From positions 1 to 64,000 of the forward strand of contig NZ_VSST01000016.1 of assembly GCF_019402665.1 (NCBI RefSeq): a stretch of 64,000 nucleotides of DNA, read 5' to 3'. Both the position numbers and the translations under genes were made by a program. The notes beneath the pieces were generated by a model that made no database searches, was not told the origin of the DNA, and saw only the letters and a program-made list of their open reading frames with translations. This DNA is from Bradyrhizobium canariense. Lineage in GTDB: Bacteria > Pseudomonadota > Alphaproteobacteria > Rhizobiales > Xanthobacteraceae. Shown piece by piece: positions 1-64,000 of this stretch (its first letter is position 1; every line of letters starts with the position of its first letter).

Positions 1-61
1 CCTCGCAAGCGGGAGAGGGGCGCACCTCCGCCCCGGATACAATCGATACTAATCCACGTCA

Positions 62-1861
62 CTACTTCGACCGCTGCATCGCGGGCTTCTCGCTGCCCTG
101 CCTTGCCGCCGACAGATTATGCGCGGTGTTGACCAGCGCGATATGCGTCAGCGCCTGCGGGAAATTGCCGGTCTGACGCTTGGCGCCTGAATCATATTCC
201 TCGGCCAGCAGCCCGACATCATTCGCGATCCCGACCACGCGATCGAACAAGGCTTGCGCCTTGTCGAGATCGCCCGCCAGCACATGGGCATCGGCCAGCC
301 ACAGGCTGCAGGCGAGGAAGGCGCCTTCGAGCGGCGGCTGCCCCGCAGGCACCTCGCGGGGATCGTGCCGCAGCACGAAACCGTCAGGCATCATGTGCTT
401 TTCCATCGCCACTATGGTGCCGCGAATGCGCGGATCCGACGCTTCCAGGAAGCCGACGGCCGGCAGCAGCAGCACGCTGGCGTCGAGCAGCTTCGAGCCG
501 TAGGACTCCACGAAGGCATTCTCCTCCGTGTCGAAGCCCCGGTTGCAGACGTCGCGATGAATGGCGTCGCGCAAGGTGCGCCAGTGCAGCAGCGGCGCCT
601 TGAAGCCGAAGGTCTCGGCGCTCTTGATGCCGCGGTCGAAGGCGACCCAGGTCATCACCTTGGAGAAGACATAGTGCTTCGGCTCTCCGCGCCGCTCCCA
701 GATGCCGTGATCGGGCTGGTCCCAGACTTCGGCGAGATGCTTGAGCACGGCGCATTCCAGCGCCCAGCTCTCGTCGTCGAGCTTGAGCTTGGCCATCCGC
801 GACTGATGGAAGGCGTCGATCAGTTCGCCGTAGACGTCGAGCTGAAGCTGCGCATGCGCGGCATTGCCGACGCGCACCGGCTGGGCGCCCTCGTAGCCGT
901 CGAGCCAACCGGCTTCCCATTCCAGCAGTCGCCGCTGGCCCCAGATGCCGTACATGATCTGCATGTTCGACGGTGAGCCTGCAGCCGCCCGCAACAGCCA
1001 ATTGTGCCAGGCCGAGGCTTCCTCGGTGTAACCCGAGTTCATCAGCGCCAGCAGCGTGAAGGTGGCATCGCGCAGCCAGCAGAAGCGGTAGTCCCAATTC
1101 CTGGCGCCGCCGAGCTTCTCCGGCAAGGAGGTGGTCGGCGCCGCGACGATGCCGCCGGTCGGACCGAAGGTCAGCGCCTTGAGTGTGATCAGCGAGCGCA
1201 CGATCAGGTCGCGATAGTCGCCATCGCGATTACAGTGGCTGCACCAGTCCTGCCAGAACTTTTCCGTCTCCTGCAGCGCGAGCTCCGGGTCGATCGGTGC
1301 GGGTGGCTCGAGATGCGAGGGGCCGTAGGTCAGCACGAACGGCACGGTCTCGCCCGCCTTCACCTCGAAATCGGAGACCGTGGTCAGATCCTCGCCGCGG
1401 GTCTTCGCGGGAGTCCGCAGCACCGTCATGTCCTGCCCGGCGACCGCCAGCAGGGAATGGTCGATCCGCCGCACCCACGGGATGTCGACGCCGAAGCCGA
1501 AGCGGATGACGAGCTCCATCCGCATCTTCACCGTGCCGCTGACGCCGCGGACCAGCCGCACGATGTCGGAGGCCTTGCCGCGCGGCGGCATGAAGTCGAT
1601 CAGCGCAACGGTGCCGCTCTTCGTCTCAAAGCGTGTCTCGAGGATGAGGGTGTCGCCGAGATAGCGGCGCGACGTCGCGGTGACGTCCTCGCTCGGCGCG
1701 ATCAGCCAGCGGCCGTTCTTGTGCGTGCCGAGGAGCGCTGCAAAGCAGGCGTCGGAATCGAAGGCCGGCCAGCACAGCCAATCGATCGAGCCGTTGCGGC
1801 CGACCAGCGCCGCGGTCTCGCAGTCGCCGATCAGCGCATAGTCCTCAATCCTCTGAGACAA
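62..1861 (-). CDS. Glycoside hydrolase family 15 (glucoamylase/trehalase-like)
   Basis: A cytoplasmic alpha-glucosidase-type enzyme of 599 aa that would release glucose from alpha-glucans or trehalose. The N-terminus (IEDYALIGD, then GSIDWLCWPAFDS) is the typical beta-domain start of bacterial GH15 proteins. The catalytic (alpha/alpha)6 barrel shows LPEKLGGARNWDYRFCWLRD with the likely catalytic acid Glu248, and LLAEEYDSG with the likely base at Glu554 or Glu555. There is no signal peptide. The start appears to be TTG at 1861, since the family-conserved MSQRIEDYA-type N-terminus begins there and no ATG or GTG lies nearby upstream; GAGG sits about 13 nt before it. It follows malQ on the same strand after 43 bp, so the two are probably co-transcribed. 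The sequence does not separate trehalase from glucoamylase activity. Confidence 0.9.
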   Translation of the reverse strand: MSQRIEDYALIGDCETAALVGRNGSIDWLCWPAFDSDACFAALLGTHKNGRWLIAPSEDVTATSRRYLGDTLILETRFETKSGTVALIDFMPPRGKASDIVRLVRGVSGTVKMRMELVIRFGFGVDIPWVRRIDHSLLAVAGQDMTVLRTPAKTRGEDLTTVSDFEVKAGETVPFVLTYGPSHLEPPAPIDPELALQETEKFWQDWCSHCNRDGDYRDLIVRSLITLKALTFGPTGGIVAAPTTSLPEKLGGARNWDYRFCWLRDATFTLLALMNSGYTEEASAWHNWLLRAAAGSPSNMQIMYGIWGQRRLLEWEAGWLDGYEGAQPVRVGNAAHAQLQLDVYGELIDAFHQSRMAKLKLDDESWALECAVLKHLAEVWDQPDHGIWERRGEPKHYVFSKVMTWVAFDRGIKSAETFGFKAPLLHWRTLRDAIHRDVCNRGFDTEENAFVESYGSKLLDASVLLLPAVGFLEASDPRIRGTIVAMEKHMMPDGFVLRHDPREVPAGQPPLEGAFLACSLWLADAHVLAGDLDKAQALFDRVVGIANDVGLLAEEYDSGAKRQTGNFPQALTHIALVNTAHNLSAARQGSEKPAMQRSK

Positions 1862-1904
1862 GGTCGTACGAGCCTCGAAAACGGCACCCTTGGAGCCCCG
1901 GCGA

Positions 1905-3866
1905 TCAACGCCCGCCGGGCAACGAGCGTTCCCGTGTCGCGGCCTTCAAAGCCGCGAGATCGACTTTCGAGGCAATCTTGTCGAGCGTCACAGGCAGGCG
2001 CTGGCGCCAGTTCGGATGCTCGTCGATCGTACCGGGAATGTTGGGCTGGTCGATCACCCCGAGCAGATCCTCCAGCGACACCGCAAGCAGCCGCGACGGC
2101 GTGCGCGACAGGAAGGCGAGCACCGAATAGACATCATTGGCACGGATGCCGTTGGCGCGCAGGATCTCGTCGAGCAGGCCGAGCGCATCCCAGCGGGCCT
2201 GATCGTTCTCGCCGGGATCGAGCCCGAGCGAGCGCTTCATCCTGAGATCGCTGAATGAGCGCCAGCCGGCATAGGTCGACAAATCATGCGTGTTCAGCGT
2301 CACCAGCGCGTTGGGCCGGTAGTGATCGACGGGCCGGAAATGACCGGCATCGTCGCGCTCGAACATCATGACGAGGTAGGACCAGATGCCGAAATCCTGC
2401 ATGGTCTCGCGAAAACCTTCCGGCACCGTGCCGAGGTCCTCGCCGATCACGATGCACTTATGGGCCGCGCTCTCGCGCGCCACAGTCGCCAGCAGCGCCT
2501 CGAACGGCATTTGCACATAGGCGCCGTTGTCGGGCTTGAAGCCGCGCGGCACCAGATAAAGTCGCTTCAGGCCCAGCACGTGATCGAGACGGATGGCCCC
2601 GGAATGGCGCATTGAAGCCGCGAGCATATCGGCGAATGGCACGAAGGATTGCGCCTCCAGGCCGCCGGCATTGAAGCCGGCGAGGCCCCAATCCTGGCCG
2701 ATGGTATTGAGCACGTCCGGCGGCGCGCCGACGGCGAGATGACGGGAGATCGCCCCCTGCTCGTTCCAGGCATCGAAGCCGTTCGACTGCACGCCGACGG
2801 CAACGTCGAGATAGAGCCCAACCCGCATGCCGAGCTGGCCGGCCAGCTCCTTGGCGGCATGCAATTGGCTATCAGCCGTCCATTGCACGAATTCGACGAA
2901 CTCGACCTCGTGCTTGTCCGGGCCATTGCGCAGCTCGGCGCATTTCGTCTCGTCCGGCTTTTGCCATTCCTCCGGCCATTCCCACCACGGCGCCGCGAAG
3001 CGATGACGGAGCACCTCGAAGCAGGCAAAGCGGGACAACAGCGGCGCGCGAGCCGCGCGGAAGGCGTCGAACTGGTTGCGGCGGACGCCGCTCGCGGTTT
3101 TGACGAAGCTGTCGAAGGCGGCGCGGAGGCCGAGCCATTTCAAGGCCGCCATGTCGGGATAGGGCACGCGATCGCCGTCACGGAGCCGCGCGGCGGTCGC
3201 GGCCGCGTCGGGGACGAGGTCGGGGGAAAATTCCGGGATCGCCTCGACGTCGATATAGAGCGGATTGAGAAACAGCCGGCTGTTCGGCGAATACGGACTG
3301 CAATCGGCCGGATGGTCGTCGAACAACACATGCAGGGGATTGAGCCCGACGCCGTCGGCCCCCAACTGCTTGGCGAGCCGGACGAGACCGGCGAGGTCGG
3401 TGAAATCGCCGATGCCCCAATTGCGGTCCGAGCGGACGCTGTAGAGCTGCACGGCAAGCAGCCAGCCGCGGTCGAAATCGCCGCCAAAGGCCCGCTCCGG
3501 CGCCACGATCATCGGCACCTCTTCGGTCACGCCTTCGGCATCGGTCAGCGTCAGGCGGTGATAGCCGAGCGGCAGGCCGGCGGGCCAGGCAATCACGGGC
3601 TCGCGCGTCTCACCTTGCGCGATCAAATTGCCGTTGCCGGTCATCTTCCATTTGAGCGGCGGCGCACCGATCGTCACCAATTCGGTGCGCGGATGGCCCA
3701 AGGCGCGTACCACCACGGGCCCGCTGACGAAGCGGTAAACCCGCTTTTCCGGCAAGGCGTCGAGGATGGATTTGAGGGCCACGGGATCGGTGACCCGCAG
3801 CTTTCCGAGGGCATCGACGAATTCGGATTGAACGCCCTTGATCCGGGCTTGAGCTAAAAGATCCAT
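1905..3866 (-). CDS. malQ: 4-alpha-glucanotransferase (amylomaltase, GH77)
   Basis: Transfers alpha-1,4-glucan segments between acceptors and releases glucose, working on linear malto-oligosaccharides in the cytoplasm. The 653-aa protein has an N-terminal extension followed by a GH77 barrel. Visible catalytic residues are Asp428 in IRLDHVLGL, Glu476 in IGEDLGTVP and Asp528 in NTHDLSTYAGW. The ATG at 3866 has no strong Shine-Dalgarno sequence. It is divergent from the glgE-like gene across about 200 bp and is followed by the GH15 gene, so it forms the minus-strand arm of the glucan/trehalose island. Confidence 0.93.
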   Translation of the reverse strand: MDLLAQARIKGVQSEFVDALGKLRVTDPVALKSILDALPEKRVYRFVSGPVVVRALGHPRTELVTIGAPPLKWKMTGNGNLIAQGETREPVIAWPAGLPLGYHRLTLTDAEGVTEEVPMIVAPERAFGGDFDRGWLLAVQLYSVRSDRNWGIGDFTDLAGLVRLAKQLGADGVGLNPLHVLFDDHPADCSPYSPNSRLFLNPLYIDVEAIPEFSPDLVPDAAATAARLRDGDRVPYPDMAALKWLGLRAAFDSFVKTASGVRRNQFDAFRAARAPLLSRFACFEVLRHRFAAPWWEWPEEWQKPDETKCAELRNGPDKHEVEFVEFVQWTADSQLHAAKELAGQLGMRVGLYLDVAVGVQSNGFDAWNEQGAISRHLAVGAPPDVLNTIGQDWGLAGFNAGGLEAQSFVPFADMLAASMRHSGAIRLDHVLGLKRLYLVPRGFKPDNGAYVQMPFEALLATVARESAAHKCIVIGEDLGTVPEGFRETMQDFGIWSYLVMMFERDDAGHFRPVDHYRPNALVTLNTHDLSTYAGWRSFSDLRMKRSLGLDPGENDQARWDALGLLDEILRANGIRANDVYSVLAFLSRTPSRLLAVSLEDLLGVIDQPNIPGTIDEHPNWRQRLPVTLDKIASKVDLAALKAATRERSLPGGR

Positions 3867-3944
3867 TCGGCACGCAGCTTGCAGGCCATTTTTTGGCCGG
3901 GGGCATCGATTTTAACGAGGTCGCGGAAGAGGTTAGTCAGGGTC

Positions 3945-3999
3945 AACTCGCAAGCCGCGCCTGCCGTTCCCCAGGGAACCAATGACACACAAGCGGCTT
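3945..3999. promoter_or_regulatory. Divergent GGAAC-type (general stress sigma) promoter candidates
   Basis: The malQ/glgE intergenic region contains GTTCC-N4-GGAAC at 3966-3979. Read leftward, GGAAC (3970-3966) is followed after 19 nt by TT (3946-3945). Read rightward, GGAAC (3975-3979) is followed after 18 nt by TT (3998-3999). This matches the GGAAC-N18/19-TT pattern known for RpoE2/EcfG-type sigma factors. The -10 parts are not the full CGTT, so this is a candidate only. Confidence 0.35.
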
Positions 4000-4070
4000 T
4001 CTATAGTGGTATCAAGCGTAGGTTCCCGGCAAGGGAAACGGGCTCCTGCTTTCTTGTCAATGGCATCACC

Positions 4071-6017
4071 GTGAACAAGACAATTCAAACTGTCGAGAGT
4101 GCCGCAGCGGGCAGCACTTTCCTCATCGAGGACGTCTATCCCCTGATCGACGGCGGGCGCTTCCCCGTGAAGCGGATCGCGCGCGAACCGGTCGAGGTCT
4201 GGGCCGACATCTACCGGGACGGCGACGCCGTGATCGGCGCAGCGCTGATCTGGCGACAGGAGCAGGACCGCGAATGGCAGAGCGAGCCGATGATCCCTCA
4301 CGGCAATGACCGCTGGTCCGGCGCGTTCACACCGGTCGAGCCCGGCAAATATGTCTATGCGATCGAAGCCTGGACCGACGAATTCGCCACGTGGTCGCAC
4401 GCGGTCGCGCGCAAGCAGCGCTCCGGTGCCGATGTCAGTCTCGATGCGATCGAGGGCGCCGGCCTTCTGACCAAGGCGCATGGCGCGCAGCAGGACGCCG
4501 CCGCCGTCATCGTCAGGCAATGCGAGGACTATCTTCAGACCGGCGACGTTGCCCCGCTGCTGGCAACCGAGCTCGGCGCAGCCATGGCCGAGAGCCAGTC
4601 GCGGCCTGATCTCACGCGCTCGGCGGTATTCCCACTGTTCGTCGACCGCGACAAGGCACGCTTCGGCGCCTGGTATCAGATGATGCCGCGCAGCCAGAGC
4701 GTGGTGCCAGGACAGCATGGCACGCTCCGCGACTGCATCGCGCGCGTGCCCGACATCGCCGCGATGGGCTTTGACGTGCTCTACTTCACGCCGATCCATC
4801 CCATCGGCCGCACCCGGCGCAAGGGCCGCAACAACACGCCGGTGGCGGCCGAAGGCGATCCCGGCTCGCCTTATGCGATCGGCGCCATCGAGGGCGGGCA
4901 CGATGCGCTGCACCCCGAACTCGGCACAATCGAGGATTTTCGCGCGCTGGTCGCGACCTGCCTGGAATACGGCCTCGAACTCGCGCTCGACTTCGCCGTG
5001 CAATGCTCGCCGGACCACCCTTGGCTGACGCAGCATCCGGAATGGTTCAAATGGCGCCCGGATCGCTCGGTGCGGACGGCTGACGGGCCCTATTCCGATA
5101 TCGTCATCCCCGATTTCACGTCCGTCGACCGGGCTGGACTGTGGAACGCGTTTCGCGACGCCATGCTGTTCTGGATCGACCACGGCGTCACCATCTTCGC
5201 CATCGACAATCATGACACCGCGCCGCTCGCCTTCTGGGAGTGGCTGATCCGTGACATCCGCCGCCGGCATCCCGAGGTGATCCTGTTCTCCAAGACGTTT
5301 GCGCGCCCGAAGCTGATGAAGGGGCTTGCCAAGCTCGGCTTTGCACAATCGTTCAGCTATTTCCCCTGGCGCACGGCGAAGTGGGAGCTGGAGCAATATC
5401 TCGGCGAGCTGACGCGCTATCCCGAACGTGATTTCTATCGGCCGAACCTGTTCGTGAATACGCCCGATCTCTTGCCCTATCATCTCCAGGGCGGCGAGAC
5501 CTGGGCGTTCAAATCGCGCCTCGCGCTGGCGGCGACGCTGTCCGGCAATTACGGCGTCTACAGCGGGTTCGAGTTGCTGGAGCATGACGCGATCCCCGGC
5601 CGCGAGGAATATCTCGATTCTGAGAAATACCAGGTCAGGCAGCGCGACTGGAACAAGCCCGGCAACATCAAGGCCTACATCACGGAGCTCAATCGCATCC
5701 GCAACGAGAATGCTGCGCTTCACCAGACCGCGAACCTGCGCTTCCTCGGCATCGAAGACGGCGAGACGATCGCCTTCGTGAAGGAGGCGACCGGCCCGGC
5801 CAACGTCGTCGTCGCCGTGGTTGCACTGTCGCGCGACGTGCGCGAATTCTGGTTGCCGCTCGGCGACGTCACGGTTGACGCCGGCGGGCAGCGACACCAT
5901 GTGTCGGCACTCGAAAACCTCCTCACCGGCGAACAGGCCCGCATCGAATGGGGCGGGATCAGGTTGCGTATCGATCCCGAGCGCGATCCGGCGCTACTGT
6001 TCCGCTGCCTGGCGTAA
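4071..6017 (+). CDS. GlgE-like maltosyltransferase homologue with altered active site
   Basis: Homologue of the GH13_3 enzyme GlgE, which extends alpha-1,4-glucan with maltose from maltose-1-phosphate. The N-terminal maltosyltransferase domain ([22 protein letters not shown]) and barrel signatures ([39 protein letters not shown]) are clear. Against canonical GlgE, however, the FRVDNPHTKP block reads [10 protein letters not shown]. The aligned nucleophile Asp379 is kept but the preceding Arg is Ala377. The acid/base position (AEAF in active enzymes) reads SKTF with Lys408, exactly 29 residues after Asp379 as in the D394/E423 pair of Streptomyces GlgE. The PPKKYQD substrate loop is absent; Asp466 is kept. 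GTG at 4071 is chosen because homology starts shortly after it; an open frame continues upstream to 3879, and no clear ribosome site is visible. It is the first gene of the plus-strand run, with treS 11 bp downstream. Confidence 0.85.
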
Positions 6018-6028
6018 GGGCGCACGCC

Positions 6029-9000
6029 ATGAACGTATTGTCTTCCGTCGACACCAAGAAAGCCGAGGCTGCCGAGATCGTGGACGAGCTCTGGTACAAG
6101 GACGCGATCATCTATCAGCTCCACGTCAAGGCGTTTGCCGACAGCAATCAGGACGGCATCGGCGACTTCGCCGGGCTGACCGAGAAGCTGCCTTATCTCC
6201 AGGAGCTCGGCGTCACCGCGCTCTGGCTGCTGCCGTTCTATCCTTCGCCCGGCCGCGACGACGGCTACGACATCGCCGACTACGGCGCGGTCAATCCCGA
6301 TTTCGGGACGATGAAGGATTTCAAGCGCTTCATCCAGGAAGCGCAGAAGCGCGGGCTGCGCGTCATCACCGAGCTCGTCGTCAACCACACCTCGGACCAG
6401 CACAATTGGTTCAAGCGCGCGCGCCGCAGCCCTCCGGGCTCGAGCGCCCGCAACTGGTATGTCTGGAGCGACACCGACCAGAAATACCAGGGCACCCGCA
6501 TCATCTTCACCGACACCGAGAAGTCGAACTGGACCTGGGATCACGAGGCCGGCGCTTTCTACTGGCACCGCTTCTTCTCGCACCAGCCGGATCTCAATTT
6601 CGACAATCCGCGCGTCGTCAGCGCCCTGATCCAGGTAATGAAGCGCTGGCTCGATGCCGGTGTCGACGGCTTCCGTCTGGACGCCATTCCCTATCTCTGC
6701 GAGCGCGAAGGCACCTCGAACGAGAACCTTCCCGAGACACATGCCATCATCAAGCGGCTGCGCCACGAGCTGGATTCCTACTCCAAGGGCAAGCTGCTGC
6801 TGGCCGAGGCCAATCAATGGCCGGAGGACGTGCAGGAATATTTCGGCCGCGGCGACGAGTGCCACATGGCCTACCACTTCCCGCTGATGCCGCGCATCTA
6901 CATGGCGATCGCCCAGGAGGACCGCTTCCCGATCACCGACATCCTGCGCCAGACGCCGGACATTCCAGCGAGCTGCCAATGGGCGCTGTTCCTGCGCAAC
7001 CATGACGAGCTGACGCTGGAGATGGTGACCGACGTCGAGCGCGACTACCTGTGGACCACCTACGCCAACGATCCACGTGCCCGCATCAATGTCGGCATCC
7101 GCCGGCGCCTCGCGCCGCTGATGGACAACGACCGGCGCAAGATCGAGCTGATGAACTCGCTGCTGCTGTCCTTCCCGGGAACGCCGATCATCTATTACGG
7201 CGACGAGATCGGGATGGGCGACAACATCTATCTCGGCGACCGCAACGGCGTGCGCACGCCGATGCAGTGGAGCCCGGACCGCAACGGCGGCTTCTCGCGC
7301 TGCGACCCGGCCCGCCTCTACGCGCCGCTGATCATGGATCCGGTCTACGGCTACGAATCGGTGAACGTGGAGGCGCAGTCGCGCAGCCTGTCCTCGCTGC
7401 TCAGCGCGACCAAGCGCCTGATCTCGGTGCGCAAATCGACGCTCGCCTTCGGCCGCGGCACCATGACCTTCATCCGCCCGGCCAACCGCGCCGTGCTGGC
7501 CTACGTCCGGCAGTACCGCGACGAGGTGATCCTCTGCGTCGCCAATCTGTCGCGGGCGGCCCAGGCGACCGAGCTCGATCTGTCGCCCTGGAAGGACCGT
7601 ATCCCGCAGGAGATGCTCGGCCGCACGCGTTTTCCGGCGATCGGCGAACTGCCCTATATGGTCACGCTGGGGCCCTATGGCTTCTACTGGTTCCAGCTCA
7701 CCGAGCGCGACAAGTCCGAGCCGGTGACGCCGCGCGCGGTGCCGGAATTCGAGACGCTGGTGGTGCCGGTGAACTCGACCTGGGTGTCGCTGGCGCGCGA
7801 GCGGGGCGTGTTCGAGCACGAGGTGCTGCCGGGATTCCTGTCGCGCACGCGCTGGTATCCCGAGCACAATCCCAAGCACATCAAGCCGACGCTGACCTCG
7901 GCGGTGCCGTTCTGCGACATCGGCGACAACAGGCCTTGGATCGCGTTCTTCGAGGCGGCGCAGGGCGATGTCACCACGCGCTACGTGCTGCCGATGCAGA
8001 TCGAATGGGTGCGCTTCGACCGCGAACGCTTCAATCCCAGGGCGCTCGCCGCCGTGCGTCAGGGCGCCCGCGAAGGGACGCTGCTGGATGTGGCAACCGA
8101 GCAGATCTTCATTGGCCTGTTCCTGCGCAATCTGTCGCAGAACCTGGTGGTGGAAGAAAACAATCTGCGGCTGGAGTTCAAGGCGACCAGCCGGTTTGCC
8201 GAGTACACCATCAAGGAGCCCGAACGCATCCGCGCGATCGAACAGTCGAACAGCACCGCGCTGGTCGACAACCAGTATGTCGCCAAGATCTATCGCCAGC
8301 TCGAAGCCGGTATCAATCCCGAGATCGAGATCGGCTCCTACCTCACGGAAATCGCCCGCTTTGCCAATACGCCGGCACTGCTCGGCAGCGTCGAACTGGT
8401 CGAAGACGACCGTCGCAGCGCAGTCGGCGTGCTGCACGCCTATGTCGAGAACCAGGGCGACGGCTGGGGCGTCACTGCGGGCTATCTCGACCGCTATATC
8501 GACGAGCAGCGGGTGCTGCCACCGGGCGAGATGCCCCGCGAGACCCAGGAGCAAGCGCCCTATCTGCACTTCATTACACAGATCGGTCGACGGCTCGCCG
8601 AGCTGCATGTGGCTTTGGCCGCCGCAAAGCCCGGCGATCTCGCGCCGGAGCCGATTGGCTCCGCACACATCAAGCGCTGGTCATCCGAGCTCAAGGCACG
8701 GGCCGAGCGGATTTTCGAGCGGCTGGCCGCCAGCACCGACGGCCTGCGGGAGGCAGATCGGCCGCTGATCAATCAGCTCGCCGCGGAGCGCGCGTCCCTG
8801 TCCGGCCGGCTCAGCGCGCTACTACCTGCCGAGATCGGCGGGTTGAACATCCGTCATCATGGCGACTTCCGCCTCGGGCAAACTCTGATCGTGAAGGACG
8901 ATATCTTCATCATCGACTTCGACGGAGATCCGCGTTTGCCGCTGGCGGAGAAGCGGCGCAAGCTGCCTGCGGCGCGCGACGTTGCCGGCCTGATCCGCTC

Positions 9001-9322
9001 GATTGATCTTTCGGTTAACGCGGCGCTCCACCGCGCGCTCACGGGTGCTTCCGACGAACAGGGCCGGCTTACGGCTGCGCTCGACGAATGGCGCGAGCGC
9101 ACCACCGCGACGTTCCTCACCGCCTACCGCGAAGCCATGACCGATCGGCGGCTGTGGCCGGAAGATCCGCAATCCGCGGCAGGCCTGTTAAGGTTTTTCC
9201 TGCTTGATCAAGCGTTCGAGGAAGTAGAGTACGAGCTGTCCCACCGGCCTGAGGGGCTCCATGCGCCGCTGTCCGGACTGCTTCGCATTCTGTCCAGTAT
9301 CGAGAGCGAAGCCCATGCCTAA
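6029..9322 (+). CDS. treS: Trehalose synthase-maltokinase fusion (TreS-Mak)
   Basis: Bifunctional protein of 1097 aa. The N-terminal GH13_16 half (about 1-550) interconverts trehalose and maltose and the C-terminal half (about 590-1097) phosphorylates maltose to maltose-1-phosphate. TreS catalytic residues are present: Asp218 in [10 protein letters not shown], Glu260 in LLAEANQWP and Asp326 in [10 protein letters not shown]. The kinase half begins with the [12 protein letters not shown] cap motif and has HGDFRLGQ (Asp946) and IIDFDGDP (Asp963). These differ from the more usual HGDxHLGQ and DFEGEP, so the second His is Arg and the Glu residues are Asp. ATG at 6029 follows an AAGGG site. The end overlaps glgB by 8 bp. 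The fusion is common in proteobacteria and feeds the GlgE pathway. Confidence 0.95.
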
Positions 9323-11453
9323 ACTCCCTGCCGAGGCCTATGCGATCATCGAGGGTCGCCACTCCGATCCCTTCCACTATCTCGGGCTGCATCCCGAGGG
9401 CGACAAGAGCGTGGTGCGCGCGTTTCTTCCCGATGCTTCCAATGTCGAGGCGGTGGGCGAGCACGGCGAGGTGGCGAAGCTCGATCGCGTCCATGATGCC
9501 GGCCTGTTCATCGGCGCTCTGCCGAACGGCGCGAAGCACTACCAGCTCCGCGCGAAGTTCGGCGATAACGTCATCGAATTCGAGGACACCTATCGCTTTC
9601 CGCCGATCCTGACCGATTTCGACCTCTATCTGCTCGGCGAAGGCACGCACCAGCGCCTTTACGACAAGCTCGGCGCGCATCCGATGCGGCTCGACGGCAT
9701 CGATGGCATCGGCTTCGTGGTGCTGGCGCCCAACGCCCGCCGTGTCTCCGTGGTCGGCGACTTCAATTTCTGGGACGGACGGCGCCATCCGATGCGGGTG
9801 CGCGGCGCGGGTTATTGGGAATTGTTCATCCCGCACGCCAAGGCGGGCGACCACTACAAGTTCGAAATTATCGGACCGCATGGCCATCTGCTTCCGCTGA
9901 AGTCCGATCCGATGGCCTTTGCAAGCGAGGTGCGGCCGAAGACCGCTTCCATCGTGTTCGACGAAGCACATCTGCCCCGGCCGCGACCGGCACCCGACGG
10001 CATCAACGCGTTGTCCGCGCCGATGTCGATCTACGAGGTCCATCTCGGCTCGTGGCGGCGCAAGAACGGCAATGAATGGCTGACCTATCGCGAACTGGCC
10101 GAGCAGCTGCCGGCCTACGCCCGCGACATGGGCTTCACCCATCTCGAATTCCTCCCCGTGAGCGAGCATCCTTTCGACGGCTCATGGGGCTATCAGCCGA
10201 CTGGCCTGTATGCGCCGACCAGCCGCTTCGGCACGCCGGAGGATTTTGCCGCACTGGTCGATGCCTGCCACCGCGAGGGCGTCGGCGTGCTGCTCGACTG
10301 GGTGCCCGGCCACTTCCCGGACGATCCGCACGGGCTCGGCAGCTTTGACGGCACAGCGCTGTACGAGCACGCCAATCCGCTCCAGGGCCGGCATCTCGAT
10401 TGGGGTACGCTGATCTACAATTACGGCCGCACCGAAGTCACGAACTTCCTGGTGTCCAACGCGCTGTTCTGGCTCGAGCGCTACGCGATCGACGGACTGC
10501 GCGTCGATGCCGTCGCGTCCATGCTCTACCTCGACTACAGCCGTCCGCCCGGCGCGTGGATTCCGAACCAGCATGGCGGCCGGGAGAACATCGAGGCGAT
10601 CGCGTTCCTGCGCCGCTTCAACACCGAGCTGTTCGCACGTTTCCCGCAGGCGACCACGGCCGCCGAAGAGTCCACCGCCTGGCCGCAGGTCTCGCGCCCG
10701 GTCGAATTCGGCGGGCTCGGCTTCGGCTACAAGTGGAACATGGGCTGGATGCACGACACGCTGAACTACATCAGCAAGGATCCGATCCACCGCAAGCATC
10801 ATCACGGCGACATCCTGTTCGGCCTGCACTACGCCTTCTCGGAGAACTTCGTCCTGCCGCTGTCGCATGACGAGGTCGTGCACGGTAAGCGCTCGATCCT
10901 GGGGCGCATGCCCGGCGACGAATGGCAGCGCTTCGCGAATTTGCGCGCCTATTACAGCTTCATGTTCGGCCATCCCGGCAAGAAGCTGCTGTTCATGGGC
11001 GCCGAGATCGCACAAAGCCGCGAATGGAATCACGACCAGTCGCTCGACTGGCACTTGCTCGAGTACAAGCTCCATTCAGGCATCCAGGCGCTGATCCGCG
11101 ATCTCAACCGGCTCTATCGCGCGGTGCCCGCGCTGCACCAGATGGACTGCGAGCAGGCCGGTTTCGAATGGTTGATCACGGACGACGCCAACCGCAACGT
11201 GTTCGCATGGCTGCGCAAGGGATTTGACGAGCACGCCCGGTGCATGGTGATCGTCAACTTCTCACCCAACGTCTATCGCAACTACCGCGTTCGCGCGCCC
11301 CTCAGTGGCAAGTGGAAGGAAGTGTTCAACTCCGACTCCGCCCATTACGGCGGCAGCAATGTCGGCAATATCGGCGAAGTCCACGCCGTCAATGGCGAGC
11401 TCCGCCTCACCATTCCGCCGCTCGCCGCGATCTTCCTCGTTCCGGAAAGCTGA
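9315..11453 (+). CDS. glgB: 1,4-alpha-glucan branching enzyme (GH13_9)
   Basis: Introduces alpha-1,6 branches into linear glucan. The 712-aa protein has the usual layout: N-terminal carbohydrate-binding module ([28 protein letters not shown]), then a GH13 barrel, then a beta-domain. Catalytic Asp398 in [15 protein letters not shown] and Glu451 in AAEESTAWP are 53 residues apart, as in E. coli GlgB, and [10 protein letters not shown] supplies the third acid. ATG at 9315 lies inside the end of treS (ATGCCTAA overlap), which indicates translational coupling and excludes the longer frame that begins at 9261. Confidence 0.96.
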
Positions 11454-11456
11454 ACG

Positions 11457-13535
11457 ATGCGCCTGACTGCTGGATCGCCCGCACGCCTCGGCGCAAGCTG
11501 GGACGGACGCGGCACCAATTTCGCGCTGTTCTCCGCCAACGCGCAGAAGGTCGAGCTGTGCCTGTTTGACATGCAGGGCCGCCGCGAACTCGAGCGCGTC
11601 GAGCTGCCGGAGCGCACCGAGGATGTCTGGCACGGCTATCTCAACGACGTCTCGCCCGGCCAGCTCTACGGCTACCGCGTGCATGGCCCCTACGAGCCCG
11701 AACAAGGCCACCGCTTCAACGCCAACAAGCTCCTGCTAGACCCCTATGCCAAGCGGCTTTCCGGGCGGCTGGTCTGGAGTGACGCGCATTTCGCCTATCG
11801 CACCGGAAGCCCGCGCGAGGATCTGTCGTTCGACCGGCGCGACAACGCGCGCGGCATGCCCAAGGCTGTCGTCGTCGACGAGACCTTCAACTGGGGCCGC
11901 CGCGAGATCCGGCCCAACATTCCCTGGGAAGACACCATCATCTACGAGGCCCACGTCAAGGGACTGACACAGAAGCGCGACGACGTCCCGCCGAATTTGC
12001 GCGGCACCTATGGCGGCCTGTCCTCGCCGGCGATGATCGAGCACCTGAAGAAGCTCGGCGTCACCACCGTTGAGCTCCTGCCGGTGCACAGTTTCGTCGA
12101 TGACCGCATCCTGGTGGAGAAGAAGCTCGCCAATTACTGGGGCTACAACACCTTGTCCTTCTTCGCGCCCGAGCAGCGCTACGCCCAGGACAACGCCCTC
12201 GATTCCTTCCGCACCACCGTCGCACGCCTGCACGATGCCGGCATCGAGGTGATGCTCGACGTCGTCTACAACCACACAGCCGAGGGCAATCATCTCGGCC
12301 CGACGCTGTGCTACCGCGGCATCGACAACGCCTCCTATTACTGGCTGAACCGCGAGAACCCGCGCTACTACGACGATTTTACCGGCTGCGGCTCGTCGGT
12401 GAACCTCACCCATCCGCGCGTGCTGCAGATGGTGATGGATTCCCTGCGCTACTGGGTCGAGGTCTGCCACGTCGACGGCTTCCGTTTCGACCTCGCCACC
12501 ACGCTGGCGCGCGGGCCGAACGGTTATGATCGCGGCAGCTCGTTCCTGACCGCGATACGCCAGGACCCGGTGCTGGCGAGCGTCAAGCTCGTCGCCGAAC
12601 CCTGGGACCTCGGCCTTGGCGGCTATCAGGTCGGCGCATTTCCTTCACAATGGTCGGAGTGGAACGACCGTTATCGCAGCGCCATGCGCCGCTACTGGAG
12701 CGGCGAAGGCAGCCTGATCGGCGACATCTCCAGCCGCATGACGGCGTCCTCCGACCTGTTCAACCACGATGGACGGCGGCCCCGCGCCAGCGTCAACCAC
12801 ATCACCGTGCATGACGGTTTCACCCTCGCCGATCTCTTCAGCTACAACGAGAAGCACAACGAGGCCAATGGCGAGGACAATCGCGACGGCTCCAACGACA
12901 ACCACAGCAACAATTGCGGTGTCGAGGGCCCGACCGACGATCCCCAAATCGTCAGCTTGCGCCGGCAGCTTCGCAAGAACGTACTGGCTTGCCTCATGTT
13001 GGCGCAGGGCATTCCGCTGATCCTCGCCGGCGACGAAGTCGGGAATTCGCAATCAGGCAACAACAACGCCTATTGCCAGGACAACGAGGTTGGCTGGGTC
13101 GGCTGGGACAATCTCGGCAAGGACGGCGACGACATGGTCGATTTCGTCGCCGAGCTCGCCGATATCCGCCGCCGGTTCTCGCAGCTTCGCAGCCATCGCT
13201 GGCTCGACGGCCGCCCCAAGGACGGCATCTCCTACGGCGCGCTGTGGCTGACGCCGGCCGGCGACGAAATGACGGAAAGCGACTGGAAATTCCCGGAAGG
13301 GCGGTTCCTCTCCTATGTGATGGGGCCGATGGAACCGGGCAGCGCCGCGATCTTTATCGTACTCAACGCAGCCCCCGAAGAGATCGCATTCAAATTGCCA
13401 AAAATGAGCGAATACAAAAGCTGGCAGCAAATCCTGAACACGACCGACGCCAAGCTGAACACGGTCGACTTCCTGCCCGGAAGCGACAGCAAGGCGCCGC
13501 CGCGCTCCGTGCTCGCTTTCGCGGGGGCGCTATGA
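11457..13535 (+). CDS. glgX: Glycogen debranching enzyme
   Basis: Isoamylase-type GH13_11 enzyme of 692 aa that hydrolyses alpha-1,6 linkages of glycogen or limit dextrin in the cytoplasm. It has the N-terminal CBM48 (SPARLGASWDGRGTNFALF) and a catalytic barrel with Asp345 in GFRFDLATTLAR, Glu381 in VAEPWDLGLGGYQ and the ITVHDGFTLADLFSYN motif. It starts 3 bp after glgB and overlaps treZ through ATGA. In this cluster it would supply linear malto-oligosaccharides to TreY. Confidence 0.95.
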   Translation: MRLTAGSPARLGASWDGRGTNFALFSANAQKVELCLFDMQGRRELERVELPERTEDVWHGYLNDVSPGQLYGYRVHGPYEPEQGHRFNANKLLLDPYAKRLSGRLVWSDAHFAYRTGSPREDLSFDRRDNARGMPKAVVVDETFNWGRREIRPNIPWEDTIIYEAHVKGLTQKRDDVPPNLRGTYGGLSSPAMIEHLKKLGVTTVELLPVHSFVDDRILVEKKLANYWGYNTLSFFAPEQRYAQDNALDSFRTTVARLHDAGIEVMLDVVYNHTAEGNHLGPTLCYRGIDNASYYWLNRENPRYYDDFTGCGSSVNLTHPRVLQMVMDSLRYWVEVCHVDGFRFDLATTLARGPNGYDRGSSFLTAIRQDPVLASVKLVAEPWDLGLGGYQVGAFPSQWSEWNDRYRSAMRRYWSGEGSLIGDISSRMTASSDLFNHDGRRPRASVNHITVHDGFTLADLFSYNEKHNEANGEDNRDGSNDNHSNNCGVEGPTDDPQIVSLRRQLRKNVLACLMLAQGIPLILAGDEVGNSQSGNNNAYCQDNEVGWVGWDNLGKDGDDMVDFVAELADIRRRFSQLRSHRWLDGRPKDGISYGALWLTPAGDEMTESDWKFPEGRFLSYVMGPMEPGSAAIFIVLNAAPEEIAFKLPKMSEYKSWQQILNTTDAKLNTVDFLPGSDSKAPPRSVLAFAGAL

Positions 13536-15286
13536 GGCCATCCTTCGGGGCGAGGCCGACGAAGGACGGCGTGTCGTTCCGGCTATGGGCACCTGCCGCG
13601 CGCCGTGTCGATCTCCTGCTCGACAGACGACACGCGATGCAGCGCCGGCAGGATGGCTGGTATGTCGCCGAGATTGCCAATCTGCCCGTCGGCAGCAACT
13701 ACAAATTCAGGATCGACGACGCGATCGACGTGCCCGATCCGGCGTCTGCATTCCAGCCCGACGACGTGTTCGGCCCGAGCGAGGTGATCGATCATGACGC
13801 CTTCGCCTGGCGCACGCCCGATTGGCGCGGGCGTCCCTGGGAAGAGACGGTACTGATCGAGACGCATGTCGGCACCTTCACTGCGGAAGGTACCTATCGT
13901 GCCATGATCGACAAGCTCGATCATCTCGTCGCGACCGGCATCACGGCGGTCGAGCTGATGCCGCTGGCCGACTTCGCCGGTCGTCGCGGCTGGGGTTATG
14001 ATGGCGTGCTGTGGTACGCGCCCGACAGCGCCTATGGTCATCCCGATGATTTGAAGACGCTGATCGACGAAGCCCATCTGCGCGGGCTGATGATGTTCCT
14101 CGACGTCGTCTACAATCATTTCGGCCCCGAGGGAAATTACCTCGGCCGCTACGCGCCGGCCTTCTTCACCGACGCGCACACGCCATGGGGCAGCGCGATC
14201 GATTATCGCGTGCCGCAGGTTCGCGCTTTTGCCGTCGAGAACGCGCTGTCGTGGCTCAGCGATTATCGCTTCGACGGCCTGAGGCTGGATGCCGCCAATC
14301 ACATCATGGCGATCCCCGGCGAGCAATCGATGCTGCAGGACCTCAGCGTCGCCGCGGGCGAGCTTGCCAAGGCGACGGGACGGCATATCCATCTCGTGCT
14401 GGAGAACGGCGACAATCGCGCGAGCCTGCTCGACGCCGCGCAGGAGCCTCCGAACGGCAAATATCGCGCCCAGTGGAACGACGACTACCACCACGTCTGG
14501 CACGTGATGCTGACGGGCGAGCTCGCTGGTTATTACGCGGACTATCAAACACCGCGCCTCGATCTCGCACGCGCGCTCGCCTCCGGCTTCGTCTATCAGG
14601 GCGAAATCTCTGAATTCTGGGGCAAGAAGCCGCGCGGCGAGAACAGCGGCGAGCTGCCGCCGGCAACCTTCGTCAATTTCCTGCAAAACCACGACCAGAT
14701 CGGCAACCGGCCGCTCGGCGACCGGCTCGAAAGCCTGGCATCGCCCAAGCAGATCGAAGCAGCACTCGCGGTGACCCTGCTCGCGCCGATGGTGCCCATG
14801 CTGTTCCAGGGCGAGGAGTGGGGCTCCACCGTGCGCTTCCCGTTCTTCTGTGACTTCCAGGGCGGACTGGCTGATGCCGTCCGCAAGGGGCGCAGGCAGG
14901 AATACGCCTGGGCCTATGAAAAGTACGGCGACGACGTGCCCGACCCGCTCGATCCGGCAACGCTGCAATCGGCCGTGCTCGACTGGAGCGGCCACACGCC
15001 GGAGCAGGATGCACGCCTCGCGCTGGTGCGGGAGCTGCTCGCACTCCGCCACAAGGAGGTCGCGCCACGACTGAAAGGTGCGCGCTTCGGTGATGCCGCC
15101 GTGGCCGATAGCGGGCTGCTCACCGCACATTGGCACATGGGGGATGGCGCGACGTTGCGCCTCGTGGCCAAACTCTCCGACAAGGACGCCGCATATTCCG
15201 ACGACGGTGTGGGGACCCTGATCTGGGGCGGCGCGACCGGCGATCGGCTTGCGCCCTGGTCGGTGGTCTGGCGCCTCGGAGGTTGA
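13532..15286 (+). CDS. treZ: Malto-oligosyltrehalose trehalohydrolase
   Basis: Second enzyme of the TreY-TreZ route, cleaving maltooligosyltrehalose to release trehalose. The 584-aa protein begins MRPSFGARPTKDG at the ATGA overlap with glgX, a typical length; an open frame upstream to 12914 is only out-of-frame read-through of glgX. Catalytic residues are Asp253 in DGLRLDAANHI, Glu291 in VLENGDNRAS and Asp388 in LQNHDQIGNR. There is a single base between its stop and treY, so the two are co-translated. Confidence 0.95.
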   Translation: MRPSFGARPTKDGVSFRLWAPAARRVDLLLDRRHAMQRRQDGWYVAEIANLPVGSNYKFRIDDAIDVPDPASAFQPDDVFGPSEVIDHDAFAWRTPDWRGRPWEETVLIETHVGTFTAEGTYRAMIDKLDHLVATGITAVELMPLADFAGRRGWGYDGVLWYAPDSAYGHPDDLKTLIDEAHLRGLMMFLDVVYNHFGPEGNYLGRYAPAFFTDAHTPWGSAIDYRVPQVRAFAVENALSWLSDYRFDGLRLDAANHIMAIPGEQSMLQDLSVAAGELAKATGRHIHLVLENGDNRASLLDAAQEPPNGKYRAQWNDDYHHVWHVMLTGELAGYYADYQTPRLDLARALASGFVYQGEISEFWGKKPRGENSGELPPATFVNFLQNHDQIGNRPLGDRLESLASPKQIEAALAVTLLAPMVPMLFQGEEWGSTVRFPFFCDFQGGLADAVRKGRRQEYAWAYEKYGDDVPDPLDPATLQSAVLDWSGHTPEQDARLALVRELLALRHKEVAPRLKGARFGDAAVADSGLLTAHWHMGDGATLRLVAKLSDKDAAYSDDGVGTLIWGGATGDRLAPWSVVWRLGG

Positions 15287-15287
15287 C

Positions 15288-18074
<2,787 letters not shown>

Positions 18075-18077
18075 ACG

Positions 18078-18395
18078 CTAACTTTTCGCGTCTTTGCCCA
18101 ACAGCAGCTGGCCGCGCTTGCGGATCGTGGCCTGCGCCATCTCGGCAAAGCGCTGCAACAGCCAGGGCAGCACGACCTGCACCTTGACATGATCGTCGGC
18201 GACGTCGACCTGCCCCGTCGCGATCTGCCCGAGCGCGCGGATGCGGAAATTCATGCTGTCGCCGCTCCAGCGCTCCTCCTCGACCTGCATCACCGGAATG
18301 CTGGCGGCAGCACGGCCGAGCCCGGTCTTGAGCCGGCGTACCGCCTCCTCGCGGCCGAGGCGGTGGGGAATAGAGACGACAAGCGGTGCTGACAT
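18078..18395 (-). CDS. Polyhydroxyalkanoic acid system family protein
   Basis: Small 105-aa protein of the PHA_gran_rgn family (PF09650 by recognition), with a conserved start MSAPLVVSIPHRLGREEAVRRLK and a C-terminal RFAEMAQATIRKRG segment. Family members occur near polyhydroxyalkanoate granule genes, but the molecular role is not established. No PHA genes lie nearby here. Its stop is 3 bp from the end of treY, so the two are convergent. The adjacent upstream gap of about 180 bp carries the promoter region of the next gene on the other strand. Confidence 0.8.
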   Translation of the reverse strand: MSAPLVVSIPHRLGREEAVRRLKTGLGRAAASIPVMQVEEERWSGDSMNFRIRALGQIATGQVDVADDHVKVQVVLPWLLQRFAEMAQATIRKRGQLLLGKDAKS

Positions 18396-18492
18396 GGCTC
18401 TGCCCCGTTAGTGATTGAACCTCACATAATCATGCCCACCGGTACCACAAAGGTTCCATGCAAGTTGCGCGTGCACCCCGTGTTTCATAGGC

Positions 18493-18517
18493 GGAACTAT
18501 AAAACCTGCGGCAAGTT
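18493..18517 (+). promoter_or_regulatory. GGAAC-N18-TT promoter candidate
   Basis: GGAAC at 18493-18497 is followed after 18 nt by TT at 18516-18517, within GGAAC-N16-AGTT. This resembles the general-stress (EcfG/RpoE2) promoter pattern and would give a leader of about 55 nt before the DUF3309 gene. The -10 differs from CGTT at one base. Confidence 0.3.
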
Positions 18518-18579
18518 GCCCTCGCACAACGGGACAGGTTGCAAGAGACCCTTCAACGAAGGGCTGGAGGAGATTTGGC

Positions 18580-18744
18580 ATGTCTATCGGTACGATCATT
18601 CTGATCATTTTGGTCATCGCGCTGCTCGGCGGCTTCAGCGGCATCGGCGGCGGCCCGTTCTACGGCACCGGCTATTACGGCGGCGGCGGTCTCGGGCTCG
18701 TCATCGTGATCCTGCTGATCCTGCTCCTGCTGGGACGGATCTAG
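18580..18744 (+). CDS. DUF3309 family small membrane protein
   Basis: A 54-aa protein beginning MSIGTIILIILVIALLGG, with a glycine-rich middle containing GGGPFYGTGYYGGGG and a second hydrophobic stretch ending LLLLGRI. Two short membrane helices joined by a Gly/Tyr hinge match the DUF3309 family of proteobacteria, which has no known function. GGAGG at 18566-18570 is ideally placed before the ATG. It is easy to miss because larger false frames overlap it. It lies between the glucan/trehalose and end-joining genes and has a stress-type promoter candidate. Confidence 0.85.
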   Translation: MSIGTIILIILVIALLGGFSGIGGGPFYGTGYYGGGGLGLVIVILLILLLLGRI

Positions 18745-18752
18745 CCGGGCTC

Positions 18753-18841
18753 GGTAGGGTGGGTTGGCCGCAAGGCGTAACCCACCTCTTTCTTTCCGTG
18801 TCAACAGAAGTGGTGGGTTACGCTCCGCTAACCCACCCTAC
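18753..18841. repeat. Intergenic GGTGGGTTA inverted repeat
   Basis: Both halves are themselves palindromic: GTAGGGTGGGTT with CGTAACCCACC on the left, then GGTGGGTTACG with CTAACCCACCCTAC on the right. It lies between the convergent DUF3309 and ligD genes and probably acts as a bidirectional terminator. The ligD stop codon (18838-18840) lies inside it. Confidence 0.8.
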
Positions 18842-21507
18842 TTCGTTTTCCCCGCGAGCTTCTTGATCGCTGCCTTGATCGACACGGCCGCATCGTCATA
18901 ACCATCCCACGCCTTCGACCGCGGCAGCAGCCCAGGCACCGTCCGCAACGTATAGCGCTTCGGATCGAGATCGGTCTTCACCTGCGCCCAGGTGAGCGGC
19001 ATCGACACGGTGGCGCCGGCGCGCGCACGCGGCGACAGCGGGGCCACCGCCGTCGACATGCGATCGTTGCGCAGATAATCCAGGAAGATCTTTCCGTTGC
19101 GCAGCTTCTTCGACATGTTGAGCAGATAGCGCTCGGGAGCGTCGTCCGCCATCCACTGGCAAACGCCTTGCGCGAAGGCCTTGGCCTCTTTCCAGCTCAC
19201 CTGGTCGCGCGCGCCATGACGCAAGGGCACCACGACGTGCAGGCCCTTGCCGCCGGTGGTCTTGCAGAAGCTTTCCATGCCGATGTCGGTCAGCCGCTGC
19301 CGCATCTCCTTGGCGGCATCGACGACCTCGGCGAAGACGACGTCGGGCGCCGGATCGAGATCGAACACCAGCCGGCCCGGGGTATCGTAGGCGTAGGGCG
19401 CGCAATTCCAGGGATGCAGCTCGACACCGCCGATCTGCGCTACGGCGGCGAGCCCCTCGATGCGGTCGATCTGCAAATAGGGTTTGCGATCGCCGGAGAC
19501 CCTTGCGAGCTCCAGAAGATTCGATGTCCCCTGCATGGCGTGACGCTGGAAAAAGCATTCGCCCTTGATGCCATCGGGGGCGCGGATCAGCGAGCACGGC
19601 CGACCCTTGAGATGCGCGATCATCCATTCGCCGACGGCTTCGAGATAGCGCGCGAGGTCCAGCTTGGTGACGGGATCGCCATTGCCATCGTCCGGCCAGA
19701 GCTCCTTGTCCGGCTTGGAGATGACGACTCCCATCACTTCGGCACTGCCGCCGGCCTGGGCCGTTCGTGCGCCGGTCTTCGCTTTCGCGCGCGGCTTCGT
19801 CGAGGGCTCGGCAAGCTCGGTATCGACCGGTGTCTCAGCCTCCACCTCCTCCGCCGGCTTGTCCTGCCGCAGACCCTTGAAGGCGGCCTGGCGGATATTC
19901 CCGTCGGCGGTGAAGCCGGCGAACTCGATCTCGGCCACGAGCTCCGGCTTCAGCCAGTGCACCTCGCGCGCTTTTTTCGGTGCGTTCTTGCCGCCAAAGG
20001 GGCTTTGCTTCGCCTCCATGGCCTTCAAGGACGGCATGATGCGCTTGACCTTGTCGGCGCCGAAACCGGTGCCGACCATGCCGACGAACGCGAGATGATC
20101 ACCGCGGTGCACGCCGGCCATCAGCGAGCGGAATTTGCCATTGGTGGTCTTGTAGCCGCCGATCACGACCTCATGGCCGGCACGGCATTTGGCCTTGGTC
20201 CAGCTTTCCGTCCGCCCCGAGCGATAGGGCGCGTCGAGCTTCTTCGACACCACGCCCTCGAGCTCGAGCTTGCAGGCCGATTGCAGCACGGCGTCGCCGC
20301 CGCTTTCGAAATGCTCGACATAGCGAATCTGGCTCGATTTGCGCTTGCGCGCCTCCAGCAGCTCCTTCAACCGCGCCTTGCGCTCGCCGAGCGGCAGCCG
20401 GCGGTAATCGAGACCTTCCGCAAACAACAGGTCGAAGGCGAAAAAGATGAGCTCCTCGGTCTTGCCGTCCGACAGCGCCGCCTGGAGCGACGAAAAGTTC
20501 GGTGCCCCATTATGGTCGAGCGCGACGATCTCGCCGTCGATCATCATGTCCGGTAACGCGCCCGCTTCTTTCGCGATGCTCGCGAATTTTTCGGTCCAGT
20601 CGAGGCCTTTGCGCGTCTTCAACGTCGCCTTGCCGCCCTCGACCCGCAGCTGCACGCGGTAGCCGTCGAACTTGATCTCGTGGCACCAGCCATCGCCGCC
20701 CGGCGGGCGCTCGACCGACGTGCAGAGCTGCGGCGCGACGAAGTCCGGCATCTCCGCCGCGTTCTTCGCGGTCGTGGCTTTCTTCTTTGCCGTCCTGCCG
20801 GCCTTCAACGCCGCGCGCGGCGCCGGCTTGACCGTGCGCCCTTTCGCCTCGTCCGCCCGATCGGACTGCCAGACCGCGTCGGCCTTGGCCTTGGTGCCCT
20901 TCGCCAGCATGAACGGTTTTGGCGCGCGCCCCTTGCCTCCGGCGATCTGCTCCATCGCGCGCCCTGAGGCGACCGACTTGTCCTCCTCGAGAATGTCGTT
21001 GTCTGCGCCCTCGCGAACATATTCGTCGCGATGCTTGATCAAGAGCCAATTGGTCCGTTTGCCGCCGGTGCGATCGTTGCGCATGCGCACCAGGACCCAG
21101 CTGCCGTGCAGCTTCTCGCCATGCAGTGTGAATTTCAGATCGCCCTTCTTGAAACCGCGTTCGGGATCTTCGGATTCCCAGGTGCCGCGGTCCCACAGCA
21201 TGACCGTGCCGCCGCCGTACTGGCCTTCCGGAATCGTGCCCTCGAAGTCGCCATAGTCGAGCGGATGGTCCTCGACCTCGACGGCCAGCCGCTTGTCGTG
21301 CGGATCGAGCGAGGGCCCTTTCGTCACCGCCCAGGACTTGAAGACGCCATCGAACTCGAGCCGCAGATCGTAGTGCAGCCGCGAAGCGTCATGCTTCTGG
21401 ATCACGAAGCGCCGTTGCTTCGATGGCGCCACCGCGGCCTTGCCCGACGGCTCCGGCGTCTTCTCGAAATCACGTTTCTGTCGATACTTGGAGAGCTTTT
21501 GCAGCAC
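18838..21507 (-). CDS. ligD: DNA ligase D (phosphoesterase-ligase-polymerase)
   Basis: Multifunctional end-processing and ATP-dependent ligase of bacterial non-homologous end joining, 889 aa. Domains in order are 3'-phosphoesterase (about 30-165; [15 protein letters not shown] and [12 protein letters not shown] with metal/catalytic histidines), ligase (about 235-550; EIKFDGYR with the adenylated Lys279) and primase-type polymerase (about 600-880; FDLDP with metal-binding Asp716/Asp718 and [13 protein letters not shown]). Lys/Ala/Thr-rich linkers join the domains. I chose GTG at 21507 ([16 protein letters not shown]), where LigD homology begins; an open frame continues to 22476 but lies antisense to ku. 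It is divergent from ku across about 117 bp. Confidence 0.92.
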
Positions 21508-21562
21508 GACTGGTCCCGGATTCTCTTTGGCGTGAAAGCCTATCACGGCCCGCATCCCACCC

Positions 21563-21595
21563 GGAACCAAAACCCCGCGGGACGGTTGGGGTTCC
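21563..21595. promoter_or_regulatory. Palindromic divergent GGAAC promoter pair for ligD and ku
   Basis: GGAACC at 21563 and GGTTCC ending at 21595 form an inverted repeat. Rightward, GGAAC (21563-21567)-N18-TT (21586-21587) points to ku with a leader of about 30 nt. Leftward, GGAAC (21595-21591)-N18-TT (21572-21571) points to ligD with a leader of about 55 nt. Both fit the alphaproteobacterial general-stress pattern, with GGTT in place of CGTT. Confidence 0.4.
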
Positions 21596-21624
21596 AAAAT
21601 GACTCGCAGACGCTGGAGAACGGA

Positions 21625-22509
21625 ATGGCACCGCGCGCCTATTGGAAGGGAACGTTGAAGCTCTCGCTGGTCAGTTGCCCCGTTGTGCTTTATCCGGCGA
21701 CCACCGCGGCCGAGAAGACGCGGTTTCACATGATCAACCGCGAGACCGGAAACCGATTGAAGCAGCAGATGATCGACGCCGAGACCGGCGACGTCGTCGA
21801 GAGCGACCAGAAGGGCCGCGGCTACGAGCTGCGCAAGGGCAAATATGTCGAGATCGAGCCGGAGGAGCTCGAAGCGGTCCAGATCGAGAGCAACCACACC
21901 ATCGACATCGAGAGCTTTGTGCCGAGCGACGAGATCGACCAGCGCTACCTCAACCATCCCTACTACATCGCGCCCGACGGCAAAGCCGCGGTCGATGCCT
22001 TTGCCGTGATCCGCGACGCCATGAAGGACCAGGATCGCGTCGCGCTCGCCAAAATCGTGCTCACCAATCGCGAGCACATCATCGCGATCGAGCCGCTCGG
22101 CAAGGGACTGCTCGGCACCACGCTGCGTTTCCCCTACGAACTGCGCGACGAGGACCAGTTCTTCGACGACATCAAGAGCCCGAAGATCACCAAGGACATG
22201 GTTGAGCTCGCCGGCCATATCCTCCAGACCAAGGCCTCCCATTTCGATCCGAGCAAATTCAAGGACGACTACGAGAACGCGCTGAAGGCCCTGGTGAAGC
22301 GCAAGGCCAGCGGCAAGACAATCGAACTGCCGGAGCCTGAGGAGAAGCCGAGCAATGTCGTCAGCCTGATGGATGCGCTGAAGCAGAGCTTGAAGGGACG
22401 CGGTGGGAAGAAGACGGCGGCGAAGTCCCATGCGCGCCGAGCATCGGGGCGAACCAGGGCCCCAAAGAAGACGCACCGATCGACGGCGCGGCAGAGGAAG
22501 GCGGGTTGA
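21625..22509 (+). CDS. ku: Ku, non-homologous end-joining DNA-end-binding protein
   Basis: Homodimeric ring protein that binds double-strand ends and recruits LigD. The 294-aa protein starts [20 protein letters not shown], the standard bacterial Ku N-terminus, with GGAG at 21615-21618 before the ATG. The core contains [14 protein letters not shown] and [14 protein letters not shown], followed by [16 protein letters not shown]. After about residue 255 comes a basic tail ([19 protein letters not shown] and more) rich in Lys and Arg, as seen in Ku proteins with DNA-binding extensions. A much longer upstream open frame is antisense to ligD and is not part of the gene. Confidence 0.95.
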
Positions 22510-22516
22510 TTTAATC

Positions 22517-22596
22517 CGTCATTGCGAGCGCAGCGAAGCAATCCAGTATCTTTCCGCGGAGGCAGTCTGGATTGCTTCGCTGCGCTCGCAATGACG
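22517..22596. repeat. Perfect 30-bp inverted repeat (dispersed hairpin, copy 1)
   Basis: Left arm 22517-22546 (starts CGTCATTGCGAGCG) and right arm 22567-22596 are exact reverse complements around a 20-nt loop. It sits between the convergent ku and kdpE genes and could terminate both. A near-copy with an almost identical loop lies at 26713-26798. Confidence 0.9.
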
Positions 22597-22637
22597 ATGC
22601 TGATGCAGGCTTGCGCCGCCCGTCGCACGTGGGCAGC

Positions 22638-23327
22638 CTAATCCCCCGCCTTCAGCCTGTACCCAATCCCCGTCTCCGTCAGCACATATTGCGGCCGTTC
22701 CGGATCGGCCTCGATCTTCTGCCGGAGCTGGCGGACATAGACGCGCAGATATTGCGCGTCGGTCAACTCGTCCCAGAGCTCCCTCAGCAGGAAGCGGTGA
22801 GTGAGCACCTTGCCGGCGTGCTGCACCAACACACGCAGGAGGTCATATTCCTTCGGCGACAGTTTGACGTCGCGCTCGCCGACCTTCACGATCCGGCGCA
22901 CCAGATCGACTGAGAGATCGCCGGCACGAAACACCGGGCGTTCGCCCTGGATCTGAAGCTGGTGCCGCAGCGCCGCGCGCAGGCGCGCCAGCAGCTCGTC
23001 CATGCCGAACGGCTTTGTCAGGTAATCGTCGGCCCCGAGATCGAGCGCCTCCACCTTGCCGGCCTCGTCGCCACGGCTCGACAACACCACGATCGGCACC
23101 GCGTCATTGCGGGCGCGGATGGTACGCAACAACTCATGGCCCTGGATGTCGGGAAGGCCGAGATCGAGGATGATCAGCGCGGGGCCCTCGCTGAGCTTCT
23201 CCAGCGCGGTCTTGCCGTTCGACGCCTCCAGTATCTCATAGCCTTGCGTCGAGAGCCCCATCCGCAGCAATTTGCGGATCGGCGGCTCGTCGTCGATGAC
23301 CAGCACCTTGATCGGGGCTGCGCTCAT
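22638..23327 (-). CDS. kdpE: Potassium-responsive response regulator KdpE
   Basis: OmpR-family regulator of 229 aa that activates kdp transcription after phosphorylation by KdpD. The receiver domain has the acidic pair in VLVIDDEPP, phosphoacceptor Asp55 in IILDLGLPD and the conserved Lys in YLTKPFGMDEL. The winged-helix domain has KLSPKEYDLLRVLVQHAGKV and the YVRQLRQKIE recognition region. ATG at 23327 overlaps the kdpD stop (ATGA), which places it last in the operon. Confidence 0.95.
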   Translation of the reverse strand: MSAAPIKVLVIDDEPPIRKLLRMGLSTQGYEILEASNGKTALEKLSEGPALIILDLGLPDIQGHELLRTIRARNDAVPIVVLSSRGDEAGKVEALDLGADDYLTKPFGMDELLARLRAALRHQLQIQGERPVFRAGDLSVDLVRRIVKVGERDVKLSPKEYDLLRVLVQHAGKVLTHRFLLRELWDELTDAQYLRVYVRQLRQKIEADPERPQYVLTETGIGYRLKAGD

Positions 23328-26047
23328 GCGGCGGTATCCAATGCGTGGGTCGGGGCCGGAATGGGCAGGCGGATGGTCAGAACCGCGCCGCTCCGGTCGC
23401 TGCGATTCGCGGCCGAGATCGTGCCATGCATCGCCTCGACGAAGCCGCGGGAGATGGCGAGCCCGAGCCCGGTGCCGGGACGGACATGGTCGCCCTTCTG
23501 CGCGCGATAAAACTTGTCGAACACGCTCTCGAGCTCCTCCGACGGAATGCCGTCGCCCTCGTCGGCAATCTGGAGCACCACATGATCGCTGTCGCGCCGG
23601 CTGCGGATCGAAACCGTGGCGTGGGGCTGCGAATATTTGGCGGCGTTGTCGAGCAGGTTGAACAGCACCTGCTCGAACAGCACCGCATCGAGCTGGAGCA
23701 TAGGAAGGTCTGCGGCCAACTCCAGCTCCACCTTGTGGGCGGTGAGGATCTTGGCTGCCCGCCGGAGCGCGCTGCCGACGATCTCTCCGAGATCGTGCAA
23801 CGCCGTGTTGGGCACGATGGCCCCGGATTCGAGCTTGGTCATGTCGAGCAGATTGGCGATGAAGCGGTTGAGCCGTTCGGATTCGTCGATGACCGTCGCG
23901 AGCAGGTCGCGCTTCTCGGTGTCGGAGAGCGCGCTGGCGAGATCGCGCATGGTCGAGGCCGCACCTAGCACGGATGCGAGTGGCGTCTTCAGGTCGTGTG
24001 AAATCGACGTCAACAATGCGGAACGCAGCCGCTCGGATTCGACGGAGCGCTTGACGCGATCGACGTCCTCGACCAGCAGCACGCGCTCGATCGCCAGCGC
24101 GCCCTGGTCGACCAGCGCATCGAGCAGCCGGCGCTGGTCCGGCGTCAGCAAGGGACCGGTGCGGTCGTCGTCGATGCCGATGACCCCGATCGGGCCGCGC
24201 CCGGTGCGCATCGGCAGGAACAGCCGTTTTGCACCCGGCAGCGTGTCCGAGCCGCGGCCTGCAGGGCGGTCGTTGCTCCAGGCCCAGTTGGCGGCGGCAA
24301 GGTCGGCCTGATCGAGATCGTCTTCGGGGGGATAGCCCGACTTCACCGTGAGCAGGCCGTCCTCCGGCAACAGCAGCACCACGCGGACTTTCAGCATCAG
24401 CGCGATCTGGTAGGCGGTCGCCCACAGCACGTCGTCGAGCGTGCCGGTACCGGCGAGCTTGCGGCTGAATGCATAGAGTTGCTCGGTGGTCCGGATGCGA
24501 CCGATCGCAGCATCGGCCTGGGTGCGGACCCGCCCCGCGACGTTCGACACCACGAACGCAATCAGCATGAAGAAAAAGAACGCCGCGACATTGGTCGGAT
24601 CGGTGATGGTGAAGGTATAGACCGGCGGCAGAAAGAAGAAATTGTAGGCGAGCGACGCCGCGACACTCGCAAGCAACGACGGCCACAATCCGTAGCGCAC
24701 GGCAACCGTCACCACGGCGGTCAGAAACATCAGGTCGACGTTCTCAATGCCGAAATACGGCTTGATGGCCACGGCAGCAGCGAGGCCAAGCGCGGTGATC
24801 CCGAGCGCCTTCAGATAGGGCCTGGCATCGAACGGGTCCGATCGCGTTGCGGTCTGCACCGTCGTCTTCGGCGCCGGCTCGCTCGTGAGTTCGTCGCCAG
24901 GAATGACATGCACGCTGATATTGCCGGCGCGGCGCACCAGATCGTGCACGACGGAACCGCGCGTCATCTCGAACCAGAGCGAGCGCGTCGACTTGCCGAT
25001 CACGATCTGGGTGACGTTGTTGCCCTGAGCGAAGTTGACGATGTCGTCGGCGATGTGGCGGCCGACAGCGGGAATGGTCAAGGCTTCACCGCCCAGCGAC
25101 TCTGCGAGCCGCAGAGTGTCGGCAAGCCGATCGCGCTGCTCGTCGGACAATTGCAGCGACCGCCGCGTCTCGATCGAGACCGCGGTGAACGGAGCGTGCA
25201 GCCGGTCGGCCAGCCGCTTGGTGTAGCGGACGAGGCCGGCCGCGCGTGGATCCTCGCTGACGCAGACCAGGATGCGCTCGCCCGCGGCCCAGGGGCCTGC
25301 GATGGCGTTCGCCTGCATGTGGGTGAGAAGCTGCTCGTCGACGCGTTCGGCCGTGCGCCGCAGCGCGAGTTCGCGCAGCGCGGTGAGGTTGCCCGGCGAG
25401 AAGTAGTGGTCCAGCGCCCGCTCAGCCTGCCTGGGGACGTAGACTTTGCCTTCCTTCAATCGCTGGATCAGATCGTCGGGCGTGAGGTCGATCAGCTCGA
25501 TGGCGTCGGCGCGGTCGAACACCGAATCCGGCACCGTCTCGCGCACCCGCACATGGGTGATCTGGGCGACGACGTCGTTCAGGCTTTCGATGTGCTGGAT
25601 GTTGACCGCGGTATAGACGTCGATGCCGTGGGACAGCAGTTCCTCGACATCGAGATAGCGCTTGGGATGGCGGCTACCGCTGGCATTGGTGTGAGCGAGT
25701 TCGTCGACCAGCGCAACTTTCGGGCGGCGCGCGATCACGGCATCGAGATCCATCTCCTCGACGATCTGGCCCCGGTAATCGAGTTTCTTGCGCGGGACGA
25801 CTTCCAGCCCGCGCACCAGCGCCTCGGTCTCGGTGCGGCCATGGGTCTCGACGAAACCGACGACGACATCGACGCCGGCCTTGCGCTTGGCATGGGCGCT
25901 CTGCAGCATCTCATAGGTCTTGCCGACGCCGGGCGCGGCGCCGACGAATATCTTCAGCTTGCCGCTGACGCTCTCCTCCCGGCGCGCGGCTTCCAGCAGC
26001 GCCTCCGGCGACGGACGTTGTTCGGGATCGCGGCGCTCTCGGACCAT
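23324..26047 (-). CDS. kdpD: Osmosensitive K+ channel histidine kinase KdpD
   Basis: Membrane sensor kinase of 907 aa, full length for the family. The N-terminal KdpD domain has Walker A GAAPGVGKT (36-44) and DELAHTNASG, followed by a Usp-like region. Four closely spaced membrane helices (DUF4118) occupy about 410-502, then a GAF-like domain, HisKA with phosphoacceptor His684 in SISHDLKTPLASVLG, and the HATPase with DEGDGIPSEELESVFDKFYR. It starts 40 bp after kdpC and overlaps kdpE. It senses low K+ and turgor and signals to KdpE. Confidence 0.96.
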   Translation of the reverse strand: MVRERRDPEQRPSPEALLEAARREESVSGKLKIFVGAAPGVGKTYEMLQSAHAKRKAGVDVVVGFVETHGRTETEALVRGLEVVPRKKLDYRGQIVEEMDLDAVIARRPKVALVDELAHTNASGSRHPKRYLDVEELLSHGIDVYTAVNIQHIESLNDVVAQITHVRVRETVPDSVFDRADAIELIDLTPDDLIQRLKEGKVYVPRQAERALDHYFSPGNLTALRELALRRTAERVDEQLLTHMQANAIAGPWAAGERILVCVSEDPRAAGLVRYTKRLADRLHAPFTAVSIETRRSLQLSDEQRDRLADTLRLAESLGGEALTIPAVGRHIADDIVNFAQGNNVTQIVIGKSTRSLWFEMTRGSVVHDLVRRAGNISVHVIPGDELTSEPAPKTTVQTATRSDPFDARPYLKALGITALGLAAAVAIKPYFGIENVDLMFLTAVVTVAVRYGLWPSLLASVAASLAYNFFFLPPVYTFTITDPTNVAAFFFFMLIAFVVSNVAGRVRTQADAAIGRIRTTEQLYAFSRKLAGTGTLDDVLWATAYQIALMLKVRVVLLLPEDGLLTVKSGYPPEDDLDQADLAAANWAWSNDRPAGRGSDTLPGAKRLFLPMRTGRGPIGVIGIDDDRTGPLLTPDQRRLLDALVDQGALAIERVLLVEDVDRVKRSVESERLRSALLTSISHDLKTPLASVLGAASTMRDLASALSDTEKRDLLATVIDESERLNRFIANLLDMTKLESGAIVPNTALHDLGEIVGSALRRAAKILTAHKVELELAADLPMLQLDAVLFEQVLFNLLDNAAKYSQPHATVSIRSRRDSDHVVLQIADEGDGIPSEELESVFDKFYRAQKGDHVRPGTGLGLAISRGFVEAMHGTISAANRSDRSGAVLTIRLPIPAPTHALDTAA

Positions 26048-26087
26048 CAGGCCAATATAATCATCGGGGCGCCGCGAGCCTAGTCCG

Positions 26088-26693
26088 CTACTTCGCGGCG
26101 GCGCGGTCGAGCGCGAGGTTCAACGCCAATACGTTAACGCGCGGTTCGCCCAGCAGACCGAGCAAACGACCCTGGACATTGGCGGCCACAAGCTGCTTCA
26201 CAGCCTCTTCCGGCATATTCCGCGCCTTGGCGACCCGCGGCACCTGAAATTGCGCGGCTTCCGGCGAAATGTCCGGGTCGAGGCCGCTGGCAGAGGTGGT
26301 GACCAGATCGACCGGCACGTTCGCGTTCGGGTTTTCCGCCTTCAGCTTGTCCACGTCCTCCTTCAGCCGGTCGGCCAGCGCCTTGCTGGTCGGGCCGAGA
26401 TTGGAGCCGCCCGAGTTCGCGGCGTTATAGGGCGCCGAAACGGTCTTGGTCGAATCACTCGGATCCGGCGCCAGCGTCGCCGAAGGACGGCCGTGGAAGT
26501 ACTTGTCCTCCTTGAACGCCTGCCCGATCAGGGCGGAGCCGACCACCTTGCCGTCGCGCTCGATCAGGCTGCCGTTCGCTTTCGCCGGGAAGATCGCGCC
26601 GGCAATGGCTGTCATCGCGAGTGGATAAGCGAGGCCGGTGATGGCGGTGAGCACCAGCAGCAGGACGATCGCGGGGCGAATTTCTCTGAGCAT
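26088..26693 (-). CDS. kdpC: K+-transporting ATPase subunit C
   Basis: Single-span accessory subunit of the KdpFABC pump, 201 aa. It has an N-terminal membrane helix ([19 protein letters not shown]), then [18 protein letters not shown] and the conserved [14 protein letters not shown] and ARNMPEEAV motifs. The start at 26693 has a TAGGAG site. A hairpin repeat (26713-26798) sits between it and kdpB, unlike the tight junctions elsewhere in the operon. Confidence 0.95.
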
Positions 26694-26712
26694 GTATTTC
26701 TCCTATTTCGTT

Positions 26713-26798
26713 CGTCATTGCGAGCGAAGCGAAGCAATCCAGAATCTTTCCGCGGAAGCAGTCTGGATTGCTTCGTCGCTTCGCTCCTCGCAATGACG
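26713..26798. repeat. Dispersed hairpin repeat, copy 2, inside kdp operon
   Basis: Left arm 26713-26742 and right arm 26763-26798 form an imperfect inverted repeat: the right arm carries small insertions. The arms and the loop (ATCTTTCCGCGGA core) match the copy at 22517-22596 almost base for base. It fills the 108-bp gap between kdpB and kdpC. Confidence 0.88.
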
Positions 26799-26801
26799 CG
26801 G

Positions 26802-28919
<2,118 letters not shown>

Positions 28920-28943
28920 GGACGTAACTCCGAGAGAGCTCGA

Positions 28944-30647
28944 TCAGAAGAGGTTGCCGGCGTTCATCGCGAGATGCTCGACGATGGGACCGAGTGCGAG
29001 CGCCGGGAAGAAGGTGAGGCCGCCGATGATCAGGATCACCCCGACGACGAGACCGACGAACAGCCCGCCCGTGGTCGGAAGCGTGCCCGCCGACGCCGGG
29101 ATTGACTTCTTGGCGGCAAGCGACCCGGCGATCGCCATCGCCGGGATAATCATGAAGAAGCGGCCGACGAACATCGCACTGGCGAGCGTGAGGTTGTAGA
29201 ACAAGGTGTTGCCGGTGAGACCCGCAAAGGCCGAGCCGTTGTTGCCGGTCGCCGAAGTGAAGGCGTAGAGCACCTCGGTGAAGCCGTGCGGCCCGGCATT
29301 CGCCATCGAGGCGACCGCAGCCGGATAGACAACGCCGACCGCGGTCCAGCCAAGATACATCAGCGGCAGCACCAGGATCGCAAGCATCGCCATCTTGACC
29401 TCGCGCGCCTCGATCTTCTTGCCGACATATTCCGGCGTGCGGCCGACCATGAGTCCCGCGACGAAGATCGCGAGCACGACGAACAGCAGCATGCCGTAAA
29501 GGCCGGCGCCGACGCCGCCGACGATGATCTCGCCGAGCTGCATGTTGATCAGCGGAATCATGCCGCCGATCGCGGTAAAACTGTCATGCATGGCGTTGAC
29601 CGCGCCGCAGGAGGCCGCAGTCGTGATCACGGCGAACAGCGAGGACGCGACGATCCCGAAGCGGACCTCCTTGCCCTCCATGTTGCCGCCGACGAGGCCT
29701 AGCGCCTGAAGCGTCGAGGTGCCGTTGGCTTCCGCCCAATAGGTAATGGCAACGCCGGCGACGAACAGCACGCCCATCACGGCGAGGATCGCCCAGCCCT
29801 GACGCTGGTTGCCGACCATGCGGCCGAACACGTTGGTCAGTGCGGCGCCCAGCGCGAAGATCGACAGCATCTGGACGAAGTTCGACAGCGCGGTCGGATT
29901 CTCGAACGGGTGCGCGGCATTGGCGTTGAAGAAGCCGCCGCCATTGGTGCCGAGCATCTTGATGGCAACCTGCGAGGCAACCGGGCCGACCGCGATGGTC
30001 TGCCTGGCGCCCTCGAGCGTGGTGGCCTCGACATAGTCGCCGAGCGTCTGCGGCATGCCCTGCGAGACGAGGAACAGCGTGTAGACGATGCAGATCGGCA
30101 GCAGCACGTAGAGCGTACAGCGTGTCACGTCGACCCAGAAATTTCCGACGGTGCGCGTCGAGGCGCGCGAGAAGCCACGGATCAGCGCCACCGCCAGCGC
30201 GATGCCGGTTGCAGCCGACAGGAAATTCTGGTGCGTCAGGCCGAGCATCTGCACGAGATAGGAAATCGTGCTCTCGCCGCCGTAGTTCTGCCAGTTGGTG
30301 TTGGTGATGAAGGAGATCGCGGTGTTGAAGGAGAGGTCCTCGGCGACCGCGCCCTGCCCGGCGGGATTGAACGGCAAAATGGCCTGGAGCCGCATCACGC
30401 CATAGATGATCAGGAAACCGCCGACGTGGAATAGCAGCATGGCGACCGTATAGGTCAGCCAATGCTGCTCGCGCTTCTCGTCGACGCCGGAGAACCAGTA
30501 GATGCCGGCCTCGATGGGACGCAGCACCGGCGAAAGAAACGTCTTCTCGCCGTTGAATACACGCGTCATGTACCAGCCGAGCGGCTTCGCCAGCGCGACG
30601 ATGACGACGCAGAATAGAATGATCTGGAACCAACCGAGCACAGTCAT
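28944..30647 (-). CDS. kdpA: K+-transporting ATPase subunit A
   Basis: Ion-conducting subunit of the Kdp pump, 567 aa, polytopic, and related to the Trk/Ktr superfamily. The four pore-loop signatures include [13 protein letters not shown] and [20 protein letters not shown]. The protein begins [20 protein letters not shown]. It is separated from kdpF by about 110 bp, which may hold another small frame. Confidence 0.97.
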
Positions 30648-30651
30648 GGCA

Positions 30652-30756
30652 TTAACCCTTCAGACTTCGTGTCCCGCGCAGAAGCGGCAGAACTATCGCG
30701 AGCAGGCCTGCGACGAGCGCGGCATCAGCCAGCAGCAACTCGACGAGCAACAGCAC
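30652..30756 (-). CDS. Possible 34-aa hydrophobic peptide between kdpF and kdpA
   Basis: A GTG-initiated frame begins 3 nt after the kdpF stop and ends with TAA 4 nt before the kdpA ATG. It encodes [19 protein letters not shown], then AIVLPLLRG and a polar end TRSLKG: a plausible single membrane helix with a positive tail. It fits the gap exactly, with tight spacing on both sides. The ribosome site is weak and I do not recognise a family, so this could be chance in Leu-rich, high-GC sequence. Confidence 0.35.
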
Positions 30757-30759
30757 AGG

Positions 30760-30849
30760 TCAGAACCGTTCCGGCCGCAGCAACGCATAAGTGAGGTAGA
30801 TCAGCAGGCCGAACGAGACCGCACTGGCGAGCGCATAATCGAACATCAT
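30760..30849 (-). CDS. kdpF: K+-transporting ATPase subunit F
   Basis: A 29-aa single-helix subunit that stabilises KdpFABC. The sequence MMFDYALASAVSFGLLIYL followed by TYALLRPERF ends with the hallmark YALLRPERF of KdpF. A GAGGGAG site lies upstream of the paired ATG codons. It lies in the expected position before kdpA. Confidence 0.9.
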   Translation of the reverse strand: MMFDYALASAVSFGLLIYLTYALLRPERF

Positions 30850-30860
30850 GGTCCGCTCCC

Positions 30861-30944
30861 TCACAGTCGTTCGCAGGCGTAGGTGTAGCCGATCGCAAGG
30901 GCGAAGAAGGCGAAGCCCAGCGCCAGCATCAGAATGTCCATCAT
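30861..30944 (-). CDS. 27-aa single-helix peptide at head of kdp operon
   Basis: Encodes MMDILMLALGFAFFALAIGY followed by TYACERL: one membrane helix and a short charged tail. GAGGAG precedes the paired ATG codons at good distance. It lies 11 bp upstream of kdpF and is the first frame of the kdp transcript. Similar short peptides ending in Cys-(Asp/Glu)-Arg-Leu are, from memory, found at this position in other rhizobia, but no function is known to me. It could be an additional pump subunit or a leader peptide. Confidence 0.65.
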   Translation of the reverse strand: MMDILMLALGFAFFALAIGYTYACERL

Positions 30945-31074
30945 GGGATTGCTCCTCGTTGCGTCCTTAGGTCCGGCACAACCATTTCTCTGCGACCCGG
31001 CGAGGCACGCGATGACTGCAACGCATGTCCACGGTGCCGACCGGGACTTTTGACCGTGCTGAAGTGCCAGCACG

Positions 31075-31126
31075 GGCATAGGTTTTCGAGATGAGGGGTC
31101 TGGCGACGTTATAGGAATCTCATAAA
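31075..31126 (-). promoter_or_regulatory. KdpE-box-like module, kdp-facing copy
   Basis: Read on the minus strand from 31126, it shows TTTATGAGATTCCTATAAC, 12 nt, CTCATCTCG and then a run ending ATGCC. TTTATG and CCTATA start 11 bp apart, the half-site spacing of OmpR-family sites. The E. coli KdpE site is remembered as TTTATA-N5-TTTACA. It lies about 160 bp upstream of the first kdp peptide. Confidence 0.5.
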
Positions 31127-31160
31127 GGCCGGGGGCGCCGTGCTGATCGGACTAGGGACA

Positions 31161-31212
31161 TTTATGAAATCCCTATATCTCTCGCTCCCTTCTCATCTCG
31201 TTTTCAAATGCC
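31161..31212 (+). promoter_or_regulatory. KdpE-box-like module, copy facing the gene at 31272
   Basis: Shows TTTATGAAATCCCTATATC, 12 nt, CTCATCTCG and then a run ending ATGCC. The 19-mer matches the kdp-facing copy at 16 positions and CTCATCTCG at all 9, with identical spacing. It also contains the palindrome TAGGGA-N11-TCCCTA (31153-31175). Confidence 0.5.
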
Positions 31213-31271
31213 GCTTTAGCCATCCTGGAGACGCCGGCCGACTGACCGACGCCGATTCCAGGAGGCCTGAG

Positions 31272-31739
31272 ATGACCGCCGCCGCTCTCCGACATGAAGA
31301 TCCAGCATCGCTCAGCGCACGCCTCCGTCGCGCGCAGGCAATGACGCCGTCCTTGATGCTCGACGTCATGCAAACCTGCCGGCGCGTCCCGTCGCTTGGC
31401 CAGAGCGAGCACACGGCACGCCTCATGCACCTGATCGACGCGGAAGCCTGGACCGATACTGCGCTGTTGCTGATGGAGCTCGAGTTGCGGCTATGGCAGG
31501 TCCGCCGCATCGCCTACGACGACGGCGAATGGCACTGCGCGCTCTCGCGCGAACGCGAATTGCCGGACTGGCTGGATGCCGCGATCGAGGCGCAACATGC
31601 CGACCTCGCGCTGGCCCTGCTGTCCGCCTTCGTTGAGGTGCAAGCGTCGGCCATGGAGCTATCGCGGCCGGGCGCCCCCTCGGTGCGTCGGTCGCTGGAC
31701 CCGCTCTACGAGCCGGCCGGCTGCGGCAATTTCAGCTAG
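31272..31739 (+). CDS. Hypothetical protein, divergent from kdp
   Basis: A soluble-looking 155-aa protein starting MTAAALRHEDPASL, with AGGAGG at 31260-31264 before the ATG. An open frame upstream to 31140 lacks a ribosome site and would run through the promoter module. The middle is Leu/Glu-rich and helical (DTALLLMELELRLWQVRR), followed by DDGEWHCALSRERELPDWLD. There is no signal peptide, membrane helix or recognised motif. Its promoter region mirrors that of kdp, so it may be induced by potassium limitation. Function unknown. Confidence 0.75.
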   Translation: MTAAALRHEDPASLSARLRRAQAMTPSLMLDVMQTCRRVPSLGQSEHTARLMHLIDAEAWTDTALLLMELELRLWQVRRIAYDDGEWHCALSRERELPDWLDAAIEAQHADLALALLSAFVEVQASAMELSRPGAPSVRRSLDPLYEPAGCGNFS

Positions 31740-31802
31740 CGGCGCCGCGGAAAATCGTCAGCCGATCTGGCGCAATTTCACGGAACCGTGTAGATCGGTT
31801 TC

Positions 31803-32438
<636 letters not shown>

Positions 32439-32471
32439 ACAGGTTCGCGCGATCGGGTTAGTCCGGTTGCC

Positions 32472-34058
32472 ATGAGCGCTAACGAATTTTCGCTGCAATC
32501 GCTGATCCGGACCGAAGCCGCCGCCGACCCGGCCTTCGTGTTCGACGGCACGCCGGTCTCGCGCGCGGAATTCGCAGCAAAGGTCGAGCAGACTGCCGCC
32601 TGGCTCGCCGCGCAGGACATCGGCAAGGGCGACGTCGTTGCGGTCTGGCTGGTCAACCGCATCGAATGGATCGCGCTGCTGTTCGCCGCCGCCCGGCGTG
32701 GGGCAATCGTCGCCGCCGTCAATACGCGCTACCGCAGCGCGGAGGTCGCGCATCTCCTGAAGCTGTCCGGCGCCCGTCTGATGGTGATCGAAGCCGCGTT
32801 CCGCTCGATCGACTTTGTCGCTATTCTCGCCGACATTGCGAAGGACGACGTGCCTGCGCTGCGAGAGATCGCGGTGGTCGGCGCGGATGAGATTGCCGCC
32901 CAATGGCCCTGCGTGCGCCTCGATGCCTTCGAGAAGCGCTATCCGCCTGCCCCGCCTGCTCAGGATGATTTCGATCTGCCGGTTCTGCTCTACACGACAT
33001 CGGGCACCACCAAGGGACCGAAGCTTGTCGCGCATTCGCAGCGCACGCTGGCGACGCACGCCGCCTCCGTTGCCACGGCGCTAAGACTCTCTCCGCAACG
33101 CCATTCGCTGCTGGCGATGCTGCCGTTCTGCGGTACCTTCGGCATGACCAGCCTGCTCGGCTTCATCGCAGCCGGCGCGACCGTCCATGTGCTCGATGCC
33201 TTCGAGGCCGCACCGGCGGCCAGGATCCTCGCCGAGCGCGAGATCACGCACTCATTCGGCTCGGACGAGATGTTCCGCCGCATCCTTGCGCTCACCGATG
33301 GACCGCGGCCGTTCCCGTATCTCGAAATCTGCGGCTTCGCCGCGTTCCAGCCTGGCTGGCGCGAGCTTGCCGCCGAGGCCGAGGCGCGCGGCATGCCGCT
33401 GTTCGGCCTCTACGGTTCGAGCGAGGTGCAGGCCCTGTTCTCGATCGGCCGCGCCACCGACGCCTTCGCCGACCGGATCGAGGGCGGCGGCTGGCCGATG
33501 TCGCCGGAGGCCGAGGTCCGCGTGCGCAACACCGAGACCGGCGAGCTCGCAGCTCCCGGGGTCTCCGGCGAGATCGAGATCAGTGCGCCGTCATGTTTCC
33601 TCGGCTACTTCAACAACCCCGACGCGACCCGCGATGCGATCACCGCGGACGGCTTCTTCCGCACCGGCGACATCGGCCGGCGGCGCGGCAACGGCTCCTT
33701 CGTCTACGAGACTCGCGCGGGCGACGCCATGCGGCTCGGCGGTTTTCTCGTGGCTCCCGGCGAGATCGAGGACGAGCTCAAATCCTGCACTGGGGTCGCC
33801 GATGCCCAGGTCGTCGCGGTCGATCTGAAGGGCCAGGCGCGCTGCGTCGCCTTCGTGATCGCCGCCCAGGATTCCCAGGAGGACCCGCCGCAGCAACAGA
33901 CGCTGGTTGCATGCCTGCGCGAGCGGCTCGCAGGCTACAAGGTGCCGGCGCGGATCTATGTCGTCGACGCCTTCCCCGTCACCGACAGCGCCAATGGCGT
34001 CAAGATCCAGCGCGCCCGGCTTCGGGCCATGGCGATGGACCGGATCGCTGCGGAATAA
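32472..34058 (+). CDS. AMP-dependent acyl-CoA synthetase/ligase family protein
   Basis: A 528-aa member of the ANL superfamily that would activate a carboxylic acid as acyl-AMP and then acyl-CoA. It shows the phosphate loop YTTSGTTKGPK (about 174-184), GLYGSSEV in place of the usual YGxTE motif, FFRTGDIGRR for the hinge region and a C-terminal NGVKIQRARLR carrying the catalytic Lys. The substrate cannot be read from sequence. Convergent beta-oxidation-type genes follow (acyl-CoA dehydrogenase, then MaoC and CitE-type genes), suggesting a short or branched acid. Confidence 0.85.
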   Translation: MSANEFSLQSLIRTEAAADPAFVFDGTPVSRAEFAAKVEQTAAWLAAQDIGKGDVVAVWLVNRIEWIALLFAAARRGAIVAAVNTRYRSAEVAHLLKLSGARLMVIEAAFRSIDFVAILADIAKDDVPALREIAVVGADEIAAQWPCVRLDAFEKRYPPAPPAQDDFDLPVLLYTTSGTTKGPKLVAHSQRTLATHAASVATALRLSPQRHSLLAMLPFCGTFGMTSLLGFIAAGATVHVLDAFEAAPAARILAEREITHSFGSDEMFRRILALTDGPRPFPYLEICGFAAFQPGWRELAAEAEARGMPLFGLYGSSEVQALFSIGRATDAFADRIEGGGWPMSPEAEVRVRNTETGELAAPGVSGEIEISAPSCFLGYFNNPDATRDAITADGFFRTGDIGRRRGNGSFVYETRAGDAMRLGGFLVAPGEIEDELKSCTGVADAQVVAVDLKGQARCVAFVIAAQDSQEDPPQQQTLVACLRERLAGYKVPARIYVVDAFPVTDSANGVKIQRARLRAMAMDRIAAE

Positions 34059-34119
34059 CGTTTATGGGCTTCGCTTGGAGGCAACCATCGCAGCGCCCCG
34101 CAATGGTGCGCGCTCAAGC

Positions 34120-35286
34120 CTAGTATGACTTGGCCAGCCCCAGCACCTTTTCCGCAATGAAGCTGAGCGCAAGCTGCGGGCTGACCGGCGCGATGCGTGG
34201 GATCAGCACTTCGCGCAAGTAACGCTCGACATGGAATTCCTTGGCGTAGCCGAAGCCGCCATGGGTCATCACCGCCTGCTCGCAGGCATGATATCCGGCC
34301 TCACCCGCAATGTATTTCGCGGCATTGGCGGCGCCGCCGCAAGGCATGCCCTTGTCGTATTGCCAGGCCGCCGACATCACCATCAACCAGGCCGCCTCGA
34401 GCTCGACCCAGTTCACCGCGAGCGGATGCTGGATGCCCTGATTCTTGCCGATCGGGCGGTTGAACACGACGCGGGTCTTGGCGTATTCGGTCGCGCGCGA
34501 CAGCGCGAGCTTGCCGAGGCCGACGGCTTCCGCGGCGATGAGGATGCGCTCGGGGTTCATGCCTTCGAGAATGTACTGGAAGCCTTTGCCTTCTTCGCCG
34601 ATCCGGTCTTCCATGGGGATCTCGAAATCCTCGAAGAACAGCTCGTTGGAATCGACGACCTTGCGGCCCATCTTCTCGATCTCGTGGACCTTGATCCTGT
34701 TGCGATCGAAGTCCGTATAGAACAGGCTCAGCCCATGCGTCGGTGAGCGCACGTCCTCCAGCGGCGTGGTGCGCGCCAGCAGCAGGATCTTGTGCGCGAC
34801 CTGCGCGGTCGAGATCCACACCTTCTGGCCGTTGACGATGTAGCGGTCGTTCTTGGCCACCGCGCGGGTCTTGAGCTGGGTGGTGTTGAGGCCGGTGTTG
34901 GGCTCGGTGACGGCAAAGCAGGCCTTCTCGCGGCCCTCGACCATCGGCGGCAGCATGCGCTTGCGCTGCTCTTCAGTGCCGAACACGACCACAGGATTGA
35001 GGCCGAACACGTTGATGTGCACCGCGGAGGCGCCGGACATGCCGGCGCCGGATTCCGCGATGGCGCGCATCATGATCGCGGCCTCGGTGATGCCGAGGCC
35101 CGAGCCGCCATATTCCTCTGGCACGCAGATGCCGAGCCAGCCGGCGTCGGCCATGGCCTTGTGAAAGTCGTGCGGGAAGCCGCCGTCGTGGTCCTTCTTC
35201 AGCCAATAGGCGTCGGGAAAGTCTTCGCAAACCTTTGCGACGGCGTCGCGAATGGCTTCCTGCTGGGCGGTGAGCGCGAAATCCAT
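34120..35286 (-). CDS. Acyl-CoA dehydrogenase
   Basis: FAD enzyme of 388 aa that introduces an alpha-beta double bond into an acyl-CoA. ATG at 35286 (MDFALTAQQEAIRD) has an AAGGAG site; the frame extends upstream to 35442 without homology. Motifs are CFAVTEPNTGLNTTQLKTRA, KVWISTAQVA, and the C-terminal MTHGGFGYAKEFHVERYLRE. The final residues FIAEKVLGLAKSY complete a normal-length protein. It is divergent from the MaoC/CitE pair across about 230 bp, and the three probably act in sequence. Confidence 0.93.
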   Translation of the reverse strand: MDFALTAQQEAIRDAVAKVCEDFPDAYWLKKDHDGGFPHDFHKAMADAGWLGICVPEEYGGSGLGITEAAIMMRAIAESGAGMSGASAVHINVFGLNPVVVFGTEEQRKRMLPPMVEGREKACFAVTEPNTGLNTTQLKTRAVAKNDRYIVNGQKVWISTAQVAHKILLLARTTPLEDVRSPTHGLSLFYTDFDRNRIKVHEIEKMGRKVVDSNELFFEDFEIPMEDRIGEEGKGFQYILEGMNPERILIAAEAVGLGKLALSRATEYAKTRVVFNRPIGKNQGIQHPLAVNWVELEAAWLMVMSAAWQYDKGMPCGGAANAAKYIAGEAGYHACEQAVMTHGGFGYAKEFHVERYLREVLIPRIAPVSPQLALSFIAEKVLGLAKSY

Positions 35287-35516
35287 ATTCTTGATCTCCT
35301 TCTTGGGAGAAGCGACCGCGCAATCTCCCCCTCGTCGCGTTCCCCACTCGAAGGCCGTGGCGGATTGGTGCGCCCGAACGTGCCTTCGCTTGCGTTCTTT
35401 AACTTGAAAAACAGGGTACAGATACGTGAATTTCCCCATCAACTGTGTGTACCATGCATAGGGTCATGCGGCGCGACTGTAGGAGCGCGCCGTTATTTCG
35501 CAGGGAGGAAACCGCG

Positions 35517-35969
35517 ATGGCCGGACTTTATTTCGAGGACTTTTCCGTGGGCCAGGAGTTCAGGCATCCGCTGACCCGGACCGTCACGGAGATGGACAAC
35601 ACGATGTTCAGCCTGCTGACGCTCAATCCGCAGCCGCTGCACATCGACGCGCATTTTTCGGCCCAGACCGAGTTCGGCCAGCGCATTTTCAACAGCCTTT
35701 ACACCCTCGGCATCATGATCGGCATGACGGTCTATGATACGACCATGGGAACCACCGTTGCCAACCTGGGCATGACCGACGTCACTGTTCCGAAACCGGT
35801 CTTCCATGGCGACACTTTGCGGGCGACGACGAAGGTGCTTTCGTTGCGGGAATCCAAATCGCGCCCCAAGGCGGGCATCGTCGAGTTCGAGCACCACGCT
35901 CTCAACCAGAACGACGAAATCGTCGGCAAATGCCGCCGCATGGCGATGATGCACAAGAGGCCGGTCTGA
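35517..35969 (+). CDS. MaoC family enoyl-CoA hydratase
   Basis: Hot-dog-fold hydratase of 150 aa. The catalytic-type motif NPQPLHIDAHFSAQTEFGQ carries the Asp/His pair expected for MaoC-type hydration of enoyl-CoA. ATG at 35517 follows a GGGAGGA site; an upstream in-frame start at 35445 has none. The stop and the next start share one base (TGATG), so translation is coupled to the CitE-like lyase. Together with that lyase and the acyl-CoA dehydrogenase, it resembles itaconyl/methylmalyl-type CoA pathways. Confidence 0.88.
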   Translation: MAGLYFEDFSVGQEFRHPLTRTVTEMDNTMFSLLTLNPQPLHIDAHFSAQTEFGQRIFNSLYTLGIMIGMTVYDTTMGTTVANLGMTDVTVPKPVFHGDTLRATTKVLSLRESKSRPKAGIVEFEHHALNQNDEIVGKCRRMAMMHKRPV

Positions 35970-36820
35970 TGCGTTCGATGCTGTTCGTGCCGGGCGACTC
36001 CCCGCGCAAATTCGAGAAGGCCAGCGAAGGCAACGCCGACGCGCTGATCATCGATCTCGAGGATTCCGTCGTCACCGACAAGAAGCCGGAGGCGCGCGGA
36101 TTGACGCTGGCGATGCTCAACGGCCGCAACAAGCCCCATCAGCTCTATGTCCGGGTCAACGCGCTCGACACCGGCATGACGCTCGCCGATCTCGCGGCGG
36201 TGATTCCAGGCAAACCCAACGGCATCGTGCTGCCGAAATCGCAGGGCGGCGACGACGTGCGGCAGGTCGCCACCTGGCTCGAAGCTTTGGAGGCTGCGGC
36301 TGGCATCGCCATCGGCTCAACGCGCATCGTCTGCGTCGCGACCGAAACCGCAGCATCGATCTTCGGGCTCGGCAGCTACAAGGGCTGCTCCCCTCGCCTC
36401 GCGGGCCTGATGTGGGGCGCGGAGGATCTTTCGGCCTCGCTCGGCGCTACTGAAAAGGCGTCAGGCGGCGTGTTCCACAGCCCTTATCGTCTGGCGCGCG
36501 ATCTCTGCCTGATGGCGGCGGCCGCGGCCGAGGTCGCGCCGATCGACACCGTCTATACCGACATCGACAATCTGGCGGGGCTCGAACAGGAAACGCGCGC
36601 GGCGCGGCGCGACGGTTTTTCGGCGAAAGCGCTGATCCATCCCAAGCACGTCGACGTGGTCAACGCGGCGTTCGAACCGACCGAGGCCGAGCGCAATTGG
36701 GCCGAGAAGGTGATCGCAGCATTCGCGAGCAATCCGAACTCCGGCACGCTGCGCCTCGACGGCGAGATGATCGACAAGCCGCATCTTCGTGCTGCGATGA
36801 AGATTCTCGGCCAGAGCTAG
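35969..36820 (+). CDS. CitE/HpcH-HpaI-type CoA-ester lyase
   Basis: A 283-aa TIM-barrel lyase related to citrate lyase beta, malyl-CoA and citramalyl-CoA lyases. Conserved residues are seen in MLFVPGDSPRKFEKA, IIDLEDSV (metal and CoA region), YVRVN, VATETAAS (metal Glu), LMWGAEDLSASLG and KALIHPKHV. It would cleave or condense a beta-hydroxyacyl-CoA. The acyl-CoA dehydrogenase, MaoC and CitE trio is also found in mycobacteria (Rv2498c to Rv2500c), so a leucine- or itaconate-related role is possible. Confidence 0.88.
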   Translation: MRSMLFVPGDSPRKFEKASEGNADALIIDLEDSVVTDKKPEARGLTLAMLNGRNKPHQLYVRVNALDTGMTLADLAAVIPGKPNGIVLPKSQGGDDVRQVATWLEALEAAAGIAIGSTRIVCVATETAASIFGLGSYKGCSPRLAGLMWGAEDLSASLGATEKASGGVFHSPYRLARDLCLMAAAAAEVAPIDTVYTDIDNLAGLEQETRAARRDGFSAKALIHPKHVDVVNAAFEPTEAERNWAEKVIAAFASNPNSGTLRLDGEMIDKPHLRAAMKILGQS

Positions 36821-36866
36821 AGCAGGACGCCGCGCTGCGACAAGGGATCGAGGCCACTCTCAGCGT

Positions 36867-36957
36867 CGTCGTGACCGGGCTTGTCCCGGCCATTCACGGG
36901 CTTCCACACAACCGGCGCCCAAGAACGTGGATGCCCGGGACAAGCCCGGGCATGACG
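36867..36957. repeat. Imperfect 32-bp inverted repeat
   Basis: Left arm 36867-36898 and right arm 36926-36957 are reverse complements apart from about four positions; each arm itself holds a CCGGGCTTGTCCCGG hairpin. It lies between the convergent lyase gene and the FAH-family gene, in a position suited to transcription termination. Confidence 0.8.
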
Positions 36958-37013
36958 AAGCGAAAACGTCTCGCCCCTCAGGTTACGCAGTTGGGGAGAG
37001 CGGAAGCCCGCCG

Positions 37014-37811
37014 CTAGACGATCTTGATCGACATGTCCGGCAAGCCGTCGAGCTTGCACAACAGCACGTCGCCCTTCACGACCGGACCGACATTCTCGGG
37101 CGTGCCGGAATAGATGATGTCGCCGGCCTTGAGCTCGAACGCTTCCGACAGCTTTGCGATCTGCTCGGCCACACTCCAGATCATCTTGCTGAGATCCGAG
37201 CTCTGCTTCACTGTGCCGTTGATCGCGAGCGAGATGGCACCCTTGTCGAAATGGCCGGTCTTGCTGGCCGGGTGGATCGGGCCGAGCACCGCGGCGTGGT
37301 CGAAGCTCTTGCCGATCTCCCAGGGCTTCTTCTCCGCGGCCATGCCGTTCTGGAGATCGCGCCGGGTCATGTCGAGGCCGAGCGCGTAACCATAGACGTG
37401 GTCGAGCGCCTTCTCGGCCGGGATGTTGCTGCCGCCGGATTTCAGCGCGGCGACCAGCTCGACCTCGTGATGATAGTTCTTGGTCAGCGACGGATAGGGA
37501 TGATCGGCGACCTCGCCGATCGCGACGTTCTGGATTGCGTCGGTCGGCTTCTGGAAGAAGAACGGCGGCTCGCGGTTCGGGTCCGAGCCGCGCTCGATCG
37601 CATGCGCCGCGTAGTTGCGCCCGATGCAGTAGATGCGTCGGACCTGGAACACCTGGGTTTCGCCGACGATCGGGATGGTGACCATCGGCACTGGAAAGAT
37701 CGGCTTCGGCCCGGTCTGCGCCGCAGCCGGCGCAACTTCCGCGATCGAGACAGCACCTGCGGCCGCGGCAATTGCGAGCAGCTCTCGTCGCGTTGGTGAG
37801 ATCTCTTTCAT
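37014..37811 (-). CDS. Fumarylacetoacetate hydrolase family protein with Tat signal
   Basis: FAH-fold hydrolase/isomerase domain (about 45-265) with IYCIGRNYAAHAIERG, HHEVELVAAL and GYALGLDMTRRDLQ, which carry the metal-binding acidic residues, and a C-terminal GDIIYSGTPENVGPV. The preferred start at 37811 (MKEISPTRRELLAIAAAAG) has a GGGAG site and yields a twin-arginine signal with likely cleavage after APAAAQ. Family members are normally cytosolic, so export is unusual. It is divergent from a LysR regulator across 202 bp, which probably controls it. Confidence 0.87.
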   Translation of the reverse strand: MKEISPTRRELLAIAAAAGAVSIAEVAPAAAQTGPKPIFPVPMVTIPIVGETQVFQVRRIYCIGRNYAAHAIERGSDPNREPPFFFQKPTDAIQNVAIGEVADHPYPSLTKNYHHEVELVAALKSGGSNIPAEKALDHVYGYALGLDMTRRDLQNGMAAEKKPWEIGKSFDHAAVLGPIHPASKTGHFDKGAISLAINGTVKQSSDLSKMIWSVAEQIAKLSEAFELKAGDIIYSGTPENVGPVVKGDVLLCKLDGLPDMSIKIV

Positions 37812-37863
37812 GTTTTGTGCTCCCTTTTTATGTTCGTTGGGCGCATCATGCGCGCCGACCCGC

Positions 37864-37881
37864 CTGATAATCAATATTCAG
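37864..37881. promoter_or_regulatory. Candidate LysR operator
   Basis: The AT-rich, partly palindromic CTGATAATCAATATTCAG lies in the divergent FAH/LysR region, which is otherwise GC-rich. Position and shape suit a LysR-type binding site. No experimental consensus is available here. Confidence 0.3.
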
Positions 37882-38013
37882 TATGCCAGCAATGCTGCAC
37901 CGGCACGTCCTCTGATCGACGAGAACAGGCCACCTGCAGCCGCGCCTTCCAAACCGGCTCCCTTTCGCCACTAGCATGGAACTTGCATAAATTCTGGGCG
38001 ACATGGATGCCGC

Positions 38014-38913
38014 ATGAACCTCATCAGCCTCGATATCCGCATGCTCCGGTCGCTGATCTCCGTGGTCGAGACCGGCAGCATTACCGAGACCGCGCGGCGG
38101 CTGGGCCGCACCCAGCCGGCGATCACCCTGCAATTGCAGCGGCTGGAGGAGCTCACCGGCAAGCAATTGTTCGAGCATGCCGGGCGCCGGCTGACGCTGA
38201 GCGAGGACGGCACCACGGTTCTCACCTACGCCAAATCCATCCTGCGGTTGCATGACGAATTGATTTCGCAGCTGGCGTCGCAGGAGATCGAGGGTCAGGT
38301 CGTACTCGGCACGCCCGACCTCTATGCCGCCTTCATGCTGCCGCAGATCCTCAGCGTGTTCCGAAAATCCTTCCCGCGCGTCCAGGTCGAGCTCAATTGC
38401 GCGCTCTCGACGCCGCTGGTGGGCCTGGTCAAGCGCGGCGATGTCGACATCGCGCTCGTCACCCGCATGAACGATTTTACGGGCGGCCAGGTGGTACGGC
38501 GCGAGCAACTGGTCTGGATGACCGGCGAGCAGTCCGCCGCGCACCAGGAACGGCCCATTCCGCTGGCATTGCTACCGCCGGGCAACATCTATCGCGACTA
38601 CGCGATCGACACGCTGGAACGCGCGAATTTGCGCTGGCGCATCGCTTGCGTCAGCGAAAGCGTCGGCGGCCTCCAGGCGGCGGCCTTCGCCGGCATGGCC
38701 GTGACTGTACTTGGCCGCAGCGCGCTGGTGCCGGCGATGCGCGAGATCGGCCCGAACGAGGGCCTGCCGCCGCTGCCGAAGATCGAGCTGCTGCTCTACA
38801 AGTCGAGCGGCGCGACCTCGAAGGCGGCAACCGCCTTGCACGATTATCTCGCGCACTATCTGCGCCTCGACGAGGAGCTCAGCGGCCGCGGCGATCCGAT
38901 CGAGCTGTCCTGA
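38014..38913 (+). CDS. LysR family transcriptional regulator
   Basis: A 299-aa regulator with an N-terminal winged helix (about 8-66; MLRSLISVVETGSITETARR, then QLQRLEELTGKQLFEHAGRR) and a C-terminal effector-binding domain (about 90-290). It is divergent from the Tat-FAH gene, the usual layout for a LysR regulator and its target. It ends 3 bp before the convergent amidase, so control of that operon is less likely. The effector is unknown. Confidence 0.92.
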   Translation: MNLISLDIRMLRSLISVVETGSITETARRLGRTQPAITLQLQRLEELTGKQLFEHAGRRLTLSEDGTTVLTYAKSILRLHDELISQLASQEIEGQVVLGTPDLYAAFMLPQILSVFRKSFPRVQVELNCALSTPLVGLVKRGDVDIALVTRMNDFTGGQVVRREQLVWMTGEQSAAHQERPIPLALLPPGNIYRDYAIDTLERANLRWRIACVSESVGGLQAAAFAGMAVTVLGRSALVPAMREIGPNEGLPPLPKIELLLYKSSGATSKAATALHDYLAHYLRLDEELSGRGDPIELS

Positions 38914-38916
38914 GCT

Positions 38917-40407
38917 TCATGCCTTCGCGCGCGCCGGCTTTTCGCGGAGCGCCAGTGACGGCCAGAACGCTGCCCAGGGCTGCGCCGCTTCGAACGCAGC
39001 GGCGATGCGGAAGATCGTGGGCTCGTCGAGCCAGGCAGCGACGATCTGCAAGCCGATCGGCATTCCCTCGCGATCGAAGCCGCAGGGCAGCGTCGCGGCC
39101 GGTAGGCCGGCGAGATTGATCGGCCAGGTGAAGGGCGACCAGCCGAGATGCGGATCGACCTTCCCGCCGTCGATCGTCTCGACGCCGAGACGGCCGGCCT
39201 CGAACGCAGTCACCGCGACGGTCGGCGTCACCAGCGCATCGACGCGCTCGAAAAGCTTCAGGAAGCCGCTGCGAGCCTGGCCGCGGCGATACCCCGCTTC
39301 GATATAGTCCGTGCCGCTGTAGCGCCGACCGGCACTGATGACGTCAAGATAATCTGCTTCGGAGCTGGCGAGATCGGCCGTGGTCTTGCTCGCGACAGCC
39401 GCCGCCTGTTCGGTAAAGGCGATCGGCTTCAGCGTGTGCTCGAGGATGCCGGGATCGAGGCCCGGACCATCCATGGTGACCTGCGCGCCGCAGGCATCGA
39501 GAATGGCCAACGCCTTGCCGAACGCCGCGCGCACATCGGGGCTGACGGCGGCGTAGCCGAGATCGACGCTGGCGCCGATACGAATGCCGTTCAACGGCGC
39601 CGCCTTCGTATCAAACCGCCGCGCCGCCACCGGCAGGCTCGCGGGATCGCGCAGATCGTAGCCGGCGATGATCTCCAGCGTCAGCGCGGCATCCGCGACC
39701 GTGCGCGTGATCGGCCCGGTATGCGCGAGCGAGCCCCAGGACGGTGGCGAGAAGCCGGGTGAACGCGGCACCAGGCCAAAGGTCGGCTTGAGGCCGAACA
39801 CTCCGCAAAAAGACGAAGGCACGCGGATCGAGCCCACGCCGTCCGTTCCGATCGCGATCGGACCGCAGCCGGCGGCAACGCCCGCCGCCGCGCCGCCGCT
39901 CGATCCGCCACTGGTGCGACCGGGGTTCCAGGGATTGCGCGTGGTGCCGGTGACCGGGCTGTCCGCCGTCAACTTGTAACCGGACTCGCAGGTCGTGGTC
40001 TTGCAGGTGACGATTGCACCCGCCTCCTTCAGCGCCAAGACAACGGCCGCGTCGACATCGGGCACGAATGCCTTGTTCATCGGCGAGCCGCCATGGGCCG
40101 GCACGCCTGCAACAAAGACCAGGTCCTTGATCGTCACAGGTATACCGGCGAGCGGCCCCTTGGCCTCGCCGGCGCGCATCTCCCTGGTGAGACGATCGGC
40201 CTCCGCCCTCGCCTGCTCGTACATCGGCGTCACCACCGCGTTGCAGGCCCCATTCGTCACCTCCAGGGCGGCAATGGTGTCGTCGACGACATCGCGCGGA
40301 GTGAACGCCTTGCGCCGGTAGCCGGCCAGGATCTCGATTGCGGAAAGCGAGCCAAGGCCAGTCGGCGCCGGCGGGAAGGCCGCTCGGCCAAAACCATCAG
40401 TCATCAT
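38917..40407 (-). CDS. Amidase (amidase signature family)
   Basis: A 496-aa serine amidohydrolase. The Ser-cisSer-Lys triad is visible as Lys94 in VTIKDLVF, Ser169 in GGSSGGAAAGVA and Ser193 in GTDGVGSIRVPSS; the 24-residue Ser spacing matches the family. The start at 40407 (paired ATG) follows coxM by 13 bp and has AGGGT upstream; the extended frame to 40572 lies inside coxM. As last gene of an operon with an ABC importer and a molybdenum hydroxylase, it probably hydrolyses an amide or ring-opened product. Confidence 0.92.
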   Translation of the reverse strand: MMTDGFGRAAFPPAPTGLGSLSAIEILAGYRRKAFTPRDVVDDTIAALEVTNGACNAVVTPMYEQARAEADRLTREMRAGEAKGPLAGIPVTIKDLVFVAGVPAHGGSPMNKAFVPDVDAAVVLALKEAGAIVTCKTTTCESGYKLTADSPVTGTTRNPWNPGRTSGGSSGGAAAGVAAGCGPIAIGTDGVGSIRVPSSFCGVFGLKPTFGLVPRSPGFSPPSWGSLAHTGPITRTVADAALTLEIIAGYDLRDPASLPVAARRFDTKAAPLNGIRIGASVDLGYAAVSPDVRAAFGKALAILDACGAQVTMDGPGLDPGILEHTLKPIAFTEQAAAVASKTTADLASSEADYLDVISAGRRYSGTDYIEAGYRRGQARSGFLKLFERVDALVTPTVAVTAFEAGRLGVETIDGGKVDPHLGWSPFTWPINLAGLPAATLPCGFDREGMPIGLQIVAAWLDEPTIFRIAAAFEAAQPWAAFWPSLALREKPARAKA

Positions 40408-40420
40408 CAACCCTAAAGTA

Positions 40421-41218
40421 CTAGCTGAGCGCCGCGTCGACGGCGCGCTTGGCCATGACCGTGACGAGATGCGCACGGTAGTCGGCTTCGGCATGGATGT
40501 CGGAGGTGAGACCCTCGGTGTCGATCTTGATCGCCGCGATCGCGGACGGATCGAAACTTCGAGACAGCGCATCTTCCATCGGGGGAACGCGGAATACGCC
40601 GGAGCCCGCTCCGGTCACGGCCACGCGAACGCCATCGGCGAATTTCGCGACGAACACGCCGACCAGCGCATAGCGCGACGCTGGCGCCTTGAACTTGGCG
40701 TAGCCCGCCTTGAGCGGTACGGGAAAGCGGATCGCGGTGATGATCTCGCCAGGTTCGAGCGCGGTCTCGAACAGGCCGCGGAAGAACCCGTCGGCCGCGA
40801 TCTCGCGCGTGCTGGTGACGACGGTCGCGCCAAGGCCCAGCACACCTGCCGGATAATCGGCCGCCGGATCGTTGTTCGCGACCGAACCGCCGATCGTGCC
40901 GCGGATGCGCACGGCGGGATCGCCGATCATCGACGCCAGCGCGGCGAGACCGGGAATCTTTCCCTGCACCAGCTTCGAGGCGGCCACCACCGCGTGTGGC
41001 GTCATCGCACCGATGGTGATGGTGGCGCCGCCGTCGGTGATGCCCTTCAGATTCCCGAGCTTCGACAGGTCGATCAAGGCAGGCGGGCTGGCCAGCCGCT
41101 GCTTCAGCGTCGGGATCAGCGTCATGCCGCCGGCGACGAGCTTGCTGTCCTCGATCGAGGTCAGCAGTTTGGCAGCGTCGGGAATCCGGTCCGGCTGGTG
41201 ATAGGCAAACGGTTTCAT
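40421..41218 (-). CDS. FAD-binding medium subunit of molybdenum hydroxylase (CoxM type)
   Basis: A 265-aa flavoprotein subunit passing electrons from the [2Fe-2S] subunit to the acceptor. It has the two FAD motifs of the family, AGGMTLIPTLK and TIGGSVANNDPAADYPA, and starts MKPFAYHQP with an AGGGAGG site. It is 11 bp after the large subunit and 13 bp before the amidase. The CO dehydrogenase/xanthine dehydrogenase family is certain, but the substrate is not. Confidence 0.93.
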   Translation of the reverse strand: MKPFAYHQPDRIPDAAKLLTSIEDSKLVAGGMTLIPTLKQRLASPPALIDLSKLGNLKGITDGGATITIGAMTPHAVVAASKLVQGKIPGLAALASMIGDPAVRIRGTIGGSVANNDPAADYPAGVLGLGATVVTSTREIAADGFFRGLFETALEPGEIITAIRFPVPLKAGYAKFKAPASRYALVGVFVAKFADGVRVAVTGAGSGVFRVPPMEDALSRSFDPSAIAAIKIDTEGLTSDIHAEADYRAHLVTVMAKRAVDAALS

Positions 41219-41229
41219 GATTGTCCTCC

Positions 41230-43617
<2,388 letters not shown>

Positions 43618-43619
43618 GG

Positions 43620-44111
<492 letters not shown>

Positions 44112-44132
44112 ACTCCTGTGCGCGACGGGTCT

Positions 44133-45239
44133 TTACGCGAGTGGAAGCGCGCTGCCGGTGGCCCATGTGGCCATCACGACGTCGCCGACGGTGAACGGAT
44201 CCGCGAAGAAAGTCTTTTCCGGCACGTAGGCGACGAACGCGTCGTCCGGCACCGTGTCGAGCATGACCTTGACGAAATAGCCCTGGTATTCGATCGCGAG
44301 CACACGACTCGGCAGCAACGTGGTGCAGCCCGGCGGTAGTTCCCTGCCCGGCCGGACCAGCGCGACATCGTCGCGGCGCACGGCGATATCGATCTTGTCA
44401 CCGACGCTCACCGTGGACCGCGCCTGAAGCGGGACCTCGATGCCATCAGGCGCGGCCTGCGCGAGCGTAAAGGTCGAACCGTTGACCTTCTCGACCCGCC
44501 CCGACAGCACGTTCTGCCCGCCCATGAACTCAGCGACGTAACGATCGTGCGGATGGGCATAGACGTCGCGGGCCGCGCCCGCCTGCTTGATCCTGCCCTG
44601 CTCCATCACCACCACCAGATCGGCGAGCGCGATCGCCTCGAGCTGGGTATGGGTGACGTGGATGAAGGTGATACCGAGCTCCTGCTGCATCCGCCTGAGC
44701 TCCTGGCGCATCTGCACGCGGAGCTGCTCGTCCAGGGCGGACAGCGGTTCGTCGAGCAAGAGTACCCTCGGCTCGGTGATCGCGGCGCGCGCCAGCGCCA
44801 CACGCTGCTGCTGGCCGCCGGAGAGCTGCGCCGGCAGGCGGTCGGCGAATTGCGTCAGCCGCACCTTCTCGATCATGGCATCCGCAGCGCGCAGGCGATC
44901 AGCCTTCGACATGCCGCGCACGCGCAAGGCGAACGCGATGTTGTCGCGCACGGTGAGATGCGGGAACAGCGCGTAGGACTGGAACATCATCGCGGTGCGC
45001 CGCTGCACCGGCGCAAGACCGACGACGTTCTGCCCGCCGATCACGATCTCGCCGGCGGTCGGGTCCTCGTGGCCGGCGATCATGCGCAAAATCGTGGTCT
45101 TGCCGCAGCCGGAGGGACCGATGAAGCAGCAATAGGCGCCGTCGGCGATCTTGAGATTGACACCGTCCACCACATTGGTGACGCCGTCAAAGCTCTTGCA
45201 GACGCCCGCCAGTTCGATATCGCCGCGATCACTCTTCAT
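44133..45239 (-). CDS. ABC transporter ATP-binding protein (PotA type)
   Basis: A 368-aa ATPase with Walker A GPSGCGKTT (41-49), signature LSGGQQQR, Walker B VLLLDEPLSALD and a C-terminal TOBE domain typical of spermidine/putrescine-type importers. It powers the two permeases upstream, with a 7-bp gap. Its position before the coxSLM genes suggests the importer brings in the hydroxylase substrate. Confidence 0.95.
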   Translation of the reverse strand: MKSDRGDIELAGVCKSFDGVTNVVDGVNLKIADGAYCCFIGPSGCGKTTILRMIAGHEDPTAGEIVIGGQNVVGLAPVQRRTAMMFQSYALFPHLTVRDNIAFALRVRGMSKADRLRAADAMIEKVRLTQFADRLPAQLSGGQQQRVALARAAITEPRVLLLDEPLSALDEQLRVQMRQELRRMQQELGITFIHVTHTQLEAIALADLVVVMEQGRIKQAGAARDVYAHPHDRYVAEFMGGQNVLSGRVEKVNGSTFTLAQAAPDGIEVPLQARSTVSVGDKIDIAVRRDDVALVRPGRELPPGCTTLLPSRVLAIEYQGYFVKVMLDTVPDDAFVAYVPEKTFFADPFTVGDVVMATWATGSALPLA

Positions 45240-45246
45240 TCTCAGC

Positions 45247-46149
45247 TCAACCCTTTGTGCTGCTGCCGCGCTTTTTCTGGATCAGCACGATGCTGCCCAG
45301 GCTTGCGCCGATCACGATGAAGGAGACGATCGTCGTCACCGTCCCGAACGCATAGAGTGAGGGGGACGTGACGTTCAGCGTCATGCTCCATATCTCCAGC
45401 GGCAGCGTGTTCAGTGAGCCCGCGGTCTGGAGGCTGCGCGCAAACTCGTCGTAGGAGAGCGTGAAGCCGAACAGCGCGACCGCGACGAGGCCGGGCGCCA
45501 GCACCGGAATCATCACCAGCCGGATCGATTGCCAGCGGCTGGCGCCGAGGTCGTAGGCCGCCTCCTCCCAGACATGGTTGAAGCGCGACATCACCGCGAA
45601 CATCACGAGCACGCCGAACGGCAGCGTCCAGGACAGTTGCGCGCCGAGCGCCGAGGTGTACCAGCTCGCATTGAGCCCGAGCGCCTGGAACAACAGACCG
45701 GTGCCGAGGCCGAGCACGAGACCCGGCGCGACCAGGCTGCCGATCATCATGTAGAACACGACGGTGTCGCCGCGAAAGCGCTTGCGAAAACCGAGCCCGG
45801 CGAGGAACGAGACCACCACCGTGATAACAGTGACAATGACGGCGAGCTTGACCGAGCGGTCGAACGAGCCCTTGACGTCACCGGTCCGCACCTGGGTGAA
45901 GAGATCGACGAACCAGTGCAGCGAAGTGCCCTTCATCGGGAACACGAGGCCGCCGCGGATGTCCTGGAACGACAGGACGTAGATGCAGAACATCGGGCCG
46001 TAGAGCGCGATCACATAGAACGCAAACAGCGTTGCCAGGACGTAGAACGTCCACGGCCGGCCGCCCTTGCTCGGCGCAATCGCCTTTGTCGCCGGCGCGA
46101 TCGTCTTTGACACATCGGTTTTGGACATGTCGGCGAGAACCGCGCTCAT
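45247..46149 (-). CDS. ABC transporter permease (PotC type)
   Basis: A 300-aa inner-membrane permease with six predicted helices and the cytoplasmic EAA-type loop AAYDLGASRWQSIRLVMIPV. The extended N-terminus (about 30 aa, Lys/Ser-rich) precedes the first helix. It overlaps the other permease by 4 bp (ATGA), which indicates translational coupling. Confidence 0.94.
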   Translation of the reverse strand: MSAVLADMSKTDVSKTIAPATKAIAPSKGGRPWTFYVLATLFAFYVIALYGPMFCIYVLSFQDIRGGLVFPMKGTSLHWFVDLFTQVRTGDVKGSFDRSVKLAVIVTVITVVVSFLAGLGFRKRFRGDTVVFYMMIGSLVAPGLVLGLGTGLLFQALGLNASWYTSALGAQLSWTLPFGVLVMFAVMSRFNHVWEEAAYDLGASRWQSIRLVMIPVLAPGLVAVALFGFTLSYDEFARSLQTAGSLNTLPLEIWSMTLNVTSPSLYAFGTVTTIVSFIVIGASLGSIVLIQKKRGSSTKG

Positions 46150-47075
46150 CGCGTGATCTCCTGCCTGATGTCGACGGTGCGCAGGATCAGCGAGACGATC
46201 GCGACCAGCACCAGCGTCAGCAACACTGCGCTGGCCGCCGCGCTCGGATATTGCAGCACGCCGACGTCCTCGTAGAACGCGCTCACCACCGAAGCCGAGC
46301 CGCCGCCGGACATCACCTTGACCACGAAGAAATCGCCCATCACGATCGAGACGACGAAGATGGTGCCGAGGGCGATGCCGCTCTTGGACATCGGCACCAC
46401 GATCAGGCGCATGATGTCGAAACGGCTGGCGCCTGCATCGATCGCGGCCTCGATCAGCTTCTTGTCGATCCGCGCCATGGAATTGAAGATCGGCACAATC
46501 ATGAAAATGGTGAGCTGGTGGACATAGGCGATGACGACCGCCAGGTCCGAGAACAGCAGCACTTCCAGCGGCTGGCGGATCACGCCAAGCCCCAGCAGCG
46601 CCTGGTTGATCAGGCCTTCCTTGCCGAGCAGCGGAATCCAGGAAATCATCCGGATGATGTTCGAGGTCCAGAACGGCACCGTGCAGAGCAGGAACAGGCC
46701 AATCGCCAGCAACTGGTTGCGGACGTGGAAAACCAGGAAGTAGGCGACGAAGAAGCCGATGATCAGTGTGAAGATCCAGGTCACCACCGTGAATTTGATG
46801 GTCGCGAGATACAGCTTCAGCGTCAGCGCCGAATGCAGCACCTCGACATAGCTTGCGAGCGTGAAGCCCGGCGTCAGCCCGCCAAAGCCGTCGGTGGCAA
46901 AGAAGCTCGCGGCCAGCACGACCAGGATCGGCGCCACGAAGAATGGCACGAGCACCAGCACGAGCGGAGACACGTAGAGCCAGCCGGCGAGATTTGCGCG
47001 TGGTGAGATTTGAGCTGGACTAAGAGCTGGACTAAGGCTTGGCTGCATGTCGGCAAACGCCTCGAACTCGGTCAT
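46146..47075 (-). CDS. ABC transporter permease (PotB type)
   Basis: Polytopic permease of about 309 aa with the coupling loop EAAIDAGASRFDIMRLIVVP. Several starts are possible: GTG 47096, ATG 47090, ATG 47075 (chosen; MTEFEAFADMQPS) and ATG 47048, which has GAGG 11 nt upstream. The N-terminus contains a short duplicated LSPALSPAQISP stretch from a 12-bp DNA repeat. It pairs with the PotC-type permease and follows the binding protein. Confidence 0.92.
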   Translation of the reverse strand: MTEFEAFADMQPSLSPALSPAQISPRANLAGWLYVSPLVLVLVPFFVAPILVVLAASFFATDGFGGLTPGFTLASYVEVLHSALTLKLYLATIKFTVVTWIFTLIIGFFVAYFLVFHVRNQLLAIGLFLLCTVPFWTSNIIRMISWIPLLGKEGLINQALLGLGVIRQPLEVLLFSDLAVVIAYVHQLTIFMIVPIFNSMARIDKKLIEAAIDAGASRFDIMRLIVVPMSKSGIALGTIFVVSIVMGDFFVVKVMSGGGSASVVSAFYEDVGVLQYPSAAASAVLLTLVLVAIVSLILRTVDIRQEITR

Positions 47076-47130
47076 TTGGCACCGGCGCATCGCCACGCCG
47101 GCGCTTCGTTCACGTCAGGAAAAGCAGGTT

Positions 47131-48480
47131 TCAGGCCACCTTGAAGTCGTTCCAGCGCTTGTTCATGTAGGCGGCTTCGTCCATCAGCGTGTTCCAGCAG
47201 GAGATGTTCTTGACGCGGTCGAGGAACGAGCCGCCGTCACGCTTGGTGCCGCTCTTCTCCATTGGCACGCCATAGGGGTCGTTGACCACCTCGGGCGCGG
47301 GCTGGCCCTCGTACCAGAACGCCCATTCGGCCGGCGTGAGGAATTTCTTCGCAGTCGAAGGCACCGGGCTGTAATAGCCGTAGCGCGCGACGAAGCCGCC
47401 CTGCCATCCCGACAGATACCAGTTGAGATATTCGTAGGCCGCGTCCAGCTTCTTGCCGGAGAGATGCTTCATCAGCCCCATGCCGTTGCACCAGCCGCGA
47501 TAGCCTTCCTTGCCGTTCTTGATGTTGACCGGCGCGTAGACGCAGGGGATTTCCTTCACGCGTACCGCGGCCACCGCCGGCGACCACATCGACTGGATGA
47601 CCACTTCGCCCGCCGCCATCAGCTGCACCGACTGGTCGAAGGTGGTCCAGGTCGCGCGGAACTGGCCCTGCTTCTTGAGCTCGATCAGCTTGTTGCAGGT
47701 GAAGTCGATCTCCTCCTTGGTCATGTTGCCCTTGTTGCCGTACTTGATCAGCCCGGCGCTTTCGAAGCAGAGCGCGGCATCCATGATGCCGATTGCGGGC
47801 ACGTCGAGGATCGCGGCCTTGCCCTTGAATTTCGGATCGATCAGATCCTTCCATTCCGTGACTTCATGGCCTACGAGGTCGGGGCGATAGCCGATGGAGT
47901 CGGCGTTGTAGACCTGCGGCAGGAAGGTCGCCCATTCGGTCACGCCGTCGTTCAGATCGGTCGAATCCGGCTTGGCGATATACATGGCCTCGTAGGGCGA
48001 GATGCCTTGGCGCGGGATCTTGTGACCGTCGATCTCGCCCTTAGTGAAGATCGGCAGGATGTTGTCGAACTCCTTGACCTTCTTGACCTCGATGCCCTGG
48101 ATCACGCCGCGCTTGGCAGCGAGCTTGGCCTGCCACCCCTCGAGATCGGCGATGTCGACCGTATTAGGCTGGCTTATGAAGCGGTTGATGGCGGCGGAGG
48201 TGTCGAGGTTCTGCATCGTCACCTTGAAGCCGAGATCCTTGGCCGCCTGGTCGCCGATCGCCTTCACCACCGAATAGGACACGCCGACATGGCGCAGCTC
48301 GATGTCCTTGATCTCCTGTGCCCAGATCGTCGGGAATCCGCGGATCGCGTCCGATCCTGCGGCCGCGCCGGCCACCGCCGCAGCGCCCTTCAACAGCGTG
48401 CGCCGGCTCAGTTTTTTCGCAGGCTTGTCGCTCGTCCCCACCGGATTGGCAGTGGATGTCCCCTTGTCCCTGTCAAGCAT
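47131..48480 (-). CDS. ABC transporter substrate-binding protein (PotD type), Tat-exported
   Basis: A 449-aa periplasmic binding protein of the spermidine/putrescine type and first gene of the transport/hydroxylase operon. The N-terminus has a twin-arginine signal, LSRRTLLKGAAAVAGAAAG (Arg26-Arg27), and the mature part includes SQPNTVDIADLEGWQAKLA and WCNGMGLMKHLSGKKLD. Its size is larger than typical PotD (about 350 aa). The ligand is not determined by the sequence. A direct repeat that may be an operator lies about 100 bp upstream. Confidence 0.93.
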   Translation of the reverse strand: MLDRDKGTSTANPVGTSDKPAKKLSRRTLLKGAAAVAGAAAGSDAIRGFPTIWAQEIKDIELRHVGVSYSVVKAIGDQAAKDLGFKVTMQNLDTSAAINRFISQPNTVDIADLEGWQAKLAAKRGVIQGIEVKKVKEFDNILPIFTKGEIDGHKIPRQGISPYEAMYIAKPDSTDLNDGVTEWATFLPQVYNADSIGYRPDLVGHEVTEWKDLIDPKFKGKAAILDVPAIGIMDAALCFESAGLIKYGNKGNMTKEEIDFTCNKLIELKKQGQFRATWTTFDQSVQLMAAGEVVIQSMWSPAVAAVRVKEIPCVYAPVNIKNGKEGYRGWCNGMGLMKHLSGKKLDAAYEYLNWYLSGWQGGFVARYGYYSPVPSTAKKFLTPAEWAFWYEGQPAPEVVNDPYGVPMEKSGTKRDGGSFLDRVKNISCWNTLMDEAAYMNKRWNDFKVA

Positions 48481-48578
48481 GGCAACCCTCGTTGGCTACG
48501 ATGAACGCTGCGCACCGGTCGCCATTGACCGGCTGCGGATGTGATCAATTGCGTGGGAGGCTATGGGCGGGATGTGGT

Positions 48579-48599
48579 GAAGTAAAATTGGAAGTAAAA
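48579..48599. repeat. Direct repeat upstream of the transport/hydroxylase operon
   Basis: GAAGTAAAA occurs twice at 12-bp intervals (48579-48587 and 48591-48599), about 100 bp upstream of the PotD-type start. It is the most AT-rich part of the gap and could bind a regulator. The rest of 48481-48743 shows nothing recognised. Confidence 0.35.
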
Positions 48600-48743
48600 A
48601 TTCGCCGCATAAACGCGGCTAATGGTTCGCCCCGCTGCATCGGCTTTTGGCAGCGCGCATAAGAAGGCGTCAGGACCTGCGTACAAAATGATGGCTTCGA
48701 ACGTGCGGGCCCGCTGGCGCGGCAGACGTGATGAAGGCGGTAC

Positions 48744-50045
48744 TCAGGACCTGAGCTGGTCCCGCGCCGTCTCCGGCGCCATCAGCGTTGCGATGATGGT
48801 GATGACCGACAGCGCGATGATGTAGACCGACACGGCCCAATAAGAACCGGCCCATGCCAACAGTGCCGTCGCAATCAGCGGCGAGAAGCCGCCGCTCAGC
48901 GCGGCGGCAACGTTGGCTCCCAGCGATGCGCCGCTGTAGCGCACCTGGGTACGGAACAGCTCCGGCATGAAGGCCGCCTTCGGCCCGAACAGCAGCGCAT
49001 GCGTCAGTGTCATCGTGACGACGAGCGCGAGCGTGATCAGCGCCGGGTCCCTGGTGTCGAGGAACCAGAACAACGGAAACGCCAGCGCCACCGAGAACAC
49101 GCCACCGGCGAGATACAGCGCTTTGCGGCCGAATATGTCGGACAGCCAGCCTGCGAGGGGCAGCGTCGCGAACTCGACGAGCGCGGCATAGACCACCGCA
49201 TTCAGGATCACCTGCCGCGGCAGACCGAGCTGCGTCGTGGCGTAGACCACGGTGAAAACAGTGAGGAGATAAGCGAGCCCGACTTCGGACACCGTGATGC
49301 CGATCGCGAGCAGGAAGCTGCGCCAGTCGCGGCGCAGGACTTCCAGCGCCGGCTGCGCCAGAACCTCCTTGCGCTCGAGCACCTCCTTGAAGTGCGGGGT
49401 CTCCGCAAGTTTCAGCCGCACGATGAAGCCCACGCCGACGAGCAGGATGCTGATCAGAAACGGCACGCGCCAGCCCCAGCTCAGGAAGTCCGCCTCGGGC
49501 AGCTGCGTCATCAGACCAAAAATGCCGGTAGACGCGGCGACGCCGACGGGGAAGCCGATCTGCACCAGGCTGCCGTAGAAGCCACGGCGGTTGCCGGCGT
49601 GCTCGGCCACCATGACCACCGCCCCGCTCCACTCGCCACCGAGCCCGATGCCCTGGACGAAGCGCAAAATGACGAGAAAGATCGGCGCCCAGACGCCGAT
49701 CTGGCTGTAGGTCGGCAGGCAGCCGATCAGGAACGTGCCCAGTCCCATCGCGATCATGGTGGCGACCAGCATCTTCTTGCGGCCGAGCCGGTCGCCATAA
49801 TGCCCGATGATCGCACCGCCGATCGGCCGCGCGACGAAGCCGACGGCATAGGTCGAGAATGCCGCCAGTGTGCCGACGAAGGGATCGAAGCTCGGGAAGA
49901 ACAGCTTGTTCAGCACCAGCGCCGCCGCCGTGCCGTAGATCAGGAAGTCATACCACTCGATCGCGGTGCCGAGCGCGGCTGCCCACACCACCTGCGCCGT
50001 CGTAGATTTCTCCGCCGCACTGGAGACCCCCGATGCTGCCGTCAT
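48744..50045 (-). CDS. MFS transporter, metabolite:H+ symporter family
   Basis: A 433-aa proton-coupled transporter with 12 predicted helices, related to ProP, ShiA and KgtP. It has AALGTAIEWYDFLIYGTAAA at helix 1, the loop motif GGAIIGHYGDRLGRKK (about 77-91) and GIGLGGEWSGA. I chose ATG 50045 (MTAASG), with GGGG 8 nt upstream; ATG 50051 and 50087 are in frame. The substrate is probably a carboxylate or zwitterion. It is 263 bp upstream of the PotD-type operon on the same strand. Confidence 0.9.
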   Translation of the reverse strand: MTAASGVSSAAEKSTTAQVVWAAALGTAIEWYDFLIYGTAAALVLNKLFFPSFDPFVGTLAAFSTYAVGFVARPIGGAIIGHYGDRLGRKKMLVATMIAMGLGTFLIGCLPTYSQIGVWAPIFLVILRFVQGIGLGGEWSGAVVMVAEHAGNRRGFYGSLVQIGFPVGVAASTGIFGLMTQLPEADFLSWGWRVPFLISILLVGVGFIVRLKLAETPHFKEVLERKEVLAQPALEVLRRDWRSFLLAIGITVSEVGLAYLLTVFTVVYATTQLGLPRQVILNAVVYAALVEFATLPLAGWLSDIFGRKALYLAGGVFSVALAFPLFWFLDTRDPALITLALVVTMTLTHALLFGPKAAFMPELFRTQVRYSGASLGANVAAALSGGFSPLIATALLAWAGSYWAVSVYIIALSVITIIATLMAPETARDQLRS

Positions 50046-50395
50046 TGCCATGCCCCACAATTTCCGGGTGGCATCATGGCTAAACATGATTGCGGTTGCA
50101 ACTTGCGGGAGTGTTAGTTCTCCCCAGATCACGATGCGAGATTTTTCTCGCGCCACTGCCTCCTCACCGTCGTCCCGGTGAAGGCCGGGACCATAACCAG
50201 AAGGGGAGTTTGGCGAGGACGCGTGCTCCGGTACTGCGACCGCCCGGCATCCAGAGATCACGCGGTATGGGTCCCGGCCTTCGCCGGGACGACGTGCAGC
50301 CATTATTCGCCATTGACAAACTTATTCAACATTATCTAACTTGCTCTCACAATAACAAGCCGCGCCAAGCGGCCCATAAACGAGAGGGAACGACG
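50046..50395. other. Gap between MFS transporter and LivK-like gene
   Basis: This 350-bp divergent region holds an inverted repeat (50168-50294, listed separately) and, closer to the plus-strand gene, an AT-rich stretch with TTGACA at 50313-50318. The latter is a possible -35 element, but I find no convincing -10 at standard spacing. There is no gene I can support. Confidence 0.6.
50168..50294. repeat. 25-bp inverted repeat in divergent region
   Basis: Arm 50168-50192 (CGTCGTCCCGGTGAAGG start) and arm 50270-50294 are reverse complements at 24 of 25 positions. Each arm is also a small hairpin around CCCGG and CCGGG. It is the same style of element as those at 36867 and 54181. Confidence 0.8.
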
Positions 50396-51610
50396 ATGAG
50401 AGGGCTTTTGGCCTGCGCTATGCTCGGGGCCATGACTTCGGCTGCCATAACCACCGTTGCGAACGCGCAAATCTCCGACGACGCTGTGCGGATCGGCGTG
50501 CTGACGGATCTGTCGAGCTGGGGCCGCGACAACAGCGGGCCAGGCTCCGTGGAGGCCGCGAAAATGGCGGTGGAGGAGTTCGGGCCCACCGTGCTCGGCA
50601 AGCCGATCGAGATCATCAGCGCCGACCATCAGATGAAGACCGACGTCGGCGTGCAGATCGTGCGCGGCTGGTTCGACAACGGCAAGGTCGATGCCGTCGT
50701 CGACATCCCCAATTCCGGCATCGCGATCGCCGTCCACAACATGGTGCGCGAGCGCAACAAGATCGCGCTGCTGTCAGGCCCCGGCGCGAGTTCGTTGACC
50801 GACGAGCTTTGCAGCCCGAACACCGTGCACTTCACCTATGATACCTACGCGCTGTCGAAGGTGACGGCCTCCGCCGTGATCAAGGAAGGCGGCAAATCCT
50901 GGTACTTCATCACCGCCGACTACGCCTTCGGCCAGCAGCTCGAGAAGGACGCCACGCGCTTCATCAACGAGATGGGCGGCAAGGTCTTGGGCGGCGTGAA
51001 GCACCCGACCAACACCGCCGATTTCTCCTCTTTCGCGCTGCAGGCGCAGAGCTCGAAAGCCGAGGTCGTCGCGTTCGCGAATGCCGGCCAGGACACCGAC
51101 AATGCCATCAAACAATCCGGCGAGTTCGGCCTGGTCCAGGGTGGTCAGAAGCTGGTCGGCCTCCTGATGTTCGACACCGACGTGCATGCGGTCGGCCTCA
51201 AGGCCGCGCAGGGCACCTACATGACCACGGCGTCGTACTGGAACATGGACGAGGCGACCCGCGCTTGGTCGCGGAAATTCTACGAGCGCACCAAGGTGAT
51301 GCCGACCATGATCCAGACCGGCGTTTACGGCTCGGTGCTGCATTATCTCAAGGCCATCAAGGCCGCCGGCACCGATGATCCCGCCAAGGCGATGGCCAAG
51401 ATGCGCGAGCTGCCAATCGAGGATACATTTGTTCATGGCGGAAGCTTGCGCGAGGACGGCCGCGTCATTCGCGACATGTATCTCGCCAAGGTGAAAACAC
51501 CCGAGCAGTCCAAAGAACCGTGGGATTACCTTGAGATCATCAAGACGGTGAAGGGCGAGGACGCGTTCCGCCCGGTCTCCGAGTCCAAATGTCCGCTGCT
51601 CAAGAAGTGA
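50396..51610 (+). CDS. Branched-chain amino acid-type ABC substrate-binding protein
   Basis: Type I periplasmic binding protein of 404 aa (LivK/Peripla_BP_6 family). A Sec signal peptide covers about 1-24 (MRGLLACAMLGAM start, cleavage after ANA). The mature region has RIGVLTDLSSWGRDNSGPGS and the LSGPGASSLTDE ligand region. GAGGGA precedes the ATG. No permease or ATPase gene is adjacent; the next gene, 7 bp downstream, is a flavoprotein, so partners must be elsewhere. Confidence 0.92.
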   Translation: MRGLLACAMLGAMTSAAITTVANAQISDDAVRIGVLTDLSSWGRDNSGPGSVEAAKMAVEEFGPTVLGKPIEIISADHQMKTDVGVQIVRGWFDNGKVDAVVDIPNSGIAIAVHNMVRERNKIALLSGPGASSLTDELCSPNTVHFTYDTYALSKVTASAVIKEGGKSWYFITADYAFGQQLEKDATRFINEMGGKVLGGVKHPTNTADFSSFALQAQSSKAEVVAFANAGQDTDNAIKQSGEFGLVQGGQKLVGLLMFDTDVHAVGLKAAQGTYMTTASYWNMDEATRAWSRKFYERTKVMPTMIQTGVYGSVLHYLKAIKAAGTDDPAKAMAKMRELPIEDTFVHGGSLREDGRVIRDMYLAKVKTPEQSKEPWDYLEIIKTVKGEDAFRPVSESKCPLLKK

Positions 51611-51617
51611 GGCCTGC

Positions 51618-53351
51618 ATGACCGGCAACGAGCGCAACGCAATTGAGACTTACGAGTGCGATGTGCTCGTGGCCGGATCGGGCTGCTCCGGCATGTCGGC
51701 CGCGATCACCGCGCGCTATCGCGGCCTTGACGTGCTGATCGTCGAGAAGGAGCCGCGCTTCGGCGGCACCACCGCGCGGTCTGGCGGCTGGTTGTGGATT
51801 CCCGGGACGTCGCTGGCAAAGGCCTACGGCATCGAAGAGACGCCCGAGCAGGCGCGGACTTACCTGCGGCACGAAGCCGGCAACAACTTTGACGCCGCGC
51901 GCGTCGATGCATTCCTGAGCGCCGGACCCGAGGCGGTCGATTTTTTCACCAGCAAGACGGCGCTCCGTTTCGACATGCCGCTGGTGTTCCCGGACTACCA
52001 CGCCGAGGCGCCCGGCGGCACCCAGGGCGGTCGTTCGATGGTGGCACGCCCGTTCGACGGCCGCGAGCTCGGCGACCAGATCAAGACCCTCGGCATGCCC
52101 CTGCCCGAGCTGACCGTATTCGGAATGATGCTTGGATCCGGCAAGGACATCGTCCATTTCATGCGCGCGACGAAGTCGCTGAATTCGGGGGTCTATGTCG
52201 CAAAGCGCCTGTCGCGGCATCTGATGGACTTGCTGCGCTATGGCCGCGGCATGACGCTGACCAACGGCAATGCGCTCGCCGGTCGCCTGGCAAAATCCGC
52301 GCAGGATCTGAAGATTCCGATGTGGCTGTCCGCGCCGGTACGCGAGCTGACGGTCGAGAACGGCACCGTCACCGGCGCCATCGTCGCCCGCGAGGGACGC
52401 GACGTCCGCATTCGTGCCAGACAAGGCGTCGTGCTCGCCTGCGGCGGTTTCCCGCATGATGTCGAACGGCGCAAAAAGCTGTTCCCGCACGCGCCGACTG
52501 GGAACGAGCATTTTTCGCCGGGACCGACCGGCAATACCGGCGACGGCCTGCGCCTTGCGGAAAGCGCCGGCGGACAGGTCGAGGACCGGCTGCCGAACGC
52601 GGCAGCCTGGGTCCCGGTCTCGGTCACCAAGCGCAAGGACGGCTCAAGCGGTGTGATGCCGCATTTCATCGACCGCGCCAAACCCGGCGTGATCGCGGTG
52701 ATGCGTGACGGCAAGCGCTTTGCCAACGAGGGCAATTCCTATCACGACTTCGTCCAGGCCATGGTGAAGGCTGCGAAGCCCGGCGAGGAGATCGCGGCCT
52801 ATCTCGTCTGCGATCACCAGACGCTTCGGAAGTACGGCCTCGGCTGCGTGCCGCCATTCCCGATGCCGCTAGGTCATCACCTCAAGACCGGCTATCTCAT
52901 GCGCGGCGAGACGCTGGAGGCGCTCGCGGCAAAGGCGGGCATCGACAGCATGGCGTTCGTCGAGACCGTCAAGCAGTTCAATGCGACCGCACCACAGGGG
53001 CATGATGCGGCCTTCGGCAAGGGCTCAAAGGCCTATAACCGCTACCAGGGCGATGCGCTGCACGGCCCGAACCCGTGCGTCGCGCCCATCGAGAACGGTC
53101 CGTTCTACGCCATCAAGATGGTGGTCGGCGATCTCGGCACCTATGCCGGCATCGTCACCGACGAGAATGCGCGGGCGCTGGATGCAGAAGGACGGGTCAT
53201 TCCGGGGCTCTATGCCGCCGGTAACGACATGGCGAGCATCATGGGCGGCAATTATCCCGGCGCCGGCATCACGCTTGGGCCGGCGCTGACCTTCGGCTAC
53301 ATTGCCGGCCGTCATCTCGCCGACAGCGCCGCCAAGCGCAACGCGGCATAA
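51618..53351 (+). CDS. FAD-dependent oxidoreductase (fumarate reductase/KstD-like flavoprotein)
   Basis: A 577-aa flavoprotein of the succinate dehydrogenase/fumarate reductase/3-ketosteroid delta1-dehydrogenase superfamily. The FAD dinucleotide motif VLVAGSGCSGMSAAI (about 16-30) is followed by GGTTARSGGWLWIPG, typical of KstD-like proteins. The C-terminus has GLYAAGNDMASIMGG and YPGAGITLGPALTFGY, which bind FAD and the substrate. There is no signal peptide. It lies between a LivK-like binding protein and an IclR regulator and probably desaturates or reduces the imported compound. Confidence 0.9.
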   Translation: MTGNERNAIETYECDVLVAGSGCSGMSAAITARYRGLDVLIVEKEPRFGGTTARSGGWLWIPGTSLAKAYGIEETPEQARTYLRHEAGNNFDAARVDAFLSAGPEAVDFFTSKTALRFDMPLVFPDYHAEAPGGTQGGRSMVARPFDGRELGDQIKTLGMPLPELTVFGMMLGSGKDIVHFMRATKSLNSGVYVAKRLSRHLMDLLRYGRGMTLTNGNALAGRLAKSAQDLKIPMWLSAPVRELTVENGTVTGAIVAREGRDVRIRARQGVVLACGGFPHDVERRKKLFPHAPTGNEHFSPGPTGNTGDGLRLAESAGGQVEDRLPNAAAWVPVSVTKRKDGSSGVMPHFIDRAKPGVIAVMRDGKRFANEGNSYHDFVQAMVKAAKPGEEIAAYLVCDHQTLRKYGLGCVPPFPMPLGHHLKTGYLMRGETLEALAAKAGIDSMAFVETVKQFNATAPQGHDAAFGKGSKAYNRYQGDALHGPNPCVAPIENGPFYAIKMVVGDLGTYAGIVTDENARALDAEGRVIPGLYAAGNDMASIMGGNYPGAGITLGPALTFGYIAGRHLADSAAKRNAA

Positions 53352-53368
53352 GCCACGCCAGGAGGCGC

Positions 53369-54163
53369 ATGAAGAGAGAGAGCCGCGGCATCCAGTCGAT
53401 CGAGGTCGGCGGAGAATTGCTCCGCGCGCTTGCGAGAAGCGGCGGGCCGATGATGCTGCGCGATCTCGCGCGCGAGGCCGGCATGACGCCGGCCAAGGCG
53501 CATCCCTATCTCGCCAGCTTCTCCCGCATCGGCCTGATCGAGCAGGACGAGGCCACCGGCCGCTACGAGATCGGCGCACTGGCACTGGAGCTCGGCCTGA
53601 TCAGCCTGCGCCGCCTCTCCGGCGTGCGTATCGCCGGACCGAAGATCGCGGCGCTTGCGAGCCAGATTGGGCACGCGGTCTCGCTGGCGATCTGGGGCAC
53701 GCATGGCCCGACCGTGGTGCAGCTCGAAGAACCCGGCCAGCCCGTGCACATCGTGATGCGGGCCGGCTCGGTGATGGCACTGCTGGAGACCGCGACCGGC
53801 CGCGCCTTTGCCGCCTTCCTGCCGGAGAAGACCATCGACGCCGCACTCGCAAGCGGTCTCGATCGTCACGGTGTCGGCTATAACCCGAAGCGGCCGATCA
53901 AGGGCGTGAAGCTCGCTGACATGCTCACCGAAGTGCGCAAGCACGGCCTCGCCCGCGCGCTCGGCGACCCCCTGCCCGGCGTCAATGCGTTCGCCGCGCC
54001 GGTGTTCGACCATTCCGGCCATGTCGCACTGGTGATCACCGCGATGGGGCCGGAAGGCACGTTCGATGCCCGCTGGGACAGCGCGATCGCCCACGCGCTA
54101 CGCGACTGCGCCGGCGGGATCTCGAAGCGGCTCGGTTACGGGATGACGGTTGCGGCGGAGTGA
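53369..54163 (+). CDS. IclR family transcriptional regulator
   Basis: A 264-aa regulator with an N-terminal winged helix (SIEVGGELLRALARSGG, then LREAGMTPAK-type recognition region LAREAGMTPAKAHPYL) and a C-terminal effector-binding domain (about 85-260). GGAGG precedes the ATG. It is 17 bp downstream of the flavoprotein, so it is probably co-transcribed and controls this small operon. The effector is unknown. Confidence 0.92.
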   Translation: MKRESRGIQSIEVGGELLRALARSGGPMMLRDLAREAGMTPAKAHPYLASFSRIGLIEQDEATGRYEIGALALELGLISLRRLSGVRIAGPKIAALASQIGHAVSLAIWGTHGPTVVQLEEPGQPVHIVMRAGSVMALLETATGRAFAAFLPEKTIDAALASGLDRHGVGYNPKRPIKGVKLADMLTEVRKHGLARALGDPLPGVNAFAAPVFDHSGHVALVITAMGPEGTFDARWDSAIAHALRDCAGGISKRLGYGMTVAAE

Positions 54164-54180
54164 GGTTGCCTGCAACCACC

Positions 54181-54287
54181 GCTGTCATGCCCCGCGAAGG
54201 CGGGGCATCCAGTACGCCGCGGCCCATCGGCCCTGTCGCTGCTATCTCGGAGTACTGGATCGCCCGGTCAAGCCGGGCGATGACAGC
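54181..54287. repeat. Compound inverted repeat between convergent genes
   Basis: Outer arms GCTGTCAT...ATCCAGTAC (54181-54215) and GTACTGGAT...ATGACAGC (54252-54287) are complementary at their ends, with an internal hairpin in each (CCCCGCGAAGGCGGGG; GCCCGGTCAAGCCGGGC). It lies between the IclR and SDR genes, so terminator function is likely. Confidence 0.75.
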
Positions 54288-54311
54288 GAGTGTGGGACAA
54301 CCTTCCGAGTC

Positions 54312-55094
54312 CTACTTCTCCTTCACCGGCACCGTGTAGTTCAGGATCAACCGCCCGCCATCCGGATAGATCGTCTGCCCCGTGATATAGGACGCATCGT
54401 CGCTCGCCAGGAACGCGACGACGGAGGCAACCTCGCTCGGCTCGCCGCCACGGCCGGCCGGCGTGCGTGACATCACGGTTTTGCGGGCATCCTCCGAGGT
54501 GTAGATGGACGACGCCACCATGTCGGTCAGGATCGTGCCCGGCCCGACCGCGACGACGCGAATGTTGTGCGGCGCGAGCGCGACGGCGGCCACTGATGTG
54601 AGCTGCTTCATGCCGCCCTTGGACATGGCGTAGGTCGCAAGTGCCGGGATTGCCAGCAGTGCATTGACCGACGACATGTTGATGATGACCCCGCCGCCGC
54701 TACCTTGCGCAATCATCTGCTTGGCCGCCGCCTGCACGCCGAAGAAGGCGCCCTTCAGGTTGATGCCGATGATCTCGTCGAATTCTTCTTCGGATATCTC
54801 CAGGAGGTCCCGGTTGCGGGCGACGCCGGCATTGTTGACCATGATGTCGAGCCGGCCGAACTCTCTTGCAGCCGTTGCGACCAGCTGGTCGACATCGACA
54901 CGCTTGGCGACATTGCCGACGACAGTGCGCAAGGCATCCGGCCGCGCGAGTTCGGCGGCCGTCGCGGCCAAACCCTCGGCATCGACGTCCGAAATGACGA
55001 CCTTGACGCCGTCATCCAGAAATCGCTTTGCGCAAGCCTTGCCGATACCGCGCGCCGCGCCGGTGATGGCGGCGACCTTGCCGGATAATTTCAT
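54312..55094 (-). CDS. Short-chain dehydrogenase/reductase
   Basis: A 260-aa classical SDR using NAD(P)H. It shows TGAARGIG (11-18), NNAG (87-90), catalytic Ser (MSSVNA), Tyr155 and Lys159 (YAMSK) and PDGGRLIL near the end. An Asp at the end of strand 2 (VISDVDAEG) suggests a preference for NAD(H). ATG 55094 has GGAG upstream; a frame to 55121 lacks support. It follows the two TPP subunits by 57 bp on the same strand, so it may reduce their aldehyde product. Confidence 0.93.
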   Translation of the reverse strand: MKLSGKVAAITGAARGIGKACAKRFLDDGVKVVISDVDAEGLAATAAELARPDALRTVVGNVAKRVDVDQLVATAAREFGRLDIMVNNAGVARNRDLLEISEEEFDEIIGINLKGAFFGVQAAAKQMIAQGSGGGVIINMSSVNALLAIPALATYAMSKGGMKQLTSVAAVALAPHNIRVVAVGPGTILTDMVASSIYTSEDARKTVMSRTPAGRGGEPSEVASVVAFLASDDASYITGQTIYPDGGRLILNYTVPVKEK

Positions 55095-55151
55095 GGTCTC
55101 ACTCCAGGATAGCTGCTTCACAGCAGACTGTCGCCGGGTGAGAAACCCGGC

Positions 55152-55742
55152 TCAGGCCGCCGCGAAGCCGAGATGAGCACGGAACCGGTTCTTGATAAAG
55201 ACAGCATCGCGCGAGGGCAGCGAGCGCGGTGGATTTTCCGCCAGAACCTTGATGACAAACAGCCGCGGGCCATCGGCCGGCTCGGCGATTTGGGTTGCGA
55301 GGCGCTGCACCTCCTCGATCGTCCGCACGGTTCCGGCAGCGGCAAAGCCGCAAGCCACGGCGATTGCGGTGAGATCGACGCCGCGCCCGGTGTGGCTGGC
55401 CTGCATCCCGGTCTCGCCAAAATGCTGGTTGTCGATCACGACGATGTCGAGATTGCGCGGGCGCGCGACTCCGATGGTGGCGATGCCGCCGAGGCCCATC
55501 AATTGCTCGCCATCCCCGGTCAAGGCGAGGACACGTTTTCCCGGCTGGGCTTGCGCGAGGCCAAGCCCGATCAGCGCGGCGCCGCCCATGGCGCCCCAGA
55601 GATAGAGATTGCCGTCGTGGTCGCCGACCGAATGAAGGTCATAGGTCGGCGAGCCGAGGCCGGAGACGACCAGAGTGTCGTTGCGATTCTTCAGGAGAGC
55701 GGCGACGGCGGCGCGGCGGTCGAGTTGGGCTTGCATTGGCAT
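55152..55742 (-). CDS. TPP-dependent decarboxylase, beta (TPP-binding) subunit
   Basis: A 196-aa protein equal to the C-terminal half of a ThDP enzyme, as in sulfopyruvate decarboxylase ComE or split phosphonopyruvate decarboxylases. The cofactor motif is GDGEQLMGLGGIATIG leading to IVVIDNQHFGETGMQASH. Its ATG shares one base with the alpha-subunit stop (TGATG), so the subunits are made together. The substrate is likely a substituted pyruvate. Confidence 0.88.
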   Translation of the reverse strand: MPMQAQLDRRAAVAALLKNRNDTLVVSGLGSPTYDLHSVGDHDGNLYLWGAMGGAALIGLGLAQAQPGKRVLALTGDGEQLMGLGGIATIGVARPRNLDIVVIDNQHFGETGMQASHTGRGVDLTAIAVACGFAAAGTVRTIEEVQRLATQIAEPADGPRLFVIKVLAENPPRSLPSRDAVFIKNRFRAHLGFAAA

Positions 55743-56281
55743 CACCACTTCTTCTTGCCGATCAGGCGCTGCCCGATCAGGACCGCGATCTGCTGATCGG
55801 AATCGTAGGCGAGCGCTGCGGCCGATTCGACCGTCTCGACCAGATCCTCCGCCGTCTCCGCCCGCATCACCTTCAAACCAATCGCTTCCAGCGAGGGCTG
55901 CGTCGCCCGGCTCATCGGCACCTGCCAGGGATTGAACTCGGCCCATTCGCCGCGCATCGTCACCAGCATCAGCAGTGGAAATCGTCCGATCGCCGACAGC
56001 GACAGCATGTTGATGCAATTGCCGACCCCGCTCGACTGCATCAAGAGCACGCTGCGCTGGCCGCCGAGCCAGGCGCCGGCGGCGATGGCGACGCCCTCCT
56101 CTTCCGTCGTCAGCACGTTGGTGGTGACGTCGCGATCGGCCGAGAACAGGCTGATGAGCTGGCTGTGGCCGGCATCGGGGACGTATGACATCTGCCGCAC
56201 GTCGGCGGCTTTCAGGATGCGGTAGAGCTCGGACGGCCAATTGTCTGCGCGCGTGTCGGGATTGGATTGAAGGCTGTGCAC
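55742..56281 (-). CDS. TPP-dependent decarboxylase, alpha subunit
   Basis: A 179-aa protein equal to the N-terminal PYR half of a ThDP enzyme (ComD-like). It has the essential Glu in LTTEEEGVAIAAGAWLGG (60-62) and QSSGVGNCINMLSLSAIGRF. It begins with GTG at 56281, with GGAG 8 nt upstream. Downstream are the beta subunit and an SDR. Sulfopyruvate and phosphonopyruvate are the best-known substrates of this split family; which one applies is not visible. Confidence 0.87.
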   Translation of the reverse strand: MHSLQSNPDTRADNWPSELYRILKAADVRQMSYVPDAGHSQLISLFSADRDVTTNVLTTEEEGVAIAAGAWLGGQRSVLLMQSSGVGNCINMLSLSAIGRFPLLMLVTMRGEWAEFNPWQVPMSRATQPSLEAIGLKVMRAETAEDLVETVESAAALAYDSDQQIAVLIGQRLIGKKKW

Positions 56282-56606
56282 CGCATGTCTCCGTGGATTT
56301 CGAGCGGCACTCTAACGATGTTCAGGCGCGAAAGCTCTGACCGTCTGGCGCGATCAGGTATCGAGGGATTGTATAGCTGCCTCTTCCGCTGCCGGTGGGA
56401 CAGCGCACGATGCGCATGGCTGCGCCCTCTCCCCTTGCGGGAGAGGGCATCACCGCTGACAGATACAAACTCATTTGGATGAGGGGTATCTCTCCGTGCA
56501 CTCATCCGCATCTATATGCGCGGAGAGATACCCCTCATCCGGCGCTTCGCGCCACCTTCTCCCACAAGGGTAGAAGGAAGAGGAGCCATAGGCAACTTCT
56601 CGACCT
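56282..56606. other. Repeat-bearing gap before the TPP-decarboxylase operon
   Basis: No gene is supported in this 325-bp stretch between two minus-strand operons. It contains a short hairpin (GCCCTCTCC...GGAGAGGGC, 56423-56447) and a perfect 20-bp inverted repeat (56477-56540). The part nearest 56281 must carry the promoter of the decarboxylase operon, but no clear motif was found. Confidence 0.6.
56477..56540. repeat. Perfect 20-bp inverted repeat
   Basis: Arms 56477-56496 (GGATGAGGGGTATCTCTCCG) and 56521-56540 are exact reverse complements with a 24-nt spacer. It is followed by a CGCTTCGCG mini-hairpin, and the CTCCC...GGGAG theme also appears at 56423 and at the left window edge (1-20), which suggests a dispersed family. 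Confidence 0.85.
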
Positions 56607-57350
56607 CTAGCCAAACTGGCGCGGCCGCAGTCCTGCATGAAACCAGGTGATCATGGAATAGATATCATAGACGGGCAATCCGACTTCGGCCTGAAGCGCC
56701 GCCGCATAAGGCGGCATGTTGGTGCATTCCAGCACGATCGCGCCGACATCCGGGTTGCTGGCGACCAGCTCCTTGCCGGCCTCGACCACGTCACGTTCGG
56801 CCTGCGCGATATCCATGTCCTCCTTCTCGGCCTTGATCAGGACGCGGAAGAATTCCTTGCCGTGCTCGGTGCCGACCAGCGGCGTATCGAGCGGCACGCC
56901 GGCACCTTCGAGATGAGCCGGCGTCAAGGATGAACCTGAGACCGTGACGAGGCCGACGCGCTTGCCCGGCGGCAAGGTCGCCTGCACCCACGGCACCTGC
57001 ATCAGTGACGAGGTCGCGACGGGAACGCCGACCGCGGCTGCGATCTCCTTCTGGAACAGCGAGAGGAAGCCGCAATTGGTGGTGATGGCTTCCGCCCCGA
57101 GCCGCACCAGATCCTTCGCCGCATCGATGAAATCAGGCAGCAGACCGGCCGCACCGTTCAGCACCACTTTCTCGGGCGAGGCACCGCTCACCACGCGATA
57201 GAGCACGGGGAAAGGCCAGGTGGTGCCGTTGCCCATGTCGCCGGGAATGCGGGGAAAGCGCGCCTCCAACATCAGGATGCCGAGCGGTGCTCCATAGACG
57301 GCCTTGCCGCCGCGGGCGATTCGGGGGGACGAGTTGGCTGGAGCGGTCAT
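56607..57350 (-). CDS. Aspartate/glutamate racemase family protein
   Basis: A 247-aa protein of the Asp/Glu racemase-maleate isomerase-arylmalonate decarboxylase superfamily. Two candidate catalytic cysteines are present: Cys93 in TTNCGFLSLFQ and Cys209 in VLECTNMPPYAA. Family members racemise amino acids or isomerise dicarboxylates in the cytosol. It is the last gene of a long operon, 9 bp after a DadA-like dehydrogenase, so a role in D/L-amino acid interconversion is plausible. Confidence 0.88.
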   Translation of the reverse strand: MTAPANSSPRIARGGKAVYGAPLGILMLEARFPRIPGDMGNGTTWPFPVLYRVVSGASPEKVVLNGAAGLLPDFIDAAKDLVRLGAEAITTNCGFLSLFQKEIAAAVGVPVATSSLMQVPWVQATLPPGKRVGLVTVSGSSLTPAHLEGAGVPLDTPLVGTEHGKEFFRVLIKAEKEDMDIAQAERDVVEAGKELVASNPDVGAIVLECTNMPPYAAALQAEVGLPVYDIYSMITWFHAGLRPRQFG

Positions 57351-57359
57351 GGTACGATC

Positions 57360-58625
57360 TCAGAGAAAACGATCGGGCGAAAACGGTGCAAGCGGAATTT
57401 CCGGCGGCTTGCCGCTCAGAAGCTGGGCGACGAGACGGCCGGTGCGGGCCGAACCGACCAGGCCGATATGGCCGTGGCCGAAGGCATAGACGATGTCGCG
57501 CGATGCCCGCGCGTAGCCGATGCAGGGACGTCCGTCCGGCATGCTCGGCCGATGGCCAAACCAGGTCTTGATCCGCGAAGCCGGAATGTCCGTGCGCAGT
57601 TTCGGGAACATGCTGAAGAGGTTATTGCGCAGTATCTCGGCACGCTTCCAGTTCGGTGCGGCCTCGAGGCCTGCGATCTCGACCGTGCCGGCGGCGCGCA
57701 AACCCTTGTCGGTCCAGTTCACCACCATCTTCGCATCCGAGGCCATCATCGAGCTGCGCGGGCCTGCTTCCGGATTCTCGATCATGACGTGATAGCCGCG
57801 CTCGGTCTCCAGCGGCAGCGGATCACCAATGGATGCGGTGAGCCGCTTCGAATGCGCACCGGCGGCAATCACCGCGGCATCGCACGCAATCTCGCCGGTC
57901 TCGGTCAGGACAGCCACCAGCTTGTTGCCGGATAGTTTCAGCCCAATTGCCTTGGCCCGCACAAGCTTGGCGCCGCTTGCCAGCGCGTGTTGCGCGAGGG
58001 CTGCGACATAGGCTCCGGGGTCCCGGCAGCGACCGGCTTCCTCCACCACCACGCCAAACGTGTAGCGCGGATGCAGATCGGGCTCGCGCTGACGCATCTC
58101 GTCGGCCGAAAGCTCCAGCCATTCGACACCGACGCGCTTGCGCAGGCGCCAGCCGAGATCATCGTCGAAATTGCCGCGTGACGGGAAGACATGCATCACG
58201 CCGTTACGCTCGATCAATTCAGGAACGCCCGCCTCCTCCGCGAGCTTCCTGTGCAATAGCGGCGCGTCCTTCAGGAGATCGCGCAGCGCAAATGCCGTCT
58301 TCTCGACCCGCGCCTCGGTCCAGCCCGAGAGCAGATATTTGATCAACCAGGGCAGCGCCTTCGGCAGATAAGACCAGCGGATCGCGAGTGGCCCGAGCGG
58401 ATCCATCAGATAACCCGGCACCTTCTTCCAGACACCGGGCTCGGCCGGCGGGATCACCGAATGCGAGGAGAGCCAGCCGGCATTGCCGTAGCTCGCCGCC
58501 TGTTCGCCACCGGGCTCGCCCGGATCGATCAGCGTGACGCGATGGCCCTCGCGCAGCGCCTCGATCGCGCTGATCACGCCGACCGCGCCGGCACCGATGA
58601 TGGCGACGTGGCGGCCTTGCGGCAT
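57360..58625 (-). CDS. D-amino acid dehydrogenase-like FAD oxidoreductase
   Basis: A 421-aa DAO-fold flavoprotein resembling DadA, which oxidises D-amino acids to 2-oxo acids and passes electrons to the respiratory chain. The FAD motif HVAIIGAGAVGVISAIEAL (6-24) is followed by EQAASYGNAGWLSSHSVIPP and, at the C-terminus, WFGHRPSMPDGRPCIG. It lies 3 bp after the TPP enzyme and 9 bp before the racemase. DadA itself cannot be assigned with certainty. Confidence 0.9.
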   Translation of the reverse strand: MPQGRHVAIIGAGAVGVISAIEALREGHRVTLIDPGEPGGEQAASYGNAGWLSSHSVIPPAEPGVWKKVPGYLMDPLGPLAIRWSYLPKALPWLIKYLLSGWTEARVEKTAFALRDLLKDAPLLHRKLAEEAGVPELIERNGVMHVFPSRGNFDDDLGWRLRKRVGVEWLELSADEMRQREPDLHPRYTFGVVVEEAGRCRDPGAYVAALAQHALASGAKLVRAKAIGLKLSGNKLVAVLTETGEIACDAAVIAAGAHSKRLTASIGDPLPLETERGYHVMIENPEAGPRSSMMASDAKMVVNWTDKGLRAAGTVEIAGLEAAPNWKRAEILRNNLFSMFPKLRTDIPASRIKTWFGHRPSMPDGRPCIGYARASRDIVYAFGHGHIGLVGSARTGRLVAQLLSGKPPEIPLAPFSPDRFL

Positions 58626-58628
58626 CGG

Positions 58629-60290
58629 CTATGCCTTCACCGCAGGGGCAAAGTCCTTGCCGACCGACATCGCACGCGGATCGATGATGCAGTGGAGGAT
58701 CGACGGCTTGCCCGAGGCAAGCGCACGCTCGAACGCCGGCGCGAACTCTTCGGTGCGCTCGACGCGCTCGCCATGGCCGCCGAATGCTTTTGCGTACATC
58801 GCGAAATCCGGGTTCTTGAGCTGGGTGCCGACCACGCGTCCGGGATAGTCGCGCTCCTGGTGCATGCGGATGGTGCCGTATTGCGCATTGTCGACGACGA
58901 TGACGACGAGGGCTGCGTCGTACTGCACGGCGGTCGCGAATTCCTGCCCGTTCATCAGGAAGCAGCCGTCACCGGCAAAGGCGATAACAGTACGGTCCGG
59001 ATATTGTCGCTTCGCGAGCACCGCGGCCGGCACACCGTAGCCCATCGAGCCCGACGTCGGCGCGAGCTGCGAGGCAAAGCTGTGAAAGCGATGATGCCGA
59101 TGGATCCAGCCGGCGTAGTTGCCGGCGCCGTTGCAGACGATCGCGTCCTTGGGCAGGCGATCGCGCAGCCAGGTCATGACCTGGCCATACTGGAACGTGC
59201 CGGGCAGCTCGCGCGCCTTGTCGGTCCAGGCGAGATAATCGGCATGCGCCTTGGCGGCCTCGCCCTTCCAGGCAACGGCGCCGGCCGGCTTCAGCGTCTC
59301 GACCGCGGCCGCGAACGCGGCGGGTGTGGCCTGGATCGCGAGCTCAGGCTGATAGATGCGGCCGAGCTCTTCGGAGCCGGGATGAACGTGGATCAGCTTC
59401 TGCCGCGGGGTCGGAATGTCGAGCAGCGTGTAGGATGAGGACGGCATCTCCGACATGCGGCCGCCGATGAGAAGAATGACATCGGCGCCGTCGATCCGCG
59501 CCTTCAGGCCCGGGCTCGGGCCGATGCCGAGGTCGCCGGCATAATGCGAGTGATCGGCGTCGATCAGCGACGCGCGGCGGAACGAGGTCGCGACCGGCAG
59601 GTCGAACCGCTCGGCAAAGCGCGCGATGCTCCTGGTCGCCTCATCGGTCCAGCGCGAGCCGCCGAGAATGACGAGCGGTGCTTTGGCGCTCGCAAGCATG
59701 GCGCCGACACGCTCGATATCGGTGGGCGCCGGCCAGCTCATCGCCGGCTCGATCCGCATGGCGTCCGCAACGGCTGCGGTCTCGGTCAGCATGTTCTCGG
59801 GCAGCGAGATCACCACGGGACCGGGACGGCCCTGCATGGCGACGCGGAAGGCGCGCGCGACCAGCTCCGGAATGCGGTCGGGACGATCGATCTCGACCGC
59901 CCATTTCGCCATGGTGCCGAACACCGCCTTGTAGTCGAGCTCCTGGAACGCCTCGCGCTCGCGCATGCCGGTGTCGACCTGACCGACGAACAGGATCATC
60001 GGCGTGGAATCCTGCATCGCGATGTGCACGCCGTGGCTGGCATTGGTGGCGCCGGGGCCGCGGGTGACGAAGCAGATACCGGGACGGCCGGTGAGCTTGC
60101 CATAGGCCTCCGCCATCATCGCGGCACCGCCCTCGGCGCGGCAGATCATGACGTCGATCGGGCTGTCGTGCAGCGCATCGAGCGCCGCAAGGTAGCTCTC
60201 GCCCGGCACGCAGGTGACGCGCTCGACGCCTTGCGCGACCAGCTGATCGATCAGGATCTGGCCCCCGGTGCGGGTGTTGCGAATGGTCAT
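58629..60290 (-). CDS. Thiamine pyrophosphate enzyme (acetolactate synthase-like)
   Basis: A 553-aa full-length ThDP enzyme with PYR, central and PP domains. The activating Glu53 lies in CRAEGGAAMMAEAYGK, and the cofactor motif GDGCFLMNGQEFATAV leads to VVIVVDNAQYGTIR. ATG at 60290 has GGGAG upstream and overlaps the end of an aminotransferase remnant. Its context (ABC importer, DadA, racemase) suggests decarboxylation of a 2-oxo acid derived from an amino acid rather than branched-chain synthesis. Confidence 0.9.
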   Translation of the reverse strand: MTIRNTRTGGQILIDQLVAQGVERVTCVPGESYLAALDALHDSPIDVMICRAEGGAAMMAEAYGKLTGRPGICFVTRGPGATNASHGVHIAMQDSTPMILFVGQVDTGMREREAFQELDYKAVFGTMAKWAVEIDRPDRIPELVARAFRVAMQGRPGPVVISLPENMLTETAAVADAMRIEPAMSWPAPTDIERVGAMLASAKAPLVILGGSRWTDEATRSIARFAERFDLPVATSFRRASLIDADHSHYAGDLGIGPSPGLKARIDGADVILLIGGRMSEMPSSSYTLLDIPTPRQKLIHVHPGSEELGRIYQPELAIQATPAAFAAAVETLKPAGAVAWKGEAAKAHADYLAWTDKARELPGTFQYGQVMTWLRDRLPKDAIVCNGAGNYAGWIHRHHRFHSFASQLAPTSGSMGYGVPAAVLAKRQYPDRTVIAFAGDGCFLMNGQEFATAVQYDAALVVIVVDNAQYGTIRMHQERDYPGRVVGTQLKNPDFAMYAKAFGGHGERVERTEEFAPAFERALASGKPSILHCIIDPRAMSVGKDFAPAVKA

Positions 60291-60487
60291 GACGGCTCCC
60301 TCAAGGCTTTGGCGATGCGTTTCGCAGCTTCGCGAAAATTTTGTTCCGGGCTGGCGTAGGACAGCCGGAAACAAGGTGCAAGGCCGAAACCGCTGCCCGG
60401 CATTACGGCCTCGTCATGCCTCTCCAGAAAATAGCGGCGGCAGCCATGCCTCTCTCGGCCATCGACCGGGGAGCAGGCCCCTTGCCG
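60287..60487 (-). pseudogene. C-terminal remnant of a class I aminotransferase
   Basis: Between the permease stop and the TPP gene an open frame of 66 codons, without a start codon at its head, encodes RRYFLERHDEAVMPGSGFGL, then APCFRLSYASPEQNF and REAAKRIAKALREPS. This is the typical C-terminus of PLP aminotransferases (VMPGSxFG...RLSYA). Homology begins at about 60439 and runs to the stop, which overlaps the next gene's ATG (ATGA), a normal operon junction. The N-terminal ~350 residues are missing, so the gene was deleted and only its tail remains. Confidence 0.8.
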
Positions 60488-61273
60488 TCATGCCCCTTTG
60501 CGCTGCCGAGCGCTTGCCAGCAGCACCAGCATGAACGAGGCCGCCGTCATCAGTGTCGAGATGGCGGCGATGGTTGGGTCGATCTCGTCGCGGAGCGCGG
60601 TGAACATACGCTTGGTCAGCGGCTGATACTGGCCGCCGGAGATGAACAGCGCGACGATGGTCTCGTCCATCGCCGAGATGAAGGCGAAGATGCCGCCTGC
60701 GACCACGCTGGACTTGATCTGCGGCAAGGTCACCGCGAAGAAGCTGCGCAGGCGGTTCATGCCGAGGCTGCGTGCGACCATCTCCTGCGCCGGATCGAAG
60801 CTTTGCAGGCCCGCCAGCACCGAGATGATGACGTATGGCAGGCCCAACATGACATTCGCCAGCACCAGGCCCGGCAGCGTCGCGACCAAGCCGACTTTCG
60901 CATAGAGGAAGAAGATGCCCACCGCGGTGATGATGATCGGCACCACCAGCGGCAACAGCAGCATCATGTGGATCAGCCGCATGATCCGCAGCTTCGACTG
61001 GCTGATGCCATAGGCGGCGGCGACGCCGAGCGGCGTTGCGATAAACACGGTCAGAAGCGCGACCGTCAGCGTCACCCGCGTCGCCTGCATCCAGGCCGAG
61101 TTGGAGAAATACTGCTGATACCAGCGCAGCGAGAACGACGGCGGCGGAAAGGTCAGAAAGCGCGCGCTGGAGAAGGAGATCGGCGCGATGATCAGCACCG
61201 GCAGGATCAGGTAGACCAGCACCAGCGCGCTGATCATATAGAGGGCGATCCGGGCGGGCGACAATCGCGTCAT
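60488..61273 (-). CDS. ABC transporter permease (PotC type)
   Basis: A 261-aa inner-membrane permease with about six helices (ALYMISALVLVYLILPVLII at the start) and the coupling loop EMVARSLGMNRLRSFFAVTLP. ATG at 61273 overlaps the upstream permease stop (ATGA). It belongs with the binding protein at 62156. No ATPase gene for this importer is in the window; it may lie beyond the right edge. Confidence 0.93.
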   Translation of the reverse strand: MTRLSPARIALYMISALVLVYLILPVLIIAPISFSSARFLTFPPPSFSLRWYQQYFSNSAWMQATRVTLTVALLTVFIATPLGVAAAYGISQSKLRIMRLIHMMLLLPLVVPIIITAVGIFFLYAKVGLVATLPGLVLANVMLGLPYVIISVLAGLQSFDPAQEMVARSLGMNRLRSFFAVTLPQIKSSVVAGGIFAFISAMDETIVALFISGGQYQPLTKRMFTALRDEIDPTIAAISTLMTAASFMLVLLASARQRKGA

Positions 61274-62139
61274 TTCTGCCCCAATATGCGATCGAGCGAG
61301 ATGAAGCGGCTGACGGCGAAAAAGATCGCGAGCACGCTTAAGAGCAGCACGACGGCGACCGCGCTCGCAGCACCGAACTGGTTGTAGAGCTCGACATTGC
61401 GGCTCACCAGCATCGACACCATCACCGTGCGGCCGCCGCCGAGCAGTTCCGGCGTGATGTAGAAGCCGAGGCAGAGCACGAACACCATGGTGCAGCCTGC
61501 GAGCACGCCGGGCAGAGACAGCGGCAGAAAGACGCGAACGAAGGTGAGCGACGGGCTCGCCCCCAGGCTGGCGCCGGCCTGCATGAGATCGCTCGGGATC
61601 TTCTGCATGGTGGCATAGAGCGGCAGCACCATGAACGGCAGGAGGATGTGTACCGTCGCAACCACCGTGCCGAAGGTGTTGTGCACCAACGCGAGCGGTT
61701 CGCTCGTCACGTCGAGATAACGCAAGAACTGGTTGATCACGCCGGTGCGCTGGAGCAGCGCCAGCCAGGCATAAGCGCGCACCAGTACACTGGTCCAGAA
61801 CGGCAGAACGACCAGCGACAGGATGAGAATGCTCCATCCTTTCGGCACCGAGTTGGCGAGGTAGGCCACGGGATAGCCGAGCAGCAGCGCGATTGCCGTG
61901 ACCGCGAGACTGATCTCGAAGGTCAGCGCAAAGCTGCGCCAGTAGATGTCTTCAGTGAAGACGCGGCGATAATTCTCCAGCGTGAAGCCGTCATGGTAGA
62001 TCGACTGCCAGGCGAGCCAGCCGACCGGCAGCACGATCAGAGCCAAGATCACCAGCAGCGCCGGCGACACCAATGCCAGCATCAGCGCATGCTCGCGGCG
62101 CTGATGCTTTTGGGAGGGATCTGGCATTGATGTCGTCAA
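61270..62139 (-). CDS. ABC transporter permease (PotB type)
   Basis: A 289-aa permease with a basic N-terminus (QKHQRREHALMLAL), six predicted helices and the EAA-type loop DLMQAGASLGASPSLTFVRVFL. It lies 16 bp after the binding protein and overlaps the second permease by 4 bp. It imports the ligand of the polyamine-type binding protein. Confidence 0.93.
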   Translation of the reverse strand: MTTSMPDPSQKHQRREHALMLALVSPALLVILALIVLPVGWLAWQSIYHDGFTLENYRRVFTEDIYWRSFALTFEISLAVTAIALLLGYPVAYLANSVPKGWSILILSLVVLPFWTSVLVRAYAWLALLQRTGVINQFLRYLDVTSEPLALVHNTFGTVVATVHILLPFMVLPLYATMQKIPSDLMQAGASLGASPSLTFVRVFLPLSLPGVLAGCTMVFVLCLGFYITPELLGGGRTVMVSMLVSRNVELYNQFGAASAVAVVLLLSVLAIFFAVSRFISLDRILGQK

Positions 62140-62155
62140 CGCAGCCTCGCTTCGC

Positions 62156-63214
62156 TTACTTCTGCATGAACGACGCCCAACGCTTCTCCGCCGCTTCGCC
62201 GGCTGGCGACGACCACCACGCGTAGGACATCAGCGCCTGCTTGGCCGCATTGGCCGGCTCGCTCGGCAATTGCGCGGCGCGCTCGGGCTTGATCACGTTG
62301 GTCTCGAACGCCTTTGGATTTCCCGGACCATAGTCGATATGCAGCGGCAGATTGGCCTGGTGCACGGGATCGACGGCCTCGTTGAGAAACTTGACGGCCG
62401 TCTCGAGATTCGGCGCGCCCTTGAGGATGCAGAGCGAGGTGCTTTGCAAAACGCCCTGGTTGTAGGTGAAGGCGACCTTGGCACCCTCCTTGGCGACCGC
62501 GCTGACGCGCCCGTTCCAGGCCATCTCCATGTCGACCTCGCCGTCGTTGAGCAGTTGCGCCGACTGCGCGCCGGAGGTCCACCACACCGTGATATTCGGC
62601 TTGATCTCTTCGAGCTTCTTGAAGGCGCGGTCGACGTCGAGCGGATAGAGCTTATCGGGCGCGACGCCGTCGGCCATCAGTGCCGCCTCGAGTGTGGCGA
62701 ACGGGTGGTTGCGCAGTGCGCGGCGCCCGGGAAATTTCTTCACGTCCCAGAAATCGGCCCAGCTGTTCGGCGCGTCCTTCGGAAAGGTCTTCTGACTGTA
62801 GGCCAGGACGCTGGAATAGAACTCGTAGGAAACCGAATAGGGGCTGCGATAGGATTCCGGCATCGCCGCGCCATTCGGAATCTTTGAGAAGTCGAGCTTC
62901 TCGATCAGCCCCTGCTCGCCGCCACGCAGGCAGTTGCCGGTCGGCGTATCCACGACGTCCCAGATCGGCTTGCCGCTGCCGACCTGGGTCTTGATCGCCG
63001 GCCAGGCATCGGGAATGGAATCCTGGTTGATGGTGATGCCGAGCTTCTTGGCGGAAGGATCGAGGATCGCCACCGTCTGCGCCTGCTGATAGGCGCCGCC
63101 TTGCGAGACAAAGGTGATCTGTTCGGCAGCGGCGGCGGTGCCGGTTGTTGCGAACAATCCGAGCGATCCGCCCAACAATGCGTAGCCAAATCGAATATCT
63201 CGTTTCGTCGTCAT
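62156..63214 (-). CDS. ABC transporter substrate-binding protein (polyamine type)
   Basis: A 352-aa periplasmic binding protein of the PotD-like family with a Sec signal (about 1-29, TTGTAAAA before the cleavage site). The mature part has ITFVSQGGAYQQAQ, GLIEKLDFSKIPN and AQLLNDGEVDMEMAWNGR. GAGG precedes ATG 63214; the short extension to 63235 is unlikely. It lies between an FAD oxidase and the permeases, consistent with uptake of an amine or amino acid derivative. Confidence 0.92.
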   Translation of the reverse strand: MTTKRDIRFGYALLGGSLGLFATTGTAAAAEQITFVSQGGAYQQAQTVAILDPSAKKLGITINQDSIPDAWPAIKTQVGSGKPIWDVVDTPTGNCLRGGEQGLIEKLDFSKIPNGAAMPESYRSPYSVSYEFYSSVLAYSQKTFPKDAPNSWADFWDVKKFPGRRALRNHPFATLEAALMADGVAPDKLYPLDVDRAFKKLEEIKPNITVWWTSGAQSAQLLNDGEVDMEMAWNGRVSAVAKEGAKVAFTYNQGVLQSTSLCILKGAPNLETAVKFLNEAVDPVHQANLPLHIDYGPGNPKAFETNVIKPERAAQLPSEPANAAKQALMSYAWWSSPAGEAAEKRWASFMQK

Positions 63215-63242
63215 CCTCGCCTCCTCTGTCACCAATTAAACG

Positions 63243-64000
63243 TCATTGACCGATCGCATCGAGAAACTGGTACCAGCCGGCGATCATGCGCACGGCGGGC
63301 TCGCGCAGCGGATAGAACGGAATCGCCCTCAGGCGCCGCGCGTCGAGCAGCCCGACCTCCGGTGTCTCGCCGCGGACGAAGGCGGCAAGATAGCGGCCCA
63401 TCAGGCTCGACATCGCGACGCCCGCGCCGTTGTAGCCCATCGAGAACAGCGTGCGGTCGTCGAGCCGGCCGAGATGCGGCACCGAATCCAGCGTCATGGC
63501 AACGAGGCCCGACCATTTGTACGCGAGCGGCACATCGGCCAGGTCCGGAAAGATGCCGACCATCGCCTTGCGCAGCGCATCGAATGCGGCTTCCGAGTCC
63601 TGCCTGCCGAAGGCGCCGCGCCCGCCGAAGATGACGCGATTGTCGACCATGCGGAACCAGCGCATCATGCGCTTGGTCTCGGTGTAGGTGCGGCCCGTCA
63701 GCATCAGCTTGCCCGCGAGATTGCGCGGCAGCTGCTCGGTAGCGACCATGGCGCTGCGGAAGGGAATCAGGGTGCGCTGCATCTGCGCGGTGGCATCCGT
63801 CAGGTCCGAATAGCTGTTGGTGGCAATGATCGCCTGCTTCGCCCGCACCGCGCCTTGCGGCGTCTCCGCGACGATGCCGCCGTTGTCGCGCCGGAGTCTT
63901 ACGACCGGCGACTCCTGGAAGATCGGCACCCCGCGGCGCGCGACGCCGTCGGCGAGACCGCGCAAATAGTTCAGCGGATGAATGCCGCCAGAGCCGGGAT
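63243..64000 (-). CDS. FAD-dependent amine/amino acid oxidoreductase (partial)
   Basis: C-terminal about 250 residues of a DAO-family oxidase; the gene runs off the right edge. The reading begins PGSGGIHPLNYLRGLADG, typical of gamma-glutamylputrescine oxidase and related enzymes, and has AIIATNSYSDL, RMMRWFRMVDNRVIFGGRG and FSMGYNGAGVAMSSLMG (FAD-binding C-terminus). It is upstream of the binding protein by 28 bp, so it is an early gene of the operon. Confidence 0.88.
   Translation of the reverse strand, partial: PGSGGIHPLNYLRGLADGVARRGVPIFQESPVVRLRRDNGGIVAETPQGAVRAKQAIIATNSYSDLTDATAQMQRTLIPFRSAMVATEQLPRNLAGKLMLTGRTYTETKRMMRWFRMVDNRVIFGGRGAFGRQDSEAAFDALRKAMVGIFPDLADVPLAYKWSGLVAMTLDSVPHLGRLDDRTLFSMGYNGAGVAMSSLMGRYLAAFVRGETPEVGLLDARRLRAIPFYPLREPAVRMIAGWYQFLDAIGQ

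Follow-up and report, generated by a model that had tools for sequence, protein, structure and literature searches.

The DNA analyzed here, a 64,000-nucleotide stretch of Bradyrhizobium canariense (contig NZ_VSST01000016.1, positions 1 to 64,000; called the window in its entirety below), carries a cluster of alpha-glucan and trehalose genes headed by a homologue of GlgE in which a lysine stands where a catalytic glutamate is expected. This locus raises the question of whether such a protein can still act as a maltose-1-phosphate (M1P) maltosyltransferase and, if it cannot, what it is kept for.

Identity of the protein and its gene cluster

A profile search matched the window protein to PF11896 (GlgE domain N/S) with 180.6 bits, the cut-off being 25, and the generic alpha-amylase model scored 22 bits on it. 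Residues 18 to 643 were aligned by phmmer to Streptomyces and Mycobacterium GlgE chains in the PDB, with a best E value of 7e-146. The AlphaFold model, for which the input alignment held 73 proteins, has a mean pLDDT of 88.1, and each of its 15 top-ranked PDB matches is a GlgE (TM scores of 0.77 to 0.84 at 36 to 40% identity), in agreement with the view of an earlier sequence-only reading that the GlgE fold is kept. Judged by homology, by PF11896, and by the predicted fold, the protein is a GlgE (GH13_3) by descent and fold. With the known enzyme (EC 2.4.99.16; Streptomyces coelicolor GlgE1, PDB 3zss and 4cn1) it shares the fold, the domain order, the N/S domain, and the acceptor groove.

The gene heads the run GlgE, TreS-Mak, GlgB, GlgX, TreZ, and TreY (Table 1). 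All 108 K-type genes examined, K-type meaning Lys at the acid/base position, start with GTG, and in K-type loci the spacing from GlgE to treS is 10 to 12 nt. The order MalQ/GlgE/TreS-Mak/GlgB/GlgX/TreZ was found in 90 of 108 K-type loci, the other 18 being too short, and in 19 of 35 active-type loci, of which 13 were too short and 3 (L050, L051, and L196) had a different gene setting. The description of the gene as first in an intact cluster, here one of six genes, is thus supported. The same TreS-Mak fusion (TreS-Pep2) is reported for Pseudomonas aeruginosa and Estrella, and in P. aeruginosa glgE and glgB are its neighbors, as they are here (PMC8084333, PMC11046441). The genome from which the window derives also contains adjacent glgC and glgA genes, the classical glycogen route. 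No RNA family reached its gathering threshold in the window.

Table 1. Positions in the window of the K-type GlgE gene, of its diagnostic codons, and of the neighboring genes
Feature	Position	Strand	Remarks
GH15 trehalase-like protein	62..1861	-	next divergent neighbor
MalQ 4-alpha-glucanotransferase	1905..3866	-	divergent neighbor of GlgE
K-type GlgE, putative pseudoenzyme (PF11896 N/S domain + GH13 barrel)	4071..6017	+	648 aa, GTG start, stop 6015-6017
Codons 331-343, donor-phosphate loop remnant	5061..5099	+	three residues shorter; N352, K355 lost; Y341 = Y357
Codon 377, Ala replaces Sco R392	5199..5201	+	112 A + 1 T in 113 K-type proteins
Codon 379, Asp aligned with nucleophile Sco D394	5205..5207	+	111/113 K-type; Val/Ala in two
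Codon 382, Asp replaces Sco His397 (+1 subsite)	5214..5216	+	113/113 K-type
Codon 408, Lys replaces acid/base Glu423	5292..5294	+	113/113 K-type
TreS-Mak fusion	6029..9322	+	begins 11 nt past GlgE stop; TreS catalytic residues intact
Mak (maltokinase) domain, TIGR02457	7739..9292	+	R948 (Mvan His307), Q1061 (Lys413), E1064 (Tyr416), G1076 (Trp of RPDW)
GlgB branching enzyme	9261..11453	+	ORF start; true start may be later Met
GlgX debranching enzyme	11457..13535	+
TreZ maltooligosyltrehalose trehalohydrolase	13532..15286	+	start inferred inside ORF 12914-15286
TreY maltooligosyltrehalose synthase	15249..18074	+

Active-site residues and their distribution

Lys is an unlikely acid/base at the position of Glu423. 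In S. coelicolor GlgE, D394 is reported to be the nucleophile and E423 the acid/base (PMC5076824, PMC4526890). The phmmer alignment with Streptomyces GlgE places a ten-residue motif of the window protein opposite FRVDNPHTKP and FSKTF opposite LAEAF. The stretch from nucleophile to acid/base aligns with the PDB chains without a gap, Asp379 and Lys408 are 29 residues apart, and a Glu at a shifted position was looked for in the alignment and not seen, so that the replacement of the acid/base residue noted earlier is confirmed. S. coelicolor GlgE1 and the K-type protein have the equivalents of D394, N395, Q324, and D480 in common, whereas the K-type protein differs by E423 to K, by a shortened loop without N352 and K355, and by R392 to A377 and H397 to D382, the last two being changes beyond those in the earlier reading.

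The donor-phosphate loop, for which the roles of the phosphate ligands were taken from PMC4526890, is AENPPKKYEDI in most active-type sequences. Of its ligands, N352 and K355 are lost in the window protein, and the equivalents of Y357 and N395 are retained; what had been described as loss of the substrate loop is seen as a shortening by three residues. Among the 113 K-type proteins the loop is shorter by three residues in 106, by five in 4, and by one in 3. Retained in K-type GlgE are the equivalents of Q324 and D480 and, on the glucan-acceptor side, those of W448 (W433, 113 of 113), P428 (P413, 112), Y445 (Y430, 109; lost in four), R427 (R412, 109), and R449 (R434, 108; lost in five). The window protein therefore has the nucleophile and the acceptor residues of a GlgE and lacks the acid/base Glu, R392, and the phosphate-ligand set.

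On these residues, K-type GlgE is very unlikely to be an M1P maltosyltransferase, which agrees with, and is firmer than, the earlier statement that it is probably not a normal one. Nor is the protein likely to bind M1P, given that it lacks the phosphate loop. One might argue that the protein still works as a GlgE, phosphate being a good leaving group, if the first half-reaction proceeded without Glu423 and Lys408 or Asp382 aided the second; the nucleophile is retained in 111 of 113 proteins, and the S. coelicolor E423A variant took a fluoro-maltosyl modification, according to the title of PDB entry 4cn4. We consider this highly improbable, because the protein has also lost N352, K355, and the R392 equivalent, the nucleophile is missing from two members, and the supplier of M1P is degenerate in the same clade, as described below.

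The final set comprised 234 distinct GlgE sequences. Lys is present at the acid/base position in 113 of them, 111 with Ala377 and Asp379, one with Val379, and one with Thr377 and Ala379. Another 119 have Arg, Asp, and Glu at the three positions, and the remaining two are L255, with Lys for the nucleophile, and L265, with Gly for the acid/base. All Lys sequences are at least 76% identical to the window GlgE and all others at most 72%; the Glu423 equivalent is found in 120 of the 121 sequences more distant than 76%. A sequencing error or the oddity of a single strain can be excluded, because Lys is present in all 113 distinct proteins at this level of identity. A pseudogene was likewise rejected, the reading frame being open over its full length and free of internal stops in every K-type sequence examined. 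The search for a second, canonical glgE that had been proposed earlier was carried out, and no second full GlgE was found in the window's genome, the only other match being weak (36% over residues 197 to 322).

In a search of the genus, 206 of 265 Bradyrhizobium genomes had a GlgE at an E value of 1e-100 or better. The K-type was found in at least 131 of the 265, about half of the genomes searched; this number is a manual tally of sequences with at least 76% identity among 150 listed matches, namely, 130 among those listed plus one genome with a split gene (G078). The 130 listed sequences cover the full query without an internal stop, and one frame is split (G078, locus L193). Four candidates were scored per genome, and among the matches listed there was one GlgE match per K-type genome (two halves in G078). 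A search of named strains returned the K-type in 77 of the best 80 of 302 relatives, a selection that favors the K-type, including Bradyrhizobium japonicum, B. diazoefficiens, B. yuanmingense, B. betae, and B. huanghuaihaiense. G724 and G123, which we take to be B. diazoefficiens USDA 110 and B. japonicum USDA 6, respectively, both combine a K-type GlgE with a degenerate Mak pocket; judged by its location, the GlgE gene of USDA 110 is probably blr6766.

We considered and rejected the possibility that loss of the acid/base is a common event in GlgE: Glu423 is kept in all 36 loci fetched from other genera of the family (37 of 37 once the Bradyrhizobium locus L255 is added), and in a class-level search, in which 31 of 289 genomes matched, it is present in 29 of 29 fetched loci besides that of the window. 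In a tree of TreS-Mak from which the pocket columns had been removed, all 47 K-type sequences fell into one clade with an SH-aLRT support of 100. To judge from these sequence data, K-type GlgE is an old clade with a fixed catalytic loss. Among other Bradyrhizobium lineages, some are without a GlgE gene (in G115, G125, G120, and G137 its absence was deduced by elimination) and some have lost the active site.

The maltokinase domain and the supply of M1P

The sequence-only reading had held that M1P made by TreS-Mak would need another outlet, which presumes an active maltokinase. In the M. vanbaalenii maltokinase, Asp305 (HGD) is described as the putative base, Asp322 as binding Mg, and His307 as lining the putative maltose pocket, and mutation of Lys413, Tyr416, or Tyr420 is reported to nearly abolish activity (PMC4306142). 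In the 98 distinct K-type loci, the position of His307 is always Arg and that of Tyr416 never Tyr (71 Asp, 10 Asn, 7 His, 7 Glu, and 3 others); Lys413 is retained in 7 and Tyr420 in 94, and the Trp of RPDW is Gly in 94 and Ala in 4. All 98 K-type loci thus lack an intact pocket, versus 1 of 45 active-type Bradyrhizobium loci; all six residues checked are present in 44 of these 45 and in 29 of 30 loci of other genera. All 91 distinct K-type loci have the catalytic R/D/E/D residues of TreS in place (164 of 164 readable ones with duplicates), so that the K-type fusion differs from those of P. aeruginosa and Estrella in having a degenerate maltose pocket beside an intact TreS.

These substitutions make it likely that Mak activity, i.e., the formation of M1P, has been lost in the K-type clade. 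A search of the window's genome with the Mak model gave one match, and with TIGR02149, taken here as the GlgM family, no match exceeded the cut-off (19 were weaker, the best with an E value of 1.7e-24). Since the maltose-pocket residues are lost from the one Mak and no TIGR02149 match exceeds the cut-off, M1P is probably not made in this clade. The earlier claim is not supported for it: probably no outlet is needed, because both M1P steps appear to have been given up in one clade. Elsewhere, loss of glgE is reported to lead to accumulation of M1P and to harm (PMC5042117, PMC4526890, PMC8084333). The K-type clade, in which supplier and user both appear to have lost function, may show how a lineage leaves the GlgE pathway.

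Selection on the fusion differs between its parts. The dN/dS of TreS is 0.044 in K-type versus 0.081 in active-type loci, that of the whole Mak 0.223 versus 0.214, and that of the Mak C-lobe 0.28 versus 0.22. The equivalents of Asp305 and Asp322 are each kept in 98 of 98 K-type Mak domains. This retention, together with the hardly raised dN/dS, runs against the reading that we prefer below: as the base and the Mg-binding Asp are kept, Mak may phosphorylate something else.

The association of GlgE with Mak was also inspected across the genus. (i) In Bradyrhizobium genomes without a full GlgE match, 24 of 29 TreS-Mak fusions have a degenerate pocket and 5 an intact one, by a manual tally of readable loci (a thirtieth, L298, was unreadable); the corresponding table class of loci without GlgE counts 31 (26 degenerate, 5 intact) and includes the Mak-only loci L203 and L204 of K-type genomes. 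(ii) Four genomes contain an active-type GlgE (split in G110) and a separate, intact Mak, and their fused Mak is degenerate. (iii) In L255 (G365), the GlgE nucleophile is changed from Asp to Lys and Mak Asp322 to Gly. (iv) The GlgE of L265 (G412) is dead, with Gly in place of Glu, yet its Mak pocket is intact. (v) The sister of the K clade, L194, has the catalytic GlgE residues in place and has Mak Tyr416 changed to Ala. Both (iv) and (v) go against the pattern. On the tree, the association amounts to about four independent comparisons, of which on average 2.2 agree, 0 disagree, and 1.8 are uninformative; this sign test is not significant and of low power, and the fused Mak of the four genomes under (ii), L215 to L218, entered it as "GlgE absent" although these genomes hold an active-type GlgE and a separate Mak, for which reason we rely on the association table, which sets them apart.

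Selection on K-type GlgE and its possible role

By pairwise Nei-Gojobori estimates, which are crude, the median dN/dS of the whole GlgE gene is 0.150 in the K-type and 0.184 in the active type; the corresponding values are 0.122 and 0.156 for the barrel and 0.052 and 0.061 for the catalytic motifs. Site rates, relative to the protein mean, were derived from trees of 109 K-type and 70 active-type sequences. They are 0.21 to 0.22 in the K-type versus 0.31 to 0.35 in the active type for motifs I and II, 0.52 to 0.55 versus 0.32 to 0.34 for motifs III and IV, and 0.85 to 0.87 versus 0.37 to 0.47 for the phosphate loop and the IHPIG-RNN loop. By these rates, the phosphate-side loops are relaxed most, motifs III and IV partly, and motifs I and II not. 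N380, H381, D382, K408, and D466 are unchanged across the 109 K-type sequences. The data indicate that K-type GlgE is under purifying selection with its catalytic loss fixed in the clade, which agrees with the earlier statement that the gene is under selection.

At a false discovery rate of 5%, 31 sites gained and 16 lost constraint in the K-type. Six of the gained sites lie within the 13-residue stretch 288 to 300 (permutation P of 0.01, for a window length picked after the cluster was seen), which sits on barrel helix 287-299 of the AlphaFold model and around which synonymous sites vary normally. This helix is a possible new contact surface. Gained constraint at residues 7 to 14 was rejected as a feature of the protein, since synonymous sites are near-frozen and model confidence is low there. 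In codons 1 to 10, the synonymous pS of the K-type is 0.12, compared with about 0.3 to 0.4 over most of the gene, which looks like constraint at the DNA or RNA level.

A first explanation of these patterns is slow decay: the protein would be functionless now and kept as the first translated gene of the operon, where loss of the frame would cut downstream expression. The short spacing to treS, the near absence of variation, also at synonymous sites, in the first eight codons of K-clade genes, the split frame in G078, the absence of the gene or loss of its active site in other Bradyrhizobium lineages, and the partly relaxed catalytic face all suit this explanation. It is nonetheless quite unlikely. 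Constraint is site specific, motifs I and II and the acceptor residues being slow and new invariant residues having arisen; polarity would not account for K408 or W433 in 113 of 113 proteins; and a single split frame is set against 130 listed sequences of full length without an internal stop.

A second explanation is an altered enzyme, GlgE and Mak having shifted together to a different sugar, with GlgE perhaps using another donor or acting as a hydrolase. Among the 113 K-type proteins, D379 is present in 111 and D466, N380, and K408 in all, H381, D382, and K408 forming a new fixed set; the transition-state Asp and the Asn395 equivalent are retained, and ten hand-picked pocket columns are more constrained than random barrel columns (P of 0.02). 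The Mak domain adds its retained ATP residues, its invariant base and Mg-binding Asp, its fixed Arg at the position of His307, and its nearly unchanged overall dN/dS. An altered enzyme is still unlikely, in view of the loss of the nucleophile in two lineages (Val and Ala) with the motif otherwise almost unchanged, the many different residues at the positions of Mak Lys413 and Tyr416, the shift in dN/dS upward in the Mak C-lobe and downward in TreS, which is more like loss, and the poor suitability of Lys as an acid/base.

We favor, with a probability of roughly 0.6 for the reading as a whole, that K-type GlgE is a pseudoenzyme, retained because it binds glucan and works as a partner of the TreS/GlgB/GlgX/TreYZ module. 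On this reading, the GlgE pathway was shut at both M1P steps in an ancestor shared by one large Bradyrhizobium clade: the maltose pocket was lost from the Mak part of the fusion, and GlgE lost its acid/base, the R392 equivalent, and the phosphate loop. TreS, GlgB, GlgX, TreY, and TreZ have been retained, glycogen synthesis via GlgC and GlgA being possible in the window's genome, and the GlgE protein has been retained too, fixed in a new, constrained form. Its former acceptor groove may hold chains of alpha-glucan that are not cleaved, and the protein may tether or, as a subunit, regulate the TreS/branching/debranching module by way of the side of the barrel with helix 287-299 and its neighbors, where constraint was gained. 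Binding of alpha-glucan in the acceptor groove is the most likely function, judged from the retained residues and by analogy with the variants described next; the odds of a partner role in the module we put slightly above even.

Three facts make a glucan-binding partner or regulator the best supported role: Streptomyces GlgE carrying D394A or E423A binds malto-oligosaccharides in crystals, K-type GlgE retains the groove residues, and its sequence is under constraint. The S. coelicolor E423A variant is reported to be catalytically compromised and to bind malto-octaose in subsites -2 to +6 (PMC5076824). K-type GlgE resembles a natural counterpart of these variants without the acid/base, with Lys in place of Ala, with further changes, and with fixation across a clade. 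Of the regulator or scaffold suggested by the sequence-only reading, binding to glucan, which fits best, can be maintained, whereas binding to M1P is unlikely, given the loss of the phosphate loop. GH13 folds without full catalytic sets serve as regulatory or partner subunits in the plant isoamylase ISA2 and the transporter subunit 4F2hc; their subfamilies differ from that of K-type GlgE, for which a partner role is proposed.

Several observations run against the preferred reading of a glucan-binding partner. In 111 of 113 proteins the nucleophile Asp has been preserved, which a pure binding protein does not need, and the six motifs and loops of the catalytic face together are less constrained than in active GlgE (0.56 versus 0.36 of the protein mean), so that part of the pocket is relaxed. 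The losses of the R449 equivalent in five K-type proteins and of the Y445 equivalent in four also count against it, as do the small number of independent comparisons behind the GlgE/Mak association, the intact Mak pockets of L265 and of five loci without GlgE, and the different gene setting of three active-type loci. A bolder version, in which GlgE and the Mak domain turned together into noncatalytic glucan- and sugar-sensing subunits around TreS, the one remaining activity, and in nodulating Bradyrhizobium make trehalose-maltose interconversion depend on how the glycogen granule stands, is speculative and rather unlikely.

In the open literature, covered mainly through titles and abstracts and with most subscription papers outside the scope of the search, we found no description of inactive GlgE homologues. 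A role as glucan-binding partner, if confirmed, would make this protein a naturally noncatalytic GlgE that can be studied in B. diazoefficiens, a soybean symbiont amenable to genetics; soybean symbionts are among the carriers of the K-type. A 2021 study suggested that desiccation phenotypes of B. japonicum ascribed to trehalose may be alpha-glucan ones, citing "a complete glgE operon" (PMC8084333). For species with a K-type GlgE this is doubtful, because the genes are present but both M1P steps look dead, and calls of the GlgE pathway in Bradyrhizobium need checking at the level of residues.

The treS gene of B. diazoefficiens (blr6767) is reported to be under sigma-EcfG control (PMC8092242). 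A strict sigma-EcfG promoter (GGAAC-N15-18-CGTT) was found in none of 108 K-type and none of 63 other upstream stretches. A treS mutant is reported to contain more trehalose and less maltose (Sugawara et al. 2010, cited in PMC8092242), a phenotype that fits a TreS yielding free maltose.

GlgE and maltokinase outside the K-type clade

We compared GlgE with the maltokinase (Mak) domain of the TreS-Mak fusion in loci lying outside the K-type, the Bradyrhizobium clade with Lys408 in place of the acid/base Glu, and the two were found altered in different combinations. (i) At L255, in another Bradyrhizobium, the GlgE nucleophile Asp is replaced by Lys and the following Asn by Asp, and the adjoining Mak domain has lost its Mg-binding Asp. 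Judged from these residues, L255 represents a predicted inactivation event that is separate from that of the K-type. (ii) At L265, the phosphate loop of GlgE is altered in addition to the acid/base residue, and the Mak pocket (the putative maltose pocket) is intact; an early stage of loss is a possible reading of this sequence. (iii) The GlgE of L194 retains its catalytic residues but is longer and has an altered loop; in the Mak of this locus, Tyr416 is replaced by Ala. L194 perhaps shows that Mak was the first to fail. (iv) Four Bradyrhizobium genomes (loci L215 to L218 with L050, L051, L195, and L196) carry a free-standing maltokinase, which is intact and adjoins a GlgE with active-type residues, in two pieces in one of them (L195). 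In the same four genomes, the fusion is located elsewhere and its Mak domain is degenerate.

Features discussed in this part, with their coordinates (L, locus; G, genome)
Feature	Coordinates	Strand	Remark
L255 (G365), Bradyrhizobium	3904-5850 and 595-3891	(-) both	GlgE and adjacent Mak domain altered
L265 (G412), GlgE	4245-6188	(-)	Acid/base Glu to Gly
L194 (G083)	1995-4016		Sister lineage of K clade
L193 (G078), K-type	about 13637-13649		GlgE frame split near residues 181-186
K-type GlgE start, first eight codons	window 4071-4094		Near-invariant, including synonymous sites
GTTCCC...GGGAAC arrangement	window 3960-4070		GlgE-MalQ intergenic; by-eye comparison

Further changes within the K-type

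In two K-type proteins, the nucleophile is missing as well (Asp replaced by Val in one and by Ala in the other), and the remaining motif is nearly unaltered; L009 and L284 are the same gene, and L117 and L171, equal in motif and identity, were taken as one. In one K-type genome, the frame is split (L193), and both halves otherwise resemble their relatives; this may be a true break or a sequencing error.

Operon start and upstream DNA

The GTTCCC...GGGAAC arrangement is present upstream of GlgE in most of nine sequences compared; the copy in the window has no entry in the repeat-finder output. A pattern search of the same intergenic stretch revealed no strict sigma-EcfG pattern. The first eight codons are almost frozen across the 108 K-type genes, whereas active-type genes differ, which points to constraint at the DNA or RNA level at the operon start.
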